Part shown: piece by piece, positions 1-64,000 of the stretch
Layout of the letters: every line of letters starts with the position of its first letter
How positions within the stretch are numbered: position 1 is the first letter of the stretch
Source: Hymenobacter sp. YIM 151858-1
GTDB lineage: Bacteria > Bacteroidota > Bacteroidia > Cytophagales > Hymenobacteraceae
DNA length: 64,000 nt
NCBI RefSeq assembly: GCF_025979705.1
Contig: NZ_CP110136.1
Span: 992,001-1,056,000, forward strand
Reading direction: 5' to 3'
Made by a program: the position numbers and the translations under genes
Notes under the pieces: generated by a model
The model's database searches: none
What the model saw: only the letters and a program-made list of their open reading frames with translations
Told to the model about the DNA's origin: nothing

Positions 1-422
1 ACCAGCACGTTGCTGGGCTGATCCCAGTATTCGCCTTTATCAATGTCGATGCGAAGCAGCGCGATGTTGGGGTCGTCGGAGCCTTTCGGAAACCAGGTGC
101 GCAGGCCCTCGCTCCAGAGCTCCTTGATTTTGGCGCGGTCGGTTACCACGCGGGCGCGGCCCGAAATGCTCACGTACAGGTTGTCCTGCGGTTTGGAGTA
201 GCCCAGGTTCACGTGGCGGTCTTGCTGCACCTCGTCGATTTTGGGCGAGTCCAGCTCCGTGAAAAACCACAAGGTGCCATCGGCCTCGGGCTCGTGGGTG
301 TACATGGGGCGCGCGTGCAACGAGCCGTCGGGCTCCAGGGTGGTCATCATGGCAATTTTAATGTCCTTGATGCGCTCCACGAGTTTCGTTACGTCGTGGC
401 TTACGGCAACTCTTTCAGCCAT
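1..422 (-). CDS. pyridoxamine 5'-phosphate oxidase-like stress protein (3' part outside window)
   Basis: This open frame has no stop inside the window, so its C-terminus lies beyond base 1. The visible 140 residues begin MAERVAVSHDVTKLVERIKD and continue with an IAMMTTLEPDGSLHARPMY segment. That segment is typical of the split-barrel flavin-binding fold of general stress protein 26 / PNPOx-like proteins. Later parts (LWFFTELDSPKIDEV, VNLGYSKPQDNLYVSISGRA) match the same family. Such proteins bind FMN or F420-like cofactors and are cytosolic; the substrate is unknown. The ATG at 422 is the first methionine in frame after the upstream gap and sits directly before the conserved part. The family call is fairly secure, the exact activity is not. 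Confidence 0.8.
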   Translation of the reverse strand, partial: MAERVAVSHDVTKLVERIKDIKIAMMTTLEPDGSLHARPMYTHEPEADGTLWFFTELDSPKIDEVQQDRHVNLGYSKPQDNLYVSISGRARVVTDRAKIKELWSEGLRTWFPKGSDDPNIALLRIDIDKGEYWDQPSNVL

Positions 423-540
423 GGGGTCGGGTGTTTGGGTGTAGTCAGATAAGAAGGAGTGTTGGGGCTTACGCGCCGGGGCGGCCCTAGGTTAGCCGGC
501 CGCGGCAACCGGGCAGCAGCCTTGGCGCTACCTTGCACCC

Positions 541-1134
541 GTGAACTTCCTCGCCCACCTGCTGTTATCCGGCCCCGACGACGACCTCATCGTGGGCAAT
601 TTTGCCGCCGAAGCCGTGCGCGGCCGGGCCGCCGTGGCCGCCTACCCGCCCGCCGTGCAGCGCGGCATCCGGCTGCACCGCCTCATCGATTCCTTTACCG
701 ATGCCCACCCCGTGGTGCGCCGCAGCACCGCCCGCCTGCGCGCGGCCGGCCTGGGCAAGTGGGCCGGCGTGGTAGCCGATGTGGGCTACGACCACCTGCT
801 GGCCCGCCACTTTGCCCGCTACCACTACCGCCCCGCCGAGCCGTTGCCCGCCTTCGCGCAGCGCATGTACGCCGTGCTGCAGGCCCGCCGAGCCGAACTG
901 CCCGAACGCCTGCAGCACCTGCTGGGCTACATGCGCCGCGACGATTGGCTGAGCAATTACGCCCGCCCCGAAGGCCTTGCACGGGCGCTCCTAGGTCTGA
1001 GCCGGCGGGTGCCGGGCGCGGAGGTGCTGGCCACCGGCGCGGCGGCGTTTCTGGCTGATATTGATGCTTATGAGCGGGACTTTGCGGAGTTCTGGCCCCA
1101 GCTGCTGGCCGCGGTGCAGGCCGAGCTAACCTAG
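541..1134 (+). CDS. ACP phosphodiesterase (AcpH family)
   Basis: This 197-residue protein starts MNFLAHLLLSGPDDDLIVGN and keeps the GIRLHRLIDSFTDAHPVV segment characteristic of acyl-carrier-protein phosphodiesterases, members of the HD-like metal hydrolase group. The enzyme removes 4'-phosphopantetheine from holo-ACP in the cytosol. Its length matches the family (about 190-200 residues). The start is a GTG at 541; no better ATG precedes the conserved N-terminus. A TACCTTGC element lies at 529-536, only a few bases upstream, so a very short or absent leader is possible (inference). The TAG stop lies inside a CCTAGG palindrome. Confidence 0.88.
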   Translation: MNFLAHLLLSGPDDDLIVGNFAAEAVRGRAAVAAYPPAVQRGIRLHRLIDSFTDAHPVVRRSTARLRAAGLGKWAGVVADVGYDHLLARHFARYHYRPAEPLPAFAQRMYAVLQARRAELPERLQHLLGYMRRDDWLSNYARPEGLARALLGLSRRVPGAEVLATGAAAFLADIDAYERDFAEFWPQLLAAVQAELT

Positions 1135-1193
1135 GGCCCGGGCCCCGGTTGTATACTTGCTCCCGAAAAACCCGCCCTACCAACCGCCCCGCC

Positions 1194-2030
1194 ATGTTTC
1201 AGGACCGCCAGCTGCTCATTGCCACCAAGCACGACAAGCAACGCGTGATTGCCCCGATTCTGGAACAGGAGCTGGGCGTGGTGTGCGTGGTGGCCGAAGG
1301 GCTGGACACCGACGAGCTGGGCACCTTTACCGGCGAAATCGCACGCACGCTCGACCCCGTAGCCGCCGCCCGCGAAAAGTGCCGCCGCGCCATGGCGCGT
1401 ACCGGCTGCGATTTGTGCGTGGCCAGCGAGGGCTCGTTCGGGCCGCACCCCGCGTCGTTTTTTGTGCCCGCCGACGACGAGCTGCTCGTGTTCGTGGATG
1501 CGCGCCACAACCTCGAGGTGGTGGTGCGCGAGCTAAGCCTCGATACCAACTTCAGCGGCCAGAAAATTGCCACGGCCGCCGAGCTGCAGGCCTTTGCCGG
1601 GCAGGCCGGCTTTCCCGGCCACGGCCTGATTTTGCGCAAATCGCGCGACGAAAGCACGGATATTTTCAAGGACATCACCGACGAGGCGGCCCTGCAGCAG
1701 GCCTTTGCCTACCTGCTGGGCAAGTACGGCCACGCCTACGCCGAAACCGACATGCGCGCCCACCGCAACCCCACGCGCATGCGGGTAATTGAAGCGGCCA
1801 CCCGCAAGCTGGCCGCGCAGCTAAAATCGGAGTGCCCCGGCTGCCACATGCCGGGCTTTGGCGTAACCGAAGCGCGCAAAGGTCTACCCTGCAGCTGGTG
1901 CAGCCAGCCCACCAACGCGGTGCTCAGCTTCGTGTACCAGTGCCGCCACTGCGGCTATCAGCGCGAGGAGCGCTACCCCCACAACAAAACCACCGAAGAC
2001 CCCATGTACTGCGACCATTGCAACCCTTGA
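1194..2030 (+). CDS. DUF6671-like protein with C-terminal zinc ribbons
   Basis: The 278-residue protein begins MFQDRQLLIATKHDKQRVIA. The ATG at 1194 is preferred over an upstream in-frame start because homologous proteins of this type begin with a similar RQ.LIATKH segment. The first 200 residues contain FTGEIARTLDP and GSFGPHPASFFVPADDE, which look like an enzyme core, but I cannot name an activity. The last 65 residues carry four CxxC pairs (CPGC, CSWC, CRHC, CDHC), consistent with one or two bound zinc ions. No signal peptide or membrane segment is seen, so it is probably cytosolic. It follows the ACP phosphodiesterase by 59 bases and may share its transcript. Confidence 0.8.
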   Translation: MFQDRQLLIATKHDKQRVIAPILEQELGVVCVVAEGLDTDELGTFTGEIARTLDPVAAAREKCRRAMARTGCDLCVASEGSFGPHPASFFVPADDELLVFVDARHNLEVVVRELSLDTNFSGQKIATAAELQAFAGQAGFPGHGLILRKSRDESTDIFKDITDEAALQQAFAYLLGKYGHAYAETDMRAHRNPTRMRVIEAATRKLAAQLKSECPGCHMPGFGVTEARKGLPCSWCSQPTNAVLSFVYQCRHCGYQREERYPHNKTTEDPMYCDHCNP

Positions 2031-2090
2031 GCGGGTGCGTTGGGGTTAGCAACAGGCTCTTCTGCCAATCAAACCAATAAAGGCGGCTTG

Positions 2091-2804
2091 TTAATCTGTC
2101 GGAACATAAACCTTATTGGGCCTTCCCGCACGCCTCACAACCAGGCGGTCGGGGGTAAGCTCCACCACCGTAACGCGGCGGGAGTCGTCGTCGTCGATTA
2201 GCAGCGTCCGGGTGGCTTCATCCAACACCCAGCGCCTGCGGTCGGAGCCTGCGATGCCGCCCCAATCCTTCACAATGCCGTTGGCGCGGTACTCACGGCG
2301 CACCGAGGCCAGGCTTCGGTAGAAAAACGAAAAATTCTTCCGCATGCGCTCGGCTGCGGCCGGGTTGCTGGTGCGCTGGCGGGCAATGTCGGTTTCGATA
2401 ACGGAAACGATATAAGTCGAATCCAGCTTCCAGCGCCGCAGCAACAGCGGGCGCAGCTGGCTGGGGGTTATTTGCACCTCGCCAATCAGGTAGCTTTGCT
2501 CGGCCAGCTCCACATCGGCTTTCAGATGGTTGGCGGGCACCGTTTGCGGCTGAAAGCCCAGGTGCGAAAACGCGAGCGGCGCCGCGGCGGGCTCGTCGGG
2601 CATCGTCAGCGCAAAGCGGCCGGCTTCATCCGTTACGGCCGTAATTGATTGGCCCACCACCCGAACGGTTACTTGCCCCAAAGGCTCGTGGGTGCCCTGG
2701 GCCACCACGCGGCCGCTGACTTTTCGTTGGGCTACGGCAGCGGTAACGCCTGGCAGGATTAGACCTAGGCTAAGCAGGCAGGTAAGCAAAAAGCGCAAAT
2801 GCAT
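2091..2804 (-). CDS. exported carboxypeptidase-regulatory-like domain protein
   Basis: A signal peptide is visible (MHLRFLLTCLLSLGLILPGV, then an AVAQ cleavage region). Next comes a CarboxypepD_reg-like beta-sandwich of about 70 residues: KVSGRVVAQGTHEPLGQVTV, then DEAGRFALTMP. This domain is common at the N-terminus of Bacteroidota outer-membrane and periplasmic proteins. The remaining 140 residues (DIARQRTSNPAAAERMRKNF and onward) are of unknown function and lack a beta-barrel. The length of 237 residues is short compared with TonB-dependent receptors or DUF5686 proteins that carry the same domain. It is convergent with the zinc-ribbon gene. A role in the cell envelope is inferred only from the signal peptide and domain. 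Confidence 0.75.
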   Translation of the reverse strand: MHLRFLLTCLLSLGLILPGVTAAVAQRKVSGRVVAQGTHEPLGQVTVRVVGQSITAVTDEAGRFALTMPDEPAAAPLAFSHLGFQPQTVPANHLKADVELAEQSYLIGEVQITPSQLRPLLLRRWKLDSTYIVSVIETDIARQRTSNPAAAERMRKNFSFFYRSLASVRREYRANGIVKDWGGIAGSDRRRWVLDEATRTLLIDDDDSRRVTVVELTPDRLVVRRAGRPNKVYVPTD

Positions 2805-2878
2805 GCGGCAAAATTAGCCAGCAATGCGGCTGATTTGGCTTCGCGCTTACCCGTGAAAGCACTGATCCAGCCATAAAA

Positions 2879-2903
2879 AAACGGGGCCGCAGGGCCCCGT
2901 TTT
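2879..2903 (-). terminator. bidirectional rho-independent terminator
   Basis: A GC-rich hairpin (ACGGGGCC, loop GCAG or similar, GGCCCCGT at 2881-2900) is flanked by an A-run on the left and TTTTC on the right. It lies just after the stop of the SlyD-type gene on the minus strand, where the A-run reads as a T-tract. It can also insulate the gene at 2804 from readthrough. Confidence 0.8.
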
Positions 2904-2926
2904 CATTGCAAAAGCTAAAGCAAGCA

Positions 2927-3439
2927 CTAGTGGTGGTGCCCGCCTTCGCCGTGTACGTGGCCGTGGTCGAGCTCTTCTTTGCTGGCGTCGCGTACGGCTA
3001 CCACTTTGCCTTCGAAGTGCATCGTCATGCCGGCGAGGGGGTGGTTGAAGTCCATCTGCACGGTGTCGTTGCCCACGAACACCACTTTGCCTTGCAGGTG
3101 GTTGCCGTGGTTGTCCGACATGGGCAGGTAGTTGCCGGGCTGCAGCATTTCGCTGTCTACCTGGCCATCCACCTCAAATACCTGCTTGGGCAGGTCCACG
3201 AGGGCGTTCTGGTCGTACTCGCCGTAGCCTTGCTCGGGCGAGAGGGTGAAGCTGAAGGTGTCGCCGGCTTGTTTGCCTTGCAGCTGCTGCTCGAACTCCT
3301 CGGGCAGGCCGCTCATGCCAAACAAAAACACCATGGGGCTGTCGGCTTCGGCCTTCTCCACGAGCGTCTTTTCTTGCTCGTCGTTGGTTACGCTAAGGTC
3401 GTAGGTGATGGTGACCACCTTTTGATCAGCAATCTGCAT
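2927..3439 (-). CDS. slyD: FKBP-type peptidyl-prolyl isomerase, SlyD-like
   Basis: The 170-residue protein starts MQIADQKVVTITYDLSVTND. It has the FKBP half-barrel, the inserted chaperone (IF) domain around residues 65-120 and the returning FKBP strand (FNHPLAGMTMHFEGKVVAV). A histidine-rich tail (HGHVHGEGGHHH) typical of SlyD ends the protein and can bind nickel or other metals. The role is cytosolic proline isomerisation and chaperoning. I chose the ATG at 3439 over a longer frame starting at 3532, because the additional 31 residues are not SlyD-like. The gene stands alone, with a clear terminator behind it. Confidence 0.93.
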   Translation of the reverse strand: MQIADQKVVTITYDLSVTNDEQEKTLVEKAEADSPMVFLFGMSGLPEEFEQQLQGKQAGDTFSFTLSPEQGYGEYDQNALVDLPKQVFEVDGQVDSEMLQPGNYLPMSDNHGNHLQGKVVFVGNDTVQMDFNHPLAGMTMHFEGKVVAVRDASKEELDHGHVHGEGGHHH

Positions 3440-3918
3440 GTGTCTGGAGGGAATAATGGAAAACAAAGGCAAGTAAATGAAATTAACGCCGCTCGGGGCC
3501 TGGGGTTGCGGCCGATACCGGTTGGCTGGCACCGCGGCCCCCCCTCGGCTGTCCTCATTTAGGAGGAATTAAGTTCGAACGACCTAGGGAAACAACGTCA
3601 TGCCGAGCTCCGTGGAGGCAGCTCGCGTGCTGAGGTTGAATAGTAGCTGTCATCCTGAGGCGCTAGCCGAAGGACCTTCTCACGGTGGAACGATGCGCCT
3701 AGGTCTATGAACCTCACAGGACCCCATGGGGTACCGCGCCCTCTTTGAAAGTGGGAAAGCGTATGCTATCCGGCATCAGCACGCGGGATGCCGCGGCCAG
3801 CCCGGCATTACACGACCTAGGGAAAGTCGTTCTCACATGGATAAGGTCCTTGACTACGTCGACCTTCGGTTCGGCTAGCGCCTCAGGATGACAGACCAAA
3901 CAACATCCTCTCAACTAC
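3440..3918. other. intergenic region holding a dispersed inverted repeat
   Basis: This 479-base gap has no convincing gene. It contains two inverted arms of a dispersed repeat (see the repeat at 3647-3894) and three CCTAGG palindromes. Short open frames here translate repeat sequence and are not credible. Confidence 0.7.
3647..3894. repeat. dispersed palindromic repeat, long inverted arms
   Basis: The left arm from 3647 begins CTGTCATCCTGAGGCGCTAG and the right arm ending at 3894 is its reverse complement over about 25 bases. Both arms then contain the AGGACCTT and a CTCAC/GTGAG block in different spacing. The element looks like a REP/MITE-type intergenic repeat found in many copies in Bacteroidota genomes (recognition from memory, not searched). 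The middle 150 bases are unrelated to the arms, so this may be two head-to-head copies or one copy with an insert. Confidence 0.7.
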
Positions 3919-5919
3919 TTACTGCTGAAACTCCCAGGCGGTGCGGTAGGCGCCCAGGTCCTCCACGTAGTTCACGAACTCGCGGTAGAAGGCGTTGCTG
4001 CTCAGCGTGGCCGAGTCGCCGATCATCAGCAGCTTGCGGCGGGCGCGCGTCATGCCCACGTTCATGCGGCGGATATCAGCCAGGAAACCGATGTCGTTGG
4101 CGGCGTTGGAGCGCGTGAGCGTAATGGCAATGATGTCGCGCTCCTGGCCCTGGAAGGAGTCGACGGTACCGATGCTGAGCTGGCGCTTCAGCAGCAGCTC
4201 GTTCAGTTCGGGCATGTCCTCCACGCGGTCTTTCAGGTAGTTGATTTGGGCGCGGTAGGGAGCAATTACGCCGATGCTCAGCGGGTGCTGCTCGTGGTCG
4301 GCCTGGTGGTAGTCCTGCAGCAGCTCCGCGAGGCGGCGCAGCAGCAAATCGGCTTCCTCGGGGTTGGCTACCGAAGGCGAATCCTGCAGGCCCATTTCCT
4401 CAAATCCGCAGCCGGCGGTATCGATAAACTCCACGGCCCAGCCGGGCTCAAAGCGCGTGTCGTAGTCGTGCAGGTCGGCGGCGCGCACGCGCTCATCGGC
4501 CTGCAGCTTGCCGCCGTAAAATTGGTCCGACGAAAACTGCATGATGTTCTCGTGCATGCGGTATTGCACCTGCAGCATGCGGGCCGTGTCGGGCTGGCGC
4601 GTAATGCACTTCTCGAACAGCGTTTCGCGCAAGCCTTGGGCCGCGGCTTTCTCGCTCTTCACGGTAGGCGGCAGCTGGCAATGGTCGCCGGCCAGCACCA
4701 CGCGCTCGGCTTTGGTAATAGGTATCCAGCAGCCCGGCTCCAGCGCCTGCGCCGCTTCGTCGATAAACACGGTTTCGTACACCAGGTGGCGAATGGCGCG
4801 GTTGGCGGCGCCAACCAGCGTGCAGGTGATTACCTGCACTTTCTCCAGCAGGTCTTCGGTGATGTACTTCTCAAGCTGATCCGACTCCTGCAGCAATTGG
4901 TGCGCTTGCTCTTTCAGAGCCTGCCGCTGCTGACGCTCCTCCCAACCGTAGTTGCGCTTGTATTGGCCGGCCATTTGGCGGTACTGCTCGGCCGTTTGGC
5001 GCAGGCTGCGCAGCTCGCCGTAGTGCTTGTGCGTCATCACCTGGGCATCGAGCGTGTGCTCGAGCAACAAGTCTGACACGCGCGAGGGGTTGCCCATCCG
5101 GATAACGTTCACGCCGCGCTCGGCCAGCTTTTCAGTCAACAAATCCACAGCCGTGTTGCTGGGCGCGCACACCAGCACGCGCCGCTCGCGGCGGATGGTT
5201 TCCAGAATTGCCTGCACCAGGGTGGTGGTTTTGCCGGTGCCGGGCGGGCCGTGAATAATGGCGACATCCTTAGCTGCCAGCACGTGCTGCACGGCGGCCG
5301 TTTGGGAGGCGTTCAGCGGGTTAGGGTAGTAGAGCTTCTCGGTTTCTTCGGCCGACTTATACTCGGCGGGCCGGTGGCCCAGGAGCGTGTCGCGCAAATC
5401 GGCGAGGCGCCCGAAGGCGCCCTGCACCTTTTGCAGGGCCAGCTCCATTTCGCGGTAGCTCACCTCGTCGAAGGTCAGATCGAGGCCCAGCTTGCCCTCG
5501 TCGATCCAGTCGGGGAGGTCCTCCTTGTTGGTTGCCAGCGTGATTTTGTTGCGGCGCACGCTCGTCACCACGCCTTGCAGCGTGGGCTTATCGGAGCCGG
5601 CGCGGCCGGGTATGTTGCCGAACAAGGCCGCGTTTTTGCCCACCTGAAACAGGTGCAGCTGCTGGCTCTGGCCGGCCGGGCGCTCCAGCTCGAGCACCAG
5701 CTTGCCGCCGAAGCCAATGTCTTCTTTGGTGATTTTGATGGGGTACCACGTCAGGCCGCGGTGTTGCCGCTCCGCAATCGTACTCTTCGCGTTACGAATG
5801 CGGTATTGCTCGAGGTCCTCTTGTTGCTCTACGCGCAGCAGGCCCTGTACGCGGCGCAGCTCTTCGTAAACGGACTCGGTGGGGGTGTGGGTAGCTTCAG
5901 CCAAGCTTTCGGAATGCAA
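3919..5919 (-). CDS. SF1B DNA/RNA helicase, Upf1/IGHMBP2-like
   Basis: The 666-residue protein has an N-terminal OB-like beta domain and then all superfamily 1 helicase motifs. Walker A is GPPGTGKTT near residue 225 and Walker B is FIDEAAQALEP near 385. The others are AGDHCQLPPTVKS (motif III), VQYRMHE (motif IV), GTVDSFQGQERDII (motif V) and MNVGMTRARRKLLMIGD (motif VI). This set and the Q-motif region (NPLNASQTAAV) match the Upf1/IGHMBP2/DNA2 type. It should be an ATP-driven 5'-3' translocase on DNA or RNA in the cytosol; the substrate is unknown. Its length is normal for bacterial members. The gene is monocistronic, with repeat-containing DNA downstream. Confidence 0.92.
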   Translation of the reverse strand: MHSESLAEATHTPTESVYEELRRVQGLLRVEQQEDLEQYRIRNAKSTIAERQHRGLTWYPIKITKEDIGFGGKLVLELERPAGQSQQLHLFQVGKNAALFGNIPGRAGSDKPTLQGVVTSVRRNKITLATNKEDLPDWIDEGKLGLDLTFDEVSYREMELALQKVQGAFGRLADLRDTLLGHRPAEYKSAEETEKLYYPNPLNASQTAAVQHVLAAKDVAIIHGPPGTGKTTTLVQAILETIRRERRVLVCAPSNTAVDLLTEKLAERGVNVIRMGNPSRVSDLLLEHTLDAQVMTHKHYGELRSLRQTAEQYRQMAGQYKRNYGWEERQQRQALKEQAHQLLQESDQLEKYITEDLLEKVQVITCTLVGAANRAIRHLVYETVFIDEAAQALEPGCWIPITKAERVVLAGDHCQLPPTVKSEKAAAQGLRETLFEKCITRQPDTARMLQVQYRMHENIMQFSSDQFYGGKLQADERVRAADLHDYDTRFEPGWAVEFIDTAGCGFEEMGLQDSPSVANPEEADLLLRRLAELLQDYHQADHEQHPLSIGVIAPYRAQINYLKDRVEDMPELNELLLKRQLSIGTVDSFQGQERDIIAITLTRSNAANDIGFLADIRRMNVGMTRARRKLLMIGDSATLSSNAFYREFVNYVEDLGAYRTAWEFQQ

Positions 5920-6033
5920 TAAGTGTAAACCGTATCAACAAACGTTGAACGGCAAACGTGCGGCCGAAGGTCGGGCAGAAATTTGGAACGCGCGGCCTAG
6001 GTAGGCTTCATCCACGCCCCCGGCAGCAGCAAC

Positions 6034-7151
6034 CTAGGGTTGCGCCACCTGCGCAACATCGCGGCCCTGAATGGCCGCGGCCATGAGCTCCGGAAACTTA
6101 TCGGGCGTGCAGGCAAAACTGGGAATACCTAGGGCCGCGAGCTTTTCGGCCACGGTACGATCGAACGAAGGAGCCCCTTCATCGCTCAGGCCCAGCAACA
6201 CCACAAACGTAACGCCAGCCGCTTTCAAGGCGGCGGCCCGCTTCAGCAGCTCGTTGGGGCTACCGCCTTCGTACAAGTCGCTGATGAGAACCAGAATGGT
6301 GTCGGTGGGGCGGGTAATAAGCTGCTGGCAATAGGTGAGGGCTAGGTTGATGTCGGTGCCGCCGCCCAGTTGAATGCCGAAGATCAAATCCACGGGGTCT
6401 TTCAGGTTCTGGGTGAGGTCGGCCACAGCCGTATCGAACACCACCATGTGGGTGCGCACCGCTCGCATCGAGGCCAGCACCGCCCCAAACACCCCCGCAT
6501 ACACCACCGAGGAGGCCATGGAGCCGCTTTGGTCAACGCAGAGCACGATTTCTTTGAGCGCCTGCCCGCGCCGCCCGTAGCCAATCAGTTTCTCCGGCAC
6601 GATGGTGCTGAGTGTGGGCTGGTAGTGCTTCAGGTTGGCCCGAATGGTAGCCGCCCAGTTAATCTCGCGGTAGCGCGGACGCGGGTTGCGCACGGCGCGG
6701 CTTAATGCACCTTGCACAGCCTGGCGCAGCGGATTGGCCAGCCGTTGTTCCAAATCGTGCACCACGCGCTGCACAACTTCGCGGGCGGTGTGTTTCGCCT
6801 TCGCGGGCATCACGCGGCTCAGCGACATGAGCATGCCCACCAGGTGCACATCGGGCTGCACGGTGCGCAGCACCTCGGGCTCGAGCAGGAGCTGCTGCAG
6901 ACCTAGGCGGTTCATGGCGTCTTTCTGTATACGGCCACCACCGACGATGGAAAGTACTGCCGGATGTCGCCCAACCAACGCGTTACCCGCGGCGACGACG
7001 CCCCCAACCCACCTTTGCGCTCGGCGGGCTTGCTGTCGTACAGCGCCGTGAGCACATCATCCATGCGGCCGTAGTCGGGCGAGAGGGGAATCTCGTTGCT
7101 GGCATCTGCCGACGAGCCAAGCACAAGCTTCCAGCGGACAGCGTTGCTCAT
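6034..7151 (-). pseudogene. vWA domain protein of a MoxR-vWA gene cluster, frameshifted
   Basis: Two adjacent frames together make one family member. The first frame (from ATG at 7151) gives MSNAVRWKLVLGSSADASNE through WLGDIRQYFPSSVVAV, then runs into a TGA near 6912. The second resumes at IQKDAMNRLGLQQLLLEPEV and continues to 6034 with the vWA domain: LCVDQSGSMASSVVYA (MIDAS DxSxS), then GGGTDINLA and LISDLYEGG. In relatives of this family the YFPSSVV and QKDAM segments are contiguous. One base is therefore missing around 6930 (GCCGTATACAG). No slippery sequence is present, so I read it as a true frameshift or a sequencing error. The role is probably a metal-ion-dependent partner of the MoxR ATPase encoded upstream. 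Confidence 0.8.
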
Positions 7152-7181
7152 GAAATGGTGAAGTTGCTTGTGTTCAGGTTA

Positions 7182-7733
7182 TTACCCTAGGTGCGCTTGG
7201 CGGCCGTAAGGGCTATCGGCGCGGTAGCGGCGCTCAAATTCCGCGCGGGTGCAAATGGACTTTACATCCGTTACGCGGTCAATAGCCAGTATTCCGTCGA
7301 GGTGGTCGATTTCGTGTTGGAGCAGCTCGGCCAGGTCGTCTTTCAGCCCTGCGCGGGTTTCGTGCCAGCTGCCACCTAGGTCTTGGTAGCGCACCGTTAT
7401 CCATTGGTGCCGCTCTACCTGCATAAAAATCGAGAGGAACGACAGGCAGGCATCCCACACCACCATGGTTTCGGGGCTGCGCTCCACAACGGTGGGGTTG
7501 ATGAGCGGCCACACCGGCTTGCCCGGCAGCCGCAGCACCACTATGCGCTGCAACACACCAATTTGCGGAGCGGCAATGGCCCGGCCGTAACCGGTGGTTT
7601 CGCGCCAGTGCGCAACGGTGTCGGTGAGGTCGGTAACCACTTGGGCCACGGCTGGTACGGTTGCGTCGGCTACGGGCTCGGCTACTTCGCGCAGCAGGGG
7701 GTTGCCAAGCTGCAGAATTTCGCGAATCGGCAT
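7182..7733 (-). CDS. def: peptide deformylase, divergent motif II
   Basis: The 183-residue protein has the three deformylase motifs. Motif I is GYGRAIAAPQIGV. Motif II is DACLS, in place of the usual EGCLS. Motif III is LLQHEIDHLDGIL, with the HExxH metal site. The metal-binding cysteine and both histidines are present, so hydrolysis of N-formyl groups is plausible. The motif II change suggests a secondary or specialised deformylase rather than the housekeeping one. It lies in the cytosol. It sits 30 bases downstream-to-upstream between the amidohydrolase gene and the vWA gene, all on the minus strand, and so probably shares their transcript. Confidence 0.82.
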   Translation of the reverse strand: MPIREILQLGNPLLREVAEPVADATVPAVAQVVTDLTDTVAHWRETTGYGRAIAAPQIGVLQRIVVLRLPGKPVWPLINPTVVERSPETMVVWDACLSFLSIFMQVERHQWITVRYQDLGGSWHETRAGLKDDLAELLQHEIDHLDGILAIDRVTDVKSICTRAEFERRYRADSPYGRQAHLG

Positions 7734-7745
7734 ACAGGGCGTGGG

Positions 7746-9182
7746 TTATTGATGTTTGACGGCTTGCACCATCTGGCGCAGGTCGGCGGCCGAGTACACC
7801 CGACCGCGCACCACCACCGTTTGGATCTGGCGTAGGCTGGAAATGTTTTCCAGCGGGTTCTTATTCAGCAACACCACATCGGCTTCTTTGCCGGGCTTGA
7901 TGCTGCCCGAGCGTTGATCGGCCTTCAGAAATTTAGCCCCGTTGATGGTGGCAGCTTGCAGTGCCTGGGCAGGCGTGAGCCCGGCTTGCACCATCAGCTC
8001 CAGCTCGCCCAGCAAGGAGGCGCCCGGGTACACGTAGGAGTTGAAGGGGCCGCTATCGGAGCCGGCGAGCAGCGTAACGCCCGCAGCCTGCATTTGCGGC
8101 ACCATGCTCATGAACTTCGCGCCGAGCTGCTTATTGAAGGCCCGCGTAGCAGCCGATTGTGCCCGGGCGCTGGCAATGCGGCGGGCGTACGTACGCTGAA
8201 TCTTTGGATCGATGTAGGCCAGTAGGGTGTCGCGCGCGTGGTCGGTTTCGGGCAGCTCCGTCAGTACTTTCTGGATGTGCAGGGTAGGCACCACGGCTGT
8301 GCGGTGCTTGGCCAGCATGCGGTAGGTGCTAGCGGCCGTGGCGGCGTCGTAGGTTTTGTATACGGTGGGCAGCACGGCAAACAGGCCCAAGGGCCTGCTC
8401 GTGCGCAGGCTGCTTTGCACCGCCGTGGTAATGCTGTCTTCCTTCGAGGAGCAAGCCTTGAACACGTAGTACAGGTGCTCCGAGGCATCGAGCCCGCGCT
8501 CCATGGCTTCGCGCAGCGTTACGGTGTAAGGCATGTGGCCGGTGGTGGTCATGCCCCGCTTTTCGGCGGCCGTAATGGCGCCCAGGAACGCCTCGCGCGA
8601 AACGGTGCTCTCGTAGAGCTTCACGTAGTCGACCTTCAGCTTCTGCAACGAGTCCAGTGCCTTGTTGATCTGTTCGGGCGTTTCTATCACCAACGAGCCC
8701 GGCCAGGTTGGGTACGGCCCGTCGAGCTTCGGGCCCGAGGTGAAAATGCGTGGCCCTGCCAGCCGGCCCGTCTGCATTTCCTGCCGCCAGCTGTAGATGG
8801 CGGGCGTAAGGTCGCCGCCGGCATCGCGCACGGTGGTGATGCCGTGGGCCAGGTACAAGGGCAGCAAGTTGCGGTTGGCTGCGGTAAGCGAGTCGCCGCC
8901 CCGGAAGTGCACGTGCATGTCCCAGAGGCCCGGAATGAGGTACTTGCCCTGTGCATCAATGGTTTGCTTGGCTGCGGCTGTTTGCGCGCCCGAGTTGCCG
9001 AGCCGCCGTATCAGCCCTTCGGAAATGGCCAGCGTTTGGTTGGGCAGAATACGGCCTTTCTCCACATCAACCACATTGGCGTGCGTAATGAGTAGGTCGT
9101 ACGGCTGTTGGGGCTGCTGACCGGCACAGCCACCTAGGAGCAAGCCCAACGAACTGGCAAGCAGGGCAGATGAAAGCTTCAT
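7746..9182 (-). CDS. amidohydrolase-family lipoprotein
   Basis: The 478-residue protein starts MKLSSALLASSLGLLLGGCA, a signal peptide with a lipobox ending in cysteine. The mature enzyme is probably anchored to a membrane. It has the amidohydrolase beginning (VVDVEKGRI, LIPGLWDMHVHFRGGDS with the HxH metal pair), a TTTGHMPY segment for a further histidine, ASEHLYYV, and AGSDSGPFNSYVYPG near the C-terminus with the metal-binding aspartate. This pattern matches imidazolonepropionase/prolidase-type amidohydrolases; the substrate is unknown. I chose the ATG at 9182 because it starts directly at the signal peptide. The gene lies 12 bases from the deformylase gene. Confidence 0.88.
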   Translation of the reverse strand: MKLSSALLASSLGLLLGGCAGQQPQQPYDLLITHANVVDVEKGRILPNQTLAISEGLIRRLGNSGAQTAAAKQTIDAQGKYLIPGLWDMHVHFRGGDSLTAANRNLLPLYLAHGITTVRDAGGDLTPAIYSWRQEMQTGRLAGPRIFTSGPKLDGPYPTWPGSLVIETPEQINKALDSLQKLKVDYVKLYESTVSREAFLGAITAAEKRGMTTTGHMPYTVTLREAMERGLDASEHLYYVFKACSSKEDSITTAVQSSLRTSRPLGLFAVLPTVYKTYDAATAASTYRMLAKHRTAVVPTLHIQKVLTELPETDHARDTLLAYIDPKIQRTYARRIASARAQSAATRAFNKQLGAKFMSMVPQMQAAGVTLLAGSDSGPFNSYVYPGASLLGELELMVQAGLTPAQALQAATINGAKFLKADQRSGSIKPGKEADVVLLNKNPLENISSLRQIQTVVVRGRVYSAADLRQMVQAVKHQ

Positions 9183-9338
9183 TGGGGCGGAAGCAAGAGC
9201 TTGGAAGAGGCAGGAAGTTAGCACAGAATCAAAGCAGCTGGAGGCGTGAAGGTGCTTTTAAGGCTTAGCTGCTGGGGTGCCGGGGTAAAGAGGCTTTGGT
9301 ATCGTGTGGCGAAGCTTTCTGAATTTAATGCCTGCTAC

Positions 9339-11648
9339 TTAGGTCAGCAGTTCGCGCAGGACTGGCAGCACGCGCATACCGCGCTCAAGATCTAAGTCGG
9401 CATCTTGGGGCGTTTTAGCGGTTGGTCCGCCAACTGCTAAGGCCAATACTTGCTCGCGTTCGGGCTGGCTGAAGTCGGCAAAGGAGCGACGCAGCAGCGG
9501 TACAATTTCCTGGAACACCGTTTCATCAAGCCCCGAAAGCCACTCATCGAGCAAATCGAACAGCACGCGGTTATGAATGAGCAGCAGCCCGCTGCCGCGC
9601 AAAAAGCCTTCAATCCAGGCGGTGGCGTACTCGGTGGGTTGGGCAGCCGATAAGGCCAAGCCAAGGAGGGTAGCCGTAGCTTCGGGGGTTAGCTGTTGCG
9701 CATCGAACAGGAGGCGCGTGGTGGCACCGGCCAGCAAGCCGTTGCTGGCCGGCTGACGAGCAATATTGTGCAGGGCGGTGTACCAGTCGGTTTGTTGTGT
9801 TTCGTCGGGTAGCAGGCGAATCGCTTGGTGCGCTGCTTCGATGCGTTCCAAGAGCTGGCGGGCAGCGTCTTGGTCGAGGCCGGTGGTGGCCAGCGGCAGC
9901 GAAATGCACAGGCGGGGCACCAAATGATGTACCACTTGGGCAACCTGGGCGCTTTCGGTGCGGCGCACGTTGCCGTAGCGCAGCACGTTTACCAGCGGCG
10001 GCAAGGCGGCCAGCAAATGAGCTACGTCGCGGGTATCGGCGCTGAGGGTTTCGAGGCGCGTAACCATGGCCGGCACGGCAGGGCCTAGGTCGGCCTGCAG
10101 CGCTTCCTCCAGCAGTTGGCTGATTTGCCCTAGGTCGGTGGCCTGCTGGGCGCGGTGGTTGGCGGCCCCACTGGCGGCCAGCAGCACGGTGTTGCCCCAG
10201 CGGCCGGCTTCGAGCACCTGCAGCACCATTTCGGGCCGCCATTGCAGCTCCCACACTTCGTGAAAGGTGCCGCTTTTGCCCTCCACGCGCTGCGGTTTGC
10301 CCCACCGAATGCCCAGCAGCTGCAGCCGATGCAGCAAGTGGCTGCGCCCTAGGTCGAGGTCTTTGCGCAGGTCGAGGGCCAAGGTTTTGCGAGCGGCTTC
10401 GGGCTTCAGGCGTAAGGTTTTCTGCTGCTGCCCTAGGTCTTGCTGCAGCGGCGAGGCGGGCAGCTCCTCGGGTACTTCGCCCAGCGCTTCGCCAATTACC
10501 AGCTGCTGATGCACCAGTTGCAGCGCCTCGGCGTAGCCACCGCCGAAGATGCTTACGGCGGCTTCCTCCAGCTCTTCGATACCCGGCAAAGCCAGCCCGC
10601 GCACGGCAGCCAACGCCTCGGCCAGCCGCACGCCCTCAATGGCGTGGGCCGATGAGGCGTCTATTTGCTGTTGCCGGAGCAGGTGGGCCGCCCGCACCAT
10701 CCAGTGCGTTACAACCCGCTCGTGCGGCTCCGTAAACAGCAGCTCGTACCAGGCCGGCGAGAGTACCCCCGCGCCGTAACCCGACTGCCGGGCCAGCCGA
10801 TCGTACGTCCAGGGTACCCAGGTGGCTTCGGTCTTCACCTTACCTAGGCCTTTAAGCCGGGCTTTGTCGTCCTTGGCGTAGCGCGGCAGCTCCTCGGCGC
10901 GCAGCACCGGCGCGTGCCAGGCGCCGCACACCACCGCCACGCGCTGGTAACCCTGCTTGAGGGTATTGCGCAGGGTTTCGCGCATGTAGGCCTCGCGCAG
11001 CAACGTTTCCGCCGATTCGGGCTGGGCCAGCTCTTCCCGCAAAGCGCTCATCATCTGCAGCACCACTGCAAAGGCATCGGCGTGGCCGGCGGAATGCTCG
11101 ATGCGGGCTTCCCACCAACGCTCCCCGTCGGTGTAGCCGTCGAGGCGGGCAAGGTGGGCAATGGGATCGAGGCGGAGGGGGGCCTCACCCCCCGGCCCCC
11201 TCTCCGAAAGAGAGGGGGAGCCAGACGGTTCGGTTTCGGTAGCTAATGTTGGGTCTTCGTTAACGTTATTGTCGGTTTCCGCCTCGGTTGGCGAGCCGGA
11301 GCCGGGCCTACCAGCTGATACGGGCAAAGCAAAGTGCAGCGTCATCGGCAAATCGAAGCAGCGCAGGTGAGCACCGTGTTGCTGGCACCACAGCGCCGCT
11401 TGCCACTCGGGCGAGAAATGGGCGAACGGCAGAAAAGTGGCCTGGGCGTGCTGCTTCGGGTTGTAAATGAGCAAAGCCACGGGCGGCTTTAGGCCAGGGT
11501 CGGCCGCCAATGCCATAGCTTGTTCGCCGTCGGCGGGGCATTCGAGCAGCACGACGTCGGGCTGAAAATCGTCCAGTGCCTTCAGCAGGCTGGCCGTGCT
11601 GCCTGGGCCGTGGTGGCGAATGCCGAATAGGCGGAGGTCGGTGGGCAT
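9339..11648 (-). CDS. DUF5682 family protein of the MoxR-vWA cluster
   Basis: The 769-residue protein starts MPTDLRLFGIRHHGPGSTAS and continues with VVLLECPADGEQAMALA. Both are hallmarks of DUF5682, a family found beside MoxR ATPases, vWA proteins, DUF5691 and SWIM proteins. A later segment (TLKQGYQRVAVVCGAWHAPV) recalls the TraB/EreA-like fold, in which a histidine and glutamates could be catalytic (inference). The C-terminal half is alpha-helical. There is no signal peptide or membrane segment. Around residue 145-158 the coding sequence contains an in-frame dispersed palindrome (11176-11222) that encodes a low-complexity insert, SLSERGPGGEAPLR. The molecular function is not established. Confidence 0.85.
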   Translation of the reverse strand: MPTDLRLFGIRHHGPGSTASLLKALDDFQPDVVLLECPADGEQAMALAADPGLKPPVALLIYNPKQHAQATFLPFAHFSPEWQAALWCQQHGAHLRCFDLPMTLHFALPVSAGRPGSGSPTEAETDNNVNEDPTLATETEPSGSPSLSERGPGGEAPLRLDPIAHLARLDGYTDGERWWEARIEHSAGHADAFAVVLQMMSALREELAQPESAETLLREAYMRETLRNTLKQGYQRVAVVCGAWHAPVLRAEELPRYAKDDKARLKGLGKVKTEATWVPWTYDRLARQSGYGAGVLSPAWYELLFTEPHERVVTHWMVRAAHLLRQQQIDASSAHAIEGVRLAEALAAVRGLALPGIEELEEAAVSIFGGGYAEALQLVHQQLVIGEALGEVPEELPASPLQQDLGQQQKTLRLKPEAARKTLALDLRKDLDLGRSHLLHRLQLLGIRWGKPQRVEGKSGTFHEVWELQWRPEMVLQVLEAGRWGNTVLLAASGAANHRAQQATDLGQISQLLEEALQADLGPAVPAMVTRLETLSADTRDVAHLLAALPPLVNVLRYGNVRRTESAQVAQVVHHLVPRLCISLPLATTGLDQDAARQLLERIEAAHQAIRLLPDETQQTDWYTALHNIARQPASNGLLAGATTRLLFDAQQLTPEATATLLGLALSAAQPTEYATAWIEGFLRGSGLLLIHNRVLFDLLDEWLSGLDETVFQEIVPLLRRSFADFSQPEREQVLALAVGGPTAKTPQDADLDLERGMRVLPVLRELLT
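11176..11222. repeat. dispersed GC-rich palindrome inserted in frame in a coding gene
   Basis: The core is CCCCCTCTC - CGAAA - GAGAGGGGG (11196-11218), preceded by GCCTCACCCCCCGG. I recognise this as a type of dispersed repeat usually found between genes. Here it lies inside the DUF5682 gene. On the minus strand it is read as SLSERGPGGEAPLR without a stop. Its ends flow into Ser/Thr/Glu-rich sequence, so it probably forms a surface linker. Confidence 0.7.
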
Positions 11649-11663
11649 ACCTGGTAGTCTAGC

Positions 11664-12710
11664 CTATGGTACCAGCTGAAAAATCTGCCCATCCCAAATG
11701 CCTAAAGCACCGTTTCGGATCAGCAATACCAACTTGTTATCGGAAGTAAAATCCATCTTGCTGGCCTCGGTATGTTGTTTAGCTGGGCCTGGCCAGGTAG
11801 GAGACCAAACTAGTTGCCAGGCACTGGCCTTGCTAAGGTCTGTCGTTATGCTTCCCTTGAAAATGCCGTTTTGTGAGTAGTAGTAGCAGCGTTGCTCAGC
11901 CGCATTGTATGCAAGTGCCCGGATGTATTCGCCTTCCTCACTCCCGAATGTTACAGTTCGGTAGTTCTTATCCCCACTGCTATTGAATACATGCTGGGCC
12001 TGAAACCCATCTAAACGGGTGATACAACCAGACGAAGTACCGTGCGCAACTGCGCCGGACAAGTATACCTGAGAACCGACTTGACAAAAGGAATTGACGG
12101 GGCTCAAACAGGCCAGCGAATCCCGAAACGAAACAGGAATGAACGCCTGCTTCTGCGTGTCGAAAGCATACAGGTTACCTCCCCATTCGCCCTGGCCGAA
12201 ACCCAGCCACAGAACATCGTTGCGGTCTAATAGCGTGGCATCGGGTACAGGCTGCCATTTGTAATATCGATTCAAACTCTCTTTTGGGGCAAAATACTTG
12301 TTGGTTGAAACGTTAAGGAGCCCGGTTTCGGTAGCAGCCCAAACCTGATGTAGTTTGTCAAGGGCCAAGAAAGTGGTCTTTGCTGGCAGCTGGCCTATTT
12401 GGTTAGCCTTTCCGTTGCTCGTGTTGAGCTGATATACCACCGAATTACAGACGGCAACCAACTCACCCGTTTTGGTGCTGTGAATGCTTGATATAGGGCC
12501 TTCTAAACCCGCTTTATATGGCCGTTCATTGCCCTTGGAAGTAAAGGACATAAGCAGCCCATCCACGTCCAGAGCCCAGATTGTACTGTCCAGCACCACA
12601 AAGTCTTTGTATGCTCCTGTATGCACAAGGGGCAGCTTAGACTTTTTGCGTCCTTGGCTTAGTGCACTTACACTCAGCAGCAGAAGGCTCAGCAGTAAGT
12701 AAATCCTCAT
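11664..12710 (-). CDS. secreted propeller-like protein of unknown function
   Basis: The 348-residue protein starts MRIYLLLSLLLLSVSALSQG, a clear signal peptide. The remainder is a chain of short repeats such as DSTIWALDVDGLLMSF, KLHQVWAATETGLLNVS and RNDVLWLGFGQGEWGGN. These resemble the beta-propeller blades of two-component-regulator-type or sugar-binding propellers. I chose the ATG at 12710 over a longer frame because it begins the signal peptide. The gene sits 8 bases after the MoxR ATPase gene and just before DUF5682, so it should be co-transcribed. Its base composition is visibly more AT-rich than its neighbours, suggesting a later insertion into the cluster. No specific function can be assigned. 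Confidence 0.72.
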   Translation of the reverse strand: MRIYLLLSLLLLSVSALSQGRKKSKLPLVHTGAYKDFVVLDSTIWALDVDGLLMSFTSKGNERPYKAGLEGPISSIHSTKTGELVAVCNSVVYQLNTSNGKANQIGQLPAKTTFLALDKLHQVWAATETGLLNVSTNKYFAPKESLNRYYKWQPVPDATLLDRNDVLWLGFGQGEWGGNLYAFDTQKQAFIPVSFRDSLACLSPVNSFCQVGSQVYLSGAVAHGTSSGCITRLDGFQAQHVFNSSGDKNYRTVTFGSEEGEYIRALAYNAAEQRCYYYSQNGIFKGSITTDLSKASAWQLVWSPTWPGPAKQHTEASKMDFTSDNKLVLLIRNGALGIWDGQIFQLVP

Positions 12711-12718
12711 TTCCTTTT

Positions 12719-13819
12719 CTACTCCACTACCTCGCGGCAGGCCCGGTACAAATCCTTCCACCCGTCGCGCTCCTTTACCACCGTTTCCAGGTACTCCAGC
12801 CACACCACGCGGTCCTGCACCGGGTCTTTCACCACAGCGCCGGTAAGGCTGGCGGCGAGGTCGGCGGCTTGCAGGGTACCGTCGCCGAAGTAGGCAGCCA
12901 GGGCCAAACCGCTGTTCAGCACCGAAATGGCCTCGCCGGTGCTCAGGGTGCCGCTGGGGCTTTTGAGCTTGGTTTTGCCGTTTTCCGTTACGCCCGAGCG
13001 TAGTTCGCGGAAGATGGTTACCAAGCGGCTGATCTGCTCCAGAGCCGCGGTGGTAGGTGGCAGTTGCAGCGCACGGCCGGTTTTTTCCACGCGCGAGTGC
13101 ACAATCTGCACTTCCTCGGCTACGGAGGTGGGCAGGGGCAGCACCACGGTGTTGAAGCGGCGGCGCAGGGCGCTGCTCAGCTCGTTTACGCCTTTGTCGC
13201 GGTCGTTGGCGGTGGCTATTACGTTGAAGCCGCGGGTGGCTTGCACCTCGGTAGCCAGCTCGGGCACGGGCAGCACTTTTTCGGAGAGGACGGTGATGAG
13301 CGTATCTTGCACGTCGGAGGGGATGCGCGTGAGTTCTTCAACCCGCACCAGGGCGCCTTCTTGCATGCCTTTAAGCAGGGGCGAGGGCACCAGCGCGGCA
13401 GGCGAGGGGCCTTCGGCAATGAGGCGGGCGTAGTTCCAGGAGTAGCGAATGGCGTCTTCGGAGGTACCGGCCGTGCCTTGAATAAGCAGGTTGCTGTGCC
13501 CGCTGATGGCGGCTGTGAGGTGCTCGGAGACCCAGCTCTTGGCCGTGCCGGGCACGCCGAGCAGCAGCAGAGCGCGGTCGGTGGCGAGGGTGGCCACGGC
13601 AATTTCCATCAGGCGGCGCTGCCCAATGTACTTGGGCTCAATTTCGGAGCCGTTGTCGAGCGTGCCGCCGAGCAGGTACGTGACTACAGCCCAGGGCGAG
13701 AGTTGCCAACCGGGCGGCTTTGGTCGGTCGTCGATAGCGGCAAGCGCGGCAAGTTCTTCGGCGTACTGCACCTCGGCATGCGGGCGCAGAATATTATCAA
13801 GAGCAGGGGTGGAGGACAT
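12719..13819 (-). CDS. MoxR-type AAA ATPase
   Basis: The 366-residue protein starts MSSTPALDNILRPHAEVQYA. Walker A is LLLLGVPGTAKSW near residue 85 and Walker B is LVRVEELTRIPSD. Sensor and finger segments are FNVIATANDRDKGV and SSALRRRFNTVVLPLP. This is the MoxR/CbxQ-like group of AAA+ ATPases, which act as chaperones for vWA partner proteins. The ATG at 13819 was chosen because the additional upstream residues of the longer frame (to 13897) are not family-like. The vWA partner is encoded further down the same strand (6034-7151), and DUF5691 and SWIM genes lie upstream. This is the likely motor of the putative complex. Confidence 0.9.
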   Translation of the reverse strand: MSSTPALDNILRPHAEVQYAEELAALAAIDDRPKPPGWQLSPWAVVTYLLGGTLDNGSEIEPKYIGQRRLMEIAVATLATDRALLLLGVPGTAKSWVSEHLTAAISGHSNLLIQGTAGTSEDAIRYSWNYARLIAEGPSPAALVPSPLLKGMQEGALVRVEELTRIPSDVQDTLITVLSEKVLPVPELATEVQATRGFNVIATANDRDKGVNELSSALRRRFNTVVLPLPTSVAEEVQIVHSRVEKTGRALQLPPTTAALEQISRLVTIFRELRSGVTENGKTKLKSPSGTLSTGEAISVLNSGLALAAYFGDGTLQAADLAASLTGAVVKDPVQDRVVWLEYLETVVKERDGWKDLYRACREVVE

Positions 13820-14064
13820 AGTTGGGAGGGAAGAACTAAAGCTACTGATTAGCGGATAAGGGTAGAAGGATGGAACCGTTGCTTTGGCATGCTGCACCTA
13901 GGGGTACTAATCCAGTCATCGAGTGGCGAAGGATGACTTTCAACGGTTATCAACCACCCCTAGCCCACGCCGCTCCAAGCGCGGAATTCATCTGAGGAGG
14001 GGAACTAGCTTGTAGCTTTAGCTACACCGATTGAAAAGGTGCGGTAAAAAGAGTAAGGTTCTGC
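13820..14064. other. 245-base gap with a short hairpin inside the MoxR cluster
   Basis: No gene is seen. The gap holds a small perfect inverted repeat GTAGCT-TT-AGCTAC near 14011-14024, close behind the DUF5691 stop, and one CCTAGG. The length suggests a separate promoter for the AAA ATPase gene or an attenuating site, which would split the cluster into two transcripts. I could not identify a clear TAnnTTTG element. Confidence 0.4.
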
Positions 14065-15621
14065 TTAGCCTTCCGGGGCAGGAGGTTCGGTTAGCGTTTG
14101 AGATAGTTGCTGGCGAAACTGCAGGGTATCGAGCAGTTGGTTTATTTGGTTGTTTAGCATCGGCTCTACATCCAGGAGTGGGTGCAGGGCGGTGGCGCAT
14201 AAATCGTACTGCGCGGGCGGTACGGCACGTTGCATGTGGCGCAAAAGCTGCGCAATGCGAGCGGAAAGTGCATAACGCTGGATGTTGTTAGGCACAACGA
14301 CGGTATTCCCGATCGTGCTAAGCGCCAAATTGGTTAGCGCTTGGGGCCACGGACCTGGGGCGTTTAGGAGCAGCGCTTCCCAGCGGCCTTCGGGTTGGCT
14401 AAAGCGGGGCTGCCTGGGCAATTGCTCGAGCAGCAGCTGCGCAAATTCGGCGGGGTTGAGCAGCGCAGCGGCTTGCGGCGCCGTAAGCGGCGGCACGGTT
14501 GGTTGCGCTAGCTGCAACGAGAGATATGCGCGTGCCCACTCCGCGGAGCGGTGAAGCAGAAGCGCCTGCTGCCAAGCGGTAAGTAGCACCGACGCCCACT
14601 CGCTTTCGGCAGCCAGCTCCAATATTTTGGCGGGAGATATTTCCCAATGCGCAGCCCAACGCTCGGGCGCGATAAGTGCCAGCAGCTGACCTAGCACTAC
14701 TGCTTTCTCGCCGCTAAACCGGGCGTCTTTCTGCTCGATACCGTCGGCCTGCCATTCAGTTTTCCATACCTCCGGTAAGTGTACTTCAAGGCTTTTGCCG
14801 CGCAGTAAGGATTTCTTCAGCCTGACGTACTGCTGGGCCCGTTGCCACAGGCGTTCGGCCAAGGCGCTGCCCTTTAGCCGGGCCAACAGTGGCGCAACGG
14901 TTTGTCGCACTTCTTTGCTTTTCGACAGCAGGTATTGTTCGAGCAAAGGCGCATCAGCCTCGCTCAAACCTGCGGCCAGTGTGCCGAGCAAGATTGCTTG
15001 TTGCCTGGCCGATTCTTGCGGTAAAGCCGCGGCGAGTAGCTCACGGGCCTGCGCCGCGTTGCGGAAGCGCAGGTGTTGCAAATACTGCTGCCGTTGCGTT
15101 ATGGTGCCGGTTTCCCAATCGGCCTCGCTGCTTTCCGAAGCACCGAACAGCTGTGCCCAGGCGGAGTTCAGGCCAGCAAGCCAGCGGCCTCGCTCGCCCA
15201 TTACAGCCGCGGTGTTGGCGCGCAGCTCGGGGCGTGCGGCTGCGTAGCTGAGCATGGGCACAAGCAAGTGGTGCGGCACCCGGCGGCCGTGTTGCGCCAG
15301 CTGGTGCAGGTACTCGCCGAACACATCGGGGTAGCTACCGCTGAGCAGTACCCGCAAGGCATCTTGCCCTTGCGGACCTAGGGCAGGCAAGGTTTCGGCC
15401 GGAGCCGTTTCGGGCAAGGCTAAGCTGGCAGCGGGAGCCCGGAAGCCAGCCTTGCGAATAAGCCCTAGGGTGCCGGCAGCCCGGAGTACCTGAGCCTCGC
15501 GTGCCAGCTCGGGCTGCTCGGGTATAGCAGCCAGTTTGGGTACCGGTTCGCCGCTTTGGCGCGTGCCGAGCAGCGCCACTCGCAGCAGCTGCGACCAATC
15601 GGATTGCAGGTTCGGCTCCAT
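14065..15621 (-). CDS. DUF5691 family protein
   Basis: The 518-residue protein starts MEPNLQSDWSQLLRVALLGT, the typical opening of DUF5691 proteins (W..LL..ALLGT). The rest is almost wholly alpha-helical with HEAT-like character, for example QYLQHLRFRNAAQARELLAA and ALPQESARQQAILLGTLAAG. The segment QYLLSKSKEVRQTVAPLLAR is a good HEAT repeat. This suggests a scaffold that binds other proteins. No signal or membrane segment is present. The start codon directly abuts the stop of the SWIM gene at 15622, so the two are translationally coupled. DUF5691 is known only by its association with SWIM, MoxR, DUF5682 and vWA genes, as here. Confidence 0.85.
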   Translation of the reverse strand: MEPNLQSDWSQLLRVALLGTRQSGEPVPKLAAIPEQPELAREAQVLRAAGTLGLIRKAGFRAPAASLALPETAPAETLPALGPQGQDALRVLLSGSYPDVFGEYLHQLAQHGRRVPHHLLVPMLSYAAARPELRANTAAVMGERGRWLAGLNSAWAQLFGASESSEADWETGTITQRQQYLQHLRFRNAAQARELLAAALPQESARQQAILLGTLAAGLSEADAPLLEQYLLSKSKEVRQTVAPLLARLKGSALAERLWQRAQQYVRLKKSLLRGKSLEVHLPEVWKTEWQADGIEQKDARFSGEKAVVLGQLLALIAPERWAAHWEISPAKILELAAESEWASVLLTAWQQALLLHRSAEWARAYLSLQLAQPTVPPLTAPQAAALLNPAEFAQLLLEQLPRQPRFSQPEGRWEALLLNAPGPWPQALTNLALSTIGNTVVVPNNIQRYALSARIAQLLRHMQRAVPPAQYDLCATALHPLLDVEPMLNNQINQLLDTLQFRQQLSQTLTEPPAPEG

Positions 15622-16968
15622 TTAGCGGCCAACTGGTTGGGTGAGGGCGGTATAGCCAAGGGGCAGCAGGGCGCGGCCGTTCCACTCGCCAAACACGCTG
15701 AGCGGGTGCCCGCCGCTGGCCGCCAACAAAGCCCAGCTTTGATCGGCATTGGCGCGCACCGGTAGCTGCGCGCCGGTTGCCGTATGGTGAAGCTGCATGC
15801 TGCCATCGGGCATTAGCACGGGCACCACGCCGCTTAGGGTAGCTGGCCATTCGCGCAGCCAAGGCAACCGACCTAGGGCGCTGGCGTAGGCATCGAGCAG
15901 CTCGGTGGGGCTGGTAGCGGGCGGCAATGTAGGCGTGGGCTGCAGGCCGATAAAAATCCAGTCGGTGGCGGGTACGGCGCGCAAGGGTACGCTGCCCGGG
16001 TAAAAGGCCAGGCCGCCTTGGTACCTGCCGTGGGGCACGAGCGCACTGGCGAAAGCCTGTCCGCCAAACGAGTACTCCAGCACCAGGGCATAACGCGCCT
16101 GTTGTTCGGCCCACAACCAGGTGCGCCTTGCCAGCAGGCGCTCCTCTTCGGTGGTTATCTGGCCAACCACAAGCCACGTGTCGGCTACGGGTACCTGTTG
16201 GGCTAGCACATCCTCCTTCTTCGCGTTCACGCCAATAAGCTGCAGCACGTCGTGGCGTAGGTCGGTGGGGAGTTCGGGCAGCCGCAGCACAGCCCGCGTT
16301 AGCAAGTAAAGCTCACCTAGGCGGGCGAGTTGGCGCTCGGGCCAATCGGTACCTGAGTAGCGTAGGGTGGGCAGCTCGCGCAGCACGGCGGCAAGCCCCG
16401 GCAACTTGTCGTCGACGAGGCGGGCGGCTTGGTGCTCCCAAAAGCTGGCGGGCTGCTTTTCCGTTTGAGCCAAGCCAGCACCCATCAGGTCGTGCAGCCA
16501 GGTGAGCAGCTCAGCGGCGCCGCGCTGCATGCGTTCCAAGCGCTGCCCCGAAACTTGCAGCACCCCTCGCGGCTTCTCGTCAGCTGATTCAGTTGGAACA
16601 ACTACTTCGTTAGGCTCGGCAGGACTGCTTTTCGAGATTTTGGTTTGCTGTCGTTTGTCGAGCCATTCTGCTAGCCAAGCCGGCGCGCTGCTTTCACCAA
16701 ATAACTGGGGCTGCCTTGCTAGCAGCAGGAGCAGGCCGGCCCCGTGCTTACACGGGAACACGCGGCTGGGGCACGAGCATTTAAAGGCTGGTTCGCCTAG
16801 GTCGATGCCCACCTGGTATGGTTTGGAGCCACTGCCAGCACACGCGCCCCACGCAGCCAGGTTGGTTTTGCCTAGGTTGTTCCATTGGCTGGGTTTGGCT
16901 AGGTCGAGGCCGCGCTTAAGCGTACCGGGGTCGGTAATCAGTGCCCGAACCTGGTCTTCAGTCCACAT
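15622..16968 (-). CDS. SWIM zinc-finger protein
   Basis: The 448-residue protein starts MWTEDQVRALITDPGTLKRG. Residues around 62-76 hold FKCSCPSRVFPCKH, a CxCx(6)CxH SWIM zinc finger. A linker rich in Ser/Lys/Glu follows (KISKSSPAEPNEVVVP), then an alpha/beta region of 300 residues without recognisable enzyme motifs. SWIM fingers bind DNA or proteins. This gene is the first of the block of minus-strand genes with DUF5691, MoxR, DUF5682 and vWA genes behind it. Its TAG or TAA stop is adjacent to the next ATG. It probably recruits the complex to its target (inference). Confidence 0.88.
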   Translation of the reverse strand: MWTEDQVRALITDPGTLKRGLDLAKPSQWNNLGKTNLAAWGACAGSGSKPYQVGIDLGEPAFKCSCPSRVFPCKHGAGLLLLLARQPQLFGESSAPAWLAEWLDKRQQTKISKSSPAEPNEVVVPTESADEKPRGVLQVSGQRLERMQRGAAELLTWLHDLMGAGLAQTEKQPASFWEHQAARLVDDKLPGLAAVLRELPTLRYSGTDWPERQLARLGELYLLTRAVLRLPELPTDLRHDVLQLIGVNAKKEDVLAQQVPVADTWLVVGQITTEEERLLARRTWLWAEQQARYALVLEYSFGGQAFASALVPHGRYQGGLAFYPGSVPLRAVPATDWIFIGLQPTPTLPPATSPTELLDAYASALGRLPWLREWPATLSGVVPVLMPDGSMQLHHTATGAQLPVRANADQSWALLAASGGHPLSVFGEWNGRALLPLGYTALTQPVGR

Positions 16969-17073
16969 GTAGGGAATGGTAGTAATAACAATTAAGGGCT
17001 TAGCTGAGCAGCAACGGGCAAGATAAGGCCGCCAAGCTATTGCTTGCGAGGGTATGTAGGCTGATTGGTTGCG

Positions 17074-17457
17074 CTACCCCGAAAACTCCTCGCCGCAGTT
17101 GTGGCAGCGGTACATGGTGGTACCGGCATAAAACAGGCGCTTGTACCACGGCTGCCGGGCTTCGGGCTCGGGCCAGGCGTGGTACGAGCCGCACCTAGGG
17201 CAACGGGCCGCGGCGCGCTCGGTGCGCTGCTGCTCGAACTCCTGCACAATCGGGCGGGCGGCCTCCACGTCTTCTTCCTCAATCAGCAGCCGGAAATACA
17301 GCCCGTCGCCGAAGGGCAGGGTGGCCGGGCCGTAGTTTTTCACCAGGCTCACGATGCCAGCCTCGCTCTGGAGGCGGTGGTACAGGCCCACGGCTTCGGT
17401 GTAGGTGAGGTATTCGGCGGCCGCAACTAGCATGGGTTCAGAGGTAAAAGCAGGCAA
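17074..17457 (-). CDS. DUF2007-like protein with C-terminal zinc ribbon
   Basis: The 127-residue protein has an N-terminal DUF2007-type signalling domain (AAAEYLTYTEAVGLYHRLQS, then VSLVKNYG and GLYFRLLIEEEDVEAARPIV). This alpha/beta fold resembles that of PII-like and ACT-like sensors. A rubredoxin-like zinc ribbon follows, with CPRCGSYHAW and YRCHNCGEEF. There is no signal peptide. A second in-frame methionine at 17433 (MLVAAAEYL) is an alternative start and fits the family better; I report the longer version. The function is unknown. Confidence 0.75.
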   Translation of the reverse strand: MPAFTSEPMLVAAAEYLTYTEAVGLYHRLQSEAGIVSLVKNYGPATLPFGDGLYFRLLIEEEDVEAARPIVQEFEQQRTERAAARCPRCGSYHAWPEPEARQPWYKRLFYAGTTMYRCHNCGEEFSG

Positions 17458-17566
17458 CGGAGGAGGGCGGCCGGCGGGTCAGCTCAGCGGTAGCCCGCCA
17501 GCCCTAGGTGCGCCGGGCCGCGAGCCGGCAAGGCGGTCTGTGGCCCTGGGCCCGCGCCGGGCAGGT

Positions 17567-18163
17567 TTAGCGCCGGGCCTTGCGGCGGGCGGGGGCGCTG
17601 CCCGCGCGCTGGCGCAAACGCAGCACGTACACCAGCAGGCCGATGCACAGCACGGCCAAGCCAGCGGCCAGCAACTCGCGGCTCAGGCGGGCGTCCTGGG
17701 CTTCCTGGGCTGCTGCCTGATAGTCGCGCAGCTGCTTTTCGCGTTGCTTCTGGCGCAGCTGCAAATCCTGAATCTGGTTTTCGAGGTCGTAGAAGCGTTG
17801 CCGCGTCGAGGATTGGTCGGTTTGGGCCACGGTGGCCTGCTGCTCGGCCTGGCGCTGGCGCGACACAATGTCGGCGGTGCGGCGCAGCTCGGTGGCTTTC
17901 AGGGCCTGCACAATCTCGGTGTCTTTGCGAATGATGCCTTTCAGGGCGTCAATTACCTCCTGCAAATCCTTTTTCGAGGGCTTGTTGGCCAGCAGGGCAT
18001 TGCGCTGGGCGTTGGCTTCTTCGTATTGCCGCACCAGCTGCTCGCGCTCCTGTATCAGGCGCGTAATCTGGTCGTTGGGCGCGGAGGCGGCCGGCTCGGT
18101 TTGGGCGGGGGCGGTGGTCGAGAGCAAAACCATGCTCCACACCAGTAACAAACGTTGTTTCAT
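17567..18163 (-). CDS. exported coiled-coil protein with C-terminal membrane anchor
   Basis: The 198-residue protein begins with a signal peptide (MKQRLLLVWSMVLLSTTAPA). A long coiled coil follows (EREQLVRQYEEANAQRNALL, then LENQIQDLQLRQKQREKQLR). A hydrophobic segment near residues 165-183 (LLAAGLAVLCIGLLVYVLR) precedes a basic tail ending ARRKARR. This arrangement suggests a periplasmic coiled coil held in the inner membrane with a cytosolic basic end. I do not recognise the family. Confidence 0.7.
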   Translation of the reverse strand: MKQRLLLVWSMVLLSTTAPAQTEPAASAPNDQITRLIQEREQLVRQYEEANAQRNALLANKPSKKDLQEVIDALKGIIRKDTEIVQALKATELRRTADIVSRQRQAEQQATVAQTDQSSTRQRFYDLENQIQDLQLRQKQREKQLRDYQAAAQEAQDARLSRELLAAGLAVLCIGLLVYVLRLRQRAGSAPARRKARR

Positions 18164-18402
18164 AACTCAGCCCAAACATACGGCATTGCGGTTGGGCGGG
18201 GTGCGGCGCGGTGTAGCGTGGGCTTGGCTACGCCTTCCTGCGGTTTAGCCCGCGTATTTCGGAACGATTGGCGCCGAGCGTCTCTGTCACAACGATTTCG
18301 TTCCGACAAATACATGCTAAACCTTCGAACAGGCACCTAAGCCCGCGCTGCACCGCACGGCCATAGGTCGGCAAACCGAATGTACCAACCCAGGGGCGCG
18401 GC

Positions 18403-20718
18403 CTACAAAGTCTGCGCTACTTCGGCTTTCAGCTGCCGGGCTTTGCCCACACGCGCCTTTTTGTAGAAGAGCAGAATCAGAATGGGCAGCAGCGTCAGCT
18501 CGGCAATAACCCCGAAAAGCAGGGTAAGGCCGATGAGCAGGCCCACGTAAAACGTGCCGTCGAACGACGAAAACAGCAGCGTGCTGAAGCCGCCCACCAA
18601 AATCAGCGACGTAACGATTACGGCCTTGCCCGCCAGCCGGTACGTGCGCGAAACGGCGCGCTTCACGGTGGGCTCCTTGCCGAGCATCAGGCGCAACTTG
18701 CTGATAAAGTGGATGGTGTCGTCGACGGCAATGCCGAAGGCGATGGTGAAGATGATGCTGGTGCTCACCTTCATGGGTACGCCGCACACGCCCATTACGC
18801 CCGCCACCACCACAATGGGCAACAGGTTCGGAATGAGCACCACCGGTACCATGCGCACCGAGCGGAACAGCACCAGCACAATGGCCGTCACCATCAGCAC
18901 ATCCACGCCGATGCCCACCAGCATGTCGCGCGTCAGGTTCTGGTTGTTTTTGTCGATGAGCAGGGCCGAGCCGGTTTGGCGCGTGCGCAGCAATTGGGGG
19001 TTGGTGTGCCCGGCCTGAAAGCGACGCAGCCCCGCGTTCAGCTTGGCTACAGTAGTGCTGCCGGGGTCGGGCATGCGGCCCGTGAGGCGGCCCTCGGTGG
19101 CTTCGGGCGTGGCCAGGGCCCGGAACTCGGGGCGCTTGCCGAGTTTGCGCACCTGCCGCCGCAGGCGTTTCATTTCGGCTTCCGAAGCGGGTAGGCGGTA
19201 TTCCTCTAGCGCGCCGCCGTTCAGGGCCTTGCGCACCGATTTTACCACCGTAACCGGCGAGGCCACAAAGTGCAGGCCGTACTCGCGGCCCAGATAGGTT
19301 TCAATTTCCTCGATTTCGCGCAGCACCCCTAGGTCGTAAATGCTGCGGCCGCCCTGCGGGAGCAGGTGCATCTCGAAGGGGCGCACGCCGGCAAACTTCT
19401 GCTCAAAAAACCGGAAATCGAGCTGCACGGGGTCGTCGTCGGCCAGGTCGTCGAGCAGGCGCGACTCCAGGCGTACCCGGCTGGCCGCCCCCAAGCTGCC
19501 CACCAGCAACAGCGCGGCCGCGGCCATAATCCAGCGGCGGCGCACCAGCACCACGCGCAGCAGGCGGGTAAGCGGCCCATCCCAGGAACGCCCCGCCCCG
19601 AAGCGTTGCTGCGGTTTGGGCAGCAGCACCAGCAAGGCCGGCAGCAGCGTGAAGGTGAGAAAATAAGCAATCAGCACGGCCAGGCCGGTGTAGAGGCCAA
19701 AATTATGGATGGGCCGGATGTGGCTGGTTGTCAGCGTGAAGAAACCCAGCGACGTGGTAAGTGCCGACAAGCCCGAGCCGAACATCGATTCGCGCATGCT
19801 GATGCGCAGGGCCGGCACCGTGGGCGTGCCTTCGCCGGTTTCGGTTACGTAGCGCGTGAGCAGGTGCACCGAGTCGGCAATGCCCACCACGCACATCATC
19901 ACGGGCAGCAGGGCAGTCATCAAATCGATGCCGGCGCCGCTCCAGCCCACCAGCGCGAGGCCACCAATGGTAGCGCCGGCGACAACGGTAAGCGGCAGCA
20001 CCACGCCCCACCACGCCCGGAAGGTGAGCCAGAGCAGGCCCATCACCAGCAGCACCGACAACGACACGAACACCGCCATTTCGACCCGCAGACGGTCCAC
20101 GAACACCGATTGCGCCACCATTTTGCCGCCTAGGTGCACTTGCGCATCGGCAAAGCCCAGGCGCTGCAGCTCGGTGCGCAGGCTGGTCAGCAGGGTGTCG
20201 CCGGGCGGCTTTTTCAGGTCGGGGGTGGTTTGCAACACCACCGTGGCAGCCCGGGCATCGCGCGCAAACAGGTTGCCCACCAGCCCGGGCGTCCGGAAAA
20301 TCAGCGCGGAGTCCTGCGCCCGCGAAGCGGGTTCGTGCAGCCGGTCGAGGTGCAGGTACGGGATGTTGAACACGCCCAGGCCCTCTACCACCGGGTTGCT
20401 GGCCGTGGTGGGCGAGAGCACGTGCACCACGTGGGGCTGGCGCTGGGCAAAGCGCGTAAACGTATCAACCCGTTGCGCAAAGCCGGGCTCGAACACGGTG
20501 CGGCCCCCAGGTGCCTCCAGCCCGATGAGCACGTAGTCATTGTCGTTGCCGAAGCGGCCCGAGTAGGTTTCGTAGTACGCCAGGTCAGGGTCGCCGGTGG
20601 GGTAAAAGTCGTTGAAGTTGTAGTTGAAGCGCAGGCGCAGCAGGCCCGTGGTGGCCACGGCGGCCAGCAGCAGCAGGCTCAGCAGGGTAAGCAGGCTAAG
20701 GGAGCGGGGAGAAAGCAC
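18403..20718 (-). CDS. RND/MMPL-family transporter
   Basis: The 771-residue protein starts with a transmembrane helix (LSLLTLLSLLLLAAVATTGL). A large periplasmic loop follows (NYNFNDFYPTGDPDLAYYET, then FEPGFAQRVDTFTRFA), then a sterol-sensing-type membrane bundle (GIDLMTALLPVMMCVVGIAD). A second loop and a second bundle follow (MKVSTSIIFTIAFGIAVDDT, FISKLRLML). The two-fold TM1 + loop + TM5 pattern is that of predicted exporters in the RND superfamily (MMPL type), including hopanoid or lipid exporters. Length and topology are normal. It would use the proton gradient to move lipids or other hydrophobic compounds out of the inner membrane. The substrate is unknown, and there is no linked MFP or OMF gene. 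Confidence 0.85.
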   Translation of the reverse strand: MLSPRSLSLLTLLSLLLLAAVATTGLLRLRFNYNFNDFYPTGDPDLAYYETYSGRFGNDNDYVLIGLEAPGGRTVFEPGFAQRVDTFTRFAQRQPHVVHVLSPTTASNPVVEGLGVFNIPYLHLDRLHEPASRAQDSALIFRTPGLVGNLFARDARAATVVLQTTPDLKKPPGDTLLTSLRTELQRLGFADAQVHLGGKMVAQSVFVDRLRVEMAVFVSLSVLLVMGLLWLTFRAWWGVVLPLTVVAGATIGGLALVGWSGAGIDLMTALLPVMMCVVGIADSVHLLTRYVTETGEGTPTVPALRISMRESMFGSGLSALTTSLGFFTLTTSHIRPIHNFGLYTGLAVLIAYFLTFTLLPALLVLLPKPQQRFGAGRSWDGPLTRLLRVVLVRRRWIMAAAALLLVGSLGAASRVRLESRLLDDLADDDPVQLDFRFFEQKFAGVRPFEMHLLPQGGRSIYDLGVLREIEEIETYLGREYGLHFVASPVTVVKSVRKALNGGALEEYRLPASEAEMKRLRRQVRKLGKRPEFRALATPEATEGRLTGRMPDPGSTTVAKLNAGLRRFQAGHTNPQLLRTRQTGSALLIDKNNQNLTRDMLVGIGVDVLMVTAIVLVLFRSVRMVPVVLIPNLLPIVVVAGVMGVCGVPMKVSTSIIFTIAFGIAVDDTIHFISKLRLMLGKEPTVKRAVSRTYRLAGKAVIVTSLILVGGFSTLLFSSFDGTFYVGLLIGLTLLFGVIAELTLLPILILLFYKKARVGKARQLKAEVAQTL

Positions 20719-20831
20719 GCAAATGAGCTAAAGTGAACCGACCAGTTTTGCCCTGGGTTGTGTAAATTGAGGCCGGCGCTCAGCCAACCACCCGTTTTCC
20801 TGTTTTGTTTCTTACCGCCCGTTTTCGCCCC

Positions 20832-21080
20832 ATGAAAAACGCCCTGCTTGCCCTCGCCCTGTTTGCTTTTGTTGGTTCGGCCTCGGCCCACGAAGGCTGC
20901 AAAGACACCAAAGGCAAAAAAGCCAGCAAAGCCACCTGCTCGGCCGAGATGAAAGCCAGCTGCGCGGCCAAAGGCGCCACCGCCGCCACGCCCTCGTGCT
21001 GCATGAAGAAGGGCGCCACCGCCGCGGCGCAAGCCCCGGCCAGCACCAAGCCCGCAGCGCCGGTTGTTAAGTCGCTGTAA
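20832..21080 (+). CDS. small secreted cysteine- and lysine-rich protein
   Basis: The 82-residue protein starts MKNALLALALFAFVGSASAH, a clean signal peptide with an ASA-H cleavage site. The mature part is rich in Cys, Lys and Ala (GCKDTKGKKASKATC, SCAAKGATAATPSCCMKKG), with six cysteines. This could bind a metal or form disulphides in the periplasm (inference). The ATG at 20832 is preferred over an upstream in-frame start. It is followed within 20 bases by a strong terminator. Confidence 0.7.
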   Translation: MKNALLALALFAFVGSASAHEGCKDTKGKKASKATCSAEMKASCAAKGATAATPSCCMKKGATAAAQAPASTKPAAPVVKSL

Positions 21081-21097
21081 GCCAACCGGCAAGTATT

Positions 21098-21142
21098 CAA
21101 GCAAAAGCCCCGGCACCTGAGTGGTGCCGGGGCTTTTGCTTG
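21098..21142. terminator. bidirectional terminator, perfect 20-bp stem
   Basis: The arms CAAGCAAAAGCCCCGGCACC and their exact reverse complement are separated by a 5-base loop. Both ends read as a T-rich tract on their own strand. It lies between the small secreted gene on the plus strand and the convergent amidase gene, and serves both. Confidence 0.85.
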
Positions 21143-21162
21143 ATGCAGACACCCAGGGCCGG

Positions 21163-22236
21163 TTACTTGCGGTTGCGGTAGTCGGTTATCAGGCCTTCGC
21201 AAATCCAGTTGGCCAGGGCCTGCCGGTTGTCGGGTATCACAAAGCGGCGCTGGTCTTTATCGTTGCGGATGTTGCCCAGCTCGATGAACACGGTGGGCGC
21301 GTGGCTGTTGCGCACCACGTACAGGCTGGAGCGCGGCGACACGGTGCCCACGTAGGGGCGGTTGGGCTGGCTGCGCTTGTAGCGGGCCGTAAACACCTTA
21401 TGAATGTTGTTGGCCAGGCGCTTGCCCACGGGGCTTTTGTCGTGGTGGTAAAAGAACACGTCGGTGTTCAGGCCCGCGCTGCGGCTGTCGATGTGCAGCG
21501 TAATCATGCGCTGGTAAGCCCCCTTGTAGCGCCCGTGCAGCCGGTTGATGGCGTTGGTATACTGGCGCAGCCGCGCCACGTGGTTCAGCGGAATGGTAAG
21601 GTTGGGCGCGGTAATCTCGTCGCGGTCCATTTTCAGCACCGCCTCGTCGCGAATGCCGTCGTTGGGGTCTTGCACAATCAGGTGCACCTTGGCGCCGTGT
21701 TCCATCAGCACGCGCGCCAGGCGGGTGGTAATGTCGTAGGCGTACTCGTCTTCGGCCAGCTGGTTGCTGCCGTACTGGCCCACGGCGCCGGGGTCGGGGC
21801 CGCCGTGGCCCGAGAGCAGGTAGTATACCGTGCCGCTCAACTGCCGGCTGCGCGGCGCCACCTGCCCGTACCTAGGGCCGAACAGCTGCTTGTTGCTCAG
21901 CGGAGTTTTAACCTTGGTGGTTGCGCGGGCAGTTGCGCTTGCCGGTGCGGCCGCAGCGGTGGCCCTGGTTTTCCGTTTGGCCGGGGCCGCCTGCCGGGCT
22001 GGCAAGCGGTAGTATTTGCCGGCAATCAGGCTGTTGCGCGGGCCCATTTGGGCGCGGTTGAGCGCCACAAACCGGTTGTAATCGCGCACCGGGTTCAGCC
22101 CATGGCGCTGCAGCAATATTGTTACACCATCGCCCCGTTTGGCCCGCACTTTGGCAGCGGGTTGCTGCGCCGGGCTTACAAGGGGAGTGGCAAAGGCAAG
22201 AAAAGCAGCTACGAGCAGCGAAAGAGGTCTGAGCAA
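21163..22236 (-). CDS. N-acetylmuramoyl-L-alanine amidase (Amidase_3)
   Basis: The 357-residue protein has a signal peptide (LSLLVAAFLAFATPLVSPAQ). A short LysM-like segment follows (RGDGVTILLQRHGLNPVRDY, then IAGKYYRLP), then an Ala-rich linker, then the amidase_3 catalytic domain. Zinc ligands and acidic residues are present: LLSGHGGPDPGAVG, AEDEYAYD, ITLHIDSRSAGLNTD and VFIELGNIRN. It cleaves the amide between N-acetylmuramic acid and L-alanine of peptidoglycan in the periplasm, during division or remodelling. A TACTTTTG promoter element lies about 119 bases upstream (22355-22362, minus strand). It is a single gene with a shared terminator. Confidence 0.93.
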   Translation of the reverse strand: MLRPLSLLVAAFLAFATPLVSPAQQPAAKVRAKRGDGVTILLQRHGLNPVRDYNRFVALNRAQMGPRNSLIAGKYYRLPARQAAPAKRKTRATAAAAPASATARATTKVKTPLSNKQLFGPRYGQVAPRSRQLSGTVYYLLSGHGGPDPGAVGQYGSNQLAEDEYAYDITTRLARVLMEHGAKVHLIVQDPNDGIRDEAVLKMDRDEITAPNLTIPLNHVARLRQYTNAINRLHGRYKGAYQRMITLHIDSRSAGLNTDVFFYHHDKSPVGKRLANNIHKVFTARYKRSQPNRPYVGTVSPRSSLYVVRNSHAPTVFIELGNIRNDKDQRRFVIPDNRQALANWICEGLITDYRNRK

Positions 22237-22354
22237 GGGAGCAGGGGTGGTTTGGTTGGGCAGCTTACAACAGGATTGCGGCTAGAAATAAGGCTATGCG
22301 TATGGTGGTTTGAGCCGTGCACTCGTAGGCGCACCCGATAGAAGTGAAATTTTG

Positions 22355-22362
22355 CAAAAGTA
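22355..22362 (-). promoter_or_regulatory. candidate -7 element (TACTTTTG) for the amidase gene
   Basis: The sequence reads TACTTTTG on the minus strand, a good match to the Bacteroidota -7 consensus TAnnTTTG. I see no clear -33 TTG at the right distance, so support is partial. Confidence 0.4.
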
Positions 22363-22524
22363 GCATGGAAGCAACACGCAGCGCCGAGTTGTTACATTTT
22401 AGTAGCCGAAACCGATTTTATTATTCGTGCGCACCGCTGAGTTTATCGGCCAATTAAGCTCGTCTGTAAAGAAAGCGCCTGCGTTAAGGCTGCCGCCGTA
22501 TAAGCCGCTGATACTGATTTAACT

Positions 22525-22564
22525 ATTAACGCCACCTACATATTAGGTGGCGTTAATATTTTTT
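22525..22564 (+). terminator. terminator-like hairpin with T-tract
   Basis: A perfect 14-bp stem (ATTAACGCCACCTA and its complement, loop CATAT) is followed by ATTTTTT. It lies upstream of the SUKH gene, with no obvious plus-strand gene before it. It may insulate that gene from antisense or background transcription. Confidence 0.6.
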
Positions 22565-22617
22565 GCATTTTGAGGAGCTTATGATGTAACTCTGCCTTGC
22601 AACCCCCTCCGCCTGCC

Positions 22618-23067
22618 ATGAACTGGATTTCCCGCATCGAAAAGCTTCCTAGGTCAGCGTCAGTCACGTACCGCTGCAACCCGCCGGTGGTTGACGAGGA
22701 GCTGGCGTTTTTGGCGGCGGCGCTGGAAGTGCGGTTACCCGAGGAGCTGCGGCAGCTGTACCTGCTCACCGACGGGCTGGCCGAGGAACTGCAAGGCATC
22801 GGCACCACCGGCTACCTCGTGCTGCCCGCGCAGGAGCTGCTGCACGAAAACCAGCGCCTGCGCCAGTCGGCCTGTTTTTGCGTGCACGATCTGCTGCTGG
22901 TGGCCCCGGCGTACACCGGCGACTACTACGGCTACCTCATTGCCGACGACGGTTCCGTGAGCACCGATATCTACATCTGGAGCTGCACCGATAATACCCG
23001 CGTACGGGTGGCCGCGTCGTTGGCCGAGTTTCTGGTAAGCTGGGTTTCGAGCGAGCTGACGGCCTAG
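22618..23067 (+). CDS. SMI1/KNR4 (SUKH) family protein
   Basis: The 149-residue protein starts MNWISRIEKLPRSASVTYRC. It shows the SUKH pattern: ELAFLAAALEVRLPEELRQL, then YLLTDGL, LPAQELLHENQRLRQ and DYYGYLIADDGSVSTDIYIW. This domain is known from immunity proteins of polymorphic toxin systems and from cytosolic binding proteins. Here no toxin gene lies nearby, so it is an orphan. I chose the ATG at 22618, since the alternative upstream start is a TTG in a proline-rich stretch. The TAG stop is inside a CCTAGG site and the thyA promoter follows directly. Confidence 0.85.
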   Translation: MNWISRIEKLPRSASVTYRCNPPVVDEELAFLAAALEVRLPEELRQLYLLTDGLAEELQGIGTTGYLVLPAQELLHENQRLRQSACFCVHDLLLVAPAYTGDYYGYLIADDGSVSTDIYIWSCTDNTRVRVAASLAEFLVSWVSSELTA

Positions 23068-23068
23068 G

Positions 23069-23097
23069 TTGGGTAGGGCCCCAAGCGGCTATATTTG
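23069..23097 (+). promoter_or_regulatory. thyA promoter (TTG-N18-TATATTTG)
   Basis: TTG at 23069-23071 and TATATTTG at 23090-23097 are 18 bases apart, matching the Bacteroidota -33/-7 consensus. The -7 element is 28 bases before the thyA ATG. Confidence 0.6.
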
Positions 23098-23124
23098 AGC
23101 TTCGGACCCATACCCGCAGTTGCC

Positions 23125-23919
23125 ATGCAGCAGTACCAAACCCTTCTTCGTCATATACTTGAGCACGGAACCCAGAAAACCGACCGCACCGGCACCGGCA
23201 CGTTGTCGGTGTTTGGCTACCAGATGCGGTTTGATTTGCAGCAGGGCTTTCCGCTGGTAACCACCAAAAAGGTGCACCTGAAAAGCATCATCCACGAGCT
23301 GTTGTGGTTTTTGCAGGGCGACACCAACATAGCCTACCTCAAGGAGCACGGCGTAAGCATTTGGGACGAGTGGTCCGACGCCAACGGCGACCTGGGCCCC
23401 GTGTACGGCAAGCAGTGGCGCAGCTGGCCCGACGGCCGCGGCGGCCACATCGACCAGATGCAGCAAGTGCTGGACCAGCTGCGCCGCTCGCCCGACTCGC
23501 GCCGCATCATGGTTTCGGCCTGGAACGTGGCCGAGCTCGACCAGATGGCCCTGATGCCCTGCCACGCCCTGTTTCAGTTTTACGTGGCCGACGGCAAGCT
23601 CTCGTGCCAGCTGTACCAGCGCTCGGCCGATGTGTTTCTGGGCGTGCCGTTCAACATTGCTTCGTACGCGCTGCTTACTTTGATGGTGGCGCAGGTGGTG
23701 GGCCTGCAGCCCGGCGAGTTTATCTGGACCGGTGGCGACACCCACTTGTACTCCAACCACCTCGAGCAAGCCCGCCTGCAGCTCACCCGCGAACCGCGCC
23801 CGCTGCCGCAGCTACGGCTCAACCCCGCAGTAACCGACCTGTTCGGCTTCCGCTACGATGATTTCAGGCTGGAGAACTACGACCCGCATCCGGCCATCAA
23901 AGCGCCCGTGGCCGTGTAG
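23125..23919 (+). CDS. thyA: thymidylate synthase
   Basis: The 264-residue protein has the same length as the E. coli enzyme. It starts [20 protein letters not shown], and the next residues [20 protein letters not shown] form the phosphate-binding loop. The catalytic cysteine is in [13 protein letters not shown], followed by [20 protein letters not shown] and the dUMP-binding [11 protein letters not shown]. It methylates dUMP to dTMP in the cytosol using methylene-tetrahydrofolate. I chose the ATG at 23125 because the family begins at this point. It is transcribed from its own promoter and ends in a terminator. No folA gene lies next to it in this window. Confidence 0.97.
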
Positions 23920-23946
23920 CGGCACAGCCAGAGCTCTTTTGCACCT

Positions 23947-23971
23947 AGGGCGCCCAACGGGGCGCCCTTTT
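23947..23971 (+). terminator. thyA terminator
   Basis: A 9-bp stem AGGGCGCCC / GGGCGCCCT with loop AACG is followed by TTTTG, 28 bases after the thyA stop. The left arm overlaps a CCTAGG site. Confidence 0.75.
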
Positions 23972-24190
23972 GCGTTGGCTCCGGGGCGGGGTGAGCAATA
24001 GTTGGGTTAGGAGCCCATGCCGGAATGCCAATGGCAGATTGGAACAATGAGCAAGTGCAGGTTGGTACTTTGCTACGAATAAATGAGGCATGCCTACATC
24101 CCCGGCAGTACGATAAGTATAGGAAATAGCACATTTATATAAGCTAAAAAAACCTCTCAGCCTTACGTAACCTTAATAAGGGCCGTGCGT

Positions 24191-24210
24191 AATCACATTT
24201 TCATGTGATT
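24191..24210. promoter_or_regulatory. perfect 20-base inverted repeat, operator-like
   Basis: AATCACAT - TTTC - ATGTGATT lies in AT-rich DNA about 50 bases upstream of the small gene at 24261. It has no T-tract behind it, so a protein-binding site is more likely than a terminator (inference). Confidence 0.35.
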
Positions 24211-24260
24211 GCTGCAATGAATGCATGCACAGTTGCGTTGTTGGATAAATAGTTGACCCA

Positions 24261-24602
24261 GTGCTTTCGAATCCTCTGCCGCTTTTTGCCTACTTCCCGG
24301 TTAAAACCCCGAACTTCGCGGCGGAAAAAGTAAACTCTTCCGCCAAAATTCAATCCAGCGGCCCTGCGCAAAACAGTGCCGCGTTTTCTACCACACCTTC
24401 CTTGTCAACTGCCGTCGCTTCCACCTGCGGCTGCCCCCTGCCGCTTAAGCACCGTGTGCTTATAGCTATGTACGCTCTGGAAATCGGGCGCCAATCGCGC
24501 GACGAAATCCTTGCCGCTAACGACGTCACCGAAGCCGATCTGATGCAGTATCAGAAAGAATGGCTGCGGATGCGTCGGCGTCGCTACAGTAACGTAGCTT
24601 AG
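24261..24602 (+). CDS. small helical protein of unknown function
   Basis: The 113-residue frame starts at a GTG. The first 50 residues are low in complexity (AAFSTTPSLSTAVAST). The last 58 (CPLPLKHRVLIAMYALEIGR, then SRDEILAANDVTEADLMQY) look like a folded helical domain similar to helix-turn-helix proteins. The C-terminus is basic (MRRRRYSN). It may be a small regulator, but no family is recognised. The true start could be further in. An inverted repeat upstream could be its operator. Confidence 0.55.
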   Translation: MLSNPLPLFAYFPVKTPNFAAEKVNSSAKIQSSGPAQNSAAFSTTPSLSTAVASTCGCPLPLKHRVLIAMYALEIGRQSRDEILAANDVTEADLMQYQKEWLRMRRRRYSNVA

Positions 24603-25423
24603 ATTTGAGTATCCCACTGCCGCAGAGCATCCAGCAATGGATGCTCTGTTTGTTTGTAGGCTACATCAGCCAGTTGCTCGATGCGGCGAATACCCGCCAC
24701 GTTGGCCGTGAACACCGCATCGGCCGCCAACAGGGCAGCGGGCCGGTACAACCCTAGGTGGCACCGGATGCCTTGGCGTTGGGCCACCTGCAGCAAATGC
24801 GCCTGCCGCACGCCCGCCACGCAGCCGCTCTCGGGGGCGGGCGTAAACAGCTCGTTGCCGCTGATCCAGAACACGGCAGCCGAAACGGCTTCGGCTACGT
24901 GGCCCTGCGCGTCGAGCAGCAGCAGCTCACCTAGGGCGCGGGCCTTGCGCTCCTGGGCGGCCAGCACGTAGTGCAGTGCGTAGGGCCCCTTGCAAAACGA
25001 AACCGGCGAATAGTGCGTGCTGATGCTCCGGGCAAAATCGGCCGCCCCGATGGGGCTGTTGTGGGGCACGAAGGCCGCCGCCGTAGCCAGCCATTCGGCC
25101 TGCGTGGTGGCAGGGGCGTAGAGGCCGCCGCCTGCCCGCCACAGCTGCAGCCTGATGCGCACCGCACCGGCCAATGTTGCCGCCAAGGGGGCCAGGGTGT
25201 CGTTCAGGGCAGCCACGCTGCTCAGGCCAGCCGGCAGCTCCAGGTGCAAGGCTTCAGCCGCCCGCTGCATGCGCCCTAGGTGCTGCGGGCCCCAACTTAC
25301 CTGGCCGCCCGCCAGCACCAGGGTTTCGAAAAAGCCGTCGTTGAACTGCAGGCCGCGGTTGGGCAGCGGCAACTGCACCGCGGCGGCGGGCAGCAATTGG
25401 CCGTTGAGCAGGGCGTAGCTCAT
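24599..25423 (-). CDS. aminotransferase class IV, aminodeoxychorismate lyase-like
   Basis: The 274-residue protein starts MSYALLNGQLLPAAAVQLPL, then shows NRGLQFNDGFFETLVLAGGQ, the fold type IV PLP-enzyme opening. The PLP lysine is in FCKGPYALHYVLAAQERKA. The cofactor-binding glutamate is in HVAEAVSAAVFWISGNEL, followed by TPAPESGCVAGVRQ. It is most likely 4-amino-4-deoxychorismate lyase (PabC), giving p-aminobenzoate for folate. A branched-chain aminotransferase is the alternative. The start codon at 25423 nearly touches the dprA stop at 25425, so the two are translationally coupled. The gene overlaps the plus-strand small gene by a few bases at its 3' end. Confidence 0.85.
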   Translation of the reverse strand: MSYALLNGQLLPAAAVQLPLPNRGLQFNDGFFETLVLAGGQVSWGPQHLGRMQRAAEALHLELPAGLSSVAALNDTLAPLAATLAGAVRIRLQLWRAGGGLYAPATTQAEWLATAAAFVPHNSPIGAADFARSISTHYSPVSFCKGPYALHYVLAAQERKARALGELLLLDAQGHVAEAVSAAVFWISGNELFTPAPESGCVAGVRQAHLLQVAQRQGIRCHLGLYRPAALLAADAVFTANVAGIRRIEQLADVAYKQTEHPLLDALRQWDTQI

Positions 25424-25424
25424 G

Positions 25425-26531
25425 CTATACCAGCGCAAACTTTTTGCCTGGCAGCGCCCGCACCACGCCCCTGAACTCCAGCCCCAGCAGCAAGGTCGAG
25501 ACCTGGTTGATGGGCAGCTGTGCCTCCCAGCTCAGCTCATCGATTTGCCGCTCTTTGTGCGCTTGCAGGATTTGGACGAGCTTGAATTCATCGGCGCTGA
25601 AATCGGCGGGGTCGAGGGCCGGCACCGGGGGCGTGTGGTGCAGGGCGCCGTCCCAGTTGAGCACCTGCTCCACATCGGCCGGGCTGGTATAGATAACGGC
25701 CTGCTGGTTGCGGATAAGATGGTTACAGCCTTCGGAAACTGCCTGATCGAGGCGGCCGGGCACGGCCAGCACCTCGCGGTTGTACTCCAGCGCCAGCTCG
25801 GCCGTGATAAGCGCGCCGCCTTTGCGGGCGGCTTCTACTACTACGGTGCCGTCGGTGAGGCCGGCAATAATGCGGTTGCGGGCCGGAAAGTTGTATTTGT
25901 CGGGCTGGGTGCCGAAGGGAAACTCGGTGAGCAAGCCGCCCTGCTCCACCATTTTTTCGGCGGTGCGGCGGTGGGCGGCAGGATAGATAATGTCGAGCCC
26001 CGTGGCCATTACGCCGATGGTGGGCAAACCCTCCTGCAAAGCCGCCCGGTGCGCAATAATGTCGATGCCGTATGCCAGGCCACTCACAATCAGCGGCTGA
26101 TAACCGGCCACGCCCCGAACAAGCTTTTCGGTTTGCTCGCGTCCGTAGTCAGTAGCTTGGCGGGTGCCCACCACGGCTAAGGAGCGGGGGTGGTTGAGGT
26201 CGGCGGTGCCTAGGTAGTAGAGCAGCACGGGGGCATCGGGCACCGGGCGCAGGCGGGTGGGGTAGTTGGGGCGGGTGTAGTACAGCAGCTGCACGCCGTC
26301 CTTTTCGGCCCGACGCAGGATTTGTTCGGCTTTACCCAGGGCCGCCGCGTTGTTGCGCAGGGCAGTTACCGTGCCGGGGCCCACGCCCGGTATTTTAAGC
26401 AACTTAGCCTGTGGGGCTTGCAGCACTGCCTCGGCCGAGCCGCAGTAGCTAATAAGGTTGCGGGTAATCAAGGGGCCGATGCCCGGCAGCAGAGTAAGAG
26501 CAACTTCGGATAGGAGTGAAGTATCGGGCAC
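25425..26531 (-). CDS. dprA: DNA-processing protein DprA
   Basis: The 368-residue protein has an N-terminal helix-hairpin-helix-like region (LTLLPGIGPLITRNLISYCG, then KIPGVGPGTVTAL). The Rossmann-fold DprA core follows (LAVVGTRQATDYGREQTEKL, SGLAYGIDIIAHRAAL, GVMATGLDIIYPAAHR, FPARNRIIAGLTDGTVVVEA). A winged-helix C-terminus ends near LEFRGVVRALPGKKFALV. DprA binds single-stranded DNA that enters during natural transformation and loads RecA. Length and domain order match the long form of the family. It is the first gene of a two-gene unit with the PabC-like gene. Confidence 0.93.
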   Translation of the reverse strand: MPDTSLLSEVALTLLPGIGPLITRNLISYCGSAEAVLQAPQAKLLKIPGVGPGTVTALRNNAAALGKAEQILRRAEKDGVQLLYYTRPNYPTRLRPVPDAPVLLYYLGTADLNHPRSLAVVGTRQATDYGREQTEKLVRGVAGYQPLIVSGLAYGIDIIAHRAALQEGLPTIGVMATGLDIIYPAAHRRTAEKMVEQGGLLTEFPFGTQPDKYNFPARNRIIAGLTDGTVVVEAARKGGALITAELALEYNREVLAVPGRLDQAVSEGCNHLIRNQQAVIYTSPADVEQVLNWDGALHHTPPVPALDPADFSADEFKLVQILQAHKERQIDELSWEAQLPINQVSTLLLGLEFRGVVRALPGKKFALV

Positions 26532-26667
26532 GCTGGCTGATTAAATGACTGGTGGATGGGCCGCAGGCCCACCCAGGCGCTGCGGATGCGCACGTTGTGG
26601 ATGAGGTGTAAATACTGCTTATCAGCTAAAAAAGATGCCCAAGCCGGGCAAGCGGGGCCAATAGTAA

Positions 26668-27030
26668 CTACCCGTTGGGCTGCTTGCCCGCCGCGTCCAG
26701 CTCCTTGCGCAGGCTTACCAGAAAGCTCCGCACCTTTTCGAGGGAATGAATCACGTCCACGCGCTCTTTCAGCTGCGGGCCGCGCTGCTTCATAATCTCG
26801 CGGGCGCCGGGGATGGTGTAGCCGCGCTCCTTTACGAGGTGGTAAATGGTCCGAAAAATCTCGATATCCTGCGGCGAGTACAGGCGGTTGCCCTTCTTGC
26901 TTTTGCGGGGTTTCAGGTCGTCAAACTCGGTTTCCCAGAAGCGAATCAGCGACGGGGCCACGTCGAACTGCGCCGCCACCTCGCCAATGGTGTAGTACTG
27001 CTTCTCGATGTCGCGCTCTTTGTAGGGCAT
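26668..27030 (-). CDS. MerR-family transcriptional regulator
   Basis: The 120-residue protein starts MPYKERDIEKQYYTIGEVAA. The winged-helix recognition part (VAPSLIRFWETEFDDLKPRK, then NRLYSPQDIEIFRTIYHLVK) is typical of MerR. A helical tail follows (HSLEKVRSFLVSLRKELDA). There is no cysteine-rich effector domain, so it belongs to the short Bacteroidota MerR group without an obvious metal sensor. I chose the ATG at 27030 from its fit to the family. It is divergent from alaS, with 268 bases between the two starts. Confidence 0.88.
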   Translation of the reverse strand: MPYKERDIEKQYYTIGEVAAQFDVAPSLIRFWETEFDDLKPRKSKKGNRLYSPQDIEIFRTIYHLVKERGYTIPGAREIMKQRGPQLKERVDVIHSLEKVRSFLVSLRKELDAAGKQPNG

Positions 27031-27124
27031 ATGGGTAAAAGCGGGAACTGGCCCGCCCGGTATGTAGGAGTGAATTGGGTGCGAAACACCCAACGCAAGG
27101 CGGGCAAGCGTCCAGGCCCTACGA

Positions 27125-27150
27125 TTTACGAACCTAACTGGCTACTTTTG
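27125..27150 (+). promoter_or_regulatory. candidate alaS promoter with TACTTTTG
   Basis: TACTTTTG at 27143-27150 matches the -7 consensus. The -33 TTG is weak (TTTACG near 27125). The leader would be about 142 bases and holds an inverted repeat of the -7 region (27141-27155 with 27189-27201). Confidence 0.45.
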
Positions 27151-27298
27151 CCGGAAGGCCCCTCCGTTGATCTGCGAAGACGACGGAAGCCGAAAAGTAG
27201 CCAAAAACCCGGCCGTTGCCAATTCTGAGGTCAGCAGCCTAGGCTCAGCAACGAAACCCCACATCACAACGCGAATCAGCATCGCGCTTTAGCCGCCC

Positions 27299-29947
27299 AT
27301 GTCGCTTCCATCAGCCAACCAAGTTCGTCAGCAGTTCCTCGACTTCTTCGCCTCCAAAGGTCACCACATCGTGCCCTCGGCGCCCATCGTGGTGAAGGAC
27401 GACCCCACGCTGATGTTTATCAACTCGGGCATGGCCCCGTTCAAGGATTACTTCCTGGGCAACAAGCCAGCGCCTTATGCCCGCATTGCCGATACCCAGA
27501 AGTGCCTGCGCGTGAGCGGCAAGCACAACGACCTGGAAGAAGTAGGCTACGACACCTACCACCACACCATGTTCGAGATGCTGGGCAACTGGTCGTTTGG
27601 CGACTACTTCAAGAAAGAAGCCATTGCCTGGGCCTGGGAGCTGCTAACGGAGGTATACAAGCTGCCGAAAGACCGCCTGTACGTTACCTACTTTGAGGGC
27701 GACAAAGGCGACAACCTAGGGGCCGACACCGAGACCCAGGGCCTCTGGCGCCAGTACACCTCGGAGGACCGCATTTTGCCCGGCAACAAGAAGGATAACT
27801 TCTGGGAAATGGGCGACACCGGCCCCTGCGGCCCCTGCACCGAAATCCACATCGACCTGCGCGACGAGGCCGAAGTGGCCCAGAAAAGCGGCGCCGAGCT
27901 GGTGAATGCCGACCACCCGCAGGTGGTGGAAATCTGGAACAACGTGTTCATGGAGTTCCAGCGCAAAGCCGATGGCTCGCTCGAGAAGCTACCTGCTCAG
28001 CACGTGGATACCGGAATGGGCTTCGAGCGCCTGATGATGGCCGTGTCGGGCGTGAAGTCGAACTACGACACCGACGTGTTCCAGCCGCTGATTCAGTTCA
28101 TCGCCTCGGAAGCCAACGTGAAGTACACCGGCGCGATGGAGCCAACCGACATTGCCATCCGGGTAATTGCCGACCACATCCGCACCATTTCATTTGCTAT
28201 TTCCGACGGGCAGCTGCCCTCCAACGTGAAGGCCGGCTACGTTATCCGCCGCATTCTGCGACGGGCTGTGCGCTACGCTTTTACGTTCCTCAACTTCAAG
28301 CAACCCTTCCTGTACAAAGTGGTGCCCGTGCTGGCCGACCACATGCGCTCGATCTTCCCCGAGCTGAAGCAGCAGCAGCAGTTTGTGCAGCGCGTGATTG
28401 AGGAGGAGGAAATTGCCTTCCTGAAGACCTTAGAGAACGGCCTGCGCCGCCTCGATGCCTTGGAGGAATCGTTCCGGCAGCAGGGCAACCTCATCGACGG
28501 CAAGACGGCGTTTGAGCTGTACGACACCTTCGGTTTCCCGCTCGACCTTACGGCACTCATCGCCCGCGAGAAAAATCTGACCATCGACGAGAAAGGCTTT
28601 GCCGTGGAGATGGAGCAGCAGAAAAACCGGTCGCGCCGCGCCGCCGAGCAGGAGCAGAGCGACTGGGTAATTGTGCACCCCTCGGAGGAGCAGCCGCGCT
28701 TTGTGGGCTACGATGCCATTACGGCCGAAGCCCGCATTTTGCGCTACCGCCAGGTTACGCAGAAAGGCAAAACCGAGTACCACGTGGTGCTCGACCAAAC
28801 GCCGTTCTACGCCGAGTCGGGTGGACAGGTGGGCGACACAGGCTACCTCGAGACCCCGCTTTCGAAGGTGCGCGTGATTGACACCCGCAAGGAAAACGAC
28901 CTCATCGTGCACACCGTGCTCGATTTGCCGCAGGACCTGGAAGCGCCCGTGGAAGCCAAAGTTGACGAGGCCCGCCGCCAGCTGATCCGCAAAAACCACT
29001 CGGCTACTCACCTCATGCACGCGGCCCTGCGCCACGTGCTGGGTGACCACGTGGCGCAGCGCGGCTCGCTGGTAAACGACAAGCTGCTGCGCTTCGACTT
29101 CTCGCACTTCTCCAAAGTAACCGACGACCAACTGCGCGAGGTGGAGCACATTGTAAACCAACGCATTCGCCAGCAAATCCAGCTGGGCGAGGAGCGCAAC
29201 GTGCCCATCGACGAAGCCCGTTCGCGCGGCGCCATGGCCTTGTTCGGCGAGAAGTACGGCGACAGCGTGCGTGTTATCACCTTCGATCCGGAGTACTCCG
29301 TGGAACTCTGCGGCGGCATCCACGTGCCGAACACCGGCGAAATCGGCTTCTTCAAAATTACCTCGGAGTCGGCCGTGGGGGCCGGCGTGCGCCGCGTGGA
29401 GGCCGTAACGGCCGACCTGGCCGAGCGCTACGTGGAGGAGCAGATGGACCTGCTGGCTCAGGTGCGCGAAGCCCTAGGCAACCCGCAGCACCTCATCCCG
29501 AGCATCCAGAAGCTATCGGAGGAAGTAGCCACCCTGCGCAAGCAGCTGGAGCAGGCCGAAGTGCAGCAATTGGGGCAGCTGAAAGACCAGCTGGCCGGGC
29601 AGGTGAAAGCCCTAGGTGGCGTCAACTTCCTGGCGGCCAAGGTGCCCGCTCGCTCGGCCGATGCCGTGAAGAAGCTGGCCTACGACCTGCGCCAGGTGGT
29701 GCCGAATTTGGTGCTGGTGCTAGGTGCCGAAATCGAAGGCAAGCCGCAGTTGGCCGTAATGCTCGACGACGAGCTGGCCAAAGGCGGTAAGCTGAACGCC
29801 TCGCACTTGGTGCGCGAGCTGGCCAAGGATATTCAGGGCGGCGGCGGCGGTCAGCCGTTCTTCGCTACGGCCGGCGGCAAAAATGCGGCTGGGCTGGATG
29901 CTGCCATCGGCAAAGCCGAAACGCTGGTGGCCGGCTTGCTGGGCTAG
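27299..29947 (+). CDS. alaS: alanyl-tRNA synthetase
   Basis: The 882-residue protein has all AlaRS domains. The class II catalytic core comes first (SLPSANQVRQQFLDFFASKG, then DTYHHTMFEMLGNWSFGDYF and NVFMEFQRKADGS). The tRNA-recognition domain follows. The editing domain has metal ligands (NHSATHLMHAALRHVLGDHV and VELCGGIHVPNTGEIG). The C-terminal DHHA1-like domain ends in GGGGGQPFFATAGGKNAAGL. It charges tRNA-Ala and proofreads mischarged Ser and Gly. The length is normal (875-890). It is transcribed alone, divergently from the MerR gene. Confidence 0.98.
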   Translation: MSLPSANQVRQQFLDFFASKGHHIVPSAPIVVKDDPTLMFINSGMAPFKDYFLGNKPAPYARIADTQKCLRVSGKHNDLEEVGYDTYHHTMFEMLGNWSFGDYFKKEAIAWAWELLTEVYKLPKDRLYVTYFEGDKGDNLGADTETQGLWRQYTSEDRILPGNKKDNFWEMGDTGPCGPCTEIHIDLRDEAEVAQKSGAELVNADHPQVVEIWNNVFMEFQRKADGSLEKLPAQHVDTGMGFERLMMAVSGVKSNYDTDVFQPLIQFIASEANVKYTGAMEPTDIAIRVIADHIRTISFAISDGQLPSNVKAGYVIRRILRRAVRYAFTFLNFKQPFLYKVVPVLADHMRSIFPELKQQQQFVQRVIEEEEIAFLKTLENGLRRLDALEESFRQQGNLIDGKTAFELYDTFGFPLDLTALIAREKNLTIDEKGFAVEMEQQKNRSRRAAEQEQSDWVIVHPSEEQPRFVGYDAITAEARILRYRQVTQKGKTEYHVVLDQTPFYAESGGQVGDTGYLETPLSKVRVIDTRKENDLIVHTVLDLPQDLEAPVEAKVDEARRQLIRKNHSATHLMHAALRHVLGDHVAQRGSLVNDKLLRFDFSHFSKVTDDQLREVEHIVNQRIRQQIQLGEERNVPIDEARSRGAMALFGEKYGDSVRVITFDPEYSVELCGGIHVPNTGEIGFFKITSESAVGAGVRRVEAVTADLAERYVEEQMDLLAQVREALGNPQHLIPSIQKLSEEVATLRKQLEQAEVQQLGQLKDQLAGQVKALGGVNFLAAKVPARSADAVKKLAYDLRQVVPNLVLVLGAEIEGKPQLAVMLDDELAKGGKLNASHLVRELAKDIQGGGGGQPFFATAGGKNAAGLDAAIGKAETLVAGLLG

Positions 29948-29967
29948 GCAGCTTTTGGGCGACATTT

Positions 29968-30049
29968 GAACGTCCTGCTGAGCTTGTCGAAGCATCTCTA
30001 CCGAACAACGGAGCGGTAGAGATGCGTCGACAAGCGCAGCAGGACGTTC
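29968..30049. repeat. dispersed palindromic repeat downstream of alaS
   Basis: Two arms of 36 bases (starting GAACGTCCTGCTGAGCTTGT) are inverted copies with three mismatches and a short loop. The element begins 21 bases after the alaS stop and may also act as its terminator. Modules AGGACGTT, CTTGTCGA and AGCATCTCTACC recur in the repeat at 59818-59990. Confidence 0.75.
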
Positions 30050-30165
30050 ATTTTGCTTTAAAGCCCACCCACTATCGCCCTAGGTGCTCTACGGCGGCGT
30101 TATCTTTACCAGTGGTCTGTGCGGCTCATCCCTTTGTTGGCCGTTATTCAACCGCTTTTTATCCA

Positions 30166-30921
30166 ATGAAATTATTGATTGGCGCCGCTGGGCTGTGGCT
30201 TAGTACTGGCCTGGCCGCCCACGCGCAGCAGCCCGCCCTGGAGCGTATTTTTTACCTGAACTACTGGCAGCAGGAGGCCCCGGCCAGCGCCGACATGGCC
30301 AGCCGGGTGGTGCGCTACCGCACGGCCGCTGGCGCCCAGCTCGATAGCGTGTTCCACTACAACTCGGGCAAGCTGCAGCGCACCGTGCTTACCACCGTGC
30401 TGCCCACCGGCGACACCGCGGCCGTAATTGATCAATGGCGCGCCAACGGCCACCGTTACCTGCATTTCGAGCACCTCAACCAAAAAGGCCACGGCGAAAA
30501 CCGGCAATACAACCTCGCCGGACAGCTCACGCGCCGCACCACCTTCGAGCGCGGCCAAAAACTAGCGGAAACCTGCTACGATGCCGCCGGGGCCGCGGTG
30601 CCGTGCCAGGGGGATGGTTATTCGGCGCGTATGCCCGAGTACCCGGGCGGCACCGACGCCATGTTTCGGCTGCTGGCCCGCAACATAAAGTATCCCAAAG
30701 ATGCCCTGAAGCGCCGCACCCAGGGCAAAGTACTGGTGGCGTTTGTGGTAGATGCCGAAGGCCAGGTGCGCGACGTGCACGTAACGCAAGGCCTTATGCC
30801 CTCGCTCGATGCCGAAGCCGTGCGCGTGCTGCAACTTCTGGAGCGCTGGCAGCCCGCCTTGCAGATGGACGAACCCGTACCCGTAACCTATACCGTGCCG
30901 GTAACTTTCACCATCAGGTAG
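30166..30921 (+). CDS. exported TonB-C domain protein
   Basis: The 251-residue protein starts MKLLIGAAGLWLSTGLAAHA, a signal peptide rather than the usual uncleaved anchor of TonB. The middle part (QLDSVFHYNSGKLQRTVLTT, then QYNLAGQLTRRTTFERGQKL) looks like toxin-antitoxin-type MORN repeats, as in many Bacteroidota proteins. The end is a TonB C-terminal domain (MPEYPGGTDAMFRLLARNIK, then GKVLVAFVVDAEGQVRDVHV). It may bind outer-membrane receptors in the periplasm but cannot transduce energy alone. I chose the ATG at 30166 for the signal peptide; the longer frame from 30022 would run into the repeat. Confidence 0.82.
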   Translation: MKLLIGAAGLWLSTGLAAHAQQPALERIFYLNYWQQEAPASADMASRVVRYRTAAGAQLDSVFHYNSGKLQRTVLTTVLPTGDTAAVIDQWRANGHRYLHFEHLNQKGHGENRQYNLAGQLTRRTTFERGQKLAETCYDAAGAAVPCQGDGYSARMPEYPGGTDAMFRLLARNIKYPKDALKRRTQGKVLVAFVVDAEGQVRDVHVTQGLMPSLDAEAVRVLQLLERWQPALQMDEPVPVTYTVPVTFTIR

Positions 30922-30975
30922 GCCGGGCCTACGGGGGTGTAAACCTAGTAGTGACTGGGTTGGGTAAAAATTCTA

Positions 30976-31016
30976 AACCCTTTGGAAATCACTTGGCTGC
31001 GCTTTCCAAAGGGGCT
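30976..31016. terminator. hairpin between convergent genes
   Basis: A stem of CCCTTTGGAAA and TTTCCAAAGGG with a 14-base loop lies between the TonB-like gene and the convergent membrane protein gene. There is no long T-tract, so the role as a terminator is tentative. Confidence 0.4.
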
Positions 31017-31042
31017 AGGTACTCCGGGGGTAAGGCGCATGG

Positions 31043-32479
31043 CTACTGGTGCACGTACAGGCTGCGCCACTGCGTTTGGTACACGCGTTTGTATGGCCCC
31101 ATGCGCGCCGGTGTGCTAGGCGGAACGTGGTAAATCTGGTTCCACTGGCGGTGGTCGCAGATGATGTAATGCACGGAGTCGCGGGCTGCCTGAGCGAAGA
31201 ACTCGGCTACGGGCGGCGGGTTGCCAGGGGCAATCAGCTGATAGTAGGTGAGCGAGCGAATGGAGTAGTTTGGCATCTGGCCAAAGAAAAAGTCGAGCGG
31301 GGCAATGACTTTAGCGCCACGCTGGGGCATTAGGGCCGCCAGCCGGGCGTTTTCGGCCATGATGTAGGGCTCCGATCGGTTTAGCTGAACCAGGTAAAGC
31401 GTGCGGGCTACCCCGCCCAGGGGGTACAAAGCAATGGCCACCATAATGGCGTTGCGCTGCCAACGAAGCAGGGCCGGCCGGGCGCTGAAGAGCTCCTCCA
31501 CGGCCACCAGCATCAGAAACGGCGCAAACAGCAGGTAATAGTACGTGCTGGTGCCTTTGGTGAGCAGCCAGAATATGCCCACCAGCAGCAGCAGGTACTG
31601 CATGCTAGGGGTGAGGATAGCCCGCCGGGTGGCGGGCCGGGCCAGCAGTACACCTATCACGACCAGGAAGAACACCGTAAGCGGCAGCTCGCCGTCGCTG
31701 TGAAAGAAGATGCGGTCGAACTTCGACATGACCCGCAGCTTGGCTGCCCAGTTGAAATTGGAGCTGGCGGCGTGGTCGTTCCTGAATTGAAAAAGCAGAC
31801 GGTCGAGCTGGTTGTCCCACAGGGCATCGGCCAGGTAAAGACCTAGGGTGGCGCCGCCCACCAGGCCAAACAGCACGGCGTGGCTCCAGCGGCGCTGCAC
31901 CAACAGCCACAGCCCGCCCGCTGCTAAGTAGATAACGCCGTTGAGGTGCGTGAGGCCGGCCAGGCCGGCGAGCATTCCGGCAGCGGCCGCATTTTTGGCC
32001 GAAACGGAGGCGCGGCGGAGCAGGGCAAACGAAGCTAATCCGCTGGCCACGGTCATGGTTTCGGGGCGGTTGTCGACGCCGTAGAGCCAGAGGCAGCCGC
32101 AGCCCACGTACAGCAGGGCCACCAGCCACTGTTGCTCGGGCTGCCGCCGGAAATAGCGCAGCAACAGTACCAGCCCCACTACTGAAAACAGAATCGGAAT
32201 AGTGCGGGCCGCCCAAATATGGCAGCCGAGCACGTACAGCACCGGCGCCTGGATGTACACAAACGCTTTATGGAACACGTACAGCCGCTCGTGCCAGAAA
32301 TTGTAGCCCCGAAACAGCTCGGAGCGCACAATACCTTCCTTCAGCAGCCAATAGGATTGTTCGGTGCACCAGGCGTCATCGAAGCGGGCAATCCGGTGAT
32401 ACAGCGTGGCAGCAAACAGGGCGAGCAGTAAAACAACGCCACCGAGATAATACTTCCGGGCGAAGAAATCCGACTTCAT
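31043..32479 (-). CDS. glycosyltransferase-like (GT39/ArnT-type) membrane protein
   Basis: The 478-residue protein starts MKSDFFARKYYLGGVVLLLA and has about ten hydrophobic segments. The segment TLYHRIARFDDAWCTEQSYW places an acidic DD pair after the first membrane helix, as in GT-C (GT39/ArnT-type) glycosyltransferases that use lipid-phosphate sugars. LTHLNGVIYLAAGGLWLLVQ and KGTSTYYYLLFAPFLML are membrane helices. A soluble C-terminal part follows (LAPLDFFFGQMPNYSIRSL-like). It could transfer sugar to a lipid or protein at the periplasmic side of the inner membrane. The ATG at 32479 was chosen because upstream residues of the longer frame are not membrane-like. Acceptor unknown. Confidence 0.75.
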   Translation of the reverse strand: MKSDFFARKYYLGGVVLLLALFAATLYHRIARFDDAWCTEQSYWLLKEGIVRSELFRGYNFWHERLYVFHKAFVYIQAPVLYVLGCHIWAARTIPILFSVVGLVLLLRYFRRQPEQQWLVALLYVGCGCLWLYGVDNRPETMTVASGLASFALLRRASVSAKNAAAAGMLAGLAGLTHLNGVIYLAAGGLWLLVQRRWSHAVLFGLVGGATLGLYLADALWDNQLDRLLFQFRNDHAASSNFNWAAKLRVMSKFDRIFFHSDGELPLTVFFLVVIGVLLARPATRRAILTPSMQYLLLLVGIFWLLTKGTSTYYYLLFAPFLMLVAVEELFSARPALLRWQRNAIMVAIALYPLGGVARTLYLVQLNRSEPYIMAENARLAALMPQRGAKVIAPLDFFFGQMPNYSIRSLTYYQLIAPGNPPPVAEFFAQAARDSVHYIICDHRQWNQIYHVPPSTPARMGPYKRVYQTQWRSLYVHQ

Positions 32480-33094
32480 ATAAAACAAGCAATAGCAACG
32501 ACTGAGTGAAGAGCCGGCAGTACGGCCGCCGCCAATTGGCGCTAAATACCCTGCCCGGCCTCGGGTACCTGGGAACCCGGTTTCAGCCGGGCGCAAGTTA
32601 GTACTTCCGTGGCTAGGCCCCGGCGGCGAAATTGCCCTTGGTTGTTACAGTGCAGGCTTTAGCGCAGGAATCGGTTTGGCCAACCAATGCGGGATATGGC
32701 CCTCAGCGCCCATACCGCTGCCTGCATGCGTTGGTGCCTGCTCTGCCTCAATGAGCCTGCCTTACAGCAGCTGATGCCTTGGCTGGCCGGCGCTGGTTTG
32801 TGCGTGGGCATTTTTAGTGGGCCGGTATGCCGTATGCTTCGCTGTCTGAAGCTATTGCCCCGGGGCTTGGGCGCCAAAAGGCAGCTAAGCGGCAGCGTGC
32901 CGGGGCGCATTGGCAAACCGGGTAGCGGTAAGGACGTGTAGCCGGGCTGCGGCCGCGGCGGCGGCTTTCGCGCATGTTGCTGGCAAAACCCACAAAAAGC
33001 CACTCGGCTTCGTACTTTTGCCACCCACCCTGTTCGCCCACGGGGCCAACCACGGCCGCAGCGACCTAGGGCAATCAGCGGTAACCTGCGATTC
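32480..33094. other. 615-base gap before gatB, no credible gene
   Basis: Short open frames here (for example 32687-32941) have no start support and no similarity I recognise. A TACTTTTG element at 33013-33020 lies 74 bases before gatB. Otherwise I see nothing in it. Confidence 0.5.
33013..33020 (+). promoter_or_regulatory. candidate -7 element (TACTTTTG) of gatB
   Basis: The sequence TACTTTTG matches the Bacteroidota -7 consensus and lies 74 bases before the gatB ATG. No matching -33 element was found. Confidence 0.4.
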
Positions 33095-34555
33095 ATGGAC
33101 GAAAACATCAAAGCAAAATACCAGCCTGTTATCGGTCTGGAAGTGCACGCGCAGCTGCTCACGCGCAGCAAAATGTACTCGGCCGATGAGAACGAGTACG
33201 GCGCTATGCCCAACTCCAACCTGTCGGTAATTACCCTAGGGCACCCCGGCACGCTGCCGCGCGTAAACCGCACGGCCATCGAGTACGCCATTAAAATGGG
33301 CCTGGCTACGAACTGCCACATCACGCGCGACAACCTGTTTGCGCGCAAAAACTATTTCTACCCCGACCTACCCAAGGGCTACCAGATTACCCAGGACAAA
33401 ACCCCGCTCTGTACCAAGGGCCACGTGGAAATCCGGCTGGCCGATGGCTCGACCAAGCAAATCGGCATTACGCGCATTCACATGGAGGAAGACGCGGGCA
33501 AATCGATGCACCTGGCGGGCGAGGTAGAAACGCTGGTGGATTTGAACCGCGCCGGCGTGCCGCTGATCGAAATCGTGTCGGAGCCCGACATCCGGAACGC
33601 CGACGAAGCCTACGCGTACCTCACCGAAATCAAGAAGCTGGTGCAGTACCTGGGTATCTGCGACGGCAACATGGAGGAAGGCTCCTTGCGCTGCGACGCC
33701 AACATTTCGGTGATGCTGCGCGGCGCCGAGAAGTTCGGCACCAAGGTGGAGGTGAAGAACATGAACTCCTTCCGCAACGTGCAGCGGGCCATCGAGTACG
33801 AAATCGAGCGGCAGATTGAGCTGCTTGAGGCCGGCGAGGAAGTGGACAGCCAGACGCGGGGCTTCGACGCCACCACCGGCACCACGCAGGCCCAGCGCAG
33901 CAAGGAGACGATGAACGACTACCGGTACTTCCCGGAGCCCGACTTGCCGCCGGTTATCATCGACGACGCCTGGCTGCACCGCGTGCAGGCCGAGTTGCCG
34001 GCTTTGCCGCAGCAGCTCTACGCCCGCTTTACGGGCGAGCTGAGCCTGTCGGACTACGATGCCAACGTGCTGACGGCCGAGAAGGACATTGCCCTGTTCT
34101 TCGACGAGCTTACGCGCCGGACCACCAACGCCAAAGCCGCCGCCAACTGGATGCAGGGCCCCGTGAAGTCGTTCCTGAACGAGCGCGCCCTGACCATGAG
34201 CGACTTCCCGCTTACGGCCCAGCACCTCGCCGACATTATCGGCCTGATCGACGAAGGCAAGGTAAACCACTCGGTGGCCTCGAAGCAGCTGTTCCCGCAC
34301 CTGCTCGAAAACCCCAAGCAGTCGGCCGCCGAAGCCGCCGACGCCCTAGGTCTGTTGCAGCAGTCGGATGCCTCGGAGCTGGAAGCCATGGTGCAGCAGG
34401 TGCTCGACGCCAACCCCGCGAAGGTGGCCGAGTACCGCGCCGGCAAAAAGTCGCTGGTGGGCATGTTTATGGGCGAGCTGATGAAGCTGACCAAAGGCAA
34501 AGCCGACCCCAAGCTCTCGAACCAATTGCTGCGCGATAAGCTGGAGCAGGCGTAG
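33095..34555 (+). CDS. gatB: aspartyl/glutamyl-tRNA amidotransferase subunit B
   Basis: The 486-residue protein starts MDENIKAKYQPVIGLEVHAQ, the GatB signature. Kinase-like residues and segments follow (HPGTLPRVNRTAIEYAIKMG, KNYFYPDLPKGYQITQ, RIHMEEDAGKSMHLA, NRAGVPLIEIVSEPDIR). The C-terminal YqeY-type tRNA-binding domain ends with LLRDKLEQA. With GatA and GatC it converts Glu-tRNA(Gln) and Asp-tRNA(Asn) by amidation. gatA and gatC are not in this window; scattered Gat genes are usual. Length and motifs are complete. It ends in a strong terminator. Confidence 0.97.
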   Translation: MDENIKAKYQPVIGLEVHAQLLTRSKMYSADENEYGAMPNSNLSVITLGHPGTLPRVNRTAIEYAIKMGLATNCHITRDNLFARKNYFYPDLPKGYQITQDKTPLCTKGHVEIRLADGSTKQIGITRIHMEEDAGKSMHLAGEVETLVDLNRAGVPLIEIVSEPDIRNADEAYAYLTEIKKLVQYLGICDGNMEEGSLRCDANISVMLRGAEKFGTKVEVKNMNSFRNVQRAIEYEIERQIELLEAGEEVDSQTRGFDATTGTTQAQRSKETMNDYRYFPEPDLPPVIIDDAWLHRVQAELPALPQQLYARFTGELSLSDYDANVLTAEKDIALFFDELTRRTTNAKAAANWMQGPVKSFLNERALTMSDFPLTAQHLADIIGLIDEGKVNHSVASKQLFPHLLENPKQSAAEAADALGLLQQSDASELEAMVQQVLDANPAKVAEYRAGKKSLVGMFMGELMKLTKGKADPKLSNQLLRDKLEQA

Positions 34556-34570
34556 GCACCACTGCCGCCA

Positions 34571-34616
34571 AACGCAAAACCCGCCGGGCACCTAGGTGCC
34601 CGGCGGGTTTTGCGTT
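34571..34616 (+). terminator. gatB terminator, 46-base perfect palindrome
   Basis: A perfect palindrome AACGCAAAACCCGCCGGGCA and its complement, with CCTAGG at the tip, followed by TTTAA. It begins 16 bases after the gatB stop. The centre is CACCTAGGTG. Confidence 0.85.
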
Positions 34617-34692
34617 TTAAATGCGCTATGTTGCTGCCGCGTCGGCGCCGGGTGGCGCGGCTCGTACTATCCACCATTATCGTATTGCTCTT

Positions 34693-35823
34693 GTGAATTA
34701 CTCCGTGATTGGGGCGCTGCTGCTGAGCGCCACCGTAACTAACGAGGCCCTAGGTCAGCGCCCGGCCGCCGCCGGCAAGGGGCAGGGGCGCGGCTACGAA
34801 ATTGCCGGGCAGCTAAGCCAGGCCCCGGCCGGCACCCAAGTGTATTTGCGCAACGAAGCCGACGCCCGGCGCCGCCCCCTCGACTCGGCCGCTACCGATG
34901 CCGCCGGCCGGTTTCGGCTGCGCGGCCCGCTGGCGGCGCCCGGCGTGTACGAGCTGTACAGCAAGCTGAGCCGCGAAAACCTGTACCTGCCGCTGGCACC
35001 GGGCAGCCGCCTGCAGGTGCGCGCCGCCGCGCCGCAGCTGCAGGCCACGGCGGCCGTAAGCGGCGCGCCCGAGGCCGCGGCCCTGGCCCACATGCAGCGG
35101 CAGCAGCGGCAAGCCATGCAGCGCATCGAAGCCCTGATGCCCCGCCGGCCCGCCGAAACCGACACCGCCGCCACCCGCGCTTTCGAGCGGCAATGGGCCG
35201 CCGAGTTTCGCGCGTTTCAGGGGGCGGCCCAGCGCGTGGCCCGCGGCCCGAGTTACACGGCGCCGTTTGCGGCGGTGAGCTTCCTGAGCTCGTTCGACGA
35301 GTACAAGCCCTTTCTGGATTCGGCTACGGTGCGCTACGTGCAGCAATGGCCTGCCTCGCCCTACACCCAGCGCCTGCTGCGCGACCAGGCCGTGGCGCGG
35401 GCCACCGCCGTGGGCCAGCTCGCGCCCGACATCAGCCTGCCTACACCCCAGGGCAACGCCGTGGCGCTCAGCAGCCTGCGCGGCAAGTACGTGCTCATGG
35501 ATTTCTGGGCCTCGTGGTGCGGCCCCTGCCGCCGCGAAAACCCCGAGTTGCTGAAGCTCTACCAAGCCTACCGCGGCAAAGGCCTGGAGCTGTACAGCGT
35601 GGCCACCGACGACAAGCCCGAAGCCTGGCGCAAAGCCATTGCCGCCGACGGCCTTACGTGGACGCAGGTGTTCGACGACCCCAAAGCGGCGCAGCCCGCC
35701 AAAGAAACCTACGGCATCCGGGCCCTGCCCACCACCATTTTGCTTGATCCACAGGGCCGCATCATCGCCAAAAACATGCGCGGCGAAGCCTTGGCGGCCA
35801 AGCTGGCCGATCTGTTGCCCTAG
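34693..35823 (+). CDS. TlpA-like thiol-disulfide oxidoreductase, paralogue 1
   Basis: The 376-residue protein starts at GTG 34693 (MNYSVIGALLLSATVTNEAL), a signal peptide with an ALG-Q cleavage region. The ATG at 34621 is possible but lies 5 bases from the terminator. A DUF4369-like N-terminal domain comes first (EIAGQLSQAPAGTQVYLRNE). The C-terminal thioredoxin-fold domain is AhpC/TSA- or TlpA-like, with VLMDFWASWCGPCRRENPEL and thus an intact WCGPC active site. A cis-proline segment (RALPTTILLDPQGRI) follows. It would reduce disulphides in the periplasm, for example during cytochrome maturation. It is the first of three adjacent paralogues. Confidence 0.85.
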   Translation: MNYSVIGALLLSATVTNEALGQRPAAAGKGQGRGYEIAGQLSQAPAGTQVYLRNEADARRRPLDSAATDAAGRFRLRGPLAAPGVYELYSKLSRENLYLPLAPGSRLQVRAAAPQLQATAAVSGAPEAAALAHMQRQQRQAMQRIEALMPRRPAETDTAATRAFERQWAAEFRAFQGAAQRVARGPSYTAPFAAVSFLSSFDEYKPFLDSATVRYVQQWPASPYTQRLLRDQAVARATAVGQLAPDISLPTPQGNAVALSSLRGKYVLMDFWASWCGPCRRENPELLKLYQAYRGKGLELYSVATDDKPEAWRKAIAADGLTWTQVFDDPKAAQPAKETYGIRALPTTILLDPQGRIIAKNMRGEALAAKLADLLP

Positions 35824-35894
35824 GTACGTGGCGGCGGCACATAGCACAAGGGCTATATTGCGAAGCCGCCAACACCGCGTTGGCGGCTTCGGTT

Positions 35895-37001
35895 ATGTTT
35901 ATGCGTTGTCAATTGAAGCTCAGTAAGGCGCTGGCCGCGGCCGCGCTTGTGTTGCCCACCGCCGCAGTAGCCCAAAACCAAGGCCCCGAGGCCGGCATCC
36001 CGTACACCCTGCGCGGCAGCGCGCCGCCCGATTTGGCCGGCCGCCGCGTGGTTGTCAGTAACTTTTGGGAGGGGAAAACCCAGCGCCTCGATTCGGCCAC
36101 CATCGGCCCCGACGGCAGCTTTTTAGTGCAGGGCCGCGTGCCCGAGCCCGGTGTGTACCTCCTGCGGCTTGATACCGCCCGCTTCCTGCAGTTCGTGCCG
36201 CTAGAGGCGGGGGCCGTGGTGCAGGCCAGCGTGCAGCGACGCAAGAAGCCGCCCAGGCTCGGCTCGCCCTTCGCGTGGAAGTTCGGCGGCACGCCCGCTG
36301 TGGCCCTTTACCAACAGTTTTATGAGCTGCGCGAACAGTACCCGCGCGAGGCCTTGCGCCGAGGTTACCCCACGGGGCCCTTGCCCGACGACCGCCTGAT
36401 GGCGGCCACGCGCCGTTTGGTGCGCCAGCACCCGGCCTCGCCCGTGGCCGCGTACTGGACGCTGCGCGAAATGAGCCGTTTCGAGGAGCAGCGCATTTTC
36501 GTGGATTCGATGACGGCCGTGTTTGCCCGCACCTTGCCCGCCTCGCGCTACACCCGCGCGCTGCAGGAGCGCCAGCAAAAAGTGCCTGCGCTGATGCCCG
36601 GCATGCCCGCGCCCGAGCTGGCGCTGCAGACCCCCGACGGTAACCCCGTGCTGCTAAGCCAGCTGCGCGGCCGCTACGTGCTGCTGAGCTACTGGGGAGC
36701 GTGCTGCAAACCCGATGCGGCGCAGCTGGCGCGCCTCTACGCGCTGTACCACGCGCGCGGCCTGGAGCTGCTGCACGTATCGGCGGCCACCAACGCTGCC
36801 AATTGGCGCACGGCCGCGCAGGCTTTTGCCGTGCCCGGCCAGCACGTGTCGGATTTGCAGGGCTGGGCGGGGCCTTCGTTCAACCGCTTCAACATCAGCT
36901 CTTACCCCACCACCGTGCTGCTCGACGCGGCCGGCAACCTGGTAGCCGTTGGCTTGCGCGACAAAGCCCTAGCTAAAAAGCTGGCCGAGCTGTTGCCCTA
37001 G
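35895..37001 (+). CDS. TlpA-like paralogue 2 with degenerate active site
   Basis: The 368-residue protein starts with MFMRCQLKLSKALAAAALVL, a signal peptide. It has the same two-domain plan as its neighbour: an N-terminal DUF4369-like domain and a C-terminal thioredoxin fold. The active-site segment reads YWGACCKPDAAQ. The first cysteine is kept and the resolving cysteine is replaced by Asp, with another Cys just before. This cannot form the usual CxxC disulphide and may act as a one-cysteine peroxiredoxin-like enzyme, or bind rather than reduce. The cis-proline loop (SSYPTTVLLDAAGNL) is kept. A second start at 35901 is equally possible. Confidence 0.8.
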   Translation: MFMRCQLKLSKALAAAALVLPTAAVAQNQGPEAGIPYTLRGSAPPDLAGRRVVVSNFWEGKTQRLDSATIGPDGSFLVQGRVPEPGVYLLRLDTARFLQFVPLEAGAVVQASVQRRKKPPRLGSPFAWKFGGTPAVALYQQFYELREQYPREALRRGYPTGPLPDDRLMAATRRLVRQHPASPVAAYWTLREMSRFEEQRIFVDSMTAVFARTLPASRYTRALQERQQKVPALMPGMPAPELALQTPDGNPVLLSQLRGRYVLLSYWGACCKPDAAQLARLYALYHARGLELLHVSAATNAANWRTAAQAFAVPGQHVSDLQGWAGPSFNRFNISSYPTTVLLDAAGNLVAVGLRDKALAKKLAELLP

Positions 37002-37153
37002 GTGCTTACGCGCCGAGGCATCCGAAGGGGCGCGGGCAGCGTAGGTACCCGGCACCGGCGGGCCGCCAAAATGCCGTGCTCAAATCCGCACAAATCGACA
37101 ACTTGCGCTGTTCCCAGGCTGGCGCGCATTTTGCGGCTGCCCACTTCGTTCTC

Positions 37154-38299
37154 ATGAAATACCCTATGCAAAGCTTAATTCTGGTGACCTCGCTGCTGAG
37201 CTTCACCACCGCCTGCAACGAAAGCGCGTCTTCCTCGGCCGCCGAGAAGGGCGGATTTGTGGTTTCGGGCCAGTTGCGCAACGCGCCGGCCGGCACGCCG
37301 GTGTACCTGGCCGAGCTGACCGAAGGGCAGTTCGTATCGCGCGATACCGTAAAAACCGACGCGCAGGGCCGCTTCACGCTGAAAGGCTCGGCTTCGGAGC
37401 CCACCATCTACCAGATCAAGCTGAACGAGGAAAACAACGTGCTGGTGGCTTTAAATAACCAGACCAAGCTGCAGCTCACCGGCGATGCGAGCAAGCTGGG
37501 CGCTACCTACGCCGTAAAGGGCTCGAAAGACTCGGAAGTGTGGCAGCAGATGTCGCGGGCAATGACGCGCCACGGCAACTACATGGGCGGCATCATGCGG
37601 CGCTTTCAGGCCAATGCGCAGGCCGGCCGTCAGGATTCGATGCAATTGCTGGAGCAGAAGTTTTACGCCGCCAAAGCCAAGAGCACGGCCGAGCTAAAGG
37701 GCATCATCAAGAAAAACCCGACTTCGGTGGTAACGGCCTTTGTGCTGGGCGAGCCGCAGCTGTTCAATGCCGACGAGAATTTCGGCTTTGCCGACTCCGT
37801 GGCCACCCAGCTTACGAAAGCCGCGCCCAACTCGCGCTACACCCAGGCGCTGGTGCAAAAGCTGGAGCCCATGCGCAAAACCGCCATTGGCACGGTTGCG
37901 CCCGACATAAGCCTGCCCGCCCCCGATGGCAAGGCCGTGGCCCTGAGCAGCCTGCGCGGCAAATACGTGCTGCTCGATTTCTGGGCTTCGTGGTGCGGCC
38001 CCTGCCGCCAGGAAAACCCGAACGTGGTACGCACTTTCGATAAGTACAAAGGCAAGAACTTCACGGTGTTCGGCGTGTCGCTGGATCAGGACAAGAACAA
38101 GTGGCTGAAAGCCATCGACAACGACAAGCTGGCCTGGACGCACGTATCGGACCTGAAAGGCTGGCAAAGCGCCGCCGGTCAGGCCTACGGCATCCAATCC
38201 ATCCCGATGAATTTCCTGCTCGATCCGCAGGGCAAGATCATTGCCAAAAACCTGCGCGGCCCGGCCCTGGAAGAAAAGCTGGCGCAACTGCTGAAGTAA
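37154..38299 (+). CDS. TlpA-like thiol-disulfide oxidoreductase, paralogue 3 (likely lipoprotein)
   Basis: The 381-residue protein starts MKYPMQSLILVTSLLSFTTA, followed by C-N-E. This is a signal sequence with a lipobox-like end, so the protein is probably lipidated and anchored. A DUF4369 domain follows (FVVSGQLRNAPAGTPVYLAE). The thioredoxin fold has an intact active site (LLDFWASWCGPCRQENP) and a cis-proline loop (QSIPMNFLLDPQGKI). It would be an envelope thiol-disulphide reductant. Three related genes of this type in a row suggest tandem duplication. It ends in a strong terminator with a GAAA tetraloop. Confidence 0.87.
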   Translation: MKYPMQSLILVTSLLSFTTACNESASSSAAEKGGFVVSGQLRNAPAGTPVYLAELTEGQFVSRDTVKTDAQGRFTLKGSASEPTIYQIKLNEENNVLVALNNQTKLQLTGDASKLGATYAVKGSKDSEVWQQMSRAMTRHGNYMGGIMRRFQANAQAGRQDSMQLLEQKFYAAKAKSTAELKGIIKKNPTSVVTAFVLGEPQLFNADENFGFADSVATQLTKAAPNSRYTQALVQKLEPMRKTAIGTVAPDISLPAPDGKAVALSSLRGKYVLLDFWASWCGPCRQENPNVVRTFDKYKGKNFTVFGVSLDQDKNKWLKAIDNDKLAWTHVSDLKGWQSAAGQAYGIQSIPMNFLLDPQGKIIAKNLRGPALEEKLAQLLK

Positions 38300-38366
38300 G
38301 CTGTTGGCTTCTGGTTGTCAGCTGTTAGTTGTCCGTTATCAGGTATCCGGCCTGAGCTAAACAAAT

Positions 38367-38400
38367 AAAAAGGCCCGCGACGAAAGTCGCGGGCCTTTTT
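38367..38400. terminator. bidirectional terminator with GAAA tetraloop
   Basis: A perfect 15-bp stem (AAAAAGGCCCGCGAC and its complement) carries the tetraloop GAAA, with A- and T-runs at the ends. It lies between the third TlpA-like gene and the convergent gene at 38450. Confidence 0.88.
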
Positions 38401-38428
38401 TGTAACCTCATCAGTGCAAACGAATACC

Positions 38429-38449
38429 CAACTGACAACTGACAACTGA
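38429..38449. repeat. short heptamer repeat (CAACTGA)3
   Basis: Three exact copies of CAACTGA lie directly downstream of the stop of the convergent gene at 38450. A related longer heptamer repeat is found at 44621. Confidence 0.7.
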
Positions 38450-39250
38450 CTACGCCAAAAACATGCGTTGCAGCGCTTGCCAGAGCTGTTTTTTGCGGCC
38501 GTTGTCGTATTCAATCATTTCTACCTCGGCGGCGGGCAGGTAGGCTACGTCGCCGATGCGCACGGGCTCGTAGGGTTGGGTGCGCTTGGTGGCCACGTCG
38601 AGCAGGTTTTTGCCGAAGCCGATTACCTCGCGCACGGCCAGGCCGCGGGCGCGCAGCTCCTCGAGGCTCACGGGATAGGGTGACTTTACGTTCACAATCA
38701 CGCATTCCTCCATTACCCGCTGAATGGCCTTGAGCATGTTGTTCAGGAACACGTTGCGCTGCATCCGGGGCAAGCGAGTGGGGTCTTCGAGGCGCACAAG
38801 CATAACCAGCCCGTTGGCATTGCTACCGAGCGTATCAAACTCGACGGGCGGGCGTTGGGGCGGCGCTTGCTGAAGTACCGGTGCTGCGGGCGGCGGGCCG
38901 GGGGCTGCCGTGAGAACGGGTGCCGCCGGAGGGGCAGCCACCGGCTGCGGTGCCGGCGCTGGCGAGGGCTCGATTCGCGTAGCTTTTAAATCGGCCAACG
39001 AGGGCAGCTTGCCTTGGCCGCCAGCCGCACTTGCTGCGGGGGCGGGCGGTTCGGCAGCTGCTACGGGAGCAACCGGAGCCACGGGCTGGGCCGGGGCGGG
39101 GCTGGCAGCCAGAATAGGAGCAGCCGCCGGCGCTGCAACGGCCGGCGTTTGGGCTACGGGCGGCTGCGAAGCGGTGCCGGGCTCGGGCACCACGTACAGG
39201 GGAGTGCCCGCGTACAACTGCTGATAAAAGGCGAGCAGGGCTTCGTCCAC
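38450..39250 (-). CDS. protein with proline/alanine-rich linker, unknown function
   Basis: The 266-residue protein begins MDEALLAFYQQLYAGTPLYV. A long low-complexity Pro/Ala-rich linker follows (about residues 30-130). The C-terminal 130 residues look folded: LVMLVRLEDPTRLPRMQRNV, then KAIQRVMEECVIVNVKSPYP and LPAAEVEMIEYDNGRKKQLW. The C-terminal domain seems to be an alpha/beta fold with a conserved Asp/Glu pattern, but I do not recognise it. There is no signal peptide. The start is the first ATG of the frame. Confidence 0.65.
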   Translation of the reverse strand: MDEALLAFYQQLYAGTPLYVVPEPGTASQPPVAQTPAVAAPAAAPILAASPAPAQPVAPVAPVAAAEPPAPAASAAGGQGKLPSLADLKATRIEPSPAPAPQPVAAPPAAPVLTAAPGPPPAAPVLQQAPPQRPPVEFDTLGSNANGLVMLVRLEDPTRLPRMQRNVFLNNMLKAIQRVMEECVIVNVKSPYPVSLEELRARGLAVREVIGFGKNLLDVATKRTQPYEPVRIGDVAYLPAAEVEMIEYDNGRKKQLWQALQRMFLA

Positions 39251-39353
39251 GGTAGGGTCAGGCTAGGGCTAGGTAGTCAACGCACAGCTCGGCCGCGCTA
39301 CCTAGGGCAGCGCGGCTGAACAATACTCAAGTTAACCATTTTGGCGGAGTGCC

Positions 39354-39872
39354 TTAATCCATTTCAAACAAGGCCTTCAGCTCGGTGGCTTCCTGCGGCT
39401 TCAGGCGGCCGGCAAGCACCAGGCGCAGCTGGCGGCGGCGCAGGGCGCCATCGTACAGGCGTACTTCTTCTTCGGTGTTCGGCACGGCCTCGGGCACGTC
39501 AATCGGGCGGCCCGACTGATCCACGGCCACAAAGGTGAAGAAGGCCTCATTCGACTTAAACTTGGTGCCGCTCGGAATGTCTTCCGACCACACGTTGATG
39601 TGCACTTCCATCGACGAGCTGAACGCCCGCGTTACCTGTGCCTCCAGGGTCACCACGTTGCCCAATTTGATGCCTTCGCGGAAGGACACGTTATCGACGG
39701 AGGCCGTAACGACGATGCGGTTGGAGTGGCGCTGGGCCGAAATAGCCGCGGCAATGTCCATGAGGTGCATCATGCGGCCGCCCATCAGGTTGTTGAGCGT
39801 GTTGGTATCGTTCGGCAGTACCAGTTCGGTCATTCGCACGAATGACTCCGCTACGGGCTTCTGTTTGCGCAT
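39354..39872 (-). CDS. acyl-CoA thioesterase, hotdog fold
   Basis: The 172-residue protein starts MRKQKPVAESFVRMTELVLP. It contains NTLNNLMGGRMMHLMDIAAA, the helix of the hotdog fold with the catalytic acidic residue. VVTASVDNVSFREGIKLGN and EVHINVWSEDIPSGTK follow. This matches YciA/BACH-type acyl-CoA thioesterases, which release free CoA from acyl-CoA in the cytosol. A C-terminal helical extension ends with KALFEMD. The ATG at 39872 is preferred over an earlier start in proline-rich sequence. Confidence 0.9.
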   Translation of the reverse strand: MRKQKPVAESFVRMTELVLPNDTNTLNNLMGGRMMHLMDIAAAISAQRHSNRIVVTASVDNVSFREGIKLGNVVTLEAQVTRAFSSSMEVHINVWSEDIPSGTKFKSNEAFFTFVAVDQSGRPIDVPEAVPNTEEEVRLYDGALRRRQLRLVLAGRLKPQEATELKALFEMD

Positions 39873-40015
39873 GTTCAGGGGAAAGTTAGGCCAGGGGCGT
39901 ATAAATCGGGCGCAAAGATAGCCGTTGGGCTGCCAGCCCATGCGTGCCCCGTCCAAAATGCCTTTGCTACACCTAGGGGCAGCGTGGGTGCCCTAGGTGC
40001 CGAGTACGCCAACAG

Positions 40016-40693
40016 CTACTCGGCCCAGCCGGCCGCCCCGCGCAACGGCACAAACCGAAACTCGTCGAACTCCTCGCGGGCGAAACCATCGGCCGACTCG
40101 CGCGTGACGCGCACCATGCGCTGCACCTGCTCGTTGCCCACGGGCACCACCAGCACCCCGCCAATGGCCAGCTGCTGCAGCAAAGGCCGCGGCAGGGCCG
40201 GGGCGGCGGCCGTTACCAGAATGCGGTCGAAGGGCGCGTAGGCCGGCAAGCCCACCGAGCCGTCGCCGCAAAACAGATTTGCCCCCGCGTAGCCCAGCTG
40301 GGGCAGGCGCTGGCAGGTGCGCTCGAACAGCACCCGGTTGTATTCGATGCTAAACACCTGGGCACCTAGGGTAAGCAGCACGCTGCACTGGTAGCCCGAG
40401 CCGGTACCCACCTCCAGCACGCGCAGGCCGGGGCGCACGGCCAGCAGCTCGGTTTGGTGCGCCACGGTGTAGGGCTGCGAAATGGTTTGGCCCTCGCCAA
40501 TGGGAAAGGCCTTGTCGTGGTAGGCGTGCGACTCAAACGCCTGCTCGAAAAACAAGTGGCGCGGCACCGTGCCGATGGCTGCCAGCACCCGTTCGTCGCG
40601 GATGCCTTTGCGCCGCAGCTCCTCCACCAAAGCACGGCGCTGGCCGCGGTGGCGGTAGGAGTCGGAAGCGGAGGCAGGAACGGACGACGACAT
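40016..40693 (-). CDS. pcm: protein-L-isoaspartate O-methyltransferase
   Basis: The 225-residue protein has the Pcm signature: LVEELRRKGIRDERVLAAIG, then RHLFFEQAFESHAYHDKAFP and GEGQTISQPYTVAHQTELL. The SAM-binding motif is LRVLEVGTGSGYQCSVLLTL. FDRILVTAAAPALPRPLLQQ follows. It methylates isoaspartyl residues in damaged cytosolic proteins so that they can return to aspartate. Its length matches the family (about 210-230). It is divergent from the sugar transferase gene, with the shared region carrying a promoter element. Confidence 0.94.
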   Translation of the reverse strand: MSSSVPASASDSYRHRGQRRALVEELRRKGIRDERVLAAIGTVPRHLFFEQAFESHAYHDKAFPIGEGQTISQPYTVAHQTELLAVRPGLRVLEVGTGSGYQCSVLLTLGAQVFSIEYNRVLFERTCQRLPQLGYAGANLFCGDGSVGLPAYAPFDRILVTAAAPALPRPLLQQLAIGGVLVVPVGNEQVQRMVRVTRESADGFAREEFDEFRFVPLRGAAGWAE

Positions 40694-40716
40694 AGCAGGT
40701 TCGGTTAAAACAGCCC

Positions 40717-40724
40717 TACCTTTG
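40717..40724 (+). promoter_or_regulatory. candidate -7 element (TACCTTTG) of the sugar transferase gene
   Basis: TACCTTTG at 40717-40724 fits the -7 consensus exactly. It lies about 99 bases before the start. A partial -33 (TTC near 40700) is 14-18 bases away, so the match is partial. Confidence 0.45.
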
Positions 40725-40822
40725 CGCGCGGCTGGCGGGCTATACCTGCCGCAAAGCTACGGCGGCGCGGTATTTGTGCCGCGGGGCAGCCGCTCTTTCG
40801 TCCTGTTACTACTGCATTCTCC

Positions 40823-42241
40823 TTGATCCGCTCACTGCAAAAGCTCAAGCTGATTGCCGCTGATTTTGGCGCGGCGCTGCTTGCTTGGGGCTTCTTTTAC
40901 CTGCTGCGCAAGTACTTGCTGAGCGAAATCAACGAAGGCTACCGCTTCACCGGCGACCAGCTCTTCACCCTCACCGGCTCGGCCGTGATGATTGCCACGT
41001 TTTGGGTAATCCTCTATACGCTCATCGGCGAGTACCGCGACATATTCCGCAAGTCCCGCGTGGGCGAAATCATCCGCCTGGGCCGTATTTCGTTTATTGG
41101 CGGGGTGGTTATCTTCTTCGCGCTCCTGCTCGACGACCAGGGCGTGCAGAACTACCGCAGCTACTACAAAACCATTACGGCGTACTTTCTGCTGCACTTC
41201 AGCATTACGGCCGTGCTGCGCACCTGGGCCATTACCAGCATTCAGCGGTTGGTGCGCAGGCGCGTTATTTCCTTCAACACGCTCATTGTGGGCTCCAGCC
41301 CGCTGGCCCTGGAAACCTACCGCGAGCTGGAGCGCACCAACCGGCACCTGGGGCTCAACATCGTCGGCTTTGTGCCCGTCAACGACACCGTGGACCCCGA
41401 CCTAGCTACCGAGCTGCCGCGCCGCGGCTCGTACCGCCGCCTGCCGGCCCTTATCCGGGGCTACAAGGTGGAGCAGGTGGTAGTGGCCCTGGAGCCCTCC
41501 GAGCACCAGATGATTCAGGAGGTACTGACGCAGCTCGAAGGTACCCCCGCCCGGGTGAGCGTGCTGCCCGATGTGTACCAGATTTTGCTGGGCTCGGTGA
41601 AGGTGCATCACCTGTTTGGCACCCCGCTCATCGAGATAAAGCACGATTTGCTGCCCGTGTGGCAGGAGGTTACCAAGCGCGCCATCGATATTGCGGGCTC
41701 GGCTTTGTTTATGGTGCTGGCCTGGCCGGTGTACGCCTTCACGGCCCTGATGGTGCGCCTTTCGTCGCCGGGGCCGATCTTCTTTGCCCAGGAGCGCATC
41801 GGCAAGCACGGCCAACCCTTCCGCATCTACAAATTCCGCTCGATGTACGTGGATGCCGAACGCATGGGCCCGTCGCTATCGAGCAAAAACGACCCGCGCA
41901 TTACGCCCTGGGGCCGCTTTATGCGCAAAGTGCGCCTCGACGAGCTGCCGCAGTTCTGGAACGTGCTCAAAGGCGACATGAGCCTGGTGGGCCCGCGCCC
42001 CGAGCGCCAGTTCTACATCAACCAGATCGTGAAAATGGCGCCGCATTACCGCCACCTGCACCGCGTGCGGCCCGGCATTACTTCCCTAGGTCAGGTGAAA
42101 TACGGCTACGCCGAGACCGTGGAGCAGATGGTGCAGCGCCTCAAGTACGACATCCTGTACATCGAGAATATGTCGCTGGCCATGGATTTCAGGGTGATGC
42201 TTTACACGCTGAAAATCATCGTGGAAGGGCGCGGCAAATAG
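40823..42241 (+). CDS. sugar-phosphate transferase (undecaprenyl-phosphate type)
   Basis: The 472-residue protein starts at TTG 40823 with several N-terminal membrane helices ([20 protein letters not shown], then [17 protein letters not shown]). A Rossmann-like CoA-binding region follows ([20 protein letters not shown]). The C-terminal bacterial sugar transferase domain has [55 protein letters not shown] and [17 protein letters not shown]. It belongs to the WbaP/CpsE-like polyisoprenylphosphate hexose-1-phosphate transferases, which start an exopolysaccharide or lipid-linked glycan on the inner membrane. No other polysaccharide genes lie next to it here. The start codon is uncertain. Confidence 0.9.
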
Positions 42242-42284
42242 GGTTGTTTTCGATTCCTGCTTACACTCATCGTTGCTATCATAT

Positions 42285-42923
42285 ATGCCAAAAATTTTAC
42301 CCCTTGTTTTGCTTTCGGGCCTGCTGGCAGCAGGCGTTTCGGCGCAGGCGCAGGACGCTTTGCCCGCCAACTTTCAGGTAGTGCTCAACGGGCAGGCGCT
42401 CGACGTGGAGCCGGGCAAAACCTACACTTACACCACCCCAAAAGGCGAAGTGCTGCAAGTGCAGCTGCGCGAAAGCAGCATCCGCCACTTCCGCGACGAG
42501 TGGGTGTCGTTTCAGCACCCGCCCAAGCTCTCGGTAGCCGAAACCGAGGAAGATGGGGTGCGCCAGCTTATTGTGATGAACGCGGCCGGCGCTGGCGTGC
42601 TAGTGCAGGAGTACAAAGGGATTGACCCCAAGGACATCCTCGAGTTCATGATTACTCAGCTAATCAAGGACGAGGTAAAAGCCGGCTACAAACGCCAGGA
42701 CAAAGCCTTCGAGAAAAAGCTGGCAGACGGCAAGGTGCTGAATGGCAAAACCGTGTACCTCAGCCAGAAAAATGCGCGCAGCGTGTACCAACTGGGCACG
42801 TGGTCGGGCGAAAACGAAGGGATTATGGTCGTTACCATCAACCGCGAAGACGGTTCGAGCTCCGATGCCAGCAATCAAAAGCTGCTCAACGATGTTGTCG
42901 GCTCAATGAAAATTCTTCGTTAG
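42285..42923 (+). CDS. secreted protein of unknown function
   Basis: The 212-residue protein starts MPKILPLVLLSGLLAAGVSA, then QAQ, a signal peptide. The rest (LPANFQVVLNGQALDVEPGK, then ESSIRHFRDEWVSFQHPPKL) appears to be a globular beta-rich domain. The C-terminus (NREDGSSSDASNQKLLNDVV) is helical. No family is recognised. The ATG at 42285 follows the sugar transferase by 43 bases, and ribE follows by 6 bases, so it may be part of one transcript. Confidence 0.7.
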   Translation: MPKILPLVLLSGLLAAGVSAQAQDALPANFQVVLNGQALDVEPGKTYTYTTPKGEVLQVQLRESSIRHFRDEWVSFQHPPKLSVAETEEDGVRQLIVMNAAGAGVLVQEYKGIDPKDILEFMITQLIKDEVKAGYKRQDKAFEKKLADGKVLNGKTVYLSQKNARSVYQLGTWSGENEGIMVVTINREDGSSSDASNQKLLNDVVGSMKILR

Positions 42924-42929
42924 CCAGTT

Positions 42930-43520
42930 ATGTTCACCGGAATCATCGAAGCCCTGGGTACCGTGCGCGCCGTGCGCCAGGAGGGTACCAACCGGCATTT
43001 TGTAATCGAGGCCCCCTTCAACGCCGAGCTGCAGATCGACCAGAGCGTGGCCCACGACGGCGTGTGCCTGACGGTGGTGGCGCTTGATGCGGCAGCGGGC
43101 ACGCACACCGTTACGGCCATCGACGAGACGCTGCGCAAAACCAACCTAGGCACCTGGGCCGTGGGCCGGCAGGTAAACCTGGAGCGTTGCCTTTCGGCCA
43201 ACGGCCGGTTCGATGGCCACATCGTGCAGGGCCACGTCGACCTGACGGCTACCTGCGAGGCGGTGGAAGACCAGAACGGCTCGTGGCTGTACCGTTTCCG
43301 CCACGAAACCGGCCCCGGACGCGTTACCGTGGAAAAGGGCTCCATCTGCATCAACGGCGTAAGCCTCACCTGCTTCAACAGCAACGACGACGGCTTTTCC
43401 GTGGCCATCATTCCGTACACCTACGAGCACACCACTTTTCAGCACCTGCGCCCCGGCGACACGGTGAATCTGGAGTTTGACATTGTGGGCAAGTACGTGG
43501 CGAAGCTGCTGGGCAAGTAA
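42930..43520 (+). CDS. ribE: riboflavin synthase alpha chain
   Basis: The 196-residue protein starts MFTGIIEALGTVRAVRQEGT, the family hallmark. It is built of two similar lumazine-binding barrels (DQSVAHDGVCLTVVALDA, then RFDGHIVQGHVDLTATCE and GSICINGVSLTCFNSNDDGF). It joins two 6,7-dimethyl-8-ribityllumazine molecules into riboflavin in the cytosol. Length and domains are normal. The start is 6 bases after the preceding stop, so the two are coupled. Confidence 0.97.
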   Translation: MFTGIIEALGTVRAVRQEGTNRHFVIEAPFNAELQIDQSVAHDGVCLTVVALDAAAGTHTVTAIDETLRKTNLGTWAVGRQVNLERCLSANGRFDGHIVQGHVDLTATCEAVEDQNGSWLYRFRHETGPGRVTVEKGSICINGVSLTCFNSNDDGFSVAIIPYTYEHTTFQHLRPGDTVNLEFDIVGKYVAKLLGK

Positions 43521-43546
43521 GCGTTCAGTTAAGCCTGTTAACCGCG

Positions 43547-44278
43547 ATGCGCCGTGCTTTCGTCCGCTTTGCCTGGCTTGGCGCGGCGCTGTTAATGCTG
43601 GCCTTGGGCGGAGCGTGGTGGCGCGTGGGCCGCGCGGATCAATTTGTGAGCTACCGCGCCGACGTGCGCCGGCAGCACGTGGCGTTGTATTGGCGCACCG
43701 AGCACGGCCAGCCGCTGCGCAGCCTAGGTGGTTTGCGGGCGTGGCTGGCCGGGCAGGGCCGCCGGCTGCGCTTCGCTACCAACGGCGGCATGTACCGCGC
43801 AGGCAACGTGCCGGTGGGCCTGCTAGTGCTGGCGGGCCGGCAGCTGGTGCCGCTCGATACGGCCACCACTGGCCACGGCAACTTTTACCTGCAGCCCAAC
43901 GGCGTGTTTTACCTCAGCCCCGAAGGGCGGGCCGGCGTGTGCCGCACCCAGGATTTTGGGCGGGTAGGGCGCGTACTCTACGCCACGCAATCGGGCCCGA
44001 TGCTGGTGATTGAGGGCCAGCTACACCCGGCTTTTCGGGCCGGCTCGGCCAACCGCCACGTGCGCAACGGCGTGGGCGTGCTGCCCGATGGGCGGGTGCT
44101 GCTGGTCATGTCGAAGGAGCCGGTGAGCTTCTACGATTTCGCCCGCTACTTTCAGCAGCAGGGCTGCCGCAACGCGCTGTACCTCGATGGGTTTGTGTCG
44201 CGTACGTACCTGCCGGCGCAGGGCTGGGTGCAAACCGACGGGGATTTTGGCGTGATGATCGGGGTGACGGACCGCTGA
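43547..44278 (+). CDS. phosphodiester glycosidase-family protein
   Basis: The 243-residue protein has an N-terminal membrane or signal segment (WLGAALLMLALGGAWWRVGR). The phosphodiester glycosidase (NAGPA-like) domain follows, with FATNGGMYRAGNVPVGLL, HGNFYLQPNGVFYLSPEGRA, YATQSGPMLVIEGQ, RNGVGVLPDGRVLLVMSKEP and ALYLDGFVSRTYLPA. These NGG, GPM and DGF segments are the conserved catalytic core. It could remove a sugar-phosphodiester cap in the periplasm. It follows ribE by 26 bases but has no metabolic link to it. Confidence 0.85.
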   Translation: MRRAFVRFAWLGAALLMLALGGAWWRVGRADQFVSYRADVRRQHVALYWRTEHGQPLRSLGGLRAWLAGQGRRLRFATNGGMYRAGNVPVGLLVLAGRQLVPLDTATTGHGNFYLQPNGVFYLSPEGRAGVCRTQDFGRVGRVLYATQSGPMLVIEGQLHPAFRAGSANRHVRNGVGVLPDGRVLLVMSKEPVSFYDFARYFQQQGCRNALYLDGFVSRTYLPAQGWVQTDGDFGVMIGVTDR

Positions 44279-44348
44279 GCCGCGGGCGGGCTTGCACTTT
44301 TCCGCGCCGCTTGCGTAGAACGGTGCAGTACCTAACCGATTCCCCGCC

Positions 44349-44558
44349 ATGTCGAGCAAACGCGAATTGATAGAACCCACGCCCGGCGACAAGCGCTACG
44401 TGCGCCGCAACGAAAAGGGCGAATTCACCAGCAACGTCGATCTGAACCGTTCCCTGTCGCAGGACGACCGCCACAACTCCCACGTAACCAGCAAGTCCGG
44501 CCAGGGCGACCGGGGCGACGGCCACACCGGCAACCGCAAGCCCGCCGCCAAAAAATAG
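44349..44558 (+). CDS. small charged conserved protein
   Basis: The 69-residue protein starts MSSKRELIEPTPGDKRYVRR, then NEKGEFTSNVDLNRSLSQDD and a basic tail. It is highly charged and probably unstructured, with a motif of the KRYVRRxxKGxFTS kind seen in small Bacteroidota proteins. No function is known. A terminator follows 17 bases after the stop. Confidence 0.7.
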   Translation: MSSKRELIEPTPGDKRYVRRNEKGEFTSNVDLNRSLSQDDRHNSHVTSKSGQGDRGDGHTGNRKPAAKK

Positions 44559-44575
44559 CTGGTTCAGCCAGCATT

Positions 44576-44610
44576 AAAAAAGCCCTCCGGCCAACGCCGG
44601 AGGGCTTTTT
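44576..44610. terminator. bidirectional terminator
   Basis: A 14-bp stem AAAAAGCCCTCCGG / CCGGAGGGCTTTTT with loop CCAACG lies between the small gene and the convergent PAP2 gene. Confidence 0.85.
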
Positions 44611-44620
44611 CAGTATCATG

Positions 44621-44655
44621 CTGTTAGCTGTTAGCTGTTAGCTGTTAGCTGTTAG
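44621..44655. repeat. heptamer tandem repeat (CTGTTAG)5
   Basis: Five exact copies of CTGTTAG lie partly inside the 3' end of the PAP2 gene. On the minus strand they encode the last residues QLTANS and the stop, since CAGCTAA units contain TAA in one frame. The unit is not a multiple of three, so changes in copy number would shift the end of the protein. Confidence 0.85.
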
Positions 44656-45222
44656 CTGAGGCCACCAACGTTGCACGCCTTGCAGGTACAGCCAGTAGCA
44701 GCCCCAGGCCAGCAGAACACCTAGGGTAGTGCCGGCCAGCACATCGGTGGGGTAATGTGCCCCCAGGTAAATGCGGCTGTAGCTTACGAGGGCAGCCCAT
44801 GCCAGCACCAGCGCCTTAACGGGCCAGAAGCGCCGGGGAAGCGCAAGGCATACAAACACGGCCAGCGAAAAAGCGTTGGCCGCGTGCGAGGAGATAAAGC
44901 CGAATTTGCCGCCGCAGCCGTTCACCAGGTTCAGGGTTTCGGAAACCTGCGGGTCGTGGCAGGGGCGCAGGCGCGCGAAGTAGGGCTTGAAGAAACGGCT
45001 CGATATGAAGTCGGCCAGCCCCACGCTCGCGCCCAGCAGGGGCAAAAGCAGGGCGGCCCGCCTGCCGAAGTAATAGCCCAGGGCTATTACCATCACCAGG
45101 TAGGCCGGAAACCACACAAAGCGGTCGGTAAAGAAAATCATCAGCCGATCGAGGCCGGGGGTGTGGGCGCTGTTGGCCGACACCAGCAGCCACCGATCAA
45201 GCTCCTGCAGTTGTTCAATCAA
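44638..45222 (-). CDS. PAP2-family phosphatase
   Basis: The 194-residue protein has five or six hydrophobic segments and the PAP2 motifs: FKPYFARLRPCH (KxxxxxxRP), GFISSHAANAFS (a variant of PSGH) and SRIYLGAHYPTDVLAG (SRxxxxxHxxxD). It would remove phosphate from lipid phosphates such as undecaprenyl diphosphate or phosphatidic acid at the outer face of the inner membrane. The C-terminal six residues come from a heptamer repeat. The start overlaps the hemF stop by 8 bases, so it is translationally coupled to hemF. Confidence 0.87.
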   Translation of the reverse strand: MIEQLQELDRWLLVSANSAHTPGLDRLMIFFTDRFVWFPAYLVMVIALGYYFGRRAALLLPLLGASVGLADFISSRFFKPYFARLRPCHDPQVSETLNLVNGCGGKFGFISSHAANAFSLAVFVCLALPRRFWPVKALVLAWAALVSYSRIYLGAHYPTDVLAGTTLGVLLAWGCYWLYLQGVQRWWPQLTANS

Positions 45223-46198
45223 GCGAAGTGGGCGAATTGTCGAGCCAATTTACGCCCTTTTTCAGCCACTGCTGCGTTTCGGCCTCGCGCGTGCCGGCTT
45301 CGGGACGCAGGTTGTAGTGCCACTCGCAGCGCGGGGGCAGGCTCATCAGGATGCTTTCGGTGCGGCCGTTGGTTTCGAGGCCAAACTTGGTGCCCCTATC
45401 GATGGCCAGGTTAAACTCGGCGTAGCGGCCGCGGCGCACCATCTGCCACTGCACTTCGGGCTCGCCGTAGGGCAGCTCGGCGTTGCGGCGCATCAGCTCG
45501 CTGTAGGTGCGGCCGTACACCTCGCCTACATCCTGTACGAAGGCAAACAGCTCGTCCCGGTCGCCATCTTTGCCCACCGTGAGGCGGTCGAAGAAGATGC
45601 CGCCCACGCCGCGGGTTTCCTGCCGGTGCGTCAGGAAGAAGTACTCGTCGGCCCAGTCCTTAAAACGCTGGTAGTATGTGGGGTTGTGCCGCTCGCACAC
45701 CTCCGCAATCTGCTCGTGAAACCAGCGGGCCTGCTTCACGTCCACGTAAATCGGCGTCAGATCGAGGCCGCCGCCAAACCAGGCTTCGCCGTTACCGGCC
45801 TCAAAGTAGCGCACGTTCATGTGCGAAATGGGCACCATGGGGCTGCGCGGGTGCTGCACCACCGATACGCCGGTGGCGAAGTAGCGCGGGTCGGGCATCA
45901 GCAGCTGCCGGGCGGCCCGCTCGTCCATCTGGCCCCACACGGCCGAAAAATTCACGCCGCCTTTCTCCAGGATGTTGCCGTTCTGGATTACCCGCGTTTC
46001 GCCGCCGCCGCCCGAGTGGTGCTGCCAGATGTCGGGCTGAAAGGTAGCGCCGCCGTCGGTGGTTTCGAGCGTGGTGTAAAGCCACTTCTGAAAGGAGCGC
46101 ATCCATTGCTCTACGTTCTGGCGAAAGGGCGTGAGCGTTGTGTCGGTATCGGTCGTCATGGCAGGGGCAAAGGCAGGGGAGAGGAGCGTAGCGTTCAT
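45215..46198 (-). CDS. hemF: oxygen-dependent coproporphyrinogen III oxidase
   Basis: The 327-residue protein contains the hemF core: HSGGGGETRVIQNGNILEKG, GVNFSAVWGQM, HMNVRYFEAGNGEAWFGGGL, DLTPIYVDVKQARWFHEQIA, GVGGIFFDRLTVGKDGDRDE and EFNLAIDRGTKFGLETNGR. It oxidatively decarboxylates coproporphyrinogen III to protoporphyrinogen IX for heme, in the cytosol. Length and motifs are normal. A second in-frame ATG lies at 46159 and could be the real start. The PAP2 gene overlaps its end. Confidence 0.95.
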   Translation of the reverse strand: MNATLLSPAFAPAMTTDTDTTLTPFRQNVEQWMRSFQKWLYTTLETTDGGATFQPDIWQHHSGGGGETRVIQNGNILEKGGVNFSAVWGQMDERAARQLLMPDPRYFATGVSVVQHPRSPMVPISHMNVRYFEAGNGEAWFGGGLDLTPIYVDVKQARWFHEQIAEVCERHNPTYYQRFKDWADEYFFLTHRQETRGVGGIFFDRLTVGKDGDRDELFAFVQDVGEVYGRTYSELMRRNAELPYGEPEVQWQMVRRGRYAEFNLAIDRGTKFGLETNGRTESILMSLPPRCEWHYNLRPEAGTREAETQQWLKKGVNWLDNSPTSLD

Positions 46199-46468
46199 GG
46201 GCTGGTTGGGCTGATTTGCAAGGGCGAAATAAGAGCCCGGCAGTAACCCAAATCCTGACCAATGTCAGCCACGCGGCTGTTTTTTGTCACCGCAAAGGTG
46301 GCGGTTTTTCGGCGATGGCAACGGCCCCGGCAGCCCGCCAACCAGCCCAGTACCGGTTGGGCGGAGCCAGGGCCGGTGTATTACCTGTGTAGTACTACGC
46401 CAAACCTGCCTATCATTGTAGTCCCGAACGCCAACAGTCCGCTACTCACCCTGCGCAACTTCTTTCTA

Positions 46469-46897
46469 ATGCCCAAATCGTTTTCCGAACCTCCCGTTGC
46501 GCGCGAATTATTTGCCAACGCTGGCGCCCGTGTTGTGCAGGTGCACCCCGGCTATTTGCAGTTGGAGTGGCGGCCCGGTGCTACCCAGCCCGAGGTAGCT
46601 ACGGCTGTGTTCGAGGGCTTGTTGCTGGCCATGCGGCTCACCGGGTGCCACCGCGTGCTCAGCGACCAGCGGCAAATGCCGCCTCTGCCGCCGGCAACGC
46701 AGCGTTGGGTGGCCGAGCAGTGGCTGCCCAAGGCCGCGGCCGAGGCGGGATACTCGCATTGCGCCGTGCTGCTCAGCCAAAACGTATTTGCCCGCCTAGG
46801 TGCCGTTACCTGGATCAGCCAGTATCAGCCCAAAGCCGTGCAGTACCAAGCCTTCGAAAACCCGGACGAGGCCACCCGCTGGCTACTCACGACCTAG
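46469..46897 (+). CDS. STAS/SEC14-like small protein
   Basis: The 142-residue protein starts MPKSFSEPPVARELFANAGA. The ARVVQVHPGYLQLEWRPGAT and VFEGLLLAMRLTGCHRVLSD segments suggest the alpha/beta fold of STAS/SpoIIAA-like proteins common in Hymenobacter-type organisms. TWISQYQPKAVQYQAFENPD and a short C-terminal helix follow. The ATG at 46469 is chosen because residues before it in the longer frame do not look like the family. The role is unknown. The TAG stop lies in a CCTAGG site. Confidence 0.7.
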   Translation: MPKSFSEPPVARELFANAGARVVQVHPGYLQLEWRPGATQPEVATAVFEGLLLAMRLTGCHRVLSDQRQMPPLPPATQRWVAEQWLPKAAAEAGYSHCAVLLSQNVFARLGAVTWISQYQPKAVQYQAFENPDEATRWLLTT

Positions 46898-46963
46898 GGC
46901 CGGCCCACGGCGGTATGGGCGCTATGCCGTAAATTCGGCCCTTCGCCACCGCGTATAATACCG

Positions 46964-49078
46964 ATGCAAGCTCCCACCGCCCTGGAAACTCCCGAAACCG
47001 ACTTTAGCCCGGCTACCGCCGCGCATCCCGACCGCGCCACGCTGCTGCGAGCCTATCGGCTGATGCAGACATCGGCGGCCATGGCCCGGCTCTACGAAGA
47101 AAACAAAGCCGTAACGGCCAAGTACGTGCACGCCACGGCCCGCGGCCACGAGGCCATTCAGCTGGCCGCCGCCTTTCAGCTGCGCGAAACCGACTACTGC
47201 GCCCCGTACTACCGCGACGACGCTTTTATGCTTGGCCTGGGCATTACGCCCTACGAGCTGATGCTGCAACTGATGGCGAAGCGCGACGACCCCTTTTCGG
47301 GTGGCCGCACGTACTACTCGCACCCCTCGCTGCGCCGGCCCGGCGCGCCGGTAATTCCGCACCAAAGCTCGGCTACGGGCATGCAGGCCATTCCGGCCAC
47401 CGGCATGGCCCACGGCCTGCATTACCTCGAAGGGCAGGGCCTGCTGAAAGCCGCCGACGAGCAGCCAGTAGTGCTGTGCTCCATCGGCGATGGGGCCATG
47501 ACGGAAGGCGAAGTAGCGGAAGCCCTGCAGATGGCCGTGCTGCACCAGCTGCCCATCGTGTACCTGGTGCAGGACAACGAGTGGGGCATCTCGGCCACGG
47601 GCCGCGAAATGCGCGCCATGGATGCCTACGAGTTTGCGGCCGGCTTTAAGGGCCTGCACCGCCTGCAGTGCGACGGCGCCGATTTCGTGGATAGCTACGC
47701 GACCATGCAGGCCGCCGTGCAGCACGTACGCCAAACGCGCGGCCCGGTACTGGTACACGCCAAATGCCCGCTCCTAGGTCACCACACCAGCGGAGTGCGG
47801 CGGGAGTGGTACCGCGGCGACAACCTAACCCAGCACCAGCAAAACGACCCGCTGCCCCGCTTCCACCAGCAGCTCCTCACCGAAGGTTTCTCCGAAGGCG
47901 ACCTAGGGTACGCCGCAGCTCAGGCTGAAACCACGGTGCAGGAAGATTACCAGCGCGCCCTGGCCGCACCCAACCCCGACCCGGCTACCTTCGCCGAGCA
48001 CGAGTTTGCACCTGCAGCCGTGACCGAAGAGGCCGGTGAACGCAGCCCCGCCGGGGCCGACAAAGCCATTATGGTGGATGCCGCCCTGCACGCCGTCGAC
48101 GACATTTTGCGCGAGTTTCCGGAGGCGCTGTTCTACGGCCAGGACGTAGGCGGCGAGCTGGGTGGGGTGTTCCGCGAGGCGGCCCTGCTGGCCAAGAAGT
48201 ACGGCGATACGCGCGTGTTCAACACGCCCATTCAGGAGGCCTACATCGTGGGCAGCACGGCGGGCATGTCGGCGGTTGGCGCCAAACCCATCGTCGAAAT
48301 CCAGTTTGCTGACTACATCTGGCCGGCCCTCAACCAGCTGGTGGAGGAACTGAGCAAATCGTGCTACCTCTCCAACGGCAAGTTTCCGGTACAGTCGCTC
48401 ATTCGCGTACCAATTGGGGCCTACGGCGGTGGCGGGCCCTACCACTCGGGCTCCGTCGAAAGCACCTTGCTCACCATCCGCGGTATTAAGGTGGTGTACC
48501 CCTCCAACGCCGCCGACATGAAAGGCCTGATGCGCGCCGCCTTCCTCGACCCCAACCCCGTGGTGATGCTCGAGCACAAGGGCCTGTACTGGAGCAAAGT
48601 GCCCGGCACCGAGGATGCCAAAACCGTTGAGCCGGCCGCCGGCTACGTGGTGCCCCTAGGTAAAGCCAACGTGGTGCAGCAGGCCTCGCCCGAGAAGCTG
48701 CAGCAAGGCGACTCGTGCGTGGTAATCACCTACGGCATGGGCGTGTACTGGGCCAAAACCGCCAGTAAGCAGCTGCCCGGCCAGGTCGAAATCCTGGACC
48801 TGCGCACCCTGAACCCGCTCGATTGGGAAGCCGTGCAGGCCGCCACGCTGCGCCACGGCAAAGTGCTGGTGCTCACCGAAGAGCCGCTAATGAACTCGTT
48901 TGCCGAATCGTTGGCGGGCCGTATTCAGCGCCATTGCTTCCAGGAGCTCGATGCGCCGGTGTTTACCCTAGGTGCTGCCAACCTGCCCGCCATTGCCCTC
49001 AACGTAGAGCTCGAAAAGCAAATGCTGCCCAATGCTGAGAAAGTGCATGCAGCGCTTGCCGAGCTGCTCGCTTATTAA
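46964..49078 (+). CDS. fused alpha-beta branched-chain 2-oxoacid dehydrogenase E1
   Basis: The 704-residue protein joins two E1 subunits. Residues 1-340 are E1 alpha: KYVHATARGHEAIQLAAAFQ, then GDGAMTEGEVAEALQMAVLH and YLVQDNEWGISATGREMRAM (TPP-binding motif). Residues 370-704 are E1 beta: ALHAVDDILREFPEALFYGQ, VGGELGGVFREAALLAKKYG, GSVESTLLTIRGIKVVYPS and EILDLRTLNPLDWEAV. It decarboxylates branched-chain 2-oxoacids with thiamine diphosphate and transfers the acyl group to lipoyl E2. Fusion of the two chains is known in some Bacteroidota. E2 and E3 genes are not in the window. Confidence 0.92.
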   Translation: MQAPTALETPETDFSPATAAHPDRATLLRAYRLMQTSAAMARLYEENKAVTAKYVHATARGHEAIQLAAAFQLRETDYCAPYYRDDAFMLGLGITPYELMLQLMAKRDDPFSGGRTYYSHPSLRRPGAPVIPHQSSATGMQAIPATGMAHGLHYLEGQGLLKAADEQPVVLCSIGDGAMTEGEVAEALQMAVLHQLPIVYLVQDNEWGISATGREMRAMDAYEFAAGFKGLHRLQCDGADFVDSYATMQAAVQHVRQTRGPVLVHAKCPLLGHHTSGVRREWYRGDNLTQHQQNDPLPRFHQQLLTEGFSEGDLGYAAAQAETTVQEDYQRALAAPNPDPATFAEHEFAPAAVTEEAGERSPAGADKAIMVDAALHAVDDILREFPEALFYGQDVGGELGGVFREAALLAKKYGDTRVFNTPIQEAYIVGSTAGMSAVGAKPIVEIQFADYIWPALNQLVEELSKSCYLSNGKFPVQSLIRVPIGAYGGGGPYHSGSVESTLLTIRGIKVVYPSNAADMKGLMRAAFLDPNPVVMLEHKGLYWSKVPGTEDAKTVEPAAGYVVPLGKANVVQQASPEKLQQGDSCVVITYGMGVYWAKTASKQLPGQVEILDLRTLNPLDWEAVQAATLRHGKVLVLTEEPLMNSFAESLAGRIQRHCFQELDAPVFTLGAANLPAIALNVELEKQMLPNAEKVHAALAELLAY

Positions 49079-49098
49079 GGTTTAGTTCAAGCCAGCTT

Positions 49099-49144
49099 AA
49101 AACAGCAGCGGCGGTGCCTGGGTAGGCACCGCCGCTGCTGTTTT
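49099..49144 (+). terminator. E1 terminator, 21-bp perfect stem
   Basis: A perfect stem AAAACAGCAGCGGCGGTGCCT and its complement with loop GGGT begins 21 bases after the E1 stop, and ends in TTTT. Confidence 0.88.
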
Positions 49145-49264
49145 ATGAGTATTAAAATACACTAGGCGTCCGCAAAGCCAACAGCACCTCAAGGGCAACT
49201 GTGTTCCTAGGGTAGGAATAAAGCCTGTGTGCGGAGGGGTCGGCCGCCCGTGCTGTCAACCTAT

Positions 49265-49302
49265 AAAAAAAGCGGCTGCCGAAATCCGGCAGCCGCTTTT
49301 TT
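49265..49302 (-). terminator. terminator of the T9SS protein gene
   Basis: AGCGGCTGCCG and its complement with loop AAATC are flanked by runs of A on the left and T on the right. It lies 18 bases after the minus-strand stop at 49320 and may also work on the plus strand. Confidence 0.8.
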
Positions 49303-49319
49303 GTGGTGCTGTGCGATGA

Positions 49320-52300
49320 TTACATCTTCACCAGCTTCAGTACGTGGGCCTGGCCATTGCCGCTTACACGCACAATGTAAGAGCCCTTGGCGAAGCGGCT
49401 CGTTTGTAGCGGCAGCAGTTCGCCACCTTTGCCTTCGAGGCTTGCCACGTGGCGGCCTTCAGCACCTAGGATTTCAACGGAATACGTGCCCTGGGGCAGG
49501 CTCGTCAGGTCGAGCTTGGCATCGGCGGCGGTGGGGTTGGGGTAAACCACCACGAGGCTGGTTTTCGAGCCCGAGAACATCACTGCCTGGATGTTGCTGT
49601 ACGCGCTCTTGCCATCGGCATCAACCTGGCGCAGGCGGTAGTAGCGCAGTCCGGCCACTTTGCCAGCTCCTTTGTCAACGAAGCGGTAATCGTTGCGACG
49701 GTTGCTGTTACCAACACCGGCCACATTGCCTACTTTCTCGAAGTTCACCCCGTCGCTCGAGCGCTCCAGCTCAAAGCCAGCGTTGTTTTTCTCCTGAGCC
49801 GTAGCCCAAGTCAGCAGACCGTCGAGGCCATTGGCCTGGGCCTTAAACTCGATCAGTTCAACCGGCAGCGGCGTCAGAATATCCGCAGATCGGAAGTCCA
49901 CATCGGTCTGGGCCACGGTGCGCTTGGGCGCCGTGGACGGCATGCCGCCATAGGCCGGGTCGTAGATATCCACAAGGCCGTTGAAGTTGTCGTCGTGGAA
50001 GTACGTGCTGTTGATGTCGAGGAAGTTGGGTACGTCGTCGTTGTCCGAATCCTGCAGGAAAGGTGAATTCACCGTGCCGCTACCAGGTACAACTACGCTG
50101 TAGTAAGATGCTTTCGACGGGTTGTTTACGGCAAACAGACGGGCCAAGGCAACAATCTCATCACCTGCTCTTCCGTCGCGGTCGGTATCAAAGCCTTCGG
50201 TCCAGTCGGCGGTCTGTTGGTAGATGGGTAGGTTGACGCGGGTAGCGTTGTCGCCGTCCGAATCGTTGTCGAACATGTCGGCAATTGCATCACCATCGGG
50301 ATTGTTGTTGCGCGTGTTAATAACATTGCCGCCATTATTGCCATCGTAAGCATCACGGATGCCGTCACCATCTGTATCGATGTTGAAGTCAATAGCGGCT
50401 TTGCGTAAGTTGTATGTTGATGTAGTCAGGGCTTCTATCTCATCAGAAATGCCGTCGTTATCGGAATCAACATCGAGAAAGTTATAATTGGTTACTGTAG
50501 CGTTGGATGCAGTGAAGTTATCCGAATCATTGTCGGTGAGGGTGTATCTAACGTTGTCTACTTCTGTGTTATTTGAAGTACGAAGTTCTACAGCGTTAGG
50601 CAAACCATTGGCACCAACCGCATTTGCGATACTTCCTAGCGTATTTACAAATCGACCTTGAGCTTCGCTGTAAGCGCTGCGGTTGTTCCCGTTGTTGCTT
50701 GTCCAAACCAAAGCTGTGGTACCCGCCTCAAATGCGTCGGACAAGCCGTCATTGTCAGAGTCTAAGTCAAAGTGGTTTGGGATACCGTCGCGGTCCGTGT
50801 CGAAAATGTCATTTACTCCATCGTTGTTCAGGTCGCGGAAAGCACCTAATACTGGGTGAACGTAAGCACCGTCGAGGTAGAGAATTGGGGAGCTGCCATC
50901 CGCGAAGCTGCTTGGGTCAATGCTACTCGCGCTGGTGCCCGATGTGCTCATCGCTTCGACTACGTCAAGGATACCGTCGTTGTCATCGTCGATGTCGGTT
51001 GCATCTGCAACACCATCTCCGTCGTTGTCGCAGGCAGAGCTATAGGTAAACTCAGTGTCACCAACGAATACCGAGAAACCGTAAGTCCAAGTATTTACGG
51101 TATAGTTGTTACCCTCATCGTTTGTGGTACCCCAAGCGTGGGCTCCGGTTGCGGAGCTTACACCCGATAGCTGGGCAGTCCGAATTGCAGTTGGGAAGGC
51201 AGTAAGGTTAGTGTCGTCCCAATAAAGCAGATCGAAGTTGTTGCCGTTGGCAGGACGTATGTTCCGCACCCGGAAACCATCGGGGTTACCTTCCGCATCA
51301 TACACCGGGAAGTTAACAGGGGCACCAAAGCTGGTGAAATCGAAGCGAATAGTAGTGCCTGCAGCTACTTGCGTACCCGTAGGCGAGTTACCATCAACGT
51401 CGCCAGCAGCCTTCCGACGACCATTCCAGATTACAGTGTTAGGTACCCCTGCCTGTAGCGTTTGACGCAGTAATGGCTCGTCAGCGTCACGCACGTTGTC
51501 GCGGTCAATGTCGATTAGAATATCGAACTGACCGGTTTCGGCGCTTTGTGTGGTAAAGGCCACCTCGGTAACGCCATTGCGGCAGTACGGGCGAGGCGTT
51601 ACGCTTACCGTAGGAGTGGGAGCACTCGGCCAAACCGCCGGGTCGGGGTTGTTTACAAATGCAGGGTATTGTGTGTAGCTAGTCCGGGTAGTTTGGCTAC
51701 GACGCCGGGCCTCAATAGTAGTACCTACGGCAGTTGTTGAGCCAAATTCGTTGGCTACGAAGTAGAACGAGAGGGGGCGCATACCAGCCAACTCCACTTC
51801 CTTTACGTAATACTGCCCCGGAGCCTGCCTACTTTCCACCATCGGGTAGAGCTTGAAAGTAGACGAGAGGCGGTTCTGGAAGTTATTTGTGCCTCCAGAG
51901 TTACCAGCGAAGAAGCCCCAGTGCTTGCTGTACAGGCGGCCGGGCTTTTCTACGCCGTTAGCGCGTACCGTGAAGTCCCAGAAATCATAGGCGGAACGCT
52001 TGTTGCTATCCGTCATGTTCTCCTCACCGACTTGGGTAAACTCGACATAAAAGTCTTGTGCTGCGCCTGTGTTGTTGGTGTATACCAAGGCGTTGTAACC
52101 GCCAGCAGCGGGTTGCGGGCCGGCAAAAGCTTCAGCTCCGGTGTTAATAACACCTTGCTGCTGAAGCAGGGTTGATTGGCCTACGCTATTGGGGTCACGT
52201 GCAAGTACATCTTGTTTAACAATTTGACCTGCTCCCGCTCCGTAACGCAACGTTATTACTAGGTCACTCTGTGCAACACCCGTAGCCGCTGGATCTATCG

Positions 52301-52607
52301 GAATGCGGTGCACGCCGTAGTGAAGCGTTTCGCCAGGCTCCATGTGGATGTACATCCGATAGTCGGCAGAAAAAGCTTCACCCGTAGGACCAGTCCAAGA
52401 AGCGGGCTTAAGGAAGCCCAGCGACACATTGATGCCATTCAACAGGTTATCATCGTGCGAAAGGTAACCCGAACGTGTATTGGTCGGATCAGTGAGGGCA
52501 ACATTGTTCGTGTTTGGCGTCAACTGCTTCGACCCCTCAGCCCAAACCCATTGGGGGGAAATGACCCAGAGCGCGGCGAAGCTCAGGCCTAGTAAAGATG
52601 TTTTCAT
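49320..52607 (-). CDS. large secreted protein with T9SS type A sorting domain and calcium-type repeats
   Basis: The 1095-residue protein starts with a signal peptide (MKTSLLGLSFAALWVISPQW). A large beta-rich N-terminal domain follows. From about residue 530 to 880 come thrombospondin-type-3-like DxDxDG repeats (ACDNDGDGVADATDIDDDND), which can bind calcium. A segment near residues 930-1010 (LELSGSSDGVNFEKVGN-like) is fibronectin-like. The last 75 residues (VVYPNPTAADAKLDLTSLPQ and VRVSGNGQAHVLKLVKM) are the type IX secretion C-terminal sorting domain, so it is exported across the outer membrane and released or attached to the surface. The cargo role is unknown, possibly adhesion. Base composition is lower in GC than its neighbours. 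Confidence 0.9.
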   Translation of the reverse strand: MKTSLLGLSFAALWVISPQWVWAEGSKQLTPNTNNVALTDPTNTRSGYLSHDDNLLNGINVSLGFLKPASWTGPTGEAFSADYRMYIHMEPGETLHYGVHRIPIDPAATGVAQSDLVITLRYGAGAGQIVKQDVLARDPNSVGQSTLLQQQGVINTGAEAFAGPQPAAGGYNALVYTNNTGAAQDFYVEFTQVGEENMTDSNKRSAYDFWDFTVRANGVEKPGRLYSKHWGFFAGNSGGTNNFQNRLSSTFKLYPMVESRQAPGQYYVKEVELAGMRPLSFYFVANEFGSTTAVGTTIEARRRSQTTRTSYTQYPAFVNNPDPAVWPSAPTPTVSVTPRPYCRNGVTEVAFTTQSAETGQFDILIDIDRDNVRDADEPLLRQTLQAGVPNTVIWNGRRKAAGDVDGNSPTGTQVAAGTTIRFDFTSFGAPVNFPVYDAEGNPDGFRVRNIRPANGNNFDLLYWDDTNLTAFPTAIRTAQLSGVSSATGAHAWGTTNDEGNNYTVNTWTYGFSVFVGDTEFTYSSACDNDGDGVADATDIDDDNDGILDVVEAMSTSGTSASSIDPSSFADGSSPILYLDGAYVHPVLGAFRDLNNDGVNDIFDTDRDGIPNHFDLDSDNDGLSDAFEAGTTALVWTSNNGNNRSAYSEAQGRFVNTLGSIANAVGANGLPNAVELRTSNNTEVDNVRYTLTDNDSDNFTASNATVTNYNFLDVDSDNDGISDEIEALTTSTYNLRKAAIDFNIDTDGDGIRDAYDGNNGGNVINTRNNNPDGDAIADMFDNDSDGDNATRVNLPIYQQTADWTEGFDTDRDGRAGDEIVALARLFAVNNPSKASYYSVVVPGSGTVNSPFLQDSDNDDVPNFLDINSTYFHDDNFNGLVDIYDPAYGGMPSTAPKRTVAQTDVDFRSADILTPLPVELIEFKAQANGLDGLLTWATAQEKNNAGFELERSSDGVNFEKVGNVAGVGNSNRRNDYRFVDKGAGKVAGLRYYRLRQVDADGKSAYSNIQAVMFSGSKTSLVVVYPNPTAADAKLDLTSLPQGTYSVEILGAEGRHVASLEGKGGELLPLQTSRFAKGSYIVRVSGNGQAHVLKLVKM

Positions 52608-52811
52608 AACGTACTATGAGTTGGAAACCTAAATCAAACCTGTGTTCAGCTGAATGATGGTAAAATCCAAAATTTAGTTTGGCTTCATCCACCTTTAGCT
52701 ACAAGGTACAGGTGTTCAGATAACAAATCTAGGTGTTTAGATAATATGGTAATTGCACCTTGTCAGATTTAACACAATTTTTAATATGCCAAGCCTGGCG
52801 TTACAAAGTTT
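52608..52811. promoter_or_regulatory. AT-rich upstream region of the T9SS protein gene with paired direct repeats
   Basis: AGGTGTTCAGATAA (52710-52723) and AGGTGTTTAGATAA (52731-52744) are near-identical 14-base repeats starting 21 bases apart, two helical turns. A weaker third copy lies near 52641-52656. The spacing suggests cooperative binding of a regulator. On the minus strand a TAAATTTTG segment could be the -7 element. Confidence 0.45.
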
Positions 52812-55304
52812 TTAGAACGGGTACCCAATACCTATGTTCAGGCGCAGATTGTTGCTGCTGGCCGTGTTGAAAATGGCCGCTTTGGGCAATACAAAGCGCT
52901 GCCCGGCCGCTTGCGTAGGATCGTACACTTTGGCGGCAAAATCGAGGCGCACGATCAGGAACGTGAAGTCGAGGCGTAGGCCGAGGCCGGAGCCCACCGC
53001 GAACTCCTTGTAGAAACGGTTGGCTTCGAAGTTGGCACCGGGGCGCTGTGGGTCGGCGTCGAGCGTCCAGACGTTGCCGAAGTCGGTGAAGGCCGCGCCG
53101 TAGATGTAGTCGTAAATGGGAAAGCGGTATTCGAGGCTGCCTTCGAGCAGCAGCTCGCCGGGTTGCTCAATCGACTCGCTGCGCACCAACTGCGGGTTGC
53201 GGTACGAGCCCACGCCCAGGCGCCTAGGTAGCCAGGCGCGCACGCTGGAGCCGCCCCCCGCAAACATGTACCGGTCGTAGGGGATAATGGCCACGGAGCG
53301 GAAGGGCTCGGCAGCGGAATCGCGGATTTGGGTGCGCGTAAGGGCCCGGGCCAGGCCGGCGTTCAGGCGCCATACCAGAAACTGGCGCGAAGTCAGCTTA
53401 TGGTAACAGCGGTAATCGGCGCTAAGGCGCAGAAAATCATAGACCTTAATGTTGGTGTTGCGCTGCCCGATGCGCCCTGCCGATAGCTCATCGGTACGGG
53501 TGTAAAGGCCCCGACCTAGGCCCCCGATTTCGGCAAACAGCCGGAGGTAGCGCGCGTCCTGGGTTTGGTTGAAATCGTTGGTGTTGTAGAGCATGGTGGC
53601 ATTGGCGCTGGGCACCAATACCGATTGAAAGCTACGGAGCAGCGCCTGGCCGTTGGGCTGGCGGCCCAGCCGCACCCGAAACGTGTCGTCGATGGCCGAC
53701 GTGTTGATCAGGCTGATGTCCAGCGGCGTCAGAATAAACTGCTTGTAGGCGCTGTGCTGCCAGATGTAGTCGTAGGTAAACTCCAGGTTGGTGCGCGTGT
53801 ACTCCTGGCGTTTTACGTAAGTGTAGGCGGTGCTGAGGCGGGTGCGGGGGCTGTAGCGCGTAAACAGCTGGTTGGAGTGCCAGGGCAGCAGAAACTGGGG
53901 CAGCGTGAGGTTGATGTTGCCGCCCAGCTGCGTGGTGCGCTGGTTGCCTACCTGCCGCCCCTCGTTGGCGTCGTTGGCCAGAATGTACTGGCCTTCTAGG
54001 CCTGCCCGCAGGCCGATATCCAGCACCTCGGCGCCGCCGAAAGCATTGCGCACCCGCACCCGAAAATTACCGAAGGGCCCCGGCAGGCCTGCTACGTAAG
54101 TGCCGCCCAGTTCGGTGGTTTCCTGAAACCGCTTCATGGGCGTGGTGCTGATCGTGGCATCGAGCTGGCCGAAGCGGGCCGAATCGGCCGAGGCCGCTAC
54201 TTTCTGGTAATTGATGCCCGCAAACCGAAACACATCCATGCCGGAAAGCTGGCGCTGTGTTTGGATGGTGTTCTGCAGGCTGTACCGGTCGCCGGGGCGC
54301 ACGGCCAGCTTGCGGTCGAGTATACGGGTGCTGAAGCGGTGGTTGAAAGCCAGGTAGTACACGCCGTTGCGCTGCACCGTATCGCGCTGAATGCCAAAGC
54401 GGTTTATGCCCGCATCGGTAACAAAACTGACTTTGCGCACCGAGTACAAGCGGTGCGCTGGCTGGCCGGGCGGGTTGGCTACCTGCAGCAGCAGGCGCAC
54501 GGTGTAGGGCGCGTAGCTGGTGTCGGCTTCGAGGGTGATGTACTGCTGCCGGAAATCGTAGTAGCCGGCGTTTTTTAGCACCGCTTCGATGCGCGAACGT
54601 TCGCGGCCGATCAGCTCCTCGTTGTAGGTTTGGCCTACGCGCAGCAGCGAGCGGCTCGAGTCGGTGCGGATGGCGTGGGCGACGGCCGAGTCGGCAATGT
54701 CGTAGCGCAGCTCGCTCACCTGAAACGGCTGTCCTTCGTGAATGCGGTAAGTAACGGTTACGCGGCGGTTTTGGGCGGTATCGGTGGCCTGCACCCGCGA
54801 GCGAAAATACCCGTGCGAGCGGAGGTAGATGCGCATCTGGTCGGCCGTTACGCTCGTCAGGGTCGAGTCGTGTATCACCGGGGCCTGCCCCAGGCGCATA
54901 ATGGCGTTGCCCTGCTCAATTACCTGCTGCTGGTGCTGCACCTTTCGCTCGCGCTTCTGCAGCAGCTTGCCCACGGTTACCGAGTCGGTGCCGGCTTCGG
55001 CGATAAGGGCGGCGTAGCGGGCGCGGGTAGCCTGCAAACGGGCTTCGGCGCGCTCGGGGCTGTAAAAGGTGTAGCCGAGGTTATAAATTGCGAGCAGCGG
55101 AACCGGAAACTTGCGGTTGGGCTCCTGCCGGTAGAGGGCCGCCAGGGCATCGCGGTCGGCGCGGCCCACGCCCTCCAGCTTTACTTCGGATAGCAATTGT
55201 TGGCGGGGACCCAGTAGCCGCATGGGCGAACAGCCCGCCAGCAGCGTTGCCGATACAATACCTAACGTTGTCCAGGAGGCCTTGCGAGGCGGCCAGGGTA
55301 GCAT
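52812..55304 (-). CDS. TamL-like BamA/TamA family outer-membrane protein
   Basis: The 830-residue protein starts MLPWPPRKASWTTLGIVSAT, then LLAGC, a lipobox, so it should be lipidated. POTRA-like modules follow (PVIHDSTLTSVTADQMRIYL, then RVTVTYRIHEGQPFQVSELR). The C-terminal half is a beta-barrel of the Omp85 type (TTELGGTYVAGLPGPFGNFR, ELLLEGSLEYRFPIYDYIYG, ENANRFYKEFAVGSGLGLRL-like). A lipidated TamA homologue named TamL is known in Bacteroidota, usually beside TamB. Here TamB is not adjacent, so the name is tentative. It would help insert proteins or lipids into the outer membrane. The start is 13 bases from the divergent methyltransferase start. Confidence 0.88.
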   Translation of the reverse strand: MLPWPPRKASWTTLGIVSATLLAGCSPMRLLGPRQQLLSEVKLEGVGRADRDALAALYRQEPNRKFPVPLLAIYNLGYTFYSPERAEARLQATRARYAALIAEAGTDSVTVGKLLQKRERKVQHQQQVIEQGNAIMRLGQAPVIHDSTLTSVTADQMRIYLRSHGYFRSRVQATDTAQNRRVTVTYRIHEGQPFQVSELRYDIADSAVAHAIRTDSSRSLLRVGQTYNEELIGRERSRIEAVLKNAGYYDFRQQYITLEADTSYAPYTVRLLLQVANPPGQPAHRLYSVRKVSFVTDAGINRFGIQRDTVQRNGVYYLAFNHRFSTRILDRKLAVRPGDRYSLQNTIQTQRQLSGMDVFRFAGINYQKVAASADSARFGQLDATISTTPMKRFQETTELGGTYVAGLPGPFGNFRVRVRNAFGGAEVLDIGLRAGLEGQYILANDANEGRQVGNQRTTQLGGNINLTLPQFLLPWHSNQLFTRYSPRTRLSTAYTYVKRQEYTRTNLEFTYDYIWQHSAYKQFILTPLDISLINTSAIDDTFRVRLGRQPNGQALLRSFQSVLVPSANATMLYNTNDFNQTQDARYLRLFAEIGGLGRGLYTRTDELSAGRIGQRNTNIKVYDFLRLSADYRCYHKLTSRQFLVWRLNAGLARALTRTQIRDSAAEPFRSVAIIPYDRYMFAGGGSSVRAWLPRRLGVGSYRNPQLVRSESIEQPGELLLEGSLEYRFPIYDYIYGAAFTDFGNVWTLDADPQRPGANFEANRFYKEFAVGSGLGLRLDFTFLIVRLDFAAKVYDPTQAAGQRFVLPKAAIFNTASSNNLRLNIGIGYPF

Positions 55305-55316
55305 CACAAACAAAGA

Positions 55317-56066
55317 ATGGTTTCGAAAGCCGTTGCCAAGTACGTGCAGCAACTGCACCAAAAAAAATATCGTCAGCGCACGGGAGCCTTTTTGGTTGAG
55401 GGCGCAAAAAGCGTGCGTGAGCTGCTAAGTTCCGGACTTCAGGTGGAACGGTTGCTGCTCACGGCTGAGTTTGCCGCCGCGCCCGGCCTTCCGCCGGCTC
55501 CCAAAGGCGTGCCGGTCGACATGGTTTCGGCGGATGAGCTGACCCGCTTAGGTACCCTGCAGCACAATGACACGGCCCTGGCCGTGGCCCGCATTCCGGA
55601 GGAAGCGCCGCTGGCGGCCAAGCCCGGCCACCTGCTGCTGGCCCTCGACCAGGTGCGCGACCCCGGCAACGTGGGCACCCTCATCCGGCTTGCCGATTGG
55701 TACGGCCTGGGCGGAGTGGTGTTGTCGGAAACCTGCGCCGATGCCTGGAACCCCAAAACCGTGGCGGCTACCATGGGCTCGTTTACGCGGGTGCGGGTGT
55801 GGCAACGCGACCTGCCCGAGTGGCTGGCTCACCTGCCCAAAGACCTACCCGTGTACGGCGCCGATTTGCACGGCGACAACGTGCACCGCCAGCAGCTTAC
55901 CCCCAAAGGCGTACTGGTAATGGGCAGCGAGTCGCACGGGCTTACCCCCGAGGTAGAAGCCTGCCTTACCCAGCGCCTGCACATTCCGGGGCAAGGTGGC
56001 GCCGAAAGCCTAAACGTAGCCATTTCGGCCGCCATCCTGCTCGATAATTTCTTCCGGCATCTGTAA
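55317..56066 (+). CDS. TrmH/SpoU-family RNA 2'-O-methyltransferase
   Basis: The 249-residue protein has an N-terminal L30e-like RNA-binding segment (KYRQRTGAFLVEGAKSVREL). The knotted SPOUT domain follows, with motifs VRDPGNVGTLIRLADW, VLVMGSESHGL and ESLNVAISAAILL. It methylates the 2'-O of a ribose in rRNA or tRNA using SAM, in the cytosol. The target cannot be told from sequence. Its length matches the family. An IS element now lies 18 bases after its stop and separates it from a terminator. Confidence 0.93.
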   Translation: MVSKAVAKYVQQLHQKKYRQRTGAFLVEGAKSVRELLSSGLQVERLLLTAEFAAAPGLPPAPKGVPVDMVSADELTRLGTLQHNDTALAVARIPEEAPLAAKPGHLLLALDQVRDPGNVGTLIRLADWYGLGGVVLSETCADAWNPKTVAATMGSFTRVRVWQRDLPEWLAHLPKDLPVYGADLHGDNVHRQQLTPKGVLVMGSESHGLTPEVEACLTQRLHIPGQGGAESLNVAISAAILLDNFFRHL

Positions 56067-56075
56067 GCAGCCACT

Positions 56076-56083
56076 CTGGTACT
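56076..56083. repeat. 8-bp target-site duplication, left copy
   Basis: CTGGTACT here is repeated at 56819-56826 on the other side of the IS element, direct and exact. Confidence 0.85.
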
Positions 56084-56122
56084 GGCATTGCTACACCGCG
56101 TAGATTCAGGTAACTTGGCCGT

Positions 56123-56811
56123 ATGCAATGTACTCGGTGTGGCAGTGACTCGAACTGCAAAAACGGGCTGATGCGGGGCAAGCAGCGCTACCGCTGCCTG
56201 GCCTGCGGCTACAATTACACGGGCGGTGTGGGCGTGGCCTATCCGGACGAGCAGCGGCAGTTGGCGCTCAAGCTGTACCTGGAAGGCCTGGGCCTGCGCG
56301 CCATCGGGCGGGTGCTGGGCGTGTCGAACGTGACCATCCTGCGCTGGGTGCGGGCGTACGGCCAGCGTGCCCAACAGCAAGCGACCGACGCGCCGGGGCA
56401 GGCCGTGCGCATCGGGGAAGTGGACGAGTTGCACAGCTACGTGGGGCAGAAAAAAACGCCTGTTGGGTCTGGCTCGCGGTAGACCGGGAGCGAAAACAGG
56501 TGCTCGATGCCGTCGTTGGCGCCCGCGACGAGGCGACCGGCGCCCGGCTGTTCGCCTCGTTGGCCCGCCACGCGTTCCAACTCGTGTGCACGGACTACTA
56601 CCGGCCGTACCGGGCCTTGGTGCCGATCCACTTGCACTACCGCAGCAAGGCCGAAACCACTTCGGTGGAGAGCTGCAACAGCTTGCTGCGCCACTACCTG
56701 GCCCGCTTCCGCCGCCGCACCAAGTGCTACAGCAAGTGCAAACGCATGCTGCTGCAAGCTGTCCTGCTGCTACGCGCCAAGAAAAACGGCACCTTAGCTA
56801 TGCTGCTGTAG
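56123..56811 (+). CDS. IS1-like transposase (InsA-InsB type, -1 frameshift)
   Basis: The first frame (56123-56482) gives an InsA-like zinc-finger/HTH part: CTRCGSDSNCKNGLMRGKQR, YRCLACGYNYT, and LEGLGLRAIGRVLGVSNVTI. It reads to GQKK over AAAAAAAC at 56450-56457. Slipping back one base continues as KKNACWVWLAVDRERK and then the DDE part to 56811: FQLVCTDYYRPYRAL and KAETTSVESCNSLLRHYL. The A-run is the expected place for -1 frameshifting, as in IS1. The DDE residues are in VDRER, TDYY and VESCN. The stop lies inside the right inverted repeat. The protein cuts and joins DNA at the element ends. Confidence 0.88.
56450..56457 (+). promoter_or_regulatory. frameshift site of the IS transposase (A7C)
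   Basis: Seven A and one C (AAA AAA ACG in the first frame). Lys-AAA can slip back by one to read AAC, joining the two transposase frames. The A-run could also promote transcriptional slippage. Confidence 0.75.
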
Positions 56812-56818
56812 CAATGCC

Positions 56819-56826
56819 CTGGTACT
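56819..56826. repeat. 8-bp target-site duplication, right copy
   Basis: CTGGTACT, matching the copy at 56076-56083. Confidence 0.85.
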
Positions 56827-56849
56827 GAACTGCACCAGGCCCCTAAACG

Positions 56850-56890
56850 AGCAAGCGGCCAGCGGAATACCCGCTGGCCGCTTGCTGTTT
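56850..56890 (+). terminator. terminator displaced from the methyltransferase gene by the IS
   Basis: A perfect 16-bp stem AGCAAGCGGCCAGCGG and its complement with loop AATAC is followed by GTTT. Removing the IS and one duplication would place it about 40 bases after the methyltransferase stop. Confidence 0.82.
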
Positions 56891-56956
56891 GCCGGAGCCC
56901 TAGGTGCCTGGGTCAATTACTGTGGCCAAGAGCAAGCACCTAGGCTGTTGGTTCGG

Positions 56957-58081
56957 CTAGAAAACCGACGTGAGGCCGAAGCTGAGCACCTGGGCTTTGG
57001 GGCCGCGGTTGTCCTTGAACAGCTCGTTGAGGTTGTACTTGGCAAACAGGTTGAAGTTGTGCACACCTAGGGTACCCGTGAGGCCGTACTGGAAATCCTC
57101 CAGGTTGTAGGAGCCGCGGTCTTTGTCTTTGTTGGTGCGGCCTTCGTTTTCGTACTTAATCTTGGTGTGCGAGCTGAGGCGGTACCCGGCAAAGCCACCC
57201 GCGCCGATGCGGAACGTCTCCTTGCCTTCGTTGTTGCGCAGGCGCAGCGTAATGCCGGCCGGCAGGTTGAGCGTCGTCATGGCCAGCTTGCTTTTCTCCA
57301 GGTCGCGGTTCTGCGGATCGTCGATAATGGCGGTGGTCCGCTGGCCGGCCTCGGCCAGCACTTTGTTGCCTTCGAACATGAAGTTGTTGAAAGCAATTTC
57401 AGGGCCCAGGTGCAGGTACACCGGGCTGTTTTTGCCGGCCCGCGTCCAGTACTGCCACTTCAGGGATACGTAGCGCGAACCCCAGGGGCGCAGGTCGAAG
57501 CTTTGGTCGCCGGGAGCGTCGCCGCGGTTCGTGAGGGCGTTCAGGCCCACATCCACGCCAAAGTCGCTGCCGCTGAGCTTTTGTTGCTTAGCTACGCGCT
57601 TGGCCTGGTCGAGGGAGTCGTTTTTGGCCGAGGTGCCCAGGCGCACCGACACGTGGTCTTCGCCTTTGTCGTCGGTCGATTCTTCCACCGTCACGCCAAA
57701 CACGCGGCCCATGGTTACCTCTACGCGGTCGGTGCGGGGCTGCTGGCCGCGCACGGTTACGCGCACCTGCTCCGGAGCGGCTTTGCTGGTGGGTTTGTCC
57801 TTAGCCGGGTAAAACTCCATGGTTACCTGGCCGTTGGCCGATTTGGTGCCGGCGCGTTCGGCCTGGGTAATGTAACCGTCGAGCAGCACCATCAGCGAGT
57901 CGAGTTTGTAGGCCCGCAGCTCGCGCAGCTGTTGCTTGTTGCGGGCGTAGATGGTCATCGACACCTGGTTGGGCAGTTTTACCACAATGGTGTCGTCGGG
58001 GGCGGGGGCGGTGCCGGCGTGGGCCACGGAGCTGGCCAGGAGCAGGCCGGAAAGAGCAGCGAGAAACGAAGCAGGTTTCAT
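56957..58081 (-). CDS. outer-membrane beta-barrel protein
   Basis: The 374-residue protein starts MKPASFLAALSGLLLASSVA, a signal peptide. An N-terminal periplasmic part follows (YARNKQQLRELRAYKLDSLM). A barrel of the OMP_b-brl type follows (GSRYVSLKWQYWTRAGKNSP, NNFMFEGNKVLAEAGQRTTA, then ETFRIGAGGFAGYRLSSHTK). It ends in GPKAQVLSFGLTSVF, with a terminal phenylalanine, as in many beta-barrels. The cargo is unknown. The gene follows the anti-sigma gene by about 55 bases and is probably the last gene of the sigma operon. Confidence 0.8.
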   Translation of the reverse strand: MKPASFLAALSGLLLASSVAHAGTAPAPDDTIVVKLPNQVSMTIYARNKQQLRELRAYKLDSLMVLLDGYITQAERAGTKSANGQVTMEFYPAKDKPTSKAAPEQVRVTVRGQQPRTDRVEVTMGRVFGVTVEESTDDKGEDHVSVRLGTSAKNDSLDQAKRVAKQQKLSGSDFGVDVGLNALTNRGDAPGDQSFDLRPWGSRYVSLKWQYWTRAGKNSPVYLHLGPEIAFNNFMFEGNKVLAEAGQRTTAIIDDPQNRDLEKSKLAMTTLNLPAGITLRLRNNEGKETFRIGAGGFAGYRLSSHTKIKYENEGRTNKDKDRGSYNLEDFQYGLTGTLGVHNFNLFAKYNLNELFKDNRGPKAQVLSFGLTSVF

Positions 58082-58135
58082 AACAAGCAAGGGCGAAAAG
58101 TCGGGAATGGGAGGAGGAGAGGGCGTAAGCCGGGC

Positions 58136-59020
58136 TTACAGCGCAATGGTTTTGGTAAGGGTGCGGTTGCCCACGTGGGCCTGCAACGTGAGGGCAGGGT
58201 TAGCGGGCAGGCCAACTTCCGTCAGGTCGGGTTTTTCGCCGCGGGCGATTTTGCCTACCTGTTTGATTACGCCGAACACCGTGGGCCGCGTCCGGCCCTG
58301 CGGGGTAGTTTCGGCGGCCGCCACGGCCAGCGCGGCCGGTTGCTGGCGTACTTCCACTTCAATAGGCCCCACAATGGGCTGGCTGACAGCTGCTACTGCC
58401 GGAGTGCTGCTAGCCGGTGCCAGTTCGGGCGAAGAAGTGAGGGCCGGCGCCGGAGCCTGCACCGCACGAGCCGCAAGGGCCTGGGGCTCGACTTCGGTAG
58501 CCCGCACAGGCACAACGCCCGTGGCTTGGCGCTGGCGCGCTGCAGCGCGCTTCGTGCTGGCCAGCATAAGCTGTTCGTTGCGGGCCGGCTGGGGCTCGGC
58601 TTTGTGCGTTGGTGCGGCGGGCGTGGCTGCTTTGGCCAAAGCTCCGGAGGCTTCGGAGGGGGCAGCTACGGCCGGTGCCTGGGGCGCGGCGCCTAGGTTG
58701 GGTTCGGTACCAGAGCCAACCGGGGCAGGGGTTTCGGGGGTAGTATTGGGGGCAGGTGTGGCAGTGTTGGAAGCCAGCGGGGCAGTGGCCGAAGTTCCTT
58801 GTTGGGATATGCCGCCGGTGCGCCACATCAGCCAGCCGCCGCCGGCTACCAGCAGCAGGGTAATGGCCGCCGCTACGGCGTACATCCAGAAGCCGCCGCG
58901 GCGTTTTTCTTCCTGCGGCTCGAGCTGCTCCTGCAAATCGTACCACAGGTTGGCCGGGGGAGGCGTTGGGTGCTGCTCCAGCTTGTCCCGAAACAGCTTA
59001 TCAATATCTTCCGGTCGCAT
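58136..59020 (-). CDS. membrane protein, probable anti-sigma factor
   Basis: The 294-residue protein starts MRPEDIDKLFRDKLEQHPTP, a cytosolic helical segment typical of Bacteroidota anti-sigma factors. A single membrane helix near residues 45-65 follows (WMYAVAAAITLLLVAGGGWL). The rest is a long Ala/Pro-rich periplasmic part (GTSATAPLASNTATPAPNT), ending with GLPANPALTLQAHVG. No classic zinc anti-sigma motif is seen. The start overlaps the sigma gene by 20 bases, which suggests translational coupling, usual for sigma/anti-sigma pairs. Confidence 0.8.
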   Translation of the reverse strand: MRPEDIDKLFRDKLEQHPTPPPANLWYDLQEQLEPQEEKRRGGFWMYAVAAAITLLLVAGGGWLMWRTGGISQQGTSATAPLASNTATPAPNTTPETPAPVGSGTEPNLGAAPQAPAVAAPSEASGALAKAATPAAPTHKAEPQPARNEQLMLASTKRAAARQRQATGVVPVRATEVEPQALAARAVQAPAPALTSSPELAPASSTPAVAAVSQPIVGPIEVEVRQQPAALAVAAAETTPQGRTRPTVFGVIKQVGKIARGEKPDLTEVGLPANPALTLQAHVGNRTLTKTIAL

Positions 59021-59576
59021 AATATTCTTTCGGTGAGGAGGTGGATGCCTGGGCCGAGGCGGCGCCGAGGCGGCGCTGCAGCATGGCCCGGGCCTTGCTG
59101 AGCTGCGATTTGCTGGTGCCCTCCGAAATGCCCAGCAGCTCGGCAATTTCGGGGTGGGTGTAGCCCTCGATGGCGTAGAGGTTGAACACCGTGCGGTAGC
59201 CGGCAGGCAGCTCGTTGAGCAGCTGCATCAGGTCGGCGGCGGCCAGGTCGCTGTCGGCGGTGGCCGCGGTGGCCGGCACGTCGGTTACCATGTCGTCGAT
59301 GGCCAGGTGCAGGGGCTCTTTGCGGCGAAGCTGACCTAGGGCCTCGTTGACCATGATGCGGCGAATCCAGCCTTCGAACGAGCCTTCGTGGCGGTACTGT
59401 TCAAGGGCTCTGAACACCTTCACGAAGCCCGTAAGCATAGCTTCTTCGGCATCGGCGCGCTGGCGCAGGTAGCGCAGGCACACCGTCAGCATCAGTCCGG
59501 CAAACTTCTCGTAGAGAAGCTTTTGCGCCCGGACGCTGCCTTGCCGACAAGCACTTATGAGTTCAACTTCGTTCAC
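59001..59576 (-). CDS. ECF-type sigma factor
   Basis: The 191-residue protein has sigma region 2 (FVKVFRALEQYRHEGSFEGW, then IRRIMVNEALGQLRRKEP). It also has sigma region 4 (LNELPAGYRTVFNLYAIEGY, then THPEIAELLGISEGTSKSQL). It is a group 4 (ECF) sigma factor that directs RNA polymerase to specific promoters. The anti-sigma and outer-membrane protein genes follow, so an envelope signal is likely. Length and domains are normal. It probably regulates its own operon, with an AT-rich region upstream. Confidence 0.93.
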   Translation of the reverse strand: MNEVELISACRQGSVRAQKLLYEKFAGLMLTVCLRYLRQRADAEEAMLTGFVKVFRALEQYRHEGSFEGWIRRIMVNEALGQLRRKEPLHLAIDDMVTDVPATAATADSDLAAADLMQLLNELPAGYRTVFNLYAIEGYTHPEIAELLGISEGTSKSQLSKARAMLQRRLGAASAQASTSSPKEYYATGRY

Positions 59577-59758
59577 AGCTCAGAAAGGTAGTGGTAGGGC
59601 AGTAGCGTTGTCGTTTGGTGGTAAGATGGAAGCCGCGGAACAGCCGTTGCCTGAGGCAGCGAAAAAAGTTGCAAGCCAACTAAGCCTTTTGGTTAAGTGA
59701 TTGATAATCAATAAAAAAAATATATATTCATTAAGCTAGTACACCAACAGAAACACAA

Positions 59759-59786
59759 AGCCCCGGCAACGCGGGTCGCCGGGGCT
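59759..59786 (-). terminator. terminator of the CoA-binding gene
   Basis: AGCCCCGGC / GCCGGGGCT with a 10-base loop is followed on the minus strand by TTTGTGTTTC. It lies downstream of the gene at 60003, behind the dispersed repeat. Confidence 0.65.
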
Positions 59787-59817
59787 GATGAGCTAATTGC
59801 CAGGAGCTGTCAGAGAA

Positions 59818-59990
59818 GTCATTTTGCACTCCCTGAACGCAGTGCTGAGCGCAGTCGAACCGAAGGAAGGCGCAAGCCAAGCATCTCTGCTGATAGTAAT
59901 CTACTATTCGACGAAGCGGTAGAGATGCTTGGCTACGCCGACCTGCGGTTCGACAAGCGGACGCCAGATGAAGCAGGACGTTTTATTCTT
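59818..59990. repeat. dispersed palindromic repeat, third copy
   Basis: Arms around GTCGAACCGAAGG and AAGCCAAGCATCTCT are repeated in inverted order with mismatches. The modules AGCATCTCT, CTTGTCGA and AGGACGTT are shared with the repeat after alaS (29968-30049). It lies just after the stop of the CoA-binding gene. Confidence 0.65.
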
Positions 59991-60002
59991 TCAGGGCTCC
60001 GT

Positions 60003-60368
60003 CTAGTAATTGCCAACCGAAAGCATCACCAGGGTGCAGGCTTCGAGCGTCTGAATGCCTTGCGCCTGGGCCTTCTTCTCCAGCTCGTAATTTTCGGTGC
60101 CGGGGTTGAAGATGATGCGCTTCGGCTTAAGGCCGAGAATGTAGTCCTGCCAGGCGGGTTGGTTTTGCGGGCCCACGTACAGCGTCACGGTATCTACACC
60201 CTCTACGGCGGGCTTATCGGTATGAATGTCGAGGCCGGCCACCTGGCCTTTGCGGATACCCACCGGCACTACGTCGTGCCCGTAGCTTTTCAGCCGGTTC
60301 ACGGCCTGGAAGGAGTAGCGCGAGGGATTATCGGAAGCGCCGATGACGACAGTTTTTTTATTAGCCAT
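60003..60368 (-). CDS. CoA-binding (YccU-like) protein
   Basis: The 121-residue protein starts MANKKTVVIGASDNPSRYSF. It contains AVNRLKSYGHDVVPVGIRKG and PKRIIFNPGTENYELEKKAQ. This is the small Rossmann-like CoA-binding fold (CoA_binding_2). Members bind CoA and act as stand-alone sensors or regulators; the role here is unknown. Its length matches the family (120-140). No signal peptide is seen. Confidence 0.92.
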   Translation of the reverse strand: MANKKTVVIGASDNPSRYSFQAVNRLKSYGHDVVPVGIRKGQVAGLDIHTDKPAVEGVDTVTLYVGPQNQPAWQDYILGLKPKRIIFNPGTENYELEKKAQAQGIQTLEACTLVMLSVGNY

Positions 60369-60503
60369 GTTCGGAATAGGCCACAGGGCCTAGGTGCGGT
60401 TTGAGAAATCAACTACGGTAGGGCATATACGCAGGCAACCGCAGACTTGGCTACCGCTGCCCGGCACCCAGGGCCGGGCCGGGCGGGCGCCTGCAACGCG
60501 CCC

Positions 60504-62069
60504 CTACAGCGTGGCCAGCGCGGCCTCGGCGCACCGCTCGCCATCCATAGCCGCCGACACAATGCCGCCCGCAAAGCCCGCGCCCTCGCCGCACGGAAAC
60601 AGGCCGCGCACCTCCGGGTGCTCCAGCGTTTCGGGCAACCTAGGGATGCGCACCGGCGCCGAGGTGCGGCTCTCCACGCCCACAATCTGGGCCGCGTTGG
60701 TGGTGTAGCCCGGTATTTTGCGCCCGAAGGCTTTAAAGCCCTGGCGCAGGCGGTCGGCCAGCACGGGGCCCAGCACCTCGTCCATCGGCACCGACACGAG
60801 GCCGGGCTGGTACGAGGTTTCGAGCAGGCTGCGCGAGGTTTTCTTCTGCACGAAGTCGCCGAGCAGCTGCGCCGGGGCCAGCTGCGTGTTGCCGGCCAGC
60901 TGGCAGGCGCGCTGCTCAATTTCCTGCTGCAAGCGCAATCCCGCCATCACGCCGTAGCGCTTCAGGTCCATGTCGTCGGGCTCGATGGCCACCACAATGC
61001 CCGAGTTGGCAAAGCGCGAATCGCGGCGCGAGGGGCTCATGCCGTTCACTACCACCTCGCCCTGGGCCGTGGCCGCCGGCACGATAAACCCGCCCGGGCA
61101 CATGCAAAACGAAAATACGCCGCGCTGGCCGCCCGGCCCATCGGTTTGCTGCACCAGCGAGTACGAAGCCGCCGGCAGCTGCCCGCGGTCGGCGCGGTGG
61201 TACTGGGCCTGGTCGATGAGGACCTGCAGGTGCTCCACGCGCACGCCCAGGGCAAACGGCTTGGCCTCGATGCGCACCTGGCGGCGCAGCAGCAGCTCGT
61301 AAATGTCGCGGGCCGAGTGGCCGGTGGCCAGAATTACCGCGTCGCCGGTTATTTCCTCGCCCTGGTGCGTAACTACCCCCCGAATGCGGTTTTGTGCCAG
61401 CAGCAAGTCATCAACCCGGGTTTCAAACCGCACCTCGCCGCCGTGGTCGATGATGCTCTGGCGCAGGGCCTGCACCACGTAGGGCAGCTTGTTGGTGCCG
61501 ATGTGCGGGTGGGCATCAACCAGGATTTCGGGCGTGGCCCCGTGCTGCACCAGCAGGCGCAGGATGCGCTGCACATCGCCGCGCTTTTTGGAGCGCGTGT
61601 AAAGCTTGCCGTCGGAGTAGGTACCCGCGCCGCCTTCGCCGAAGCAGTAGTTGGAGTCGGGGTTCACGAGGTGCTCCTTGTTGAGGACGGCCAAATCGCG
61701 GCGGCGGGTGCGCACATCCTTGCCGCGCTCCAGCACCACGGGTTTCAGGCCCAGCTCGATGCAGCGCAACGCCGCGAACAGCCCGGCCGGCCCGGCGCCC
61801 ACAATAACCACCCGCCGGGGGCTGTGCGCCACGTTCTGGTACTGCACCCAGGGGCCAAACAGCTCGCGCGGCGGCGGGGTTTGGTATACATCGGCCCGCA
61901 GGCGCACGCCCACGTTGCGGCCGCGCGCATCAATGGAGCGGCGCAGCAAGTGCACAAAATCGGCTTGGCCAGGTTTCAGGCCGGCGGCCTCGAGGAGGGC
62001 CCGGTAGCGGGCCAGTTCGTCGTACGCCTCGGCCGGCGACAACACAATTTCTACTTCGCGTTTCTGCAT
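60504..62069 (-). CDS. NAD(P)/FAD-dependent oxidoreductase
   Basis: The 521-residue protein starts MQKREVEIVLSPAEAYDELA. It has a helical N-terminal part and then the FAD-binding motif RRVVIVGAGPAGLFAALRCI. YCFGEGGAGTYSDGKLYTRS and GAVILATGHSARDIYELLL-type segments follow. The C-terminal FPCGEGAGFAGGIVSAAMDG is a second FAD segment. This matches the FAD-dependent dehydrogenase group (YtfP/HI0933-like). The substrate is unknown. A cytosolic location is likely. No partner genes are linked. Confidence 0.88.
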   Translation of the reverse strand: MQKREVEIVLSPAEAYDELARYRALLEAAGLKPGQADFVHLLRRSIDARGRNVGVRLRADVYQTPPPRELFGPWVQYQNVAHSPRRVVIVGAGPAGLFAALRCIELGLKPVVLERGKDVRTRRRDLAVLNKEHLVNPDSNYCFGEGGAGTYSDGKLYTRSKKRGDVQRILRLLVQHGATPEILVDAHPHIGTNKLPYVVQALRQSIIDHGGEVRFETRVDDLLLAQNRIRGVVTHQGEEITGDAVILATGHSARDIYELLLRRQVRIEAKPFALGVRVEHLQVLIDQAQYHRADRGQLPAASYSLVQQTDGPGGQRGVFSFCMCPGGFIVPAATAQGEVVVNGMSPSRRDSRFANSGIVVAIEPDDMDLKRYGVMAGLRLQQEIEQRACQLAGNTQLAPAQLLGDFVQKKTSRSLLETSYQPGLVSVPMDEVLGPVLADRLRQGFKAFGRKIPGYTTNAAQIVGVESRTSAPVRIPRLPETLEHPEVRGLFPCGEGAGFAGGIVSAAMDGERCAEAALATL

Positions 62070-62293
62070 GAAAGGCGGCGGAAGGGAGTTAGGCCTTCAG
62101 GCCGGTAAGGGTTCAGACAGCAAAAGTACGGCGGGTGTTCCGAATGGCGGCCCTAGGTGCGCGGCATGTTGGGAGGGGTGGGGCCTGAGCAAAGGTATGG
62201 CTGGGGCGTACTGCGGCGCCTACTTACTAAACAGTAGGTACCCCCTAGGTCGTTTGTTGCTGAAACCAACCCACAACCCTCGGCAGAACCCCC

Positions 62294-62926
62294 ATGAAAA
62301 CCCTTGCCCTCTTCGGCGCCACCGGCAAAACCGGCCGGCAGTTTCTCGACCAGGCCCTGGCCGCCGGCTACCGCATGCGCGCGCTGGTGCGCGACCCTGC
62401 CAAGCTGCCTGTGCAGCACCCCAACCTCGAAGTTATCGGCGGCGACGTGCTCAACCCCGACGACGTAGCGCGCACCGTAGCCGGCACCGAGGTGGTGGTG
62501 AGCCTGTTCGGCCACGTAAAAGGCTCGCCCGAGTGGCTGCAAACCAACGGCACGCGCCACATTGTGCAGGCCATGCAGCAGCACGGCGTGCGCAAAATCA
62601 TCAGCCTTTCGGGCGGCGGCCTGCCCTACGAGCAAGACCGCCCCAAGCTGCCCGATTACCTTATCCGGGGCATCATGAAGCTGGCCGTGCCCAAGGTGCT
62701 GAACGACGCCATCCGGCACGCCGAGCTGCTGCAAGCCAGCGGCCTCGACTGGCTGATCGTGCGCGGCCCCCGGCTTACCGACGAGCCCCGCCGCGGGCAG
62801 TACCGCGTGGGCTGGGTGGGCGTAAACGCCAGCACCAAAGTAGGCCGCGCCGATCTGGCCGCCTTCATCCTGCAGCAGGTGGAGGACAACGGCTTTGTGC
62901 ACAAAATGCCCTTTGTGAGCTACTAA
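62294..62926 (+). CDS. NAD(P)-binding SDR-like oxidoreductase
   Basis: The 210-residue protein starts MKTLALFGATGKTGRQFLDQ, the Rossmann glycine motif GATGKTG of atypical SDR proteins. VRDPAKLPVQHPNLEVIGGD and VARTVAGTEVVVSLFGHVKG follow. The C-terminus contains DWLIVRGPRLTDEPRRGQYR. It resembles the NmrA-like/atypical SDR family, which may be reductases or redox sensors. The ATG at 62294 has no earlier competitor. Confidence 0.88.
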   Translation: MKTLALFGATGKTGRQFLDQALAAGYRMRALVRDPAKLPVQHPNLEVIGGDVLNPDDVARTVAGTEVVVSLFGHVKGSPEWLQTNGTRHIVQAMQQHGVRKIISLSGGGLPYEQDRPKLPDYLIRGIMKLAVPKVLNDAIRHAELLQASGLDWLIVRGPRLTDEPRRGQYRVGWVGVNASTKVGRADLAAFILQQVEDNGFVHKMPFVSY

Positions 62927-62939
62927 CGCCCAAAAGCAC

Positions 62940-62970
62940 CCAGGGCCCGGCTGCGGCAGCCGGGCCCTGG
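62940..62970. terminator. GC hairpin between convergent genes
   Basis: A 14-bp stem CCAGGGCCCGGCTG / CAGCCGGGCCCTGG with loop CGG lies between the two convergent genes, but has no T-tract. It may still stop or pause transcription. Confidence 0.5.
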
Positions 62971-62993
62971 GGCGGGGTAGCGGGGCAAACCAC

Positions 62994-63467
62994 CTAGGCG
63001 TTGCGCGGGGCTTGCTTTTTGGCTTTGTAGTAGAGCGACAACCGGTCGTAATACTTGTTGGCGCCCTGGTTGCGCGAATCGAGGCGCTGGGCCATCAGGA
63101 AATAGCGGTGGGCACCGGCCGCGTCGCCTTTTTCGCTCAGGCAGGCGCTGAAGCCGTAGTACACGTTGCAGTTCGTCGAGTCGAGCAGCCAGGCCTGGTT
63201 GAAGCGCTTGACGGAAGTGGAGAAGTTGTTGTCGTAGAAGTAGCTCCAGCCCTGCACCACGCAGCTTTCGGAGGCGGCGCGGCGGTCGTTGTTGTACTGG
63301 CGCAAGGCCGAGGCGATAAACTCCTGGTCGAGCTGGCGCAGGGCCTTGCTCTTGACGATGCCGCCGTACCTGGGCAGCGAGTTGATGCCTTCCTTGGCCT
63401 GGCCCATGGCGGGCACGCGCAGCAGCGCAATGCTTAACAGTAGTAACGGATACGCCAGACGCTTCAT
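62994..63467 (-). CDS. exported TPR-like protein
   Basis: The 157-residue protein starts MKRLAYPLLLLSIALLRVPA, then MGQ, a signal peptide. The rest forms two or three TPR-like helical repeats: YFYDNNFSTSVKRFNQAWLL, then DSTNCNVYYGFSACLSEKGD and AAGAHRYFLMAQRLDSRNQG. The protein may be a periplasmic scaffold. An upstream GTG in frame is unlikely. The last residues are basic. Confidence 0.82.
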   Translation of the reverse strand: MKRLAYPLLLLSIALLRVPAMGQAKEGINSLPRYGGIVKSKALRQLDQEFIASALRQYNNDRRAASESCVVQGWSYFYDNNFSTSVKRFNQAWLLDSTNCNVYYGFSACLSEKGDAAGAHRYFLMAQRLDSRNQGANKYYDRLSLYYKAKKQAPRNA

Positions 63468-63545
63468 AGCCACATAATTAGCAAGTGCTCAAAACAATCG
63501 ACCCAACCCGCCAAATATAACGAGGCGGGTTGGGTCGTTGGTATT

Positions 63546-64000
63546 TTATTTCGGGCTTTCTGCGCCAATTTCCTCCAGCACCTTCTCCACCCAGCTTTTG
63601 CCCCAGTCCTCAAACTCGTGCTCCGACCACAGCTGGGGGTAAAAAATGCGCTTCTGAAACTTGGGCGGCAGGTACTTGCGCCAGTTGGTGCCGCCCGTGG
63701 CGGGCACCGCGTCGCCGGCTTGCCGCTCCAAGTAGCGCACCGCCGATTTGTAGTGCATCAGCGGCCAGTTGATGTTCACGTTCACGTCGAGCTGCTTGAG
63801 CTGGCGCACCAGGCGCGGGTGGCGGCGGTCTTCTTCGGGCAGGCGCTGCACCACGGCCCACACGTTTCGCTCGCGGAAGCGCTGGGCGTGGGCCGAAAGC
63901 TGCTCGTGGTATTTCTGCTCGAACTGCACGAGCGTGAGCGTTTTGGCGCCGCCTTCTTCGAGCGTGGCGCCCGCCTTCCAGTAAATGCAGCCCATCAGCT
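63546..64000 (-). CDS. tryptophan 2,3-dioxygenase family protein (5' part outside window)
   Basis: The gene is open at base 64000, so the start lies outside. The 150 visible residues end the protein. They contain VQFEQKYHEQLSAHAQRFRE, VNINWPLMHYKSAVRYLERQ, then ATGGTNWRKYLPPKFQKRIF, which match the C-terminal part of tryptophan 2,3-dioxygenase family proteins in Bacteroidota. It would be a heme enzyme that opens the indole ring of tryptophan. The family call rests on this half only. Confidence 0.8.
   Translation of the reverse strand, partial: LMGCIYWKAGATLEEGGAKTLTLVQFEQKYHEQLSAHAQRFRERNVWAVVQRLPEEDRRHPRLVRQLKQLDVNVNINWPLMHYKSAVRYLERQAGDAVPATGGTNWRKYLPPKFQKRIFYPQLWSEHEFEDWGKSWVEKVLEEIGAESPK

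Follow-up and report, generated by a model that had tools for sequence, protein, structure and literature searches.

The gene cluster in Hymenobacter sp. YIM 151858-1

We have analyzed positions 6034..16968 of a 64,000-nucleotide stretch of the Hymenobacter sp. YIM 151858-1 genome (the whole stretch is called here the window). A sequence-only reading had described at this place a cluster of MoxR, vWA, SWIM, DUF5691 and DUF5682 genes with three additional ones, and all of the genes named were confirmed, in the order given and on the minus strand:

15622..16968, minus strand: SWIM zinc-finger protein, 448 aa, core gene 1 (Pfam SWIM 18.4 bits, with the motif ligands)
14065..15621, minus strand: DUF5691 protein, 518 aa, core gene 2 (Pfam E 1.7e-116)
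12719..13897 (listed ORF), minus strand: YehL-type MoxR AAA+ ATPase, core gene 3 (Pfam AAA_5 E 6.9e-35)
11664..12710, minus strand: propeller-like secreted protein, passenger (signal peptide by eye; PorZ-like match)
9339..11648, minus strand: DUF5682 protein, 769 aa, core gene 4 (Pfam E 1.3e-246)
7746..9224, minus strand: amidohydrolase with a lipobox-like start (by eye), passenger (Pfam Amidohydro_1 E 3.7e-28)
7182..7733, minus strand: divergent peptide deformylase, passenger (Pfam Pep_deformylase E 6.3e-38)
~6034..7151, minus strand: vWA protein (CoxE/YehP-like), core gene 5, with one break of the reading frame towards the N-terminus (VWA_CoxE E 1.7e-50)

Five of these eight genes belong to a widespread bacterial set that probably encodes an ATP-driven protein machine, and the other three look like passengers. 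The junction of the first two had been described as coupled, and indeed the ATG of DUF5691 directly follows the stop codon of the SWIM gene. The Pfam score of the SWIM protein lies 1.2 bits below the cut-off of 19.6; its motif (CSCPSRVFPCKH) follows the pattern CxCx6CxH, and the ligands C64, C66, C73 and H75 were invariant in an alignment of 43 rows. The structure model of this protein (pLDDT 90.9) predicts a beta-rich C-terminal half. DUF5691 looks HEAT-repeat-like, as its profile positions ~180-275 match designed HEAT/alphaRep chains (best E 1.2e-5).

The true start of the MoxR gene is probably an internal ATG and not the start of the listed ORF. Its P-loop reads GVPGTAKS, and VEELTR is at what we take to be the Walker-B position, with E in place of the usual D. 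GVPGTAKS, EELTR and IATAN are conserved in the consensus of 65 MoxR sequences; we take them to be the P-loop, catalytic Glu and sensor Asn, features of MoxR-class AAA+ proteins. The closest solved ATPases by sequence were midasin (E 4.9e-13) and NorQ (E 6.8e-7). The MoxR profile matched E. coli YehL with 445 bits, a score to be read with the proviso that YehL may have been absorbed into the profile during iteration. By its motifs, the YehL match and the shared gene neighbours (DUF5682, vWA and SWIM, from independent annotation), the core set is assigned to the YehL-type MoxR–vWA systems. YehL is a named MoxR subfamily, and the passages on it in PMC3893208 and PMC11432383 name no client.

The vWA domain previously reported is present, although the ORF listed for it (6034-6978) covers no more than the C-terminal portion, and the N-terminal start (MSNAVRWKLVLG...) is found in another frame (6912-7178). 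There is a one-base gap relative to 12 of 12 relatives, in all of which the open frame spans the frameshift site, and a search of the own genome gave the two pieces only and no second intact copy; hence the gene is either frameshifted or affected by an assembly error. The MIDAS motifs are intact in the C-terminal frame (DQSGS, GGGTD and SDLYEGG; consensus of 61 rows DQSGSM, GGGTDI and DLyEGG). The frameshift is plain in the present sequence, and one machine gene appears to be broken in this genome, although a sequencing error may account for it. This suggests that the machine is being lost here, and we infer loss rather than gain, and decay rather than sequencing error. The sequence-only reading had overlooked this break, as well as the kinship to E. 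coli yehLMPQ and the enzyme-like domain of DUF5682 described below.

An invariant five-gene order and its passengers

We have examined 94 loci. All 51 with the five genes carried them on one strand in the order SWIM–DUF5691–MoxR–DUF5682–vWA, an identity of order that puts the set far beyond chance, and the complete sets were distributed over several phyla. The set is real and old. SWIM and DUF5691 were fused in four loci (three of Hymenobacteraceae type and one planctomycete), and DUF5682 and vWA on a Streptomyces plasmid. Among 58 relatives the presence profiles of DUF5682, DUF5691 and SWIM were near-identical, all three being present in the same 10 genomes (own genome counted). One further genome (G050) had a divergent, split DUF5682 and another (G045) a SWIM motif match alone; DUF5682 was detected in 11 of the 58. 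Over 296 Bacteroidota genomes DUF5691 was found in eight, six of them above its cut-off. In two close relatives with the same flanks (G005 and G007) all five core genes were missing at the site, which for MoxR and vWA refers to the site only; searches of both whole genomes detected neither DUF5682 nor DUF5691 nor SWIM. The genes can also lie apart, as in one genome (G036) that retained DUF5682, DUF5691 and SWIM on three contigs. A comparison of gene order had been suggested as a check; the order, the fusions, the matched presence profiles and the joint absence support the view that the five core genes travel together.

Gaps larger than 500 bp concentrated at two junctions, MoxR/DUF5682 (23/66) and DUF5682/vWA (15/61), the values being 2/54 for SWIM/DUF5691 and 0/60 for DUF5691/MoxR. 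The three additional genes (propeller, amidohydrolase and deformylase) appear to be passengers of variable occurrence at these permissive junctions. For the propeller, which starts at 12710 and whose signal peptide was judged by eye, no Pfam family was matched in the scan and a weak PorZ-like match (E 0.0016) was obtained; the overlap of the listed MoxR and propeller ORFs is due to the choice of start. Homologues occupy the same junction in four other loci. The deformylase retains its metal ligands (Cys, HExDH) and, as we take it, deviates from motifs I and II of peptide deformylases; of the two deformylases in the own genome, the locus copy scores lower.

The earlier alternatives for these genes were added functions or insertion. 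Their being functional parts of the machine would agree with the shared strand and short gaps, and with the propeller lying directly after MoxR in five loci including the window. However, in the close relatives G005 and G007 the site still has the amidohydrolase–deformylase pair but neither the propeller nor any of the five core genes, which does not support these two as machine parts. Besides, both the propeller and the amidohydrolase have export signals as judged by eye, and MoxR/DUF5682 gaps above 500 bp were found in 16 of 16 loci inside the Hymenobacter-type group against 7 of 50 outside (L025, of the same family, being counted outside). We consider this alternative very improbable and largely refuted already. 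Insertion agrees with the variability at the site, and of the former description as an NTP-driven machine with extra enzymes, the MoxR–vWA-driven machine keeps its place while the enzymes drop out of it as variable insertions.

In E. coli, yehLMPQ is a rearranged form of the five-gene set. Its MoxR, DUF5682, vWA and SWIM genes (by annotation) are clustered on one strand, but the SWIM gene comes last and its product has two SWIM motifs, and upstream there are genes for DUF4132 (YehI) and WGR (YehF) proteins instead of DUF5691. PF18934 (DUF5682) scored above its cut-off in E. coli, and a control search for DUF5691 found none there. DUF4132 takes the place of DUF5691 in the E. coli-type form: of 8 such loci seen, all 8 had it within the set or next to it (the Streptomyces one by annotation only, G050 by position). 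It also followed vWA in six Chitinophagaceae loci, and the window's genome gave no DUF4132 match. At least 80% of the yehLMPQ DNA was present in 5162 of 5426 E. coli genomes. In our literature search DUF5682, DUF5691 or their Pfam numbers were named nowhere, and papers naming at least two of yehL, yehM, yehP, yehQ and yehI numbered six, several being chance word matches by title.

The N-terminal domain of DUF5682

The active-site set of TIKI/TraB hydrolases is GxxH ... E ... GxxH. There is weak evidence that the N-terminal ~300 aa of DUF5682 resemble these enzymes through a GxxH…E…R…GxxH pattern, represented in the window by G9xxH12, E36, R218 and G242xxH245. In 41 DUF5682 sequences including E. 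coli YehM, R11, H12, E36, R218, E219, G242 and H245 were invariant, and G9 was conserved in at least 90%. With hhalign, the N-domain aligned to the TraB profile over 237-238 columns with the motifs in register (scores 14.25-14.9). None of 200 column shuffles reached the score (14.25), and 1 of 93 did with another alignment; a control C-terminal DUF5682 profile scored 15.24, possibly from overlap with the end of the N-domain alignment. ChaN and erythromycin-esterase profiles gave no match to the N-domain. When the 41 N-domains were scanned with Pfam, the sole further family to match more than two of them was TraB (four; best E 0.054). In the same scan UreF was better on the window's DUF5682 (E 0.00062, two members) and seven single-hit families (CBM46, DUF7586, Ferrochelatase and four others) lay below TraB's best E. 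By ordinary profile scores the TraB/TIKI match is not significant. The structure model (pLDDT 86.9) has a helical C-terminal half, and with the whole model Foldseek returned only helical repeats among the best 50 of 790 matches. The hydrolase fold and activity are putative.

Possible function and comparison with known systems

Our preferred reading, a tentative one, is that the five core genes encode a single ATP-driven machine in the cytoplasm that belongs to the YehL-type MoxR–vWA class. The MoxR ring would pull or twist the vWA adaptor as NorQ is proposed to do on NorD, and the main client would be the co-encoded DUF5682, a putative TIKI/TraB-like hydrolase domain on a helical solenoid. MoxR–vWA might switch it on by remodelling, or by aiding metal placement in the His/Glu site, and the SWIM protein with its HEAT-repeat partner (DUF5691, or DUF4132 in the E. 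coli type) could form a recognition and scaffold arm. We infer the physical complex, of which the gene fusions are an indirect sign, the activation or metal insertion and the SWIM and HEAT roles; the three passengers would have no part in it.

Other functions can be envisaged, and the likelihoods that we give them are not mutually exclusive. The MoxR proteins that have been studied serve the maturation or remodelling of particular complexes (PMC3893208, PMC13036017), and with midasin and NorQ as closest solved relatives by sequence the set might be a chaperone that matures an external client, similar to RavA–ViaA or NorQ–NorD, DUF5682 being a chaperone part and not an enzyme. This is somewhat unlikely, given that the recurring neighbour tested and found was DUF4132, that no recurring metabolic or respiratory gene was seen on unsystematic inspection of the flanking genes, and that the invariant His, Glu and Arg of DUF5682 appear to mark a catalytic or metal site. 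A conflict system against phages or other invaders, in which SWIM and HEAT proteins sense the invader and MoxR–vWA unleashes a DUF5682 effector, would fit the use of MoxR–vWA cores in ternary conflict systems (PMC7159879) and the patchy distribution of DUF5691 and DUF5682 in Bacteroidota noted above. Matches occurred in 36 of 72,556 plasmid records (several of chromosome size), once beside type I restriction genes, and the variable genes at the MoxR/DUF5682 junction include some SUKH-1 immunity-like ones and, in L101, one methyltransferase-like by eye. Nevertheless, no PADLOC model (2023 release, E <=0.01) matched the eight proteins of 6034-16968, DUF5682 was found in only 1 of 50,697 phage records (E 1e-5), and yehLMPQ, near-universal in E. 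coli as given above, is unlike a mobile island; together with the missing ternary components (see below) this makes the conflict reading improbable.

The link of the core set to DNA damage is indirect, and we doubt that it is a damage-response machine acting with DUF4132/WGR proteins. In its favour is the DUF4132 gene recurring in the E. coli-type and Chitinophagaceae loci. The yehF-yehI stretch of E. coli is what we take to be molR, and there is a LexA-box-like site with one mismatch just upstream of yehF. Lists of LexA-regulated genes include E. coli molR (PMC11039860, PMC4576408), and the DUF4132 and WGR genes of D. radiodurans are DdrO targets whose products increase with mitomycin C (PMC8533742). 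However, one-mismatch LexA sites were near chance (13 found against 9.2 expected, a number reached by 13 of 100 shuffles), no exact LexA box was found in the yehF stretch, a search of 57 loci for seven exact box patterns upstream of SWIM turned up a single palindrome (L112), and the window's genome lacks a DUF4132 match.

Among MoxR–vWA systems, the ternary conflict systems share the core pair and, in their FtsH and propeller types, the GxxxTAKS P-loop. The window's MoxR gave a weak bpMoxR match (24.9 bits, below the cut-off of 27). Pfam and PADLOC scans found none of the published third components (VMAP, iSTAND, FtsH, vWA-fused propeller) in the cluster's proteins, and the propeller of the window differs in being a separate secreted protein, not fused to vWA. 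NorQ–NorD and RavA–ViaA are alike in pairing a MoxR ATPase with a vWA protein, and their clients are described as respiratory or lysine-decarboxylase complexes. To our knowledge neither has a DUF5682, SWIM or HEAT partner. The twisting model comes from NorQ–NorD (PMC13036017).

With the TIKI/TraB/erythromycin-esterase/ChaN superfamily DUF5682 shares the GxxH, E, R and GxxH residues in TraB register, a statistically weak likeness, and it differs by its extra long helical C-terminal half. As far as we know, none of the superfamily's members is driven by a MoxR–vWA pair. The His/Glu pair of TIKI/TraB is described in PMC6254334. More broadly, and only as an unlikely conjecture, YehL-type clusters may represent an unnamed class of ATP-gated TIKI-family hydrolases, spread over many phyla and with near-core genes of E. 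coli among them, in which MoxR–vWA would unlock or metallate DUF5682 and interchangeable SWIM–HEAT arms (DUF5691 or DUF4132) would deliver targets, possibly in DNA damage. If the hydrolase reading is true, an anonymous and very widespread machine gains a testable biochemical activity. The machine can now be told apart from its passengers, DUF5682 residues can be named whose change should abolish function, and the link to yehLMPQ brings the machine into E. coli K-12, where it is testable.

Conservation of the five core genes

All the genes named by the sequence-only reading of the window (G000:C1:992001-1056000, in a genome of 4.62 Mb) were found on the minus strand, most of them with support from Pfam, and the stop-start coupling that it had claimed is also there, i.e., the stop codon of SWIM and the start of DUF5691 adjoin directly. 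The stretches referred to are the following:

6034-16968, minus strand: eight genes, SWIM, DUF5691, MoxR, propeller-like, DUF5682, amidohydrolase, peptide deformylase and vWA
6034-6978, minus strand: frame originally read as the vWA gene
7182-9224, minus strand: amidohydrolase with adjoining deformylase
50001-52000: G+C down to 0.523 (about 0.6 or above in most other 2-kb blocks)
55317-56066: SpoU-like methyltransferase (by eye), beside the next item
56123-56811: insertion-sequence-like frames with an InsA-like start (by eye)

Among the matches listed, the closest named relatives by DUF5682 were Hymenobacter species. Scans for sigma-70 and Bacteroidota-type promoters gave 0 and 0 hits, terminator-like sites were as many as expected (14 found vs. 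13.8), and LexA/DdrO boxes upstream of SWIM were detected in a single locus (L112) of the 57 searched. PADLOC models (E up to 0.01) matched none of the eight proteins, and a catalogued defence system was rejected on this ground. The published beta-propeller ternary system was also rejected, the propeller being here separate and secreted and bpMoxR scoring below the cut-off.

We searched for DUF5682 homologues in genome_contigs (84,980 species), where at least 571 of the 589 matched stretches were confirmed. Adding the window's own locus, that of E. coli and 12 from relatives to the best 80 of them gives the 94 loci (L-numbers) examined here. The comparison of gene order that had been proposed from the sequence showed the core five (SWIM-DUF5691-MoxR-DUF5682-vWA) travelling together, in identical order and on one strand, in 51 of the 51 loci holding all of them. 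Their recurrence in bacteria was confirmed as well, since they appeared across several phyla (by record title Bacteroidota, Cyanobacteria, Chloroflexota, Acidobacteriota, Planctomycetota and Proteobacteria), and annotated plasmid loci extend the range to Rhizobium and Deinococcus. The other 43 loci were cut by contig ends, had the E. coli arrangement or held fewer core genes within the stretch. DUF5691 was encoded in 10 of 11 whole genomes chosen from these 43 (for L048 and L107 within the locus itself), and in the related genome G036 three contigs hold DUF5682, DUF5691 and SWIM separately. In L056 the vWA gene lies on the opposite strand. L032 and L033, where DUF5691 is the only core gene, do not enter the counts of order and gaps.

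A presence profile of 58 genomes (own included), covering DUF5682, DUF5691 and SWIM, gave 11, 10 and 11 carriers respectively, the same ten genomes having all three. The extras were G050, with a divergent form of the E. coli type, and G045, with a zinc-finger motif match alone. Besides, SWIM and DUF5691 are fused in four loci, one of them from a planctomycete, and a 1066-aa open frame common to both suggests a fifth fusion in G024; DUF5682 and vWA are fused in a Streptomyces plasmid. Joint absence was observed directly, like gene content, order, motifs and fusions. A 14-kb "bacteriophage" scaffold (L199, MT835988.1, an unverified phage record) carries MoxR, DUF5682 and vWA in order and may be bacterial DNA.

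Passenger genes and the apparently broken vWA gene

Gaps larger than 500 bp were found at SWIM|DUF5691 in 2 of 54 loci, at DUF5691|MoxR in 0 of 60, at MoxR|DUF5682 in 23 of 66 and at DUF5682|vWA in 15 of 61. One of the first two, L022, is counted solely through its DUF5691 being split in two frames (the other is L099). The MoxR|DUF5682 junction was open in all 16 Hymenobacter-type loci vs. 7 of 50 elsewhere, and the inserts vary among loci: SUKH-1-like, propeller-like (5 loci), M1-type peptidases (by eye) and others. Six Hymenobacter-type loci (L024, L027, L037, L039, L042 and L043) hold ten related proteins at this junction, and the two checked in Pfam were both SUKH-1 (SMI1/KNR4). In L101 (Allochromatium) the insert at the same place consists of a gene resembling DNA methyltransferases (by eye) together with a companion.

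The relatives G005 and G007, with matching flanks mostly 83-93% identical to the window, have the amidohydrolase and the deformylase (proteins 81-84% identical) at the window's site and between the same neighbours. Next to this pair vWA is lacking on one side, and on the other the whole run from SWIM through DUF5691, MoxR and propeller to DUF5682. DUF5682, DUF5691 and SWIM were found nowhere in these two genomes, MoxR and vWA were absent at the site, and the gaps held no convincing remnants of core genes (best E 0.98). Gap counts, varying inserts and this site together led us to reject the passengers as core parts. Of the two possibilities originally raised for the three extra genes, added functions of the unit are therefore not supported, the inserts being variable and two of the genes occurring without the machine, and insertion is favoured. 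G001, G002 and G004 keep the machine between the window's same neighbours and G006 has the amidohydrolase and a fragment of the deformylase behind DUF5682, so that loss is more likely than gain. The amidohydrolase with a deformylase, whole or as a fragment, adjoining it was seen in the window, L024, L036, L037, G005 and G007; in L038 no deformylase was matched. The window deformylase scores lower than the other deformylase of its own genome.

The vWA gene is present as had been claimed, but the frame at 6034-6978 covers only part of it. Its conserved start lies a little further upstream and in a different reading frame, and comparison with 12 relatives places a one-base gap in the window gene at a site that open frames span in 12 of 12. 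A search of the window's genome for a second copy, using an intact relative as query, recovered only these two pieces. The break may be a true mutation or an assembly error. A true mutation is plausible, since the machine is absent in two close relatives and the DUF5691 frame is split in G002. This other genus member (L022, G002:C1:75346-76850), with DUF5691 spread over two frames, may be a second relative with a broken machine. On the other side, when the window was screened for further frameshifts, raw split rows numbered 19 against G005 (92 matched ORFs) and 7 against G007 (56 matched ORFs). One row, checked at the DNA level, falls between genes, and for a second the overlapping frames were inspected; the remainder were judged collectively to be mostly shadow frames, so a general assembly error rate is possible. 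In a Methylosinus plasmid (L191) vWA was matched in three overlapping frames, with no listed gene and with insertion sequences nearby.

DUF5682 as a putative enzyme

In the DUF5682 model (pLDDT 86.9) the first 300 residues are alpha/beta and the rest mainly helical. R11, H12, E36, R218, E219, G242 and H245 are invariant in 41 sequences from the window and E. coli types, and G9 nearly so. We take the resulting GxxH…E…R…GxxH set to be the TIKI/TraB protein signature. A paper on a TIKI-family peptidase places the His and Glu that are essential to it close to the core strands (PMC6254334). The DUF5682-TraB profile alignment covered 237-238 columns with the conserved motifs in register and scored 14.25-14.9; for reference, ChaN-TraB scored 12.0, ChaN-Ere 16.4, Ere-TraB 5.7 and unrelated controls below 7, and a C-terminal DUF5682 profile used as control scored 15.24 over a range that touches the N-domain alignment. 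The DUF5682-TraB score was reached by 0 of 200 column shuffles, or 1 of 93 with the other alignment. ChaN and Ere profiles did not match DUF5682 (60/93 and 29/93 shuffles reached the observed score).

When the 41 N-domains were scanned with Pfam, TraB alone among the other families matched more than two of them (4; best E 0.054); UreF in two members (0.00062) and seven further families in one member each had lower E-values, and ChaN gave one weak hit. Foldseek with the whole model returned helical repeats only, among the matches listed, and the best PDB sequence match of the DUF5682 profile had E 0.25. A TIKI/TraB-like N-domain is, on these profiles and motifs, probable rather than proven. The SWIM profile had no PDB sequence match up to E 1; Foldseek with the SWIM model gave a best E of 6.6e-4 (NlpE) with low TM-scores, which is not relied on, and further weak hits including OB-fold DNA-binding proteins and ZSWIM8.

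Possible roles and the E. coli-type arrangement

By sequence, the solved ATPases nearest to the window MoxR are midasin and NorQ. NorQ is described as acting by twisting on the vWA protein NorD, allowing metal insertion (PMC13036017). By analogy, the client of MoxR-vWA would be DUF5682, to be remodelled or loaded with metal, and SWIM and a HEAT protein would bring targets to it; complex, catalysis, activation and targets are all inferred.

There are two candidate functions. A role in DNA damage would fit with molR, which we take to be the yehF-yehI stretch of E. coli; immediately ahead of yehF there is a LexA-like site with a single mismatch, although sites of this kind are near chance frequency in that stretch. 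LexA regulation is listed for E. coli molR (PMC11039860, PMC4576408), and in Deinococcus radiodurans the genes for DUF4132 and WGR proteins are given as DdrO targets (PMC8533742). DUF4132 had no match in the window's genome. MoxR-vWA cores are also reported in conflict systems (PMC7159879), but none of the third components of those systems turned up here, and yehLMPQ being near-core in E. coli argues against a mobile defence island. In the open-licence literature searched, no paper mentions DUF5682, DUF5691 or the Pfam accessions of either, the six with two or more yeh gene names carry none in title or abstract, and the listings from combined-term searches of this literature contained no description of the gene set.

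There are two ARRANGEMENTS of the gene set, the window type and the E. coli type. They are alike in that yehL, yehM, yehP and yehQ are MoxR, DUF5682, vWA and SWIM genes; of the 5426 E. coli genomes compared, 5162 have at least 80% of the yehLMPQ stretch, and a YehL subfamily of MoxR is named in the literature (PMC3893208, PMC11432383). In the E. coli type, however, the SWIM gene closes the cluster and carries its motif twice (counted in E. coli, Allorhizobium and G050), and DUF5691 was not found in the loci examined. DUF4132 belongs to the cluster in E. coli, Allorhizobium, Sinorhizobium, Iodobacter, Proteus and Nonomuraea, and by annotation also in Streptomyces, and it is nearby in G050; six Chitinophagaceae loci carry both DUF4132 and DUF5691. 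As HEAT repeats are present in one DUF4132 protein (E 2.9e-10) and seemingly in DUF5691 as well, the two may be interchangeable as the helical partner of the machine.
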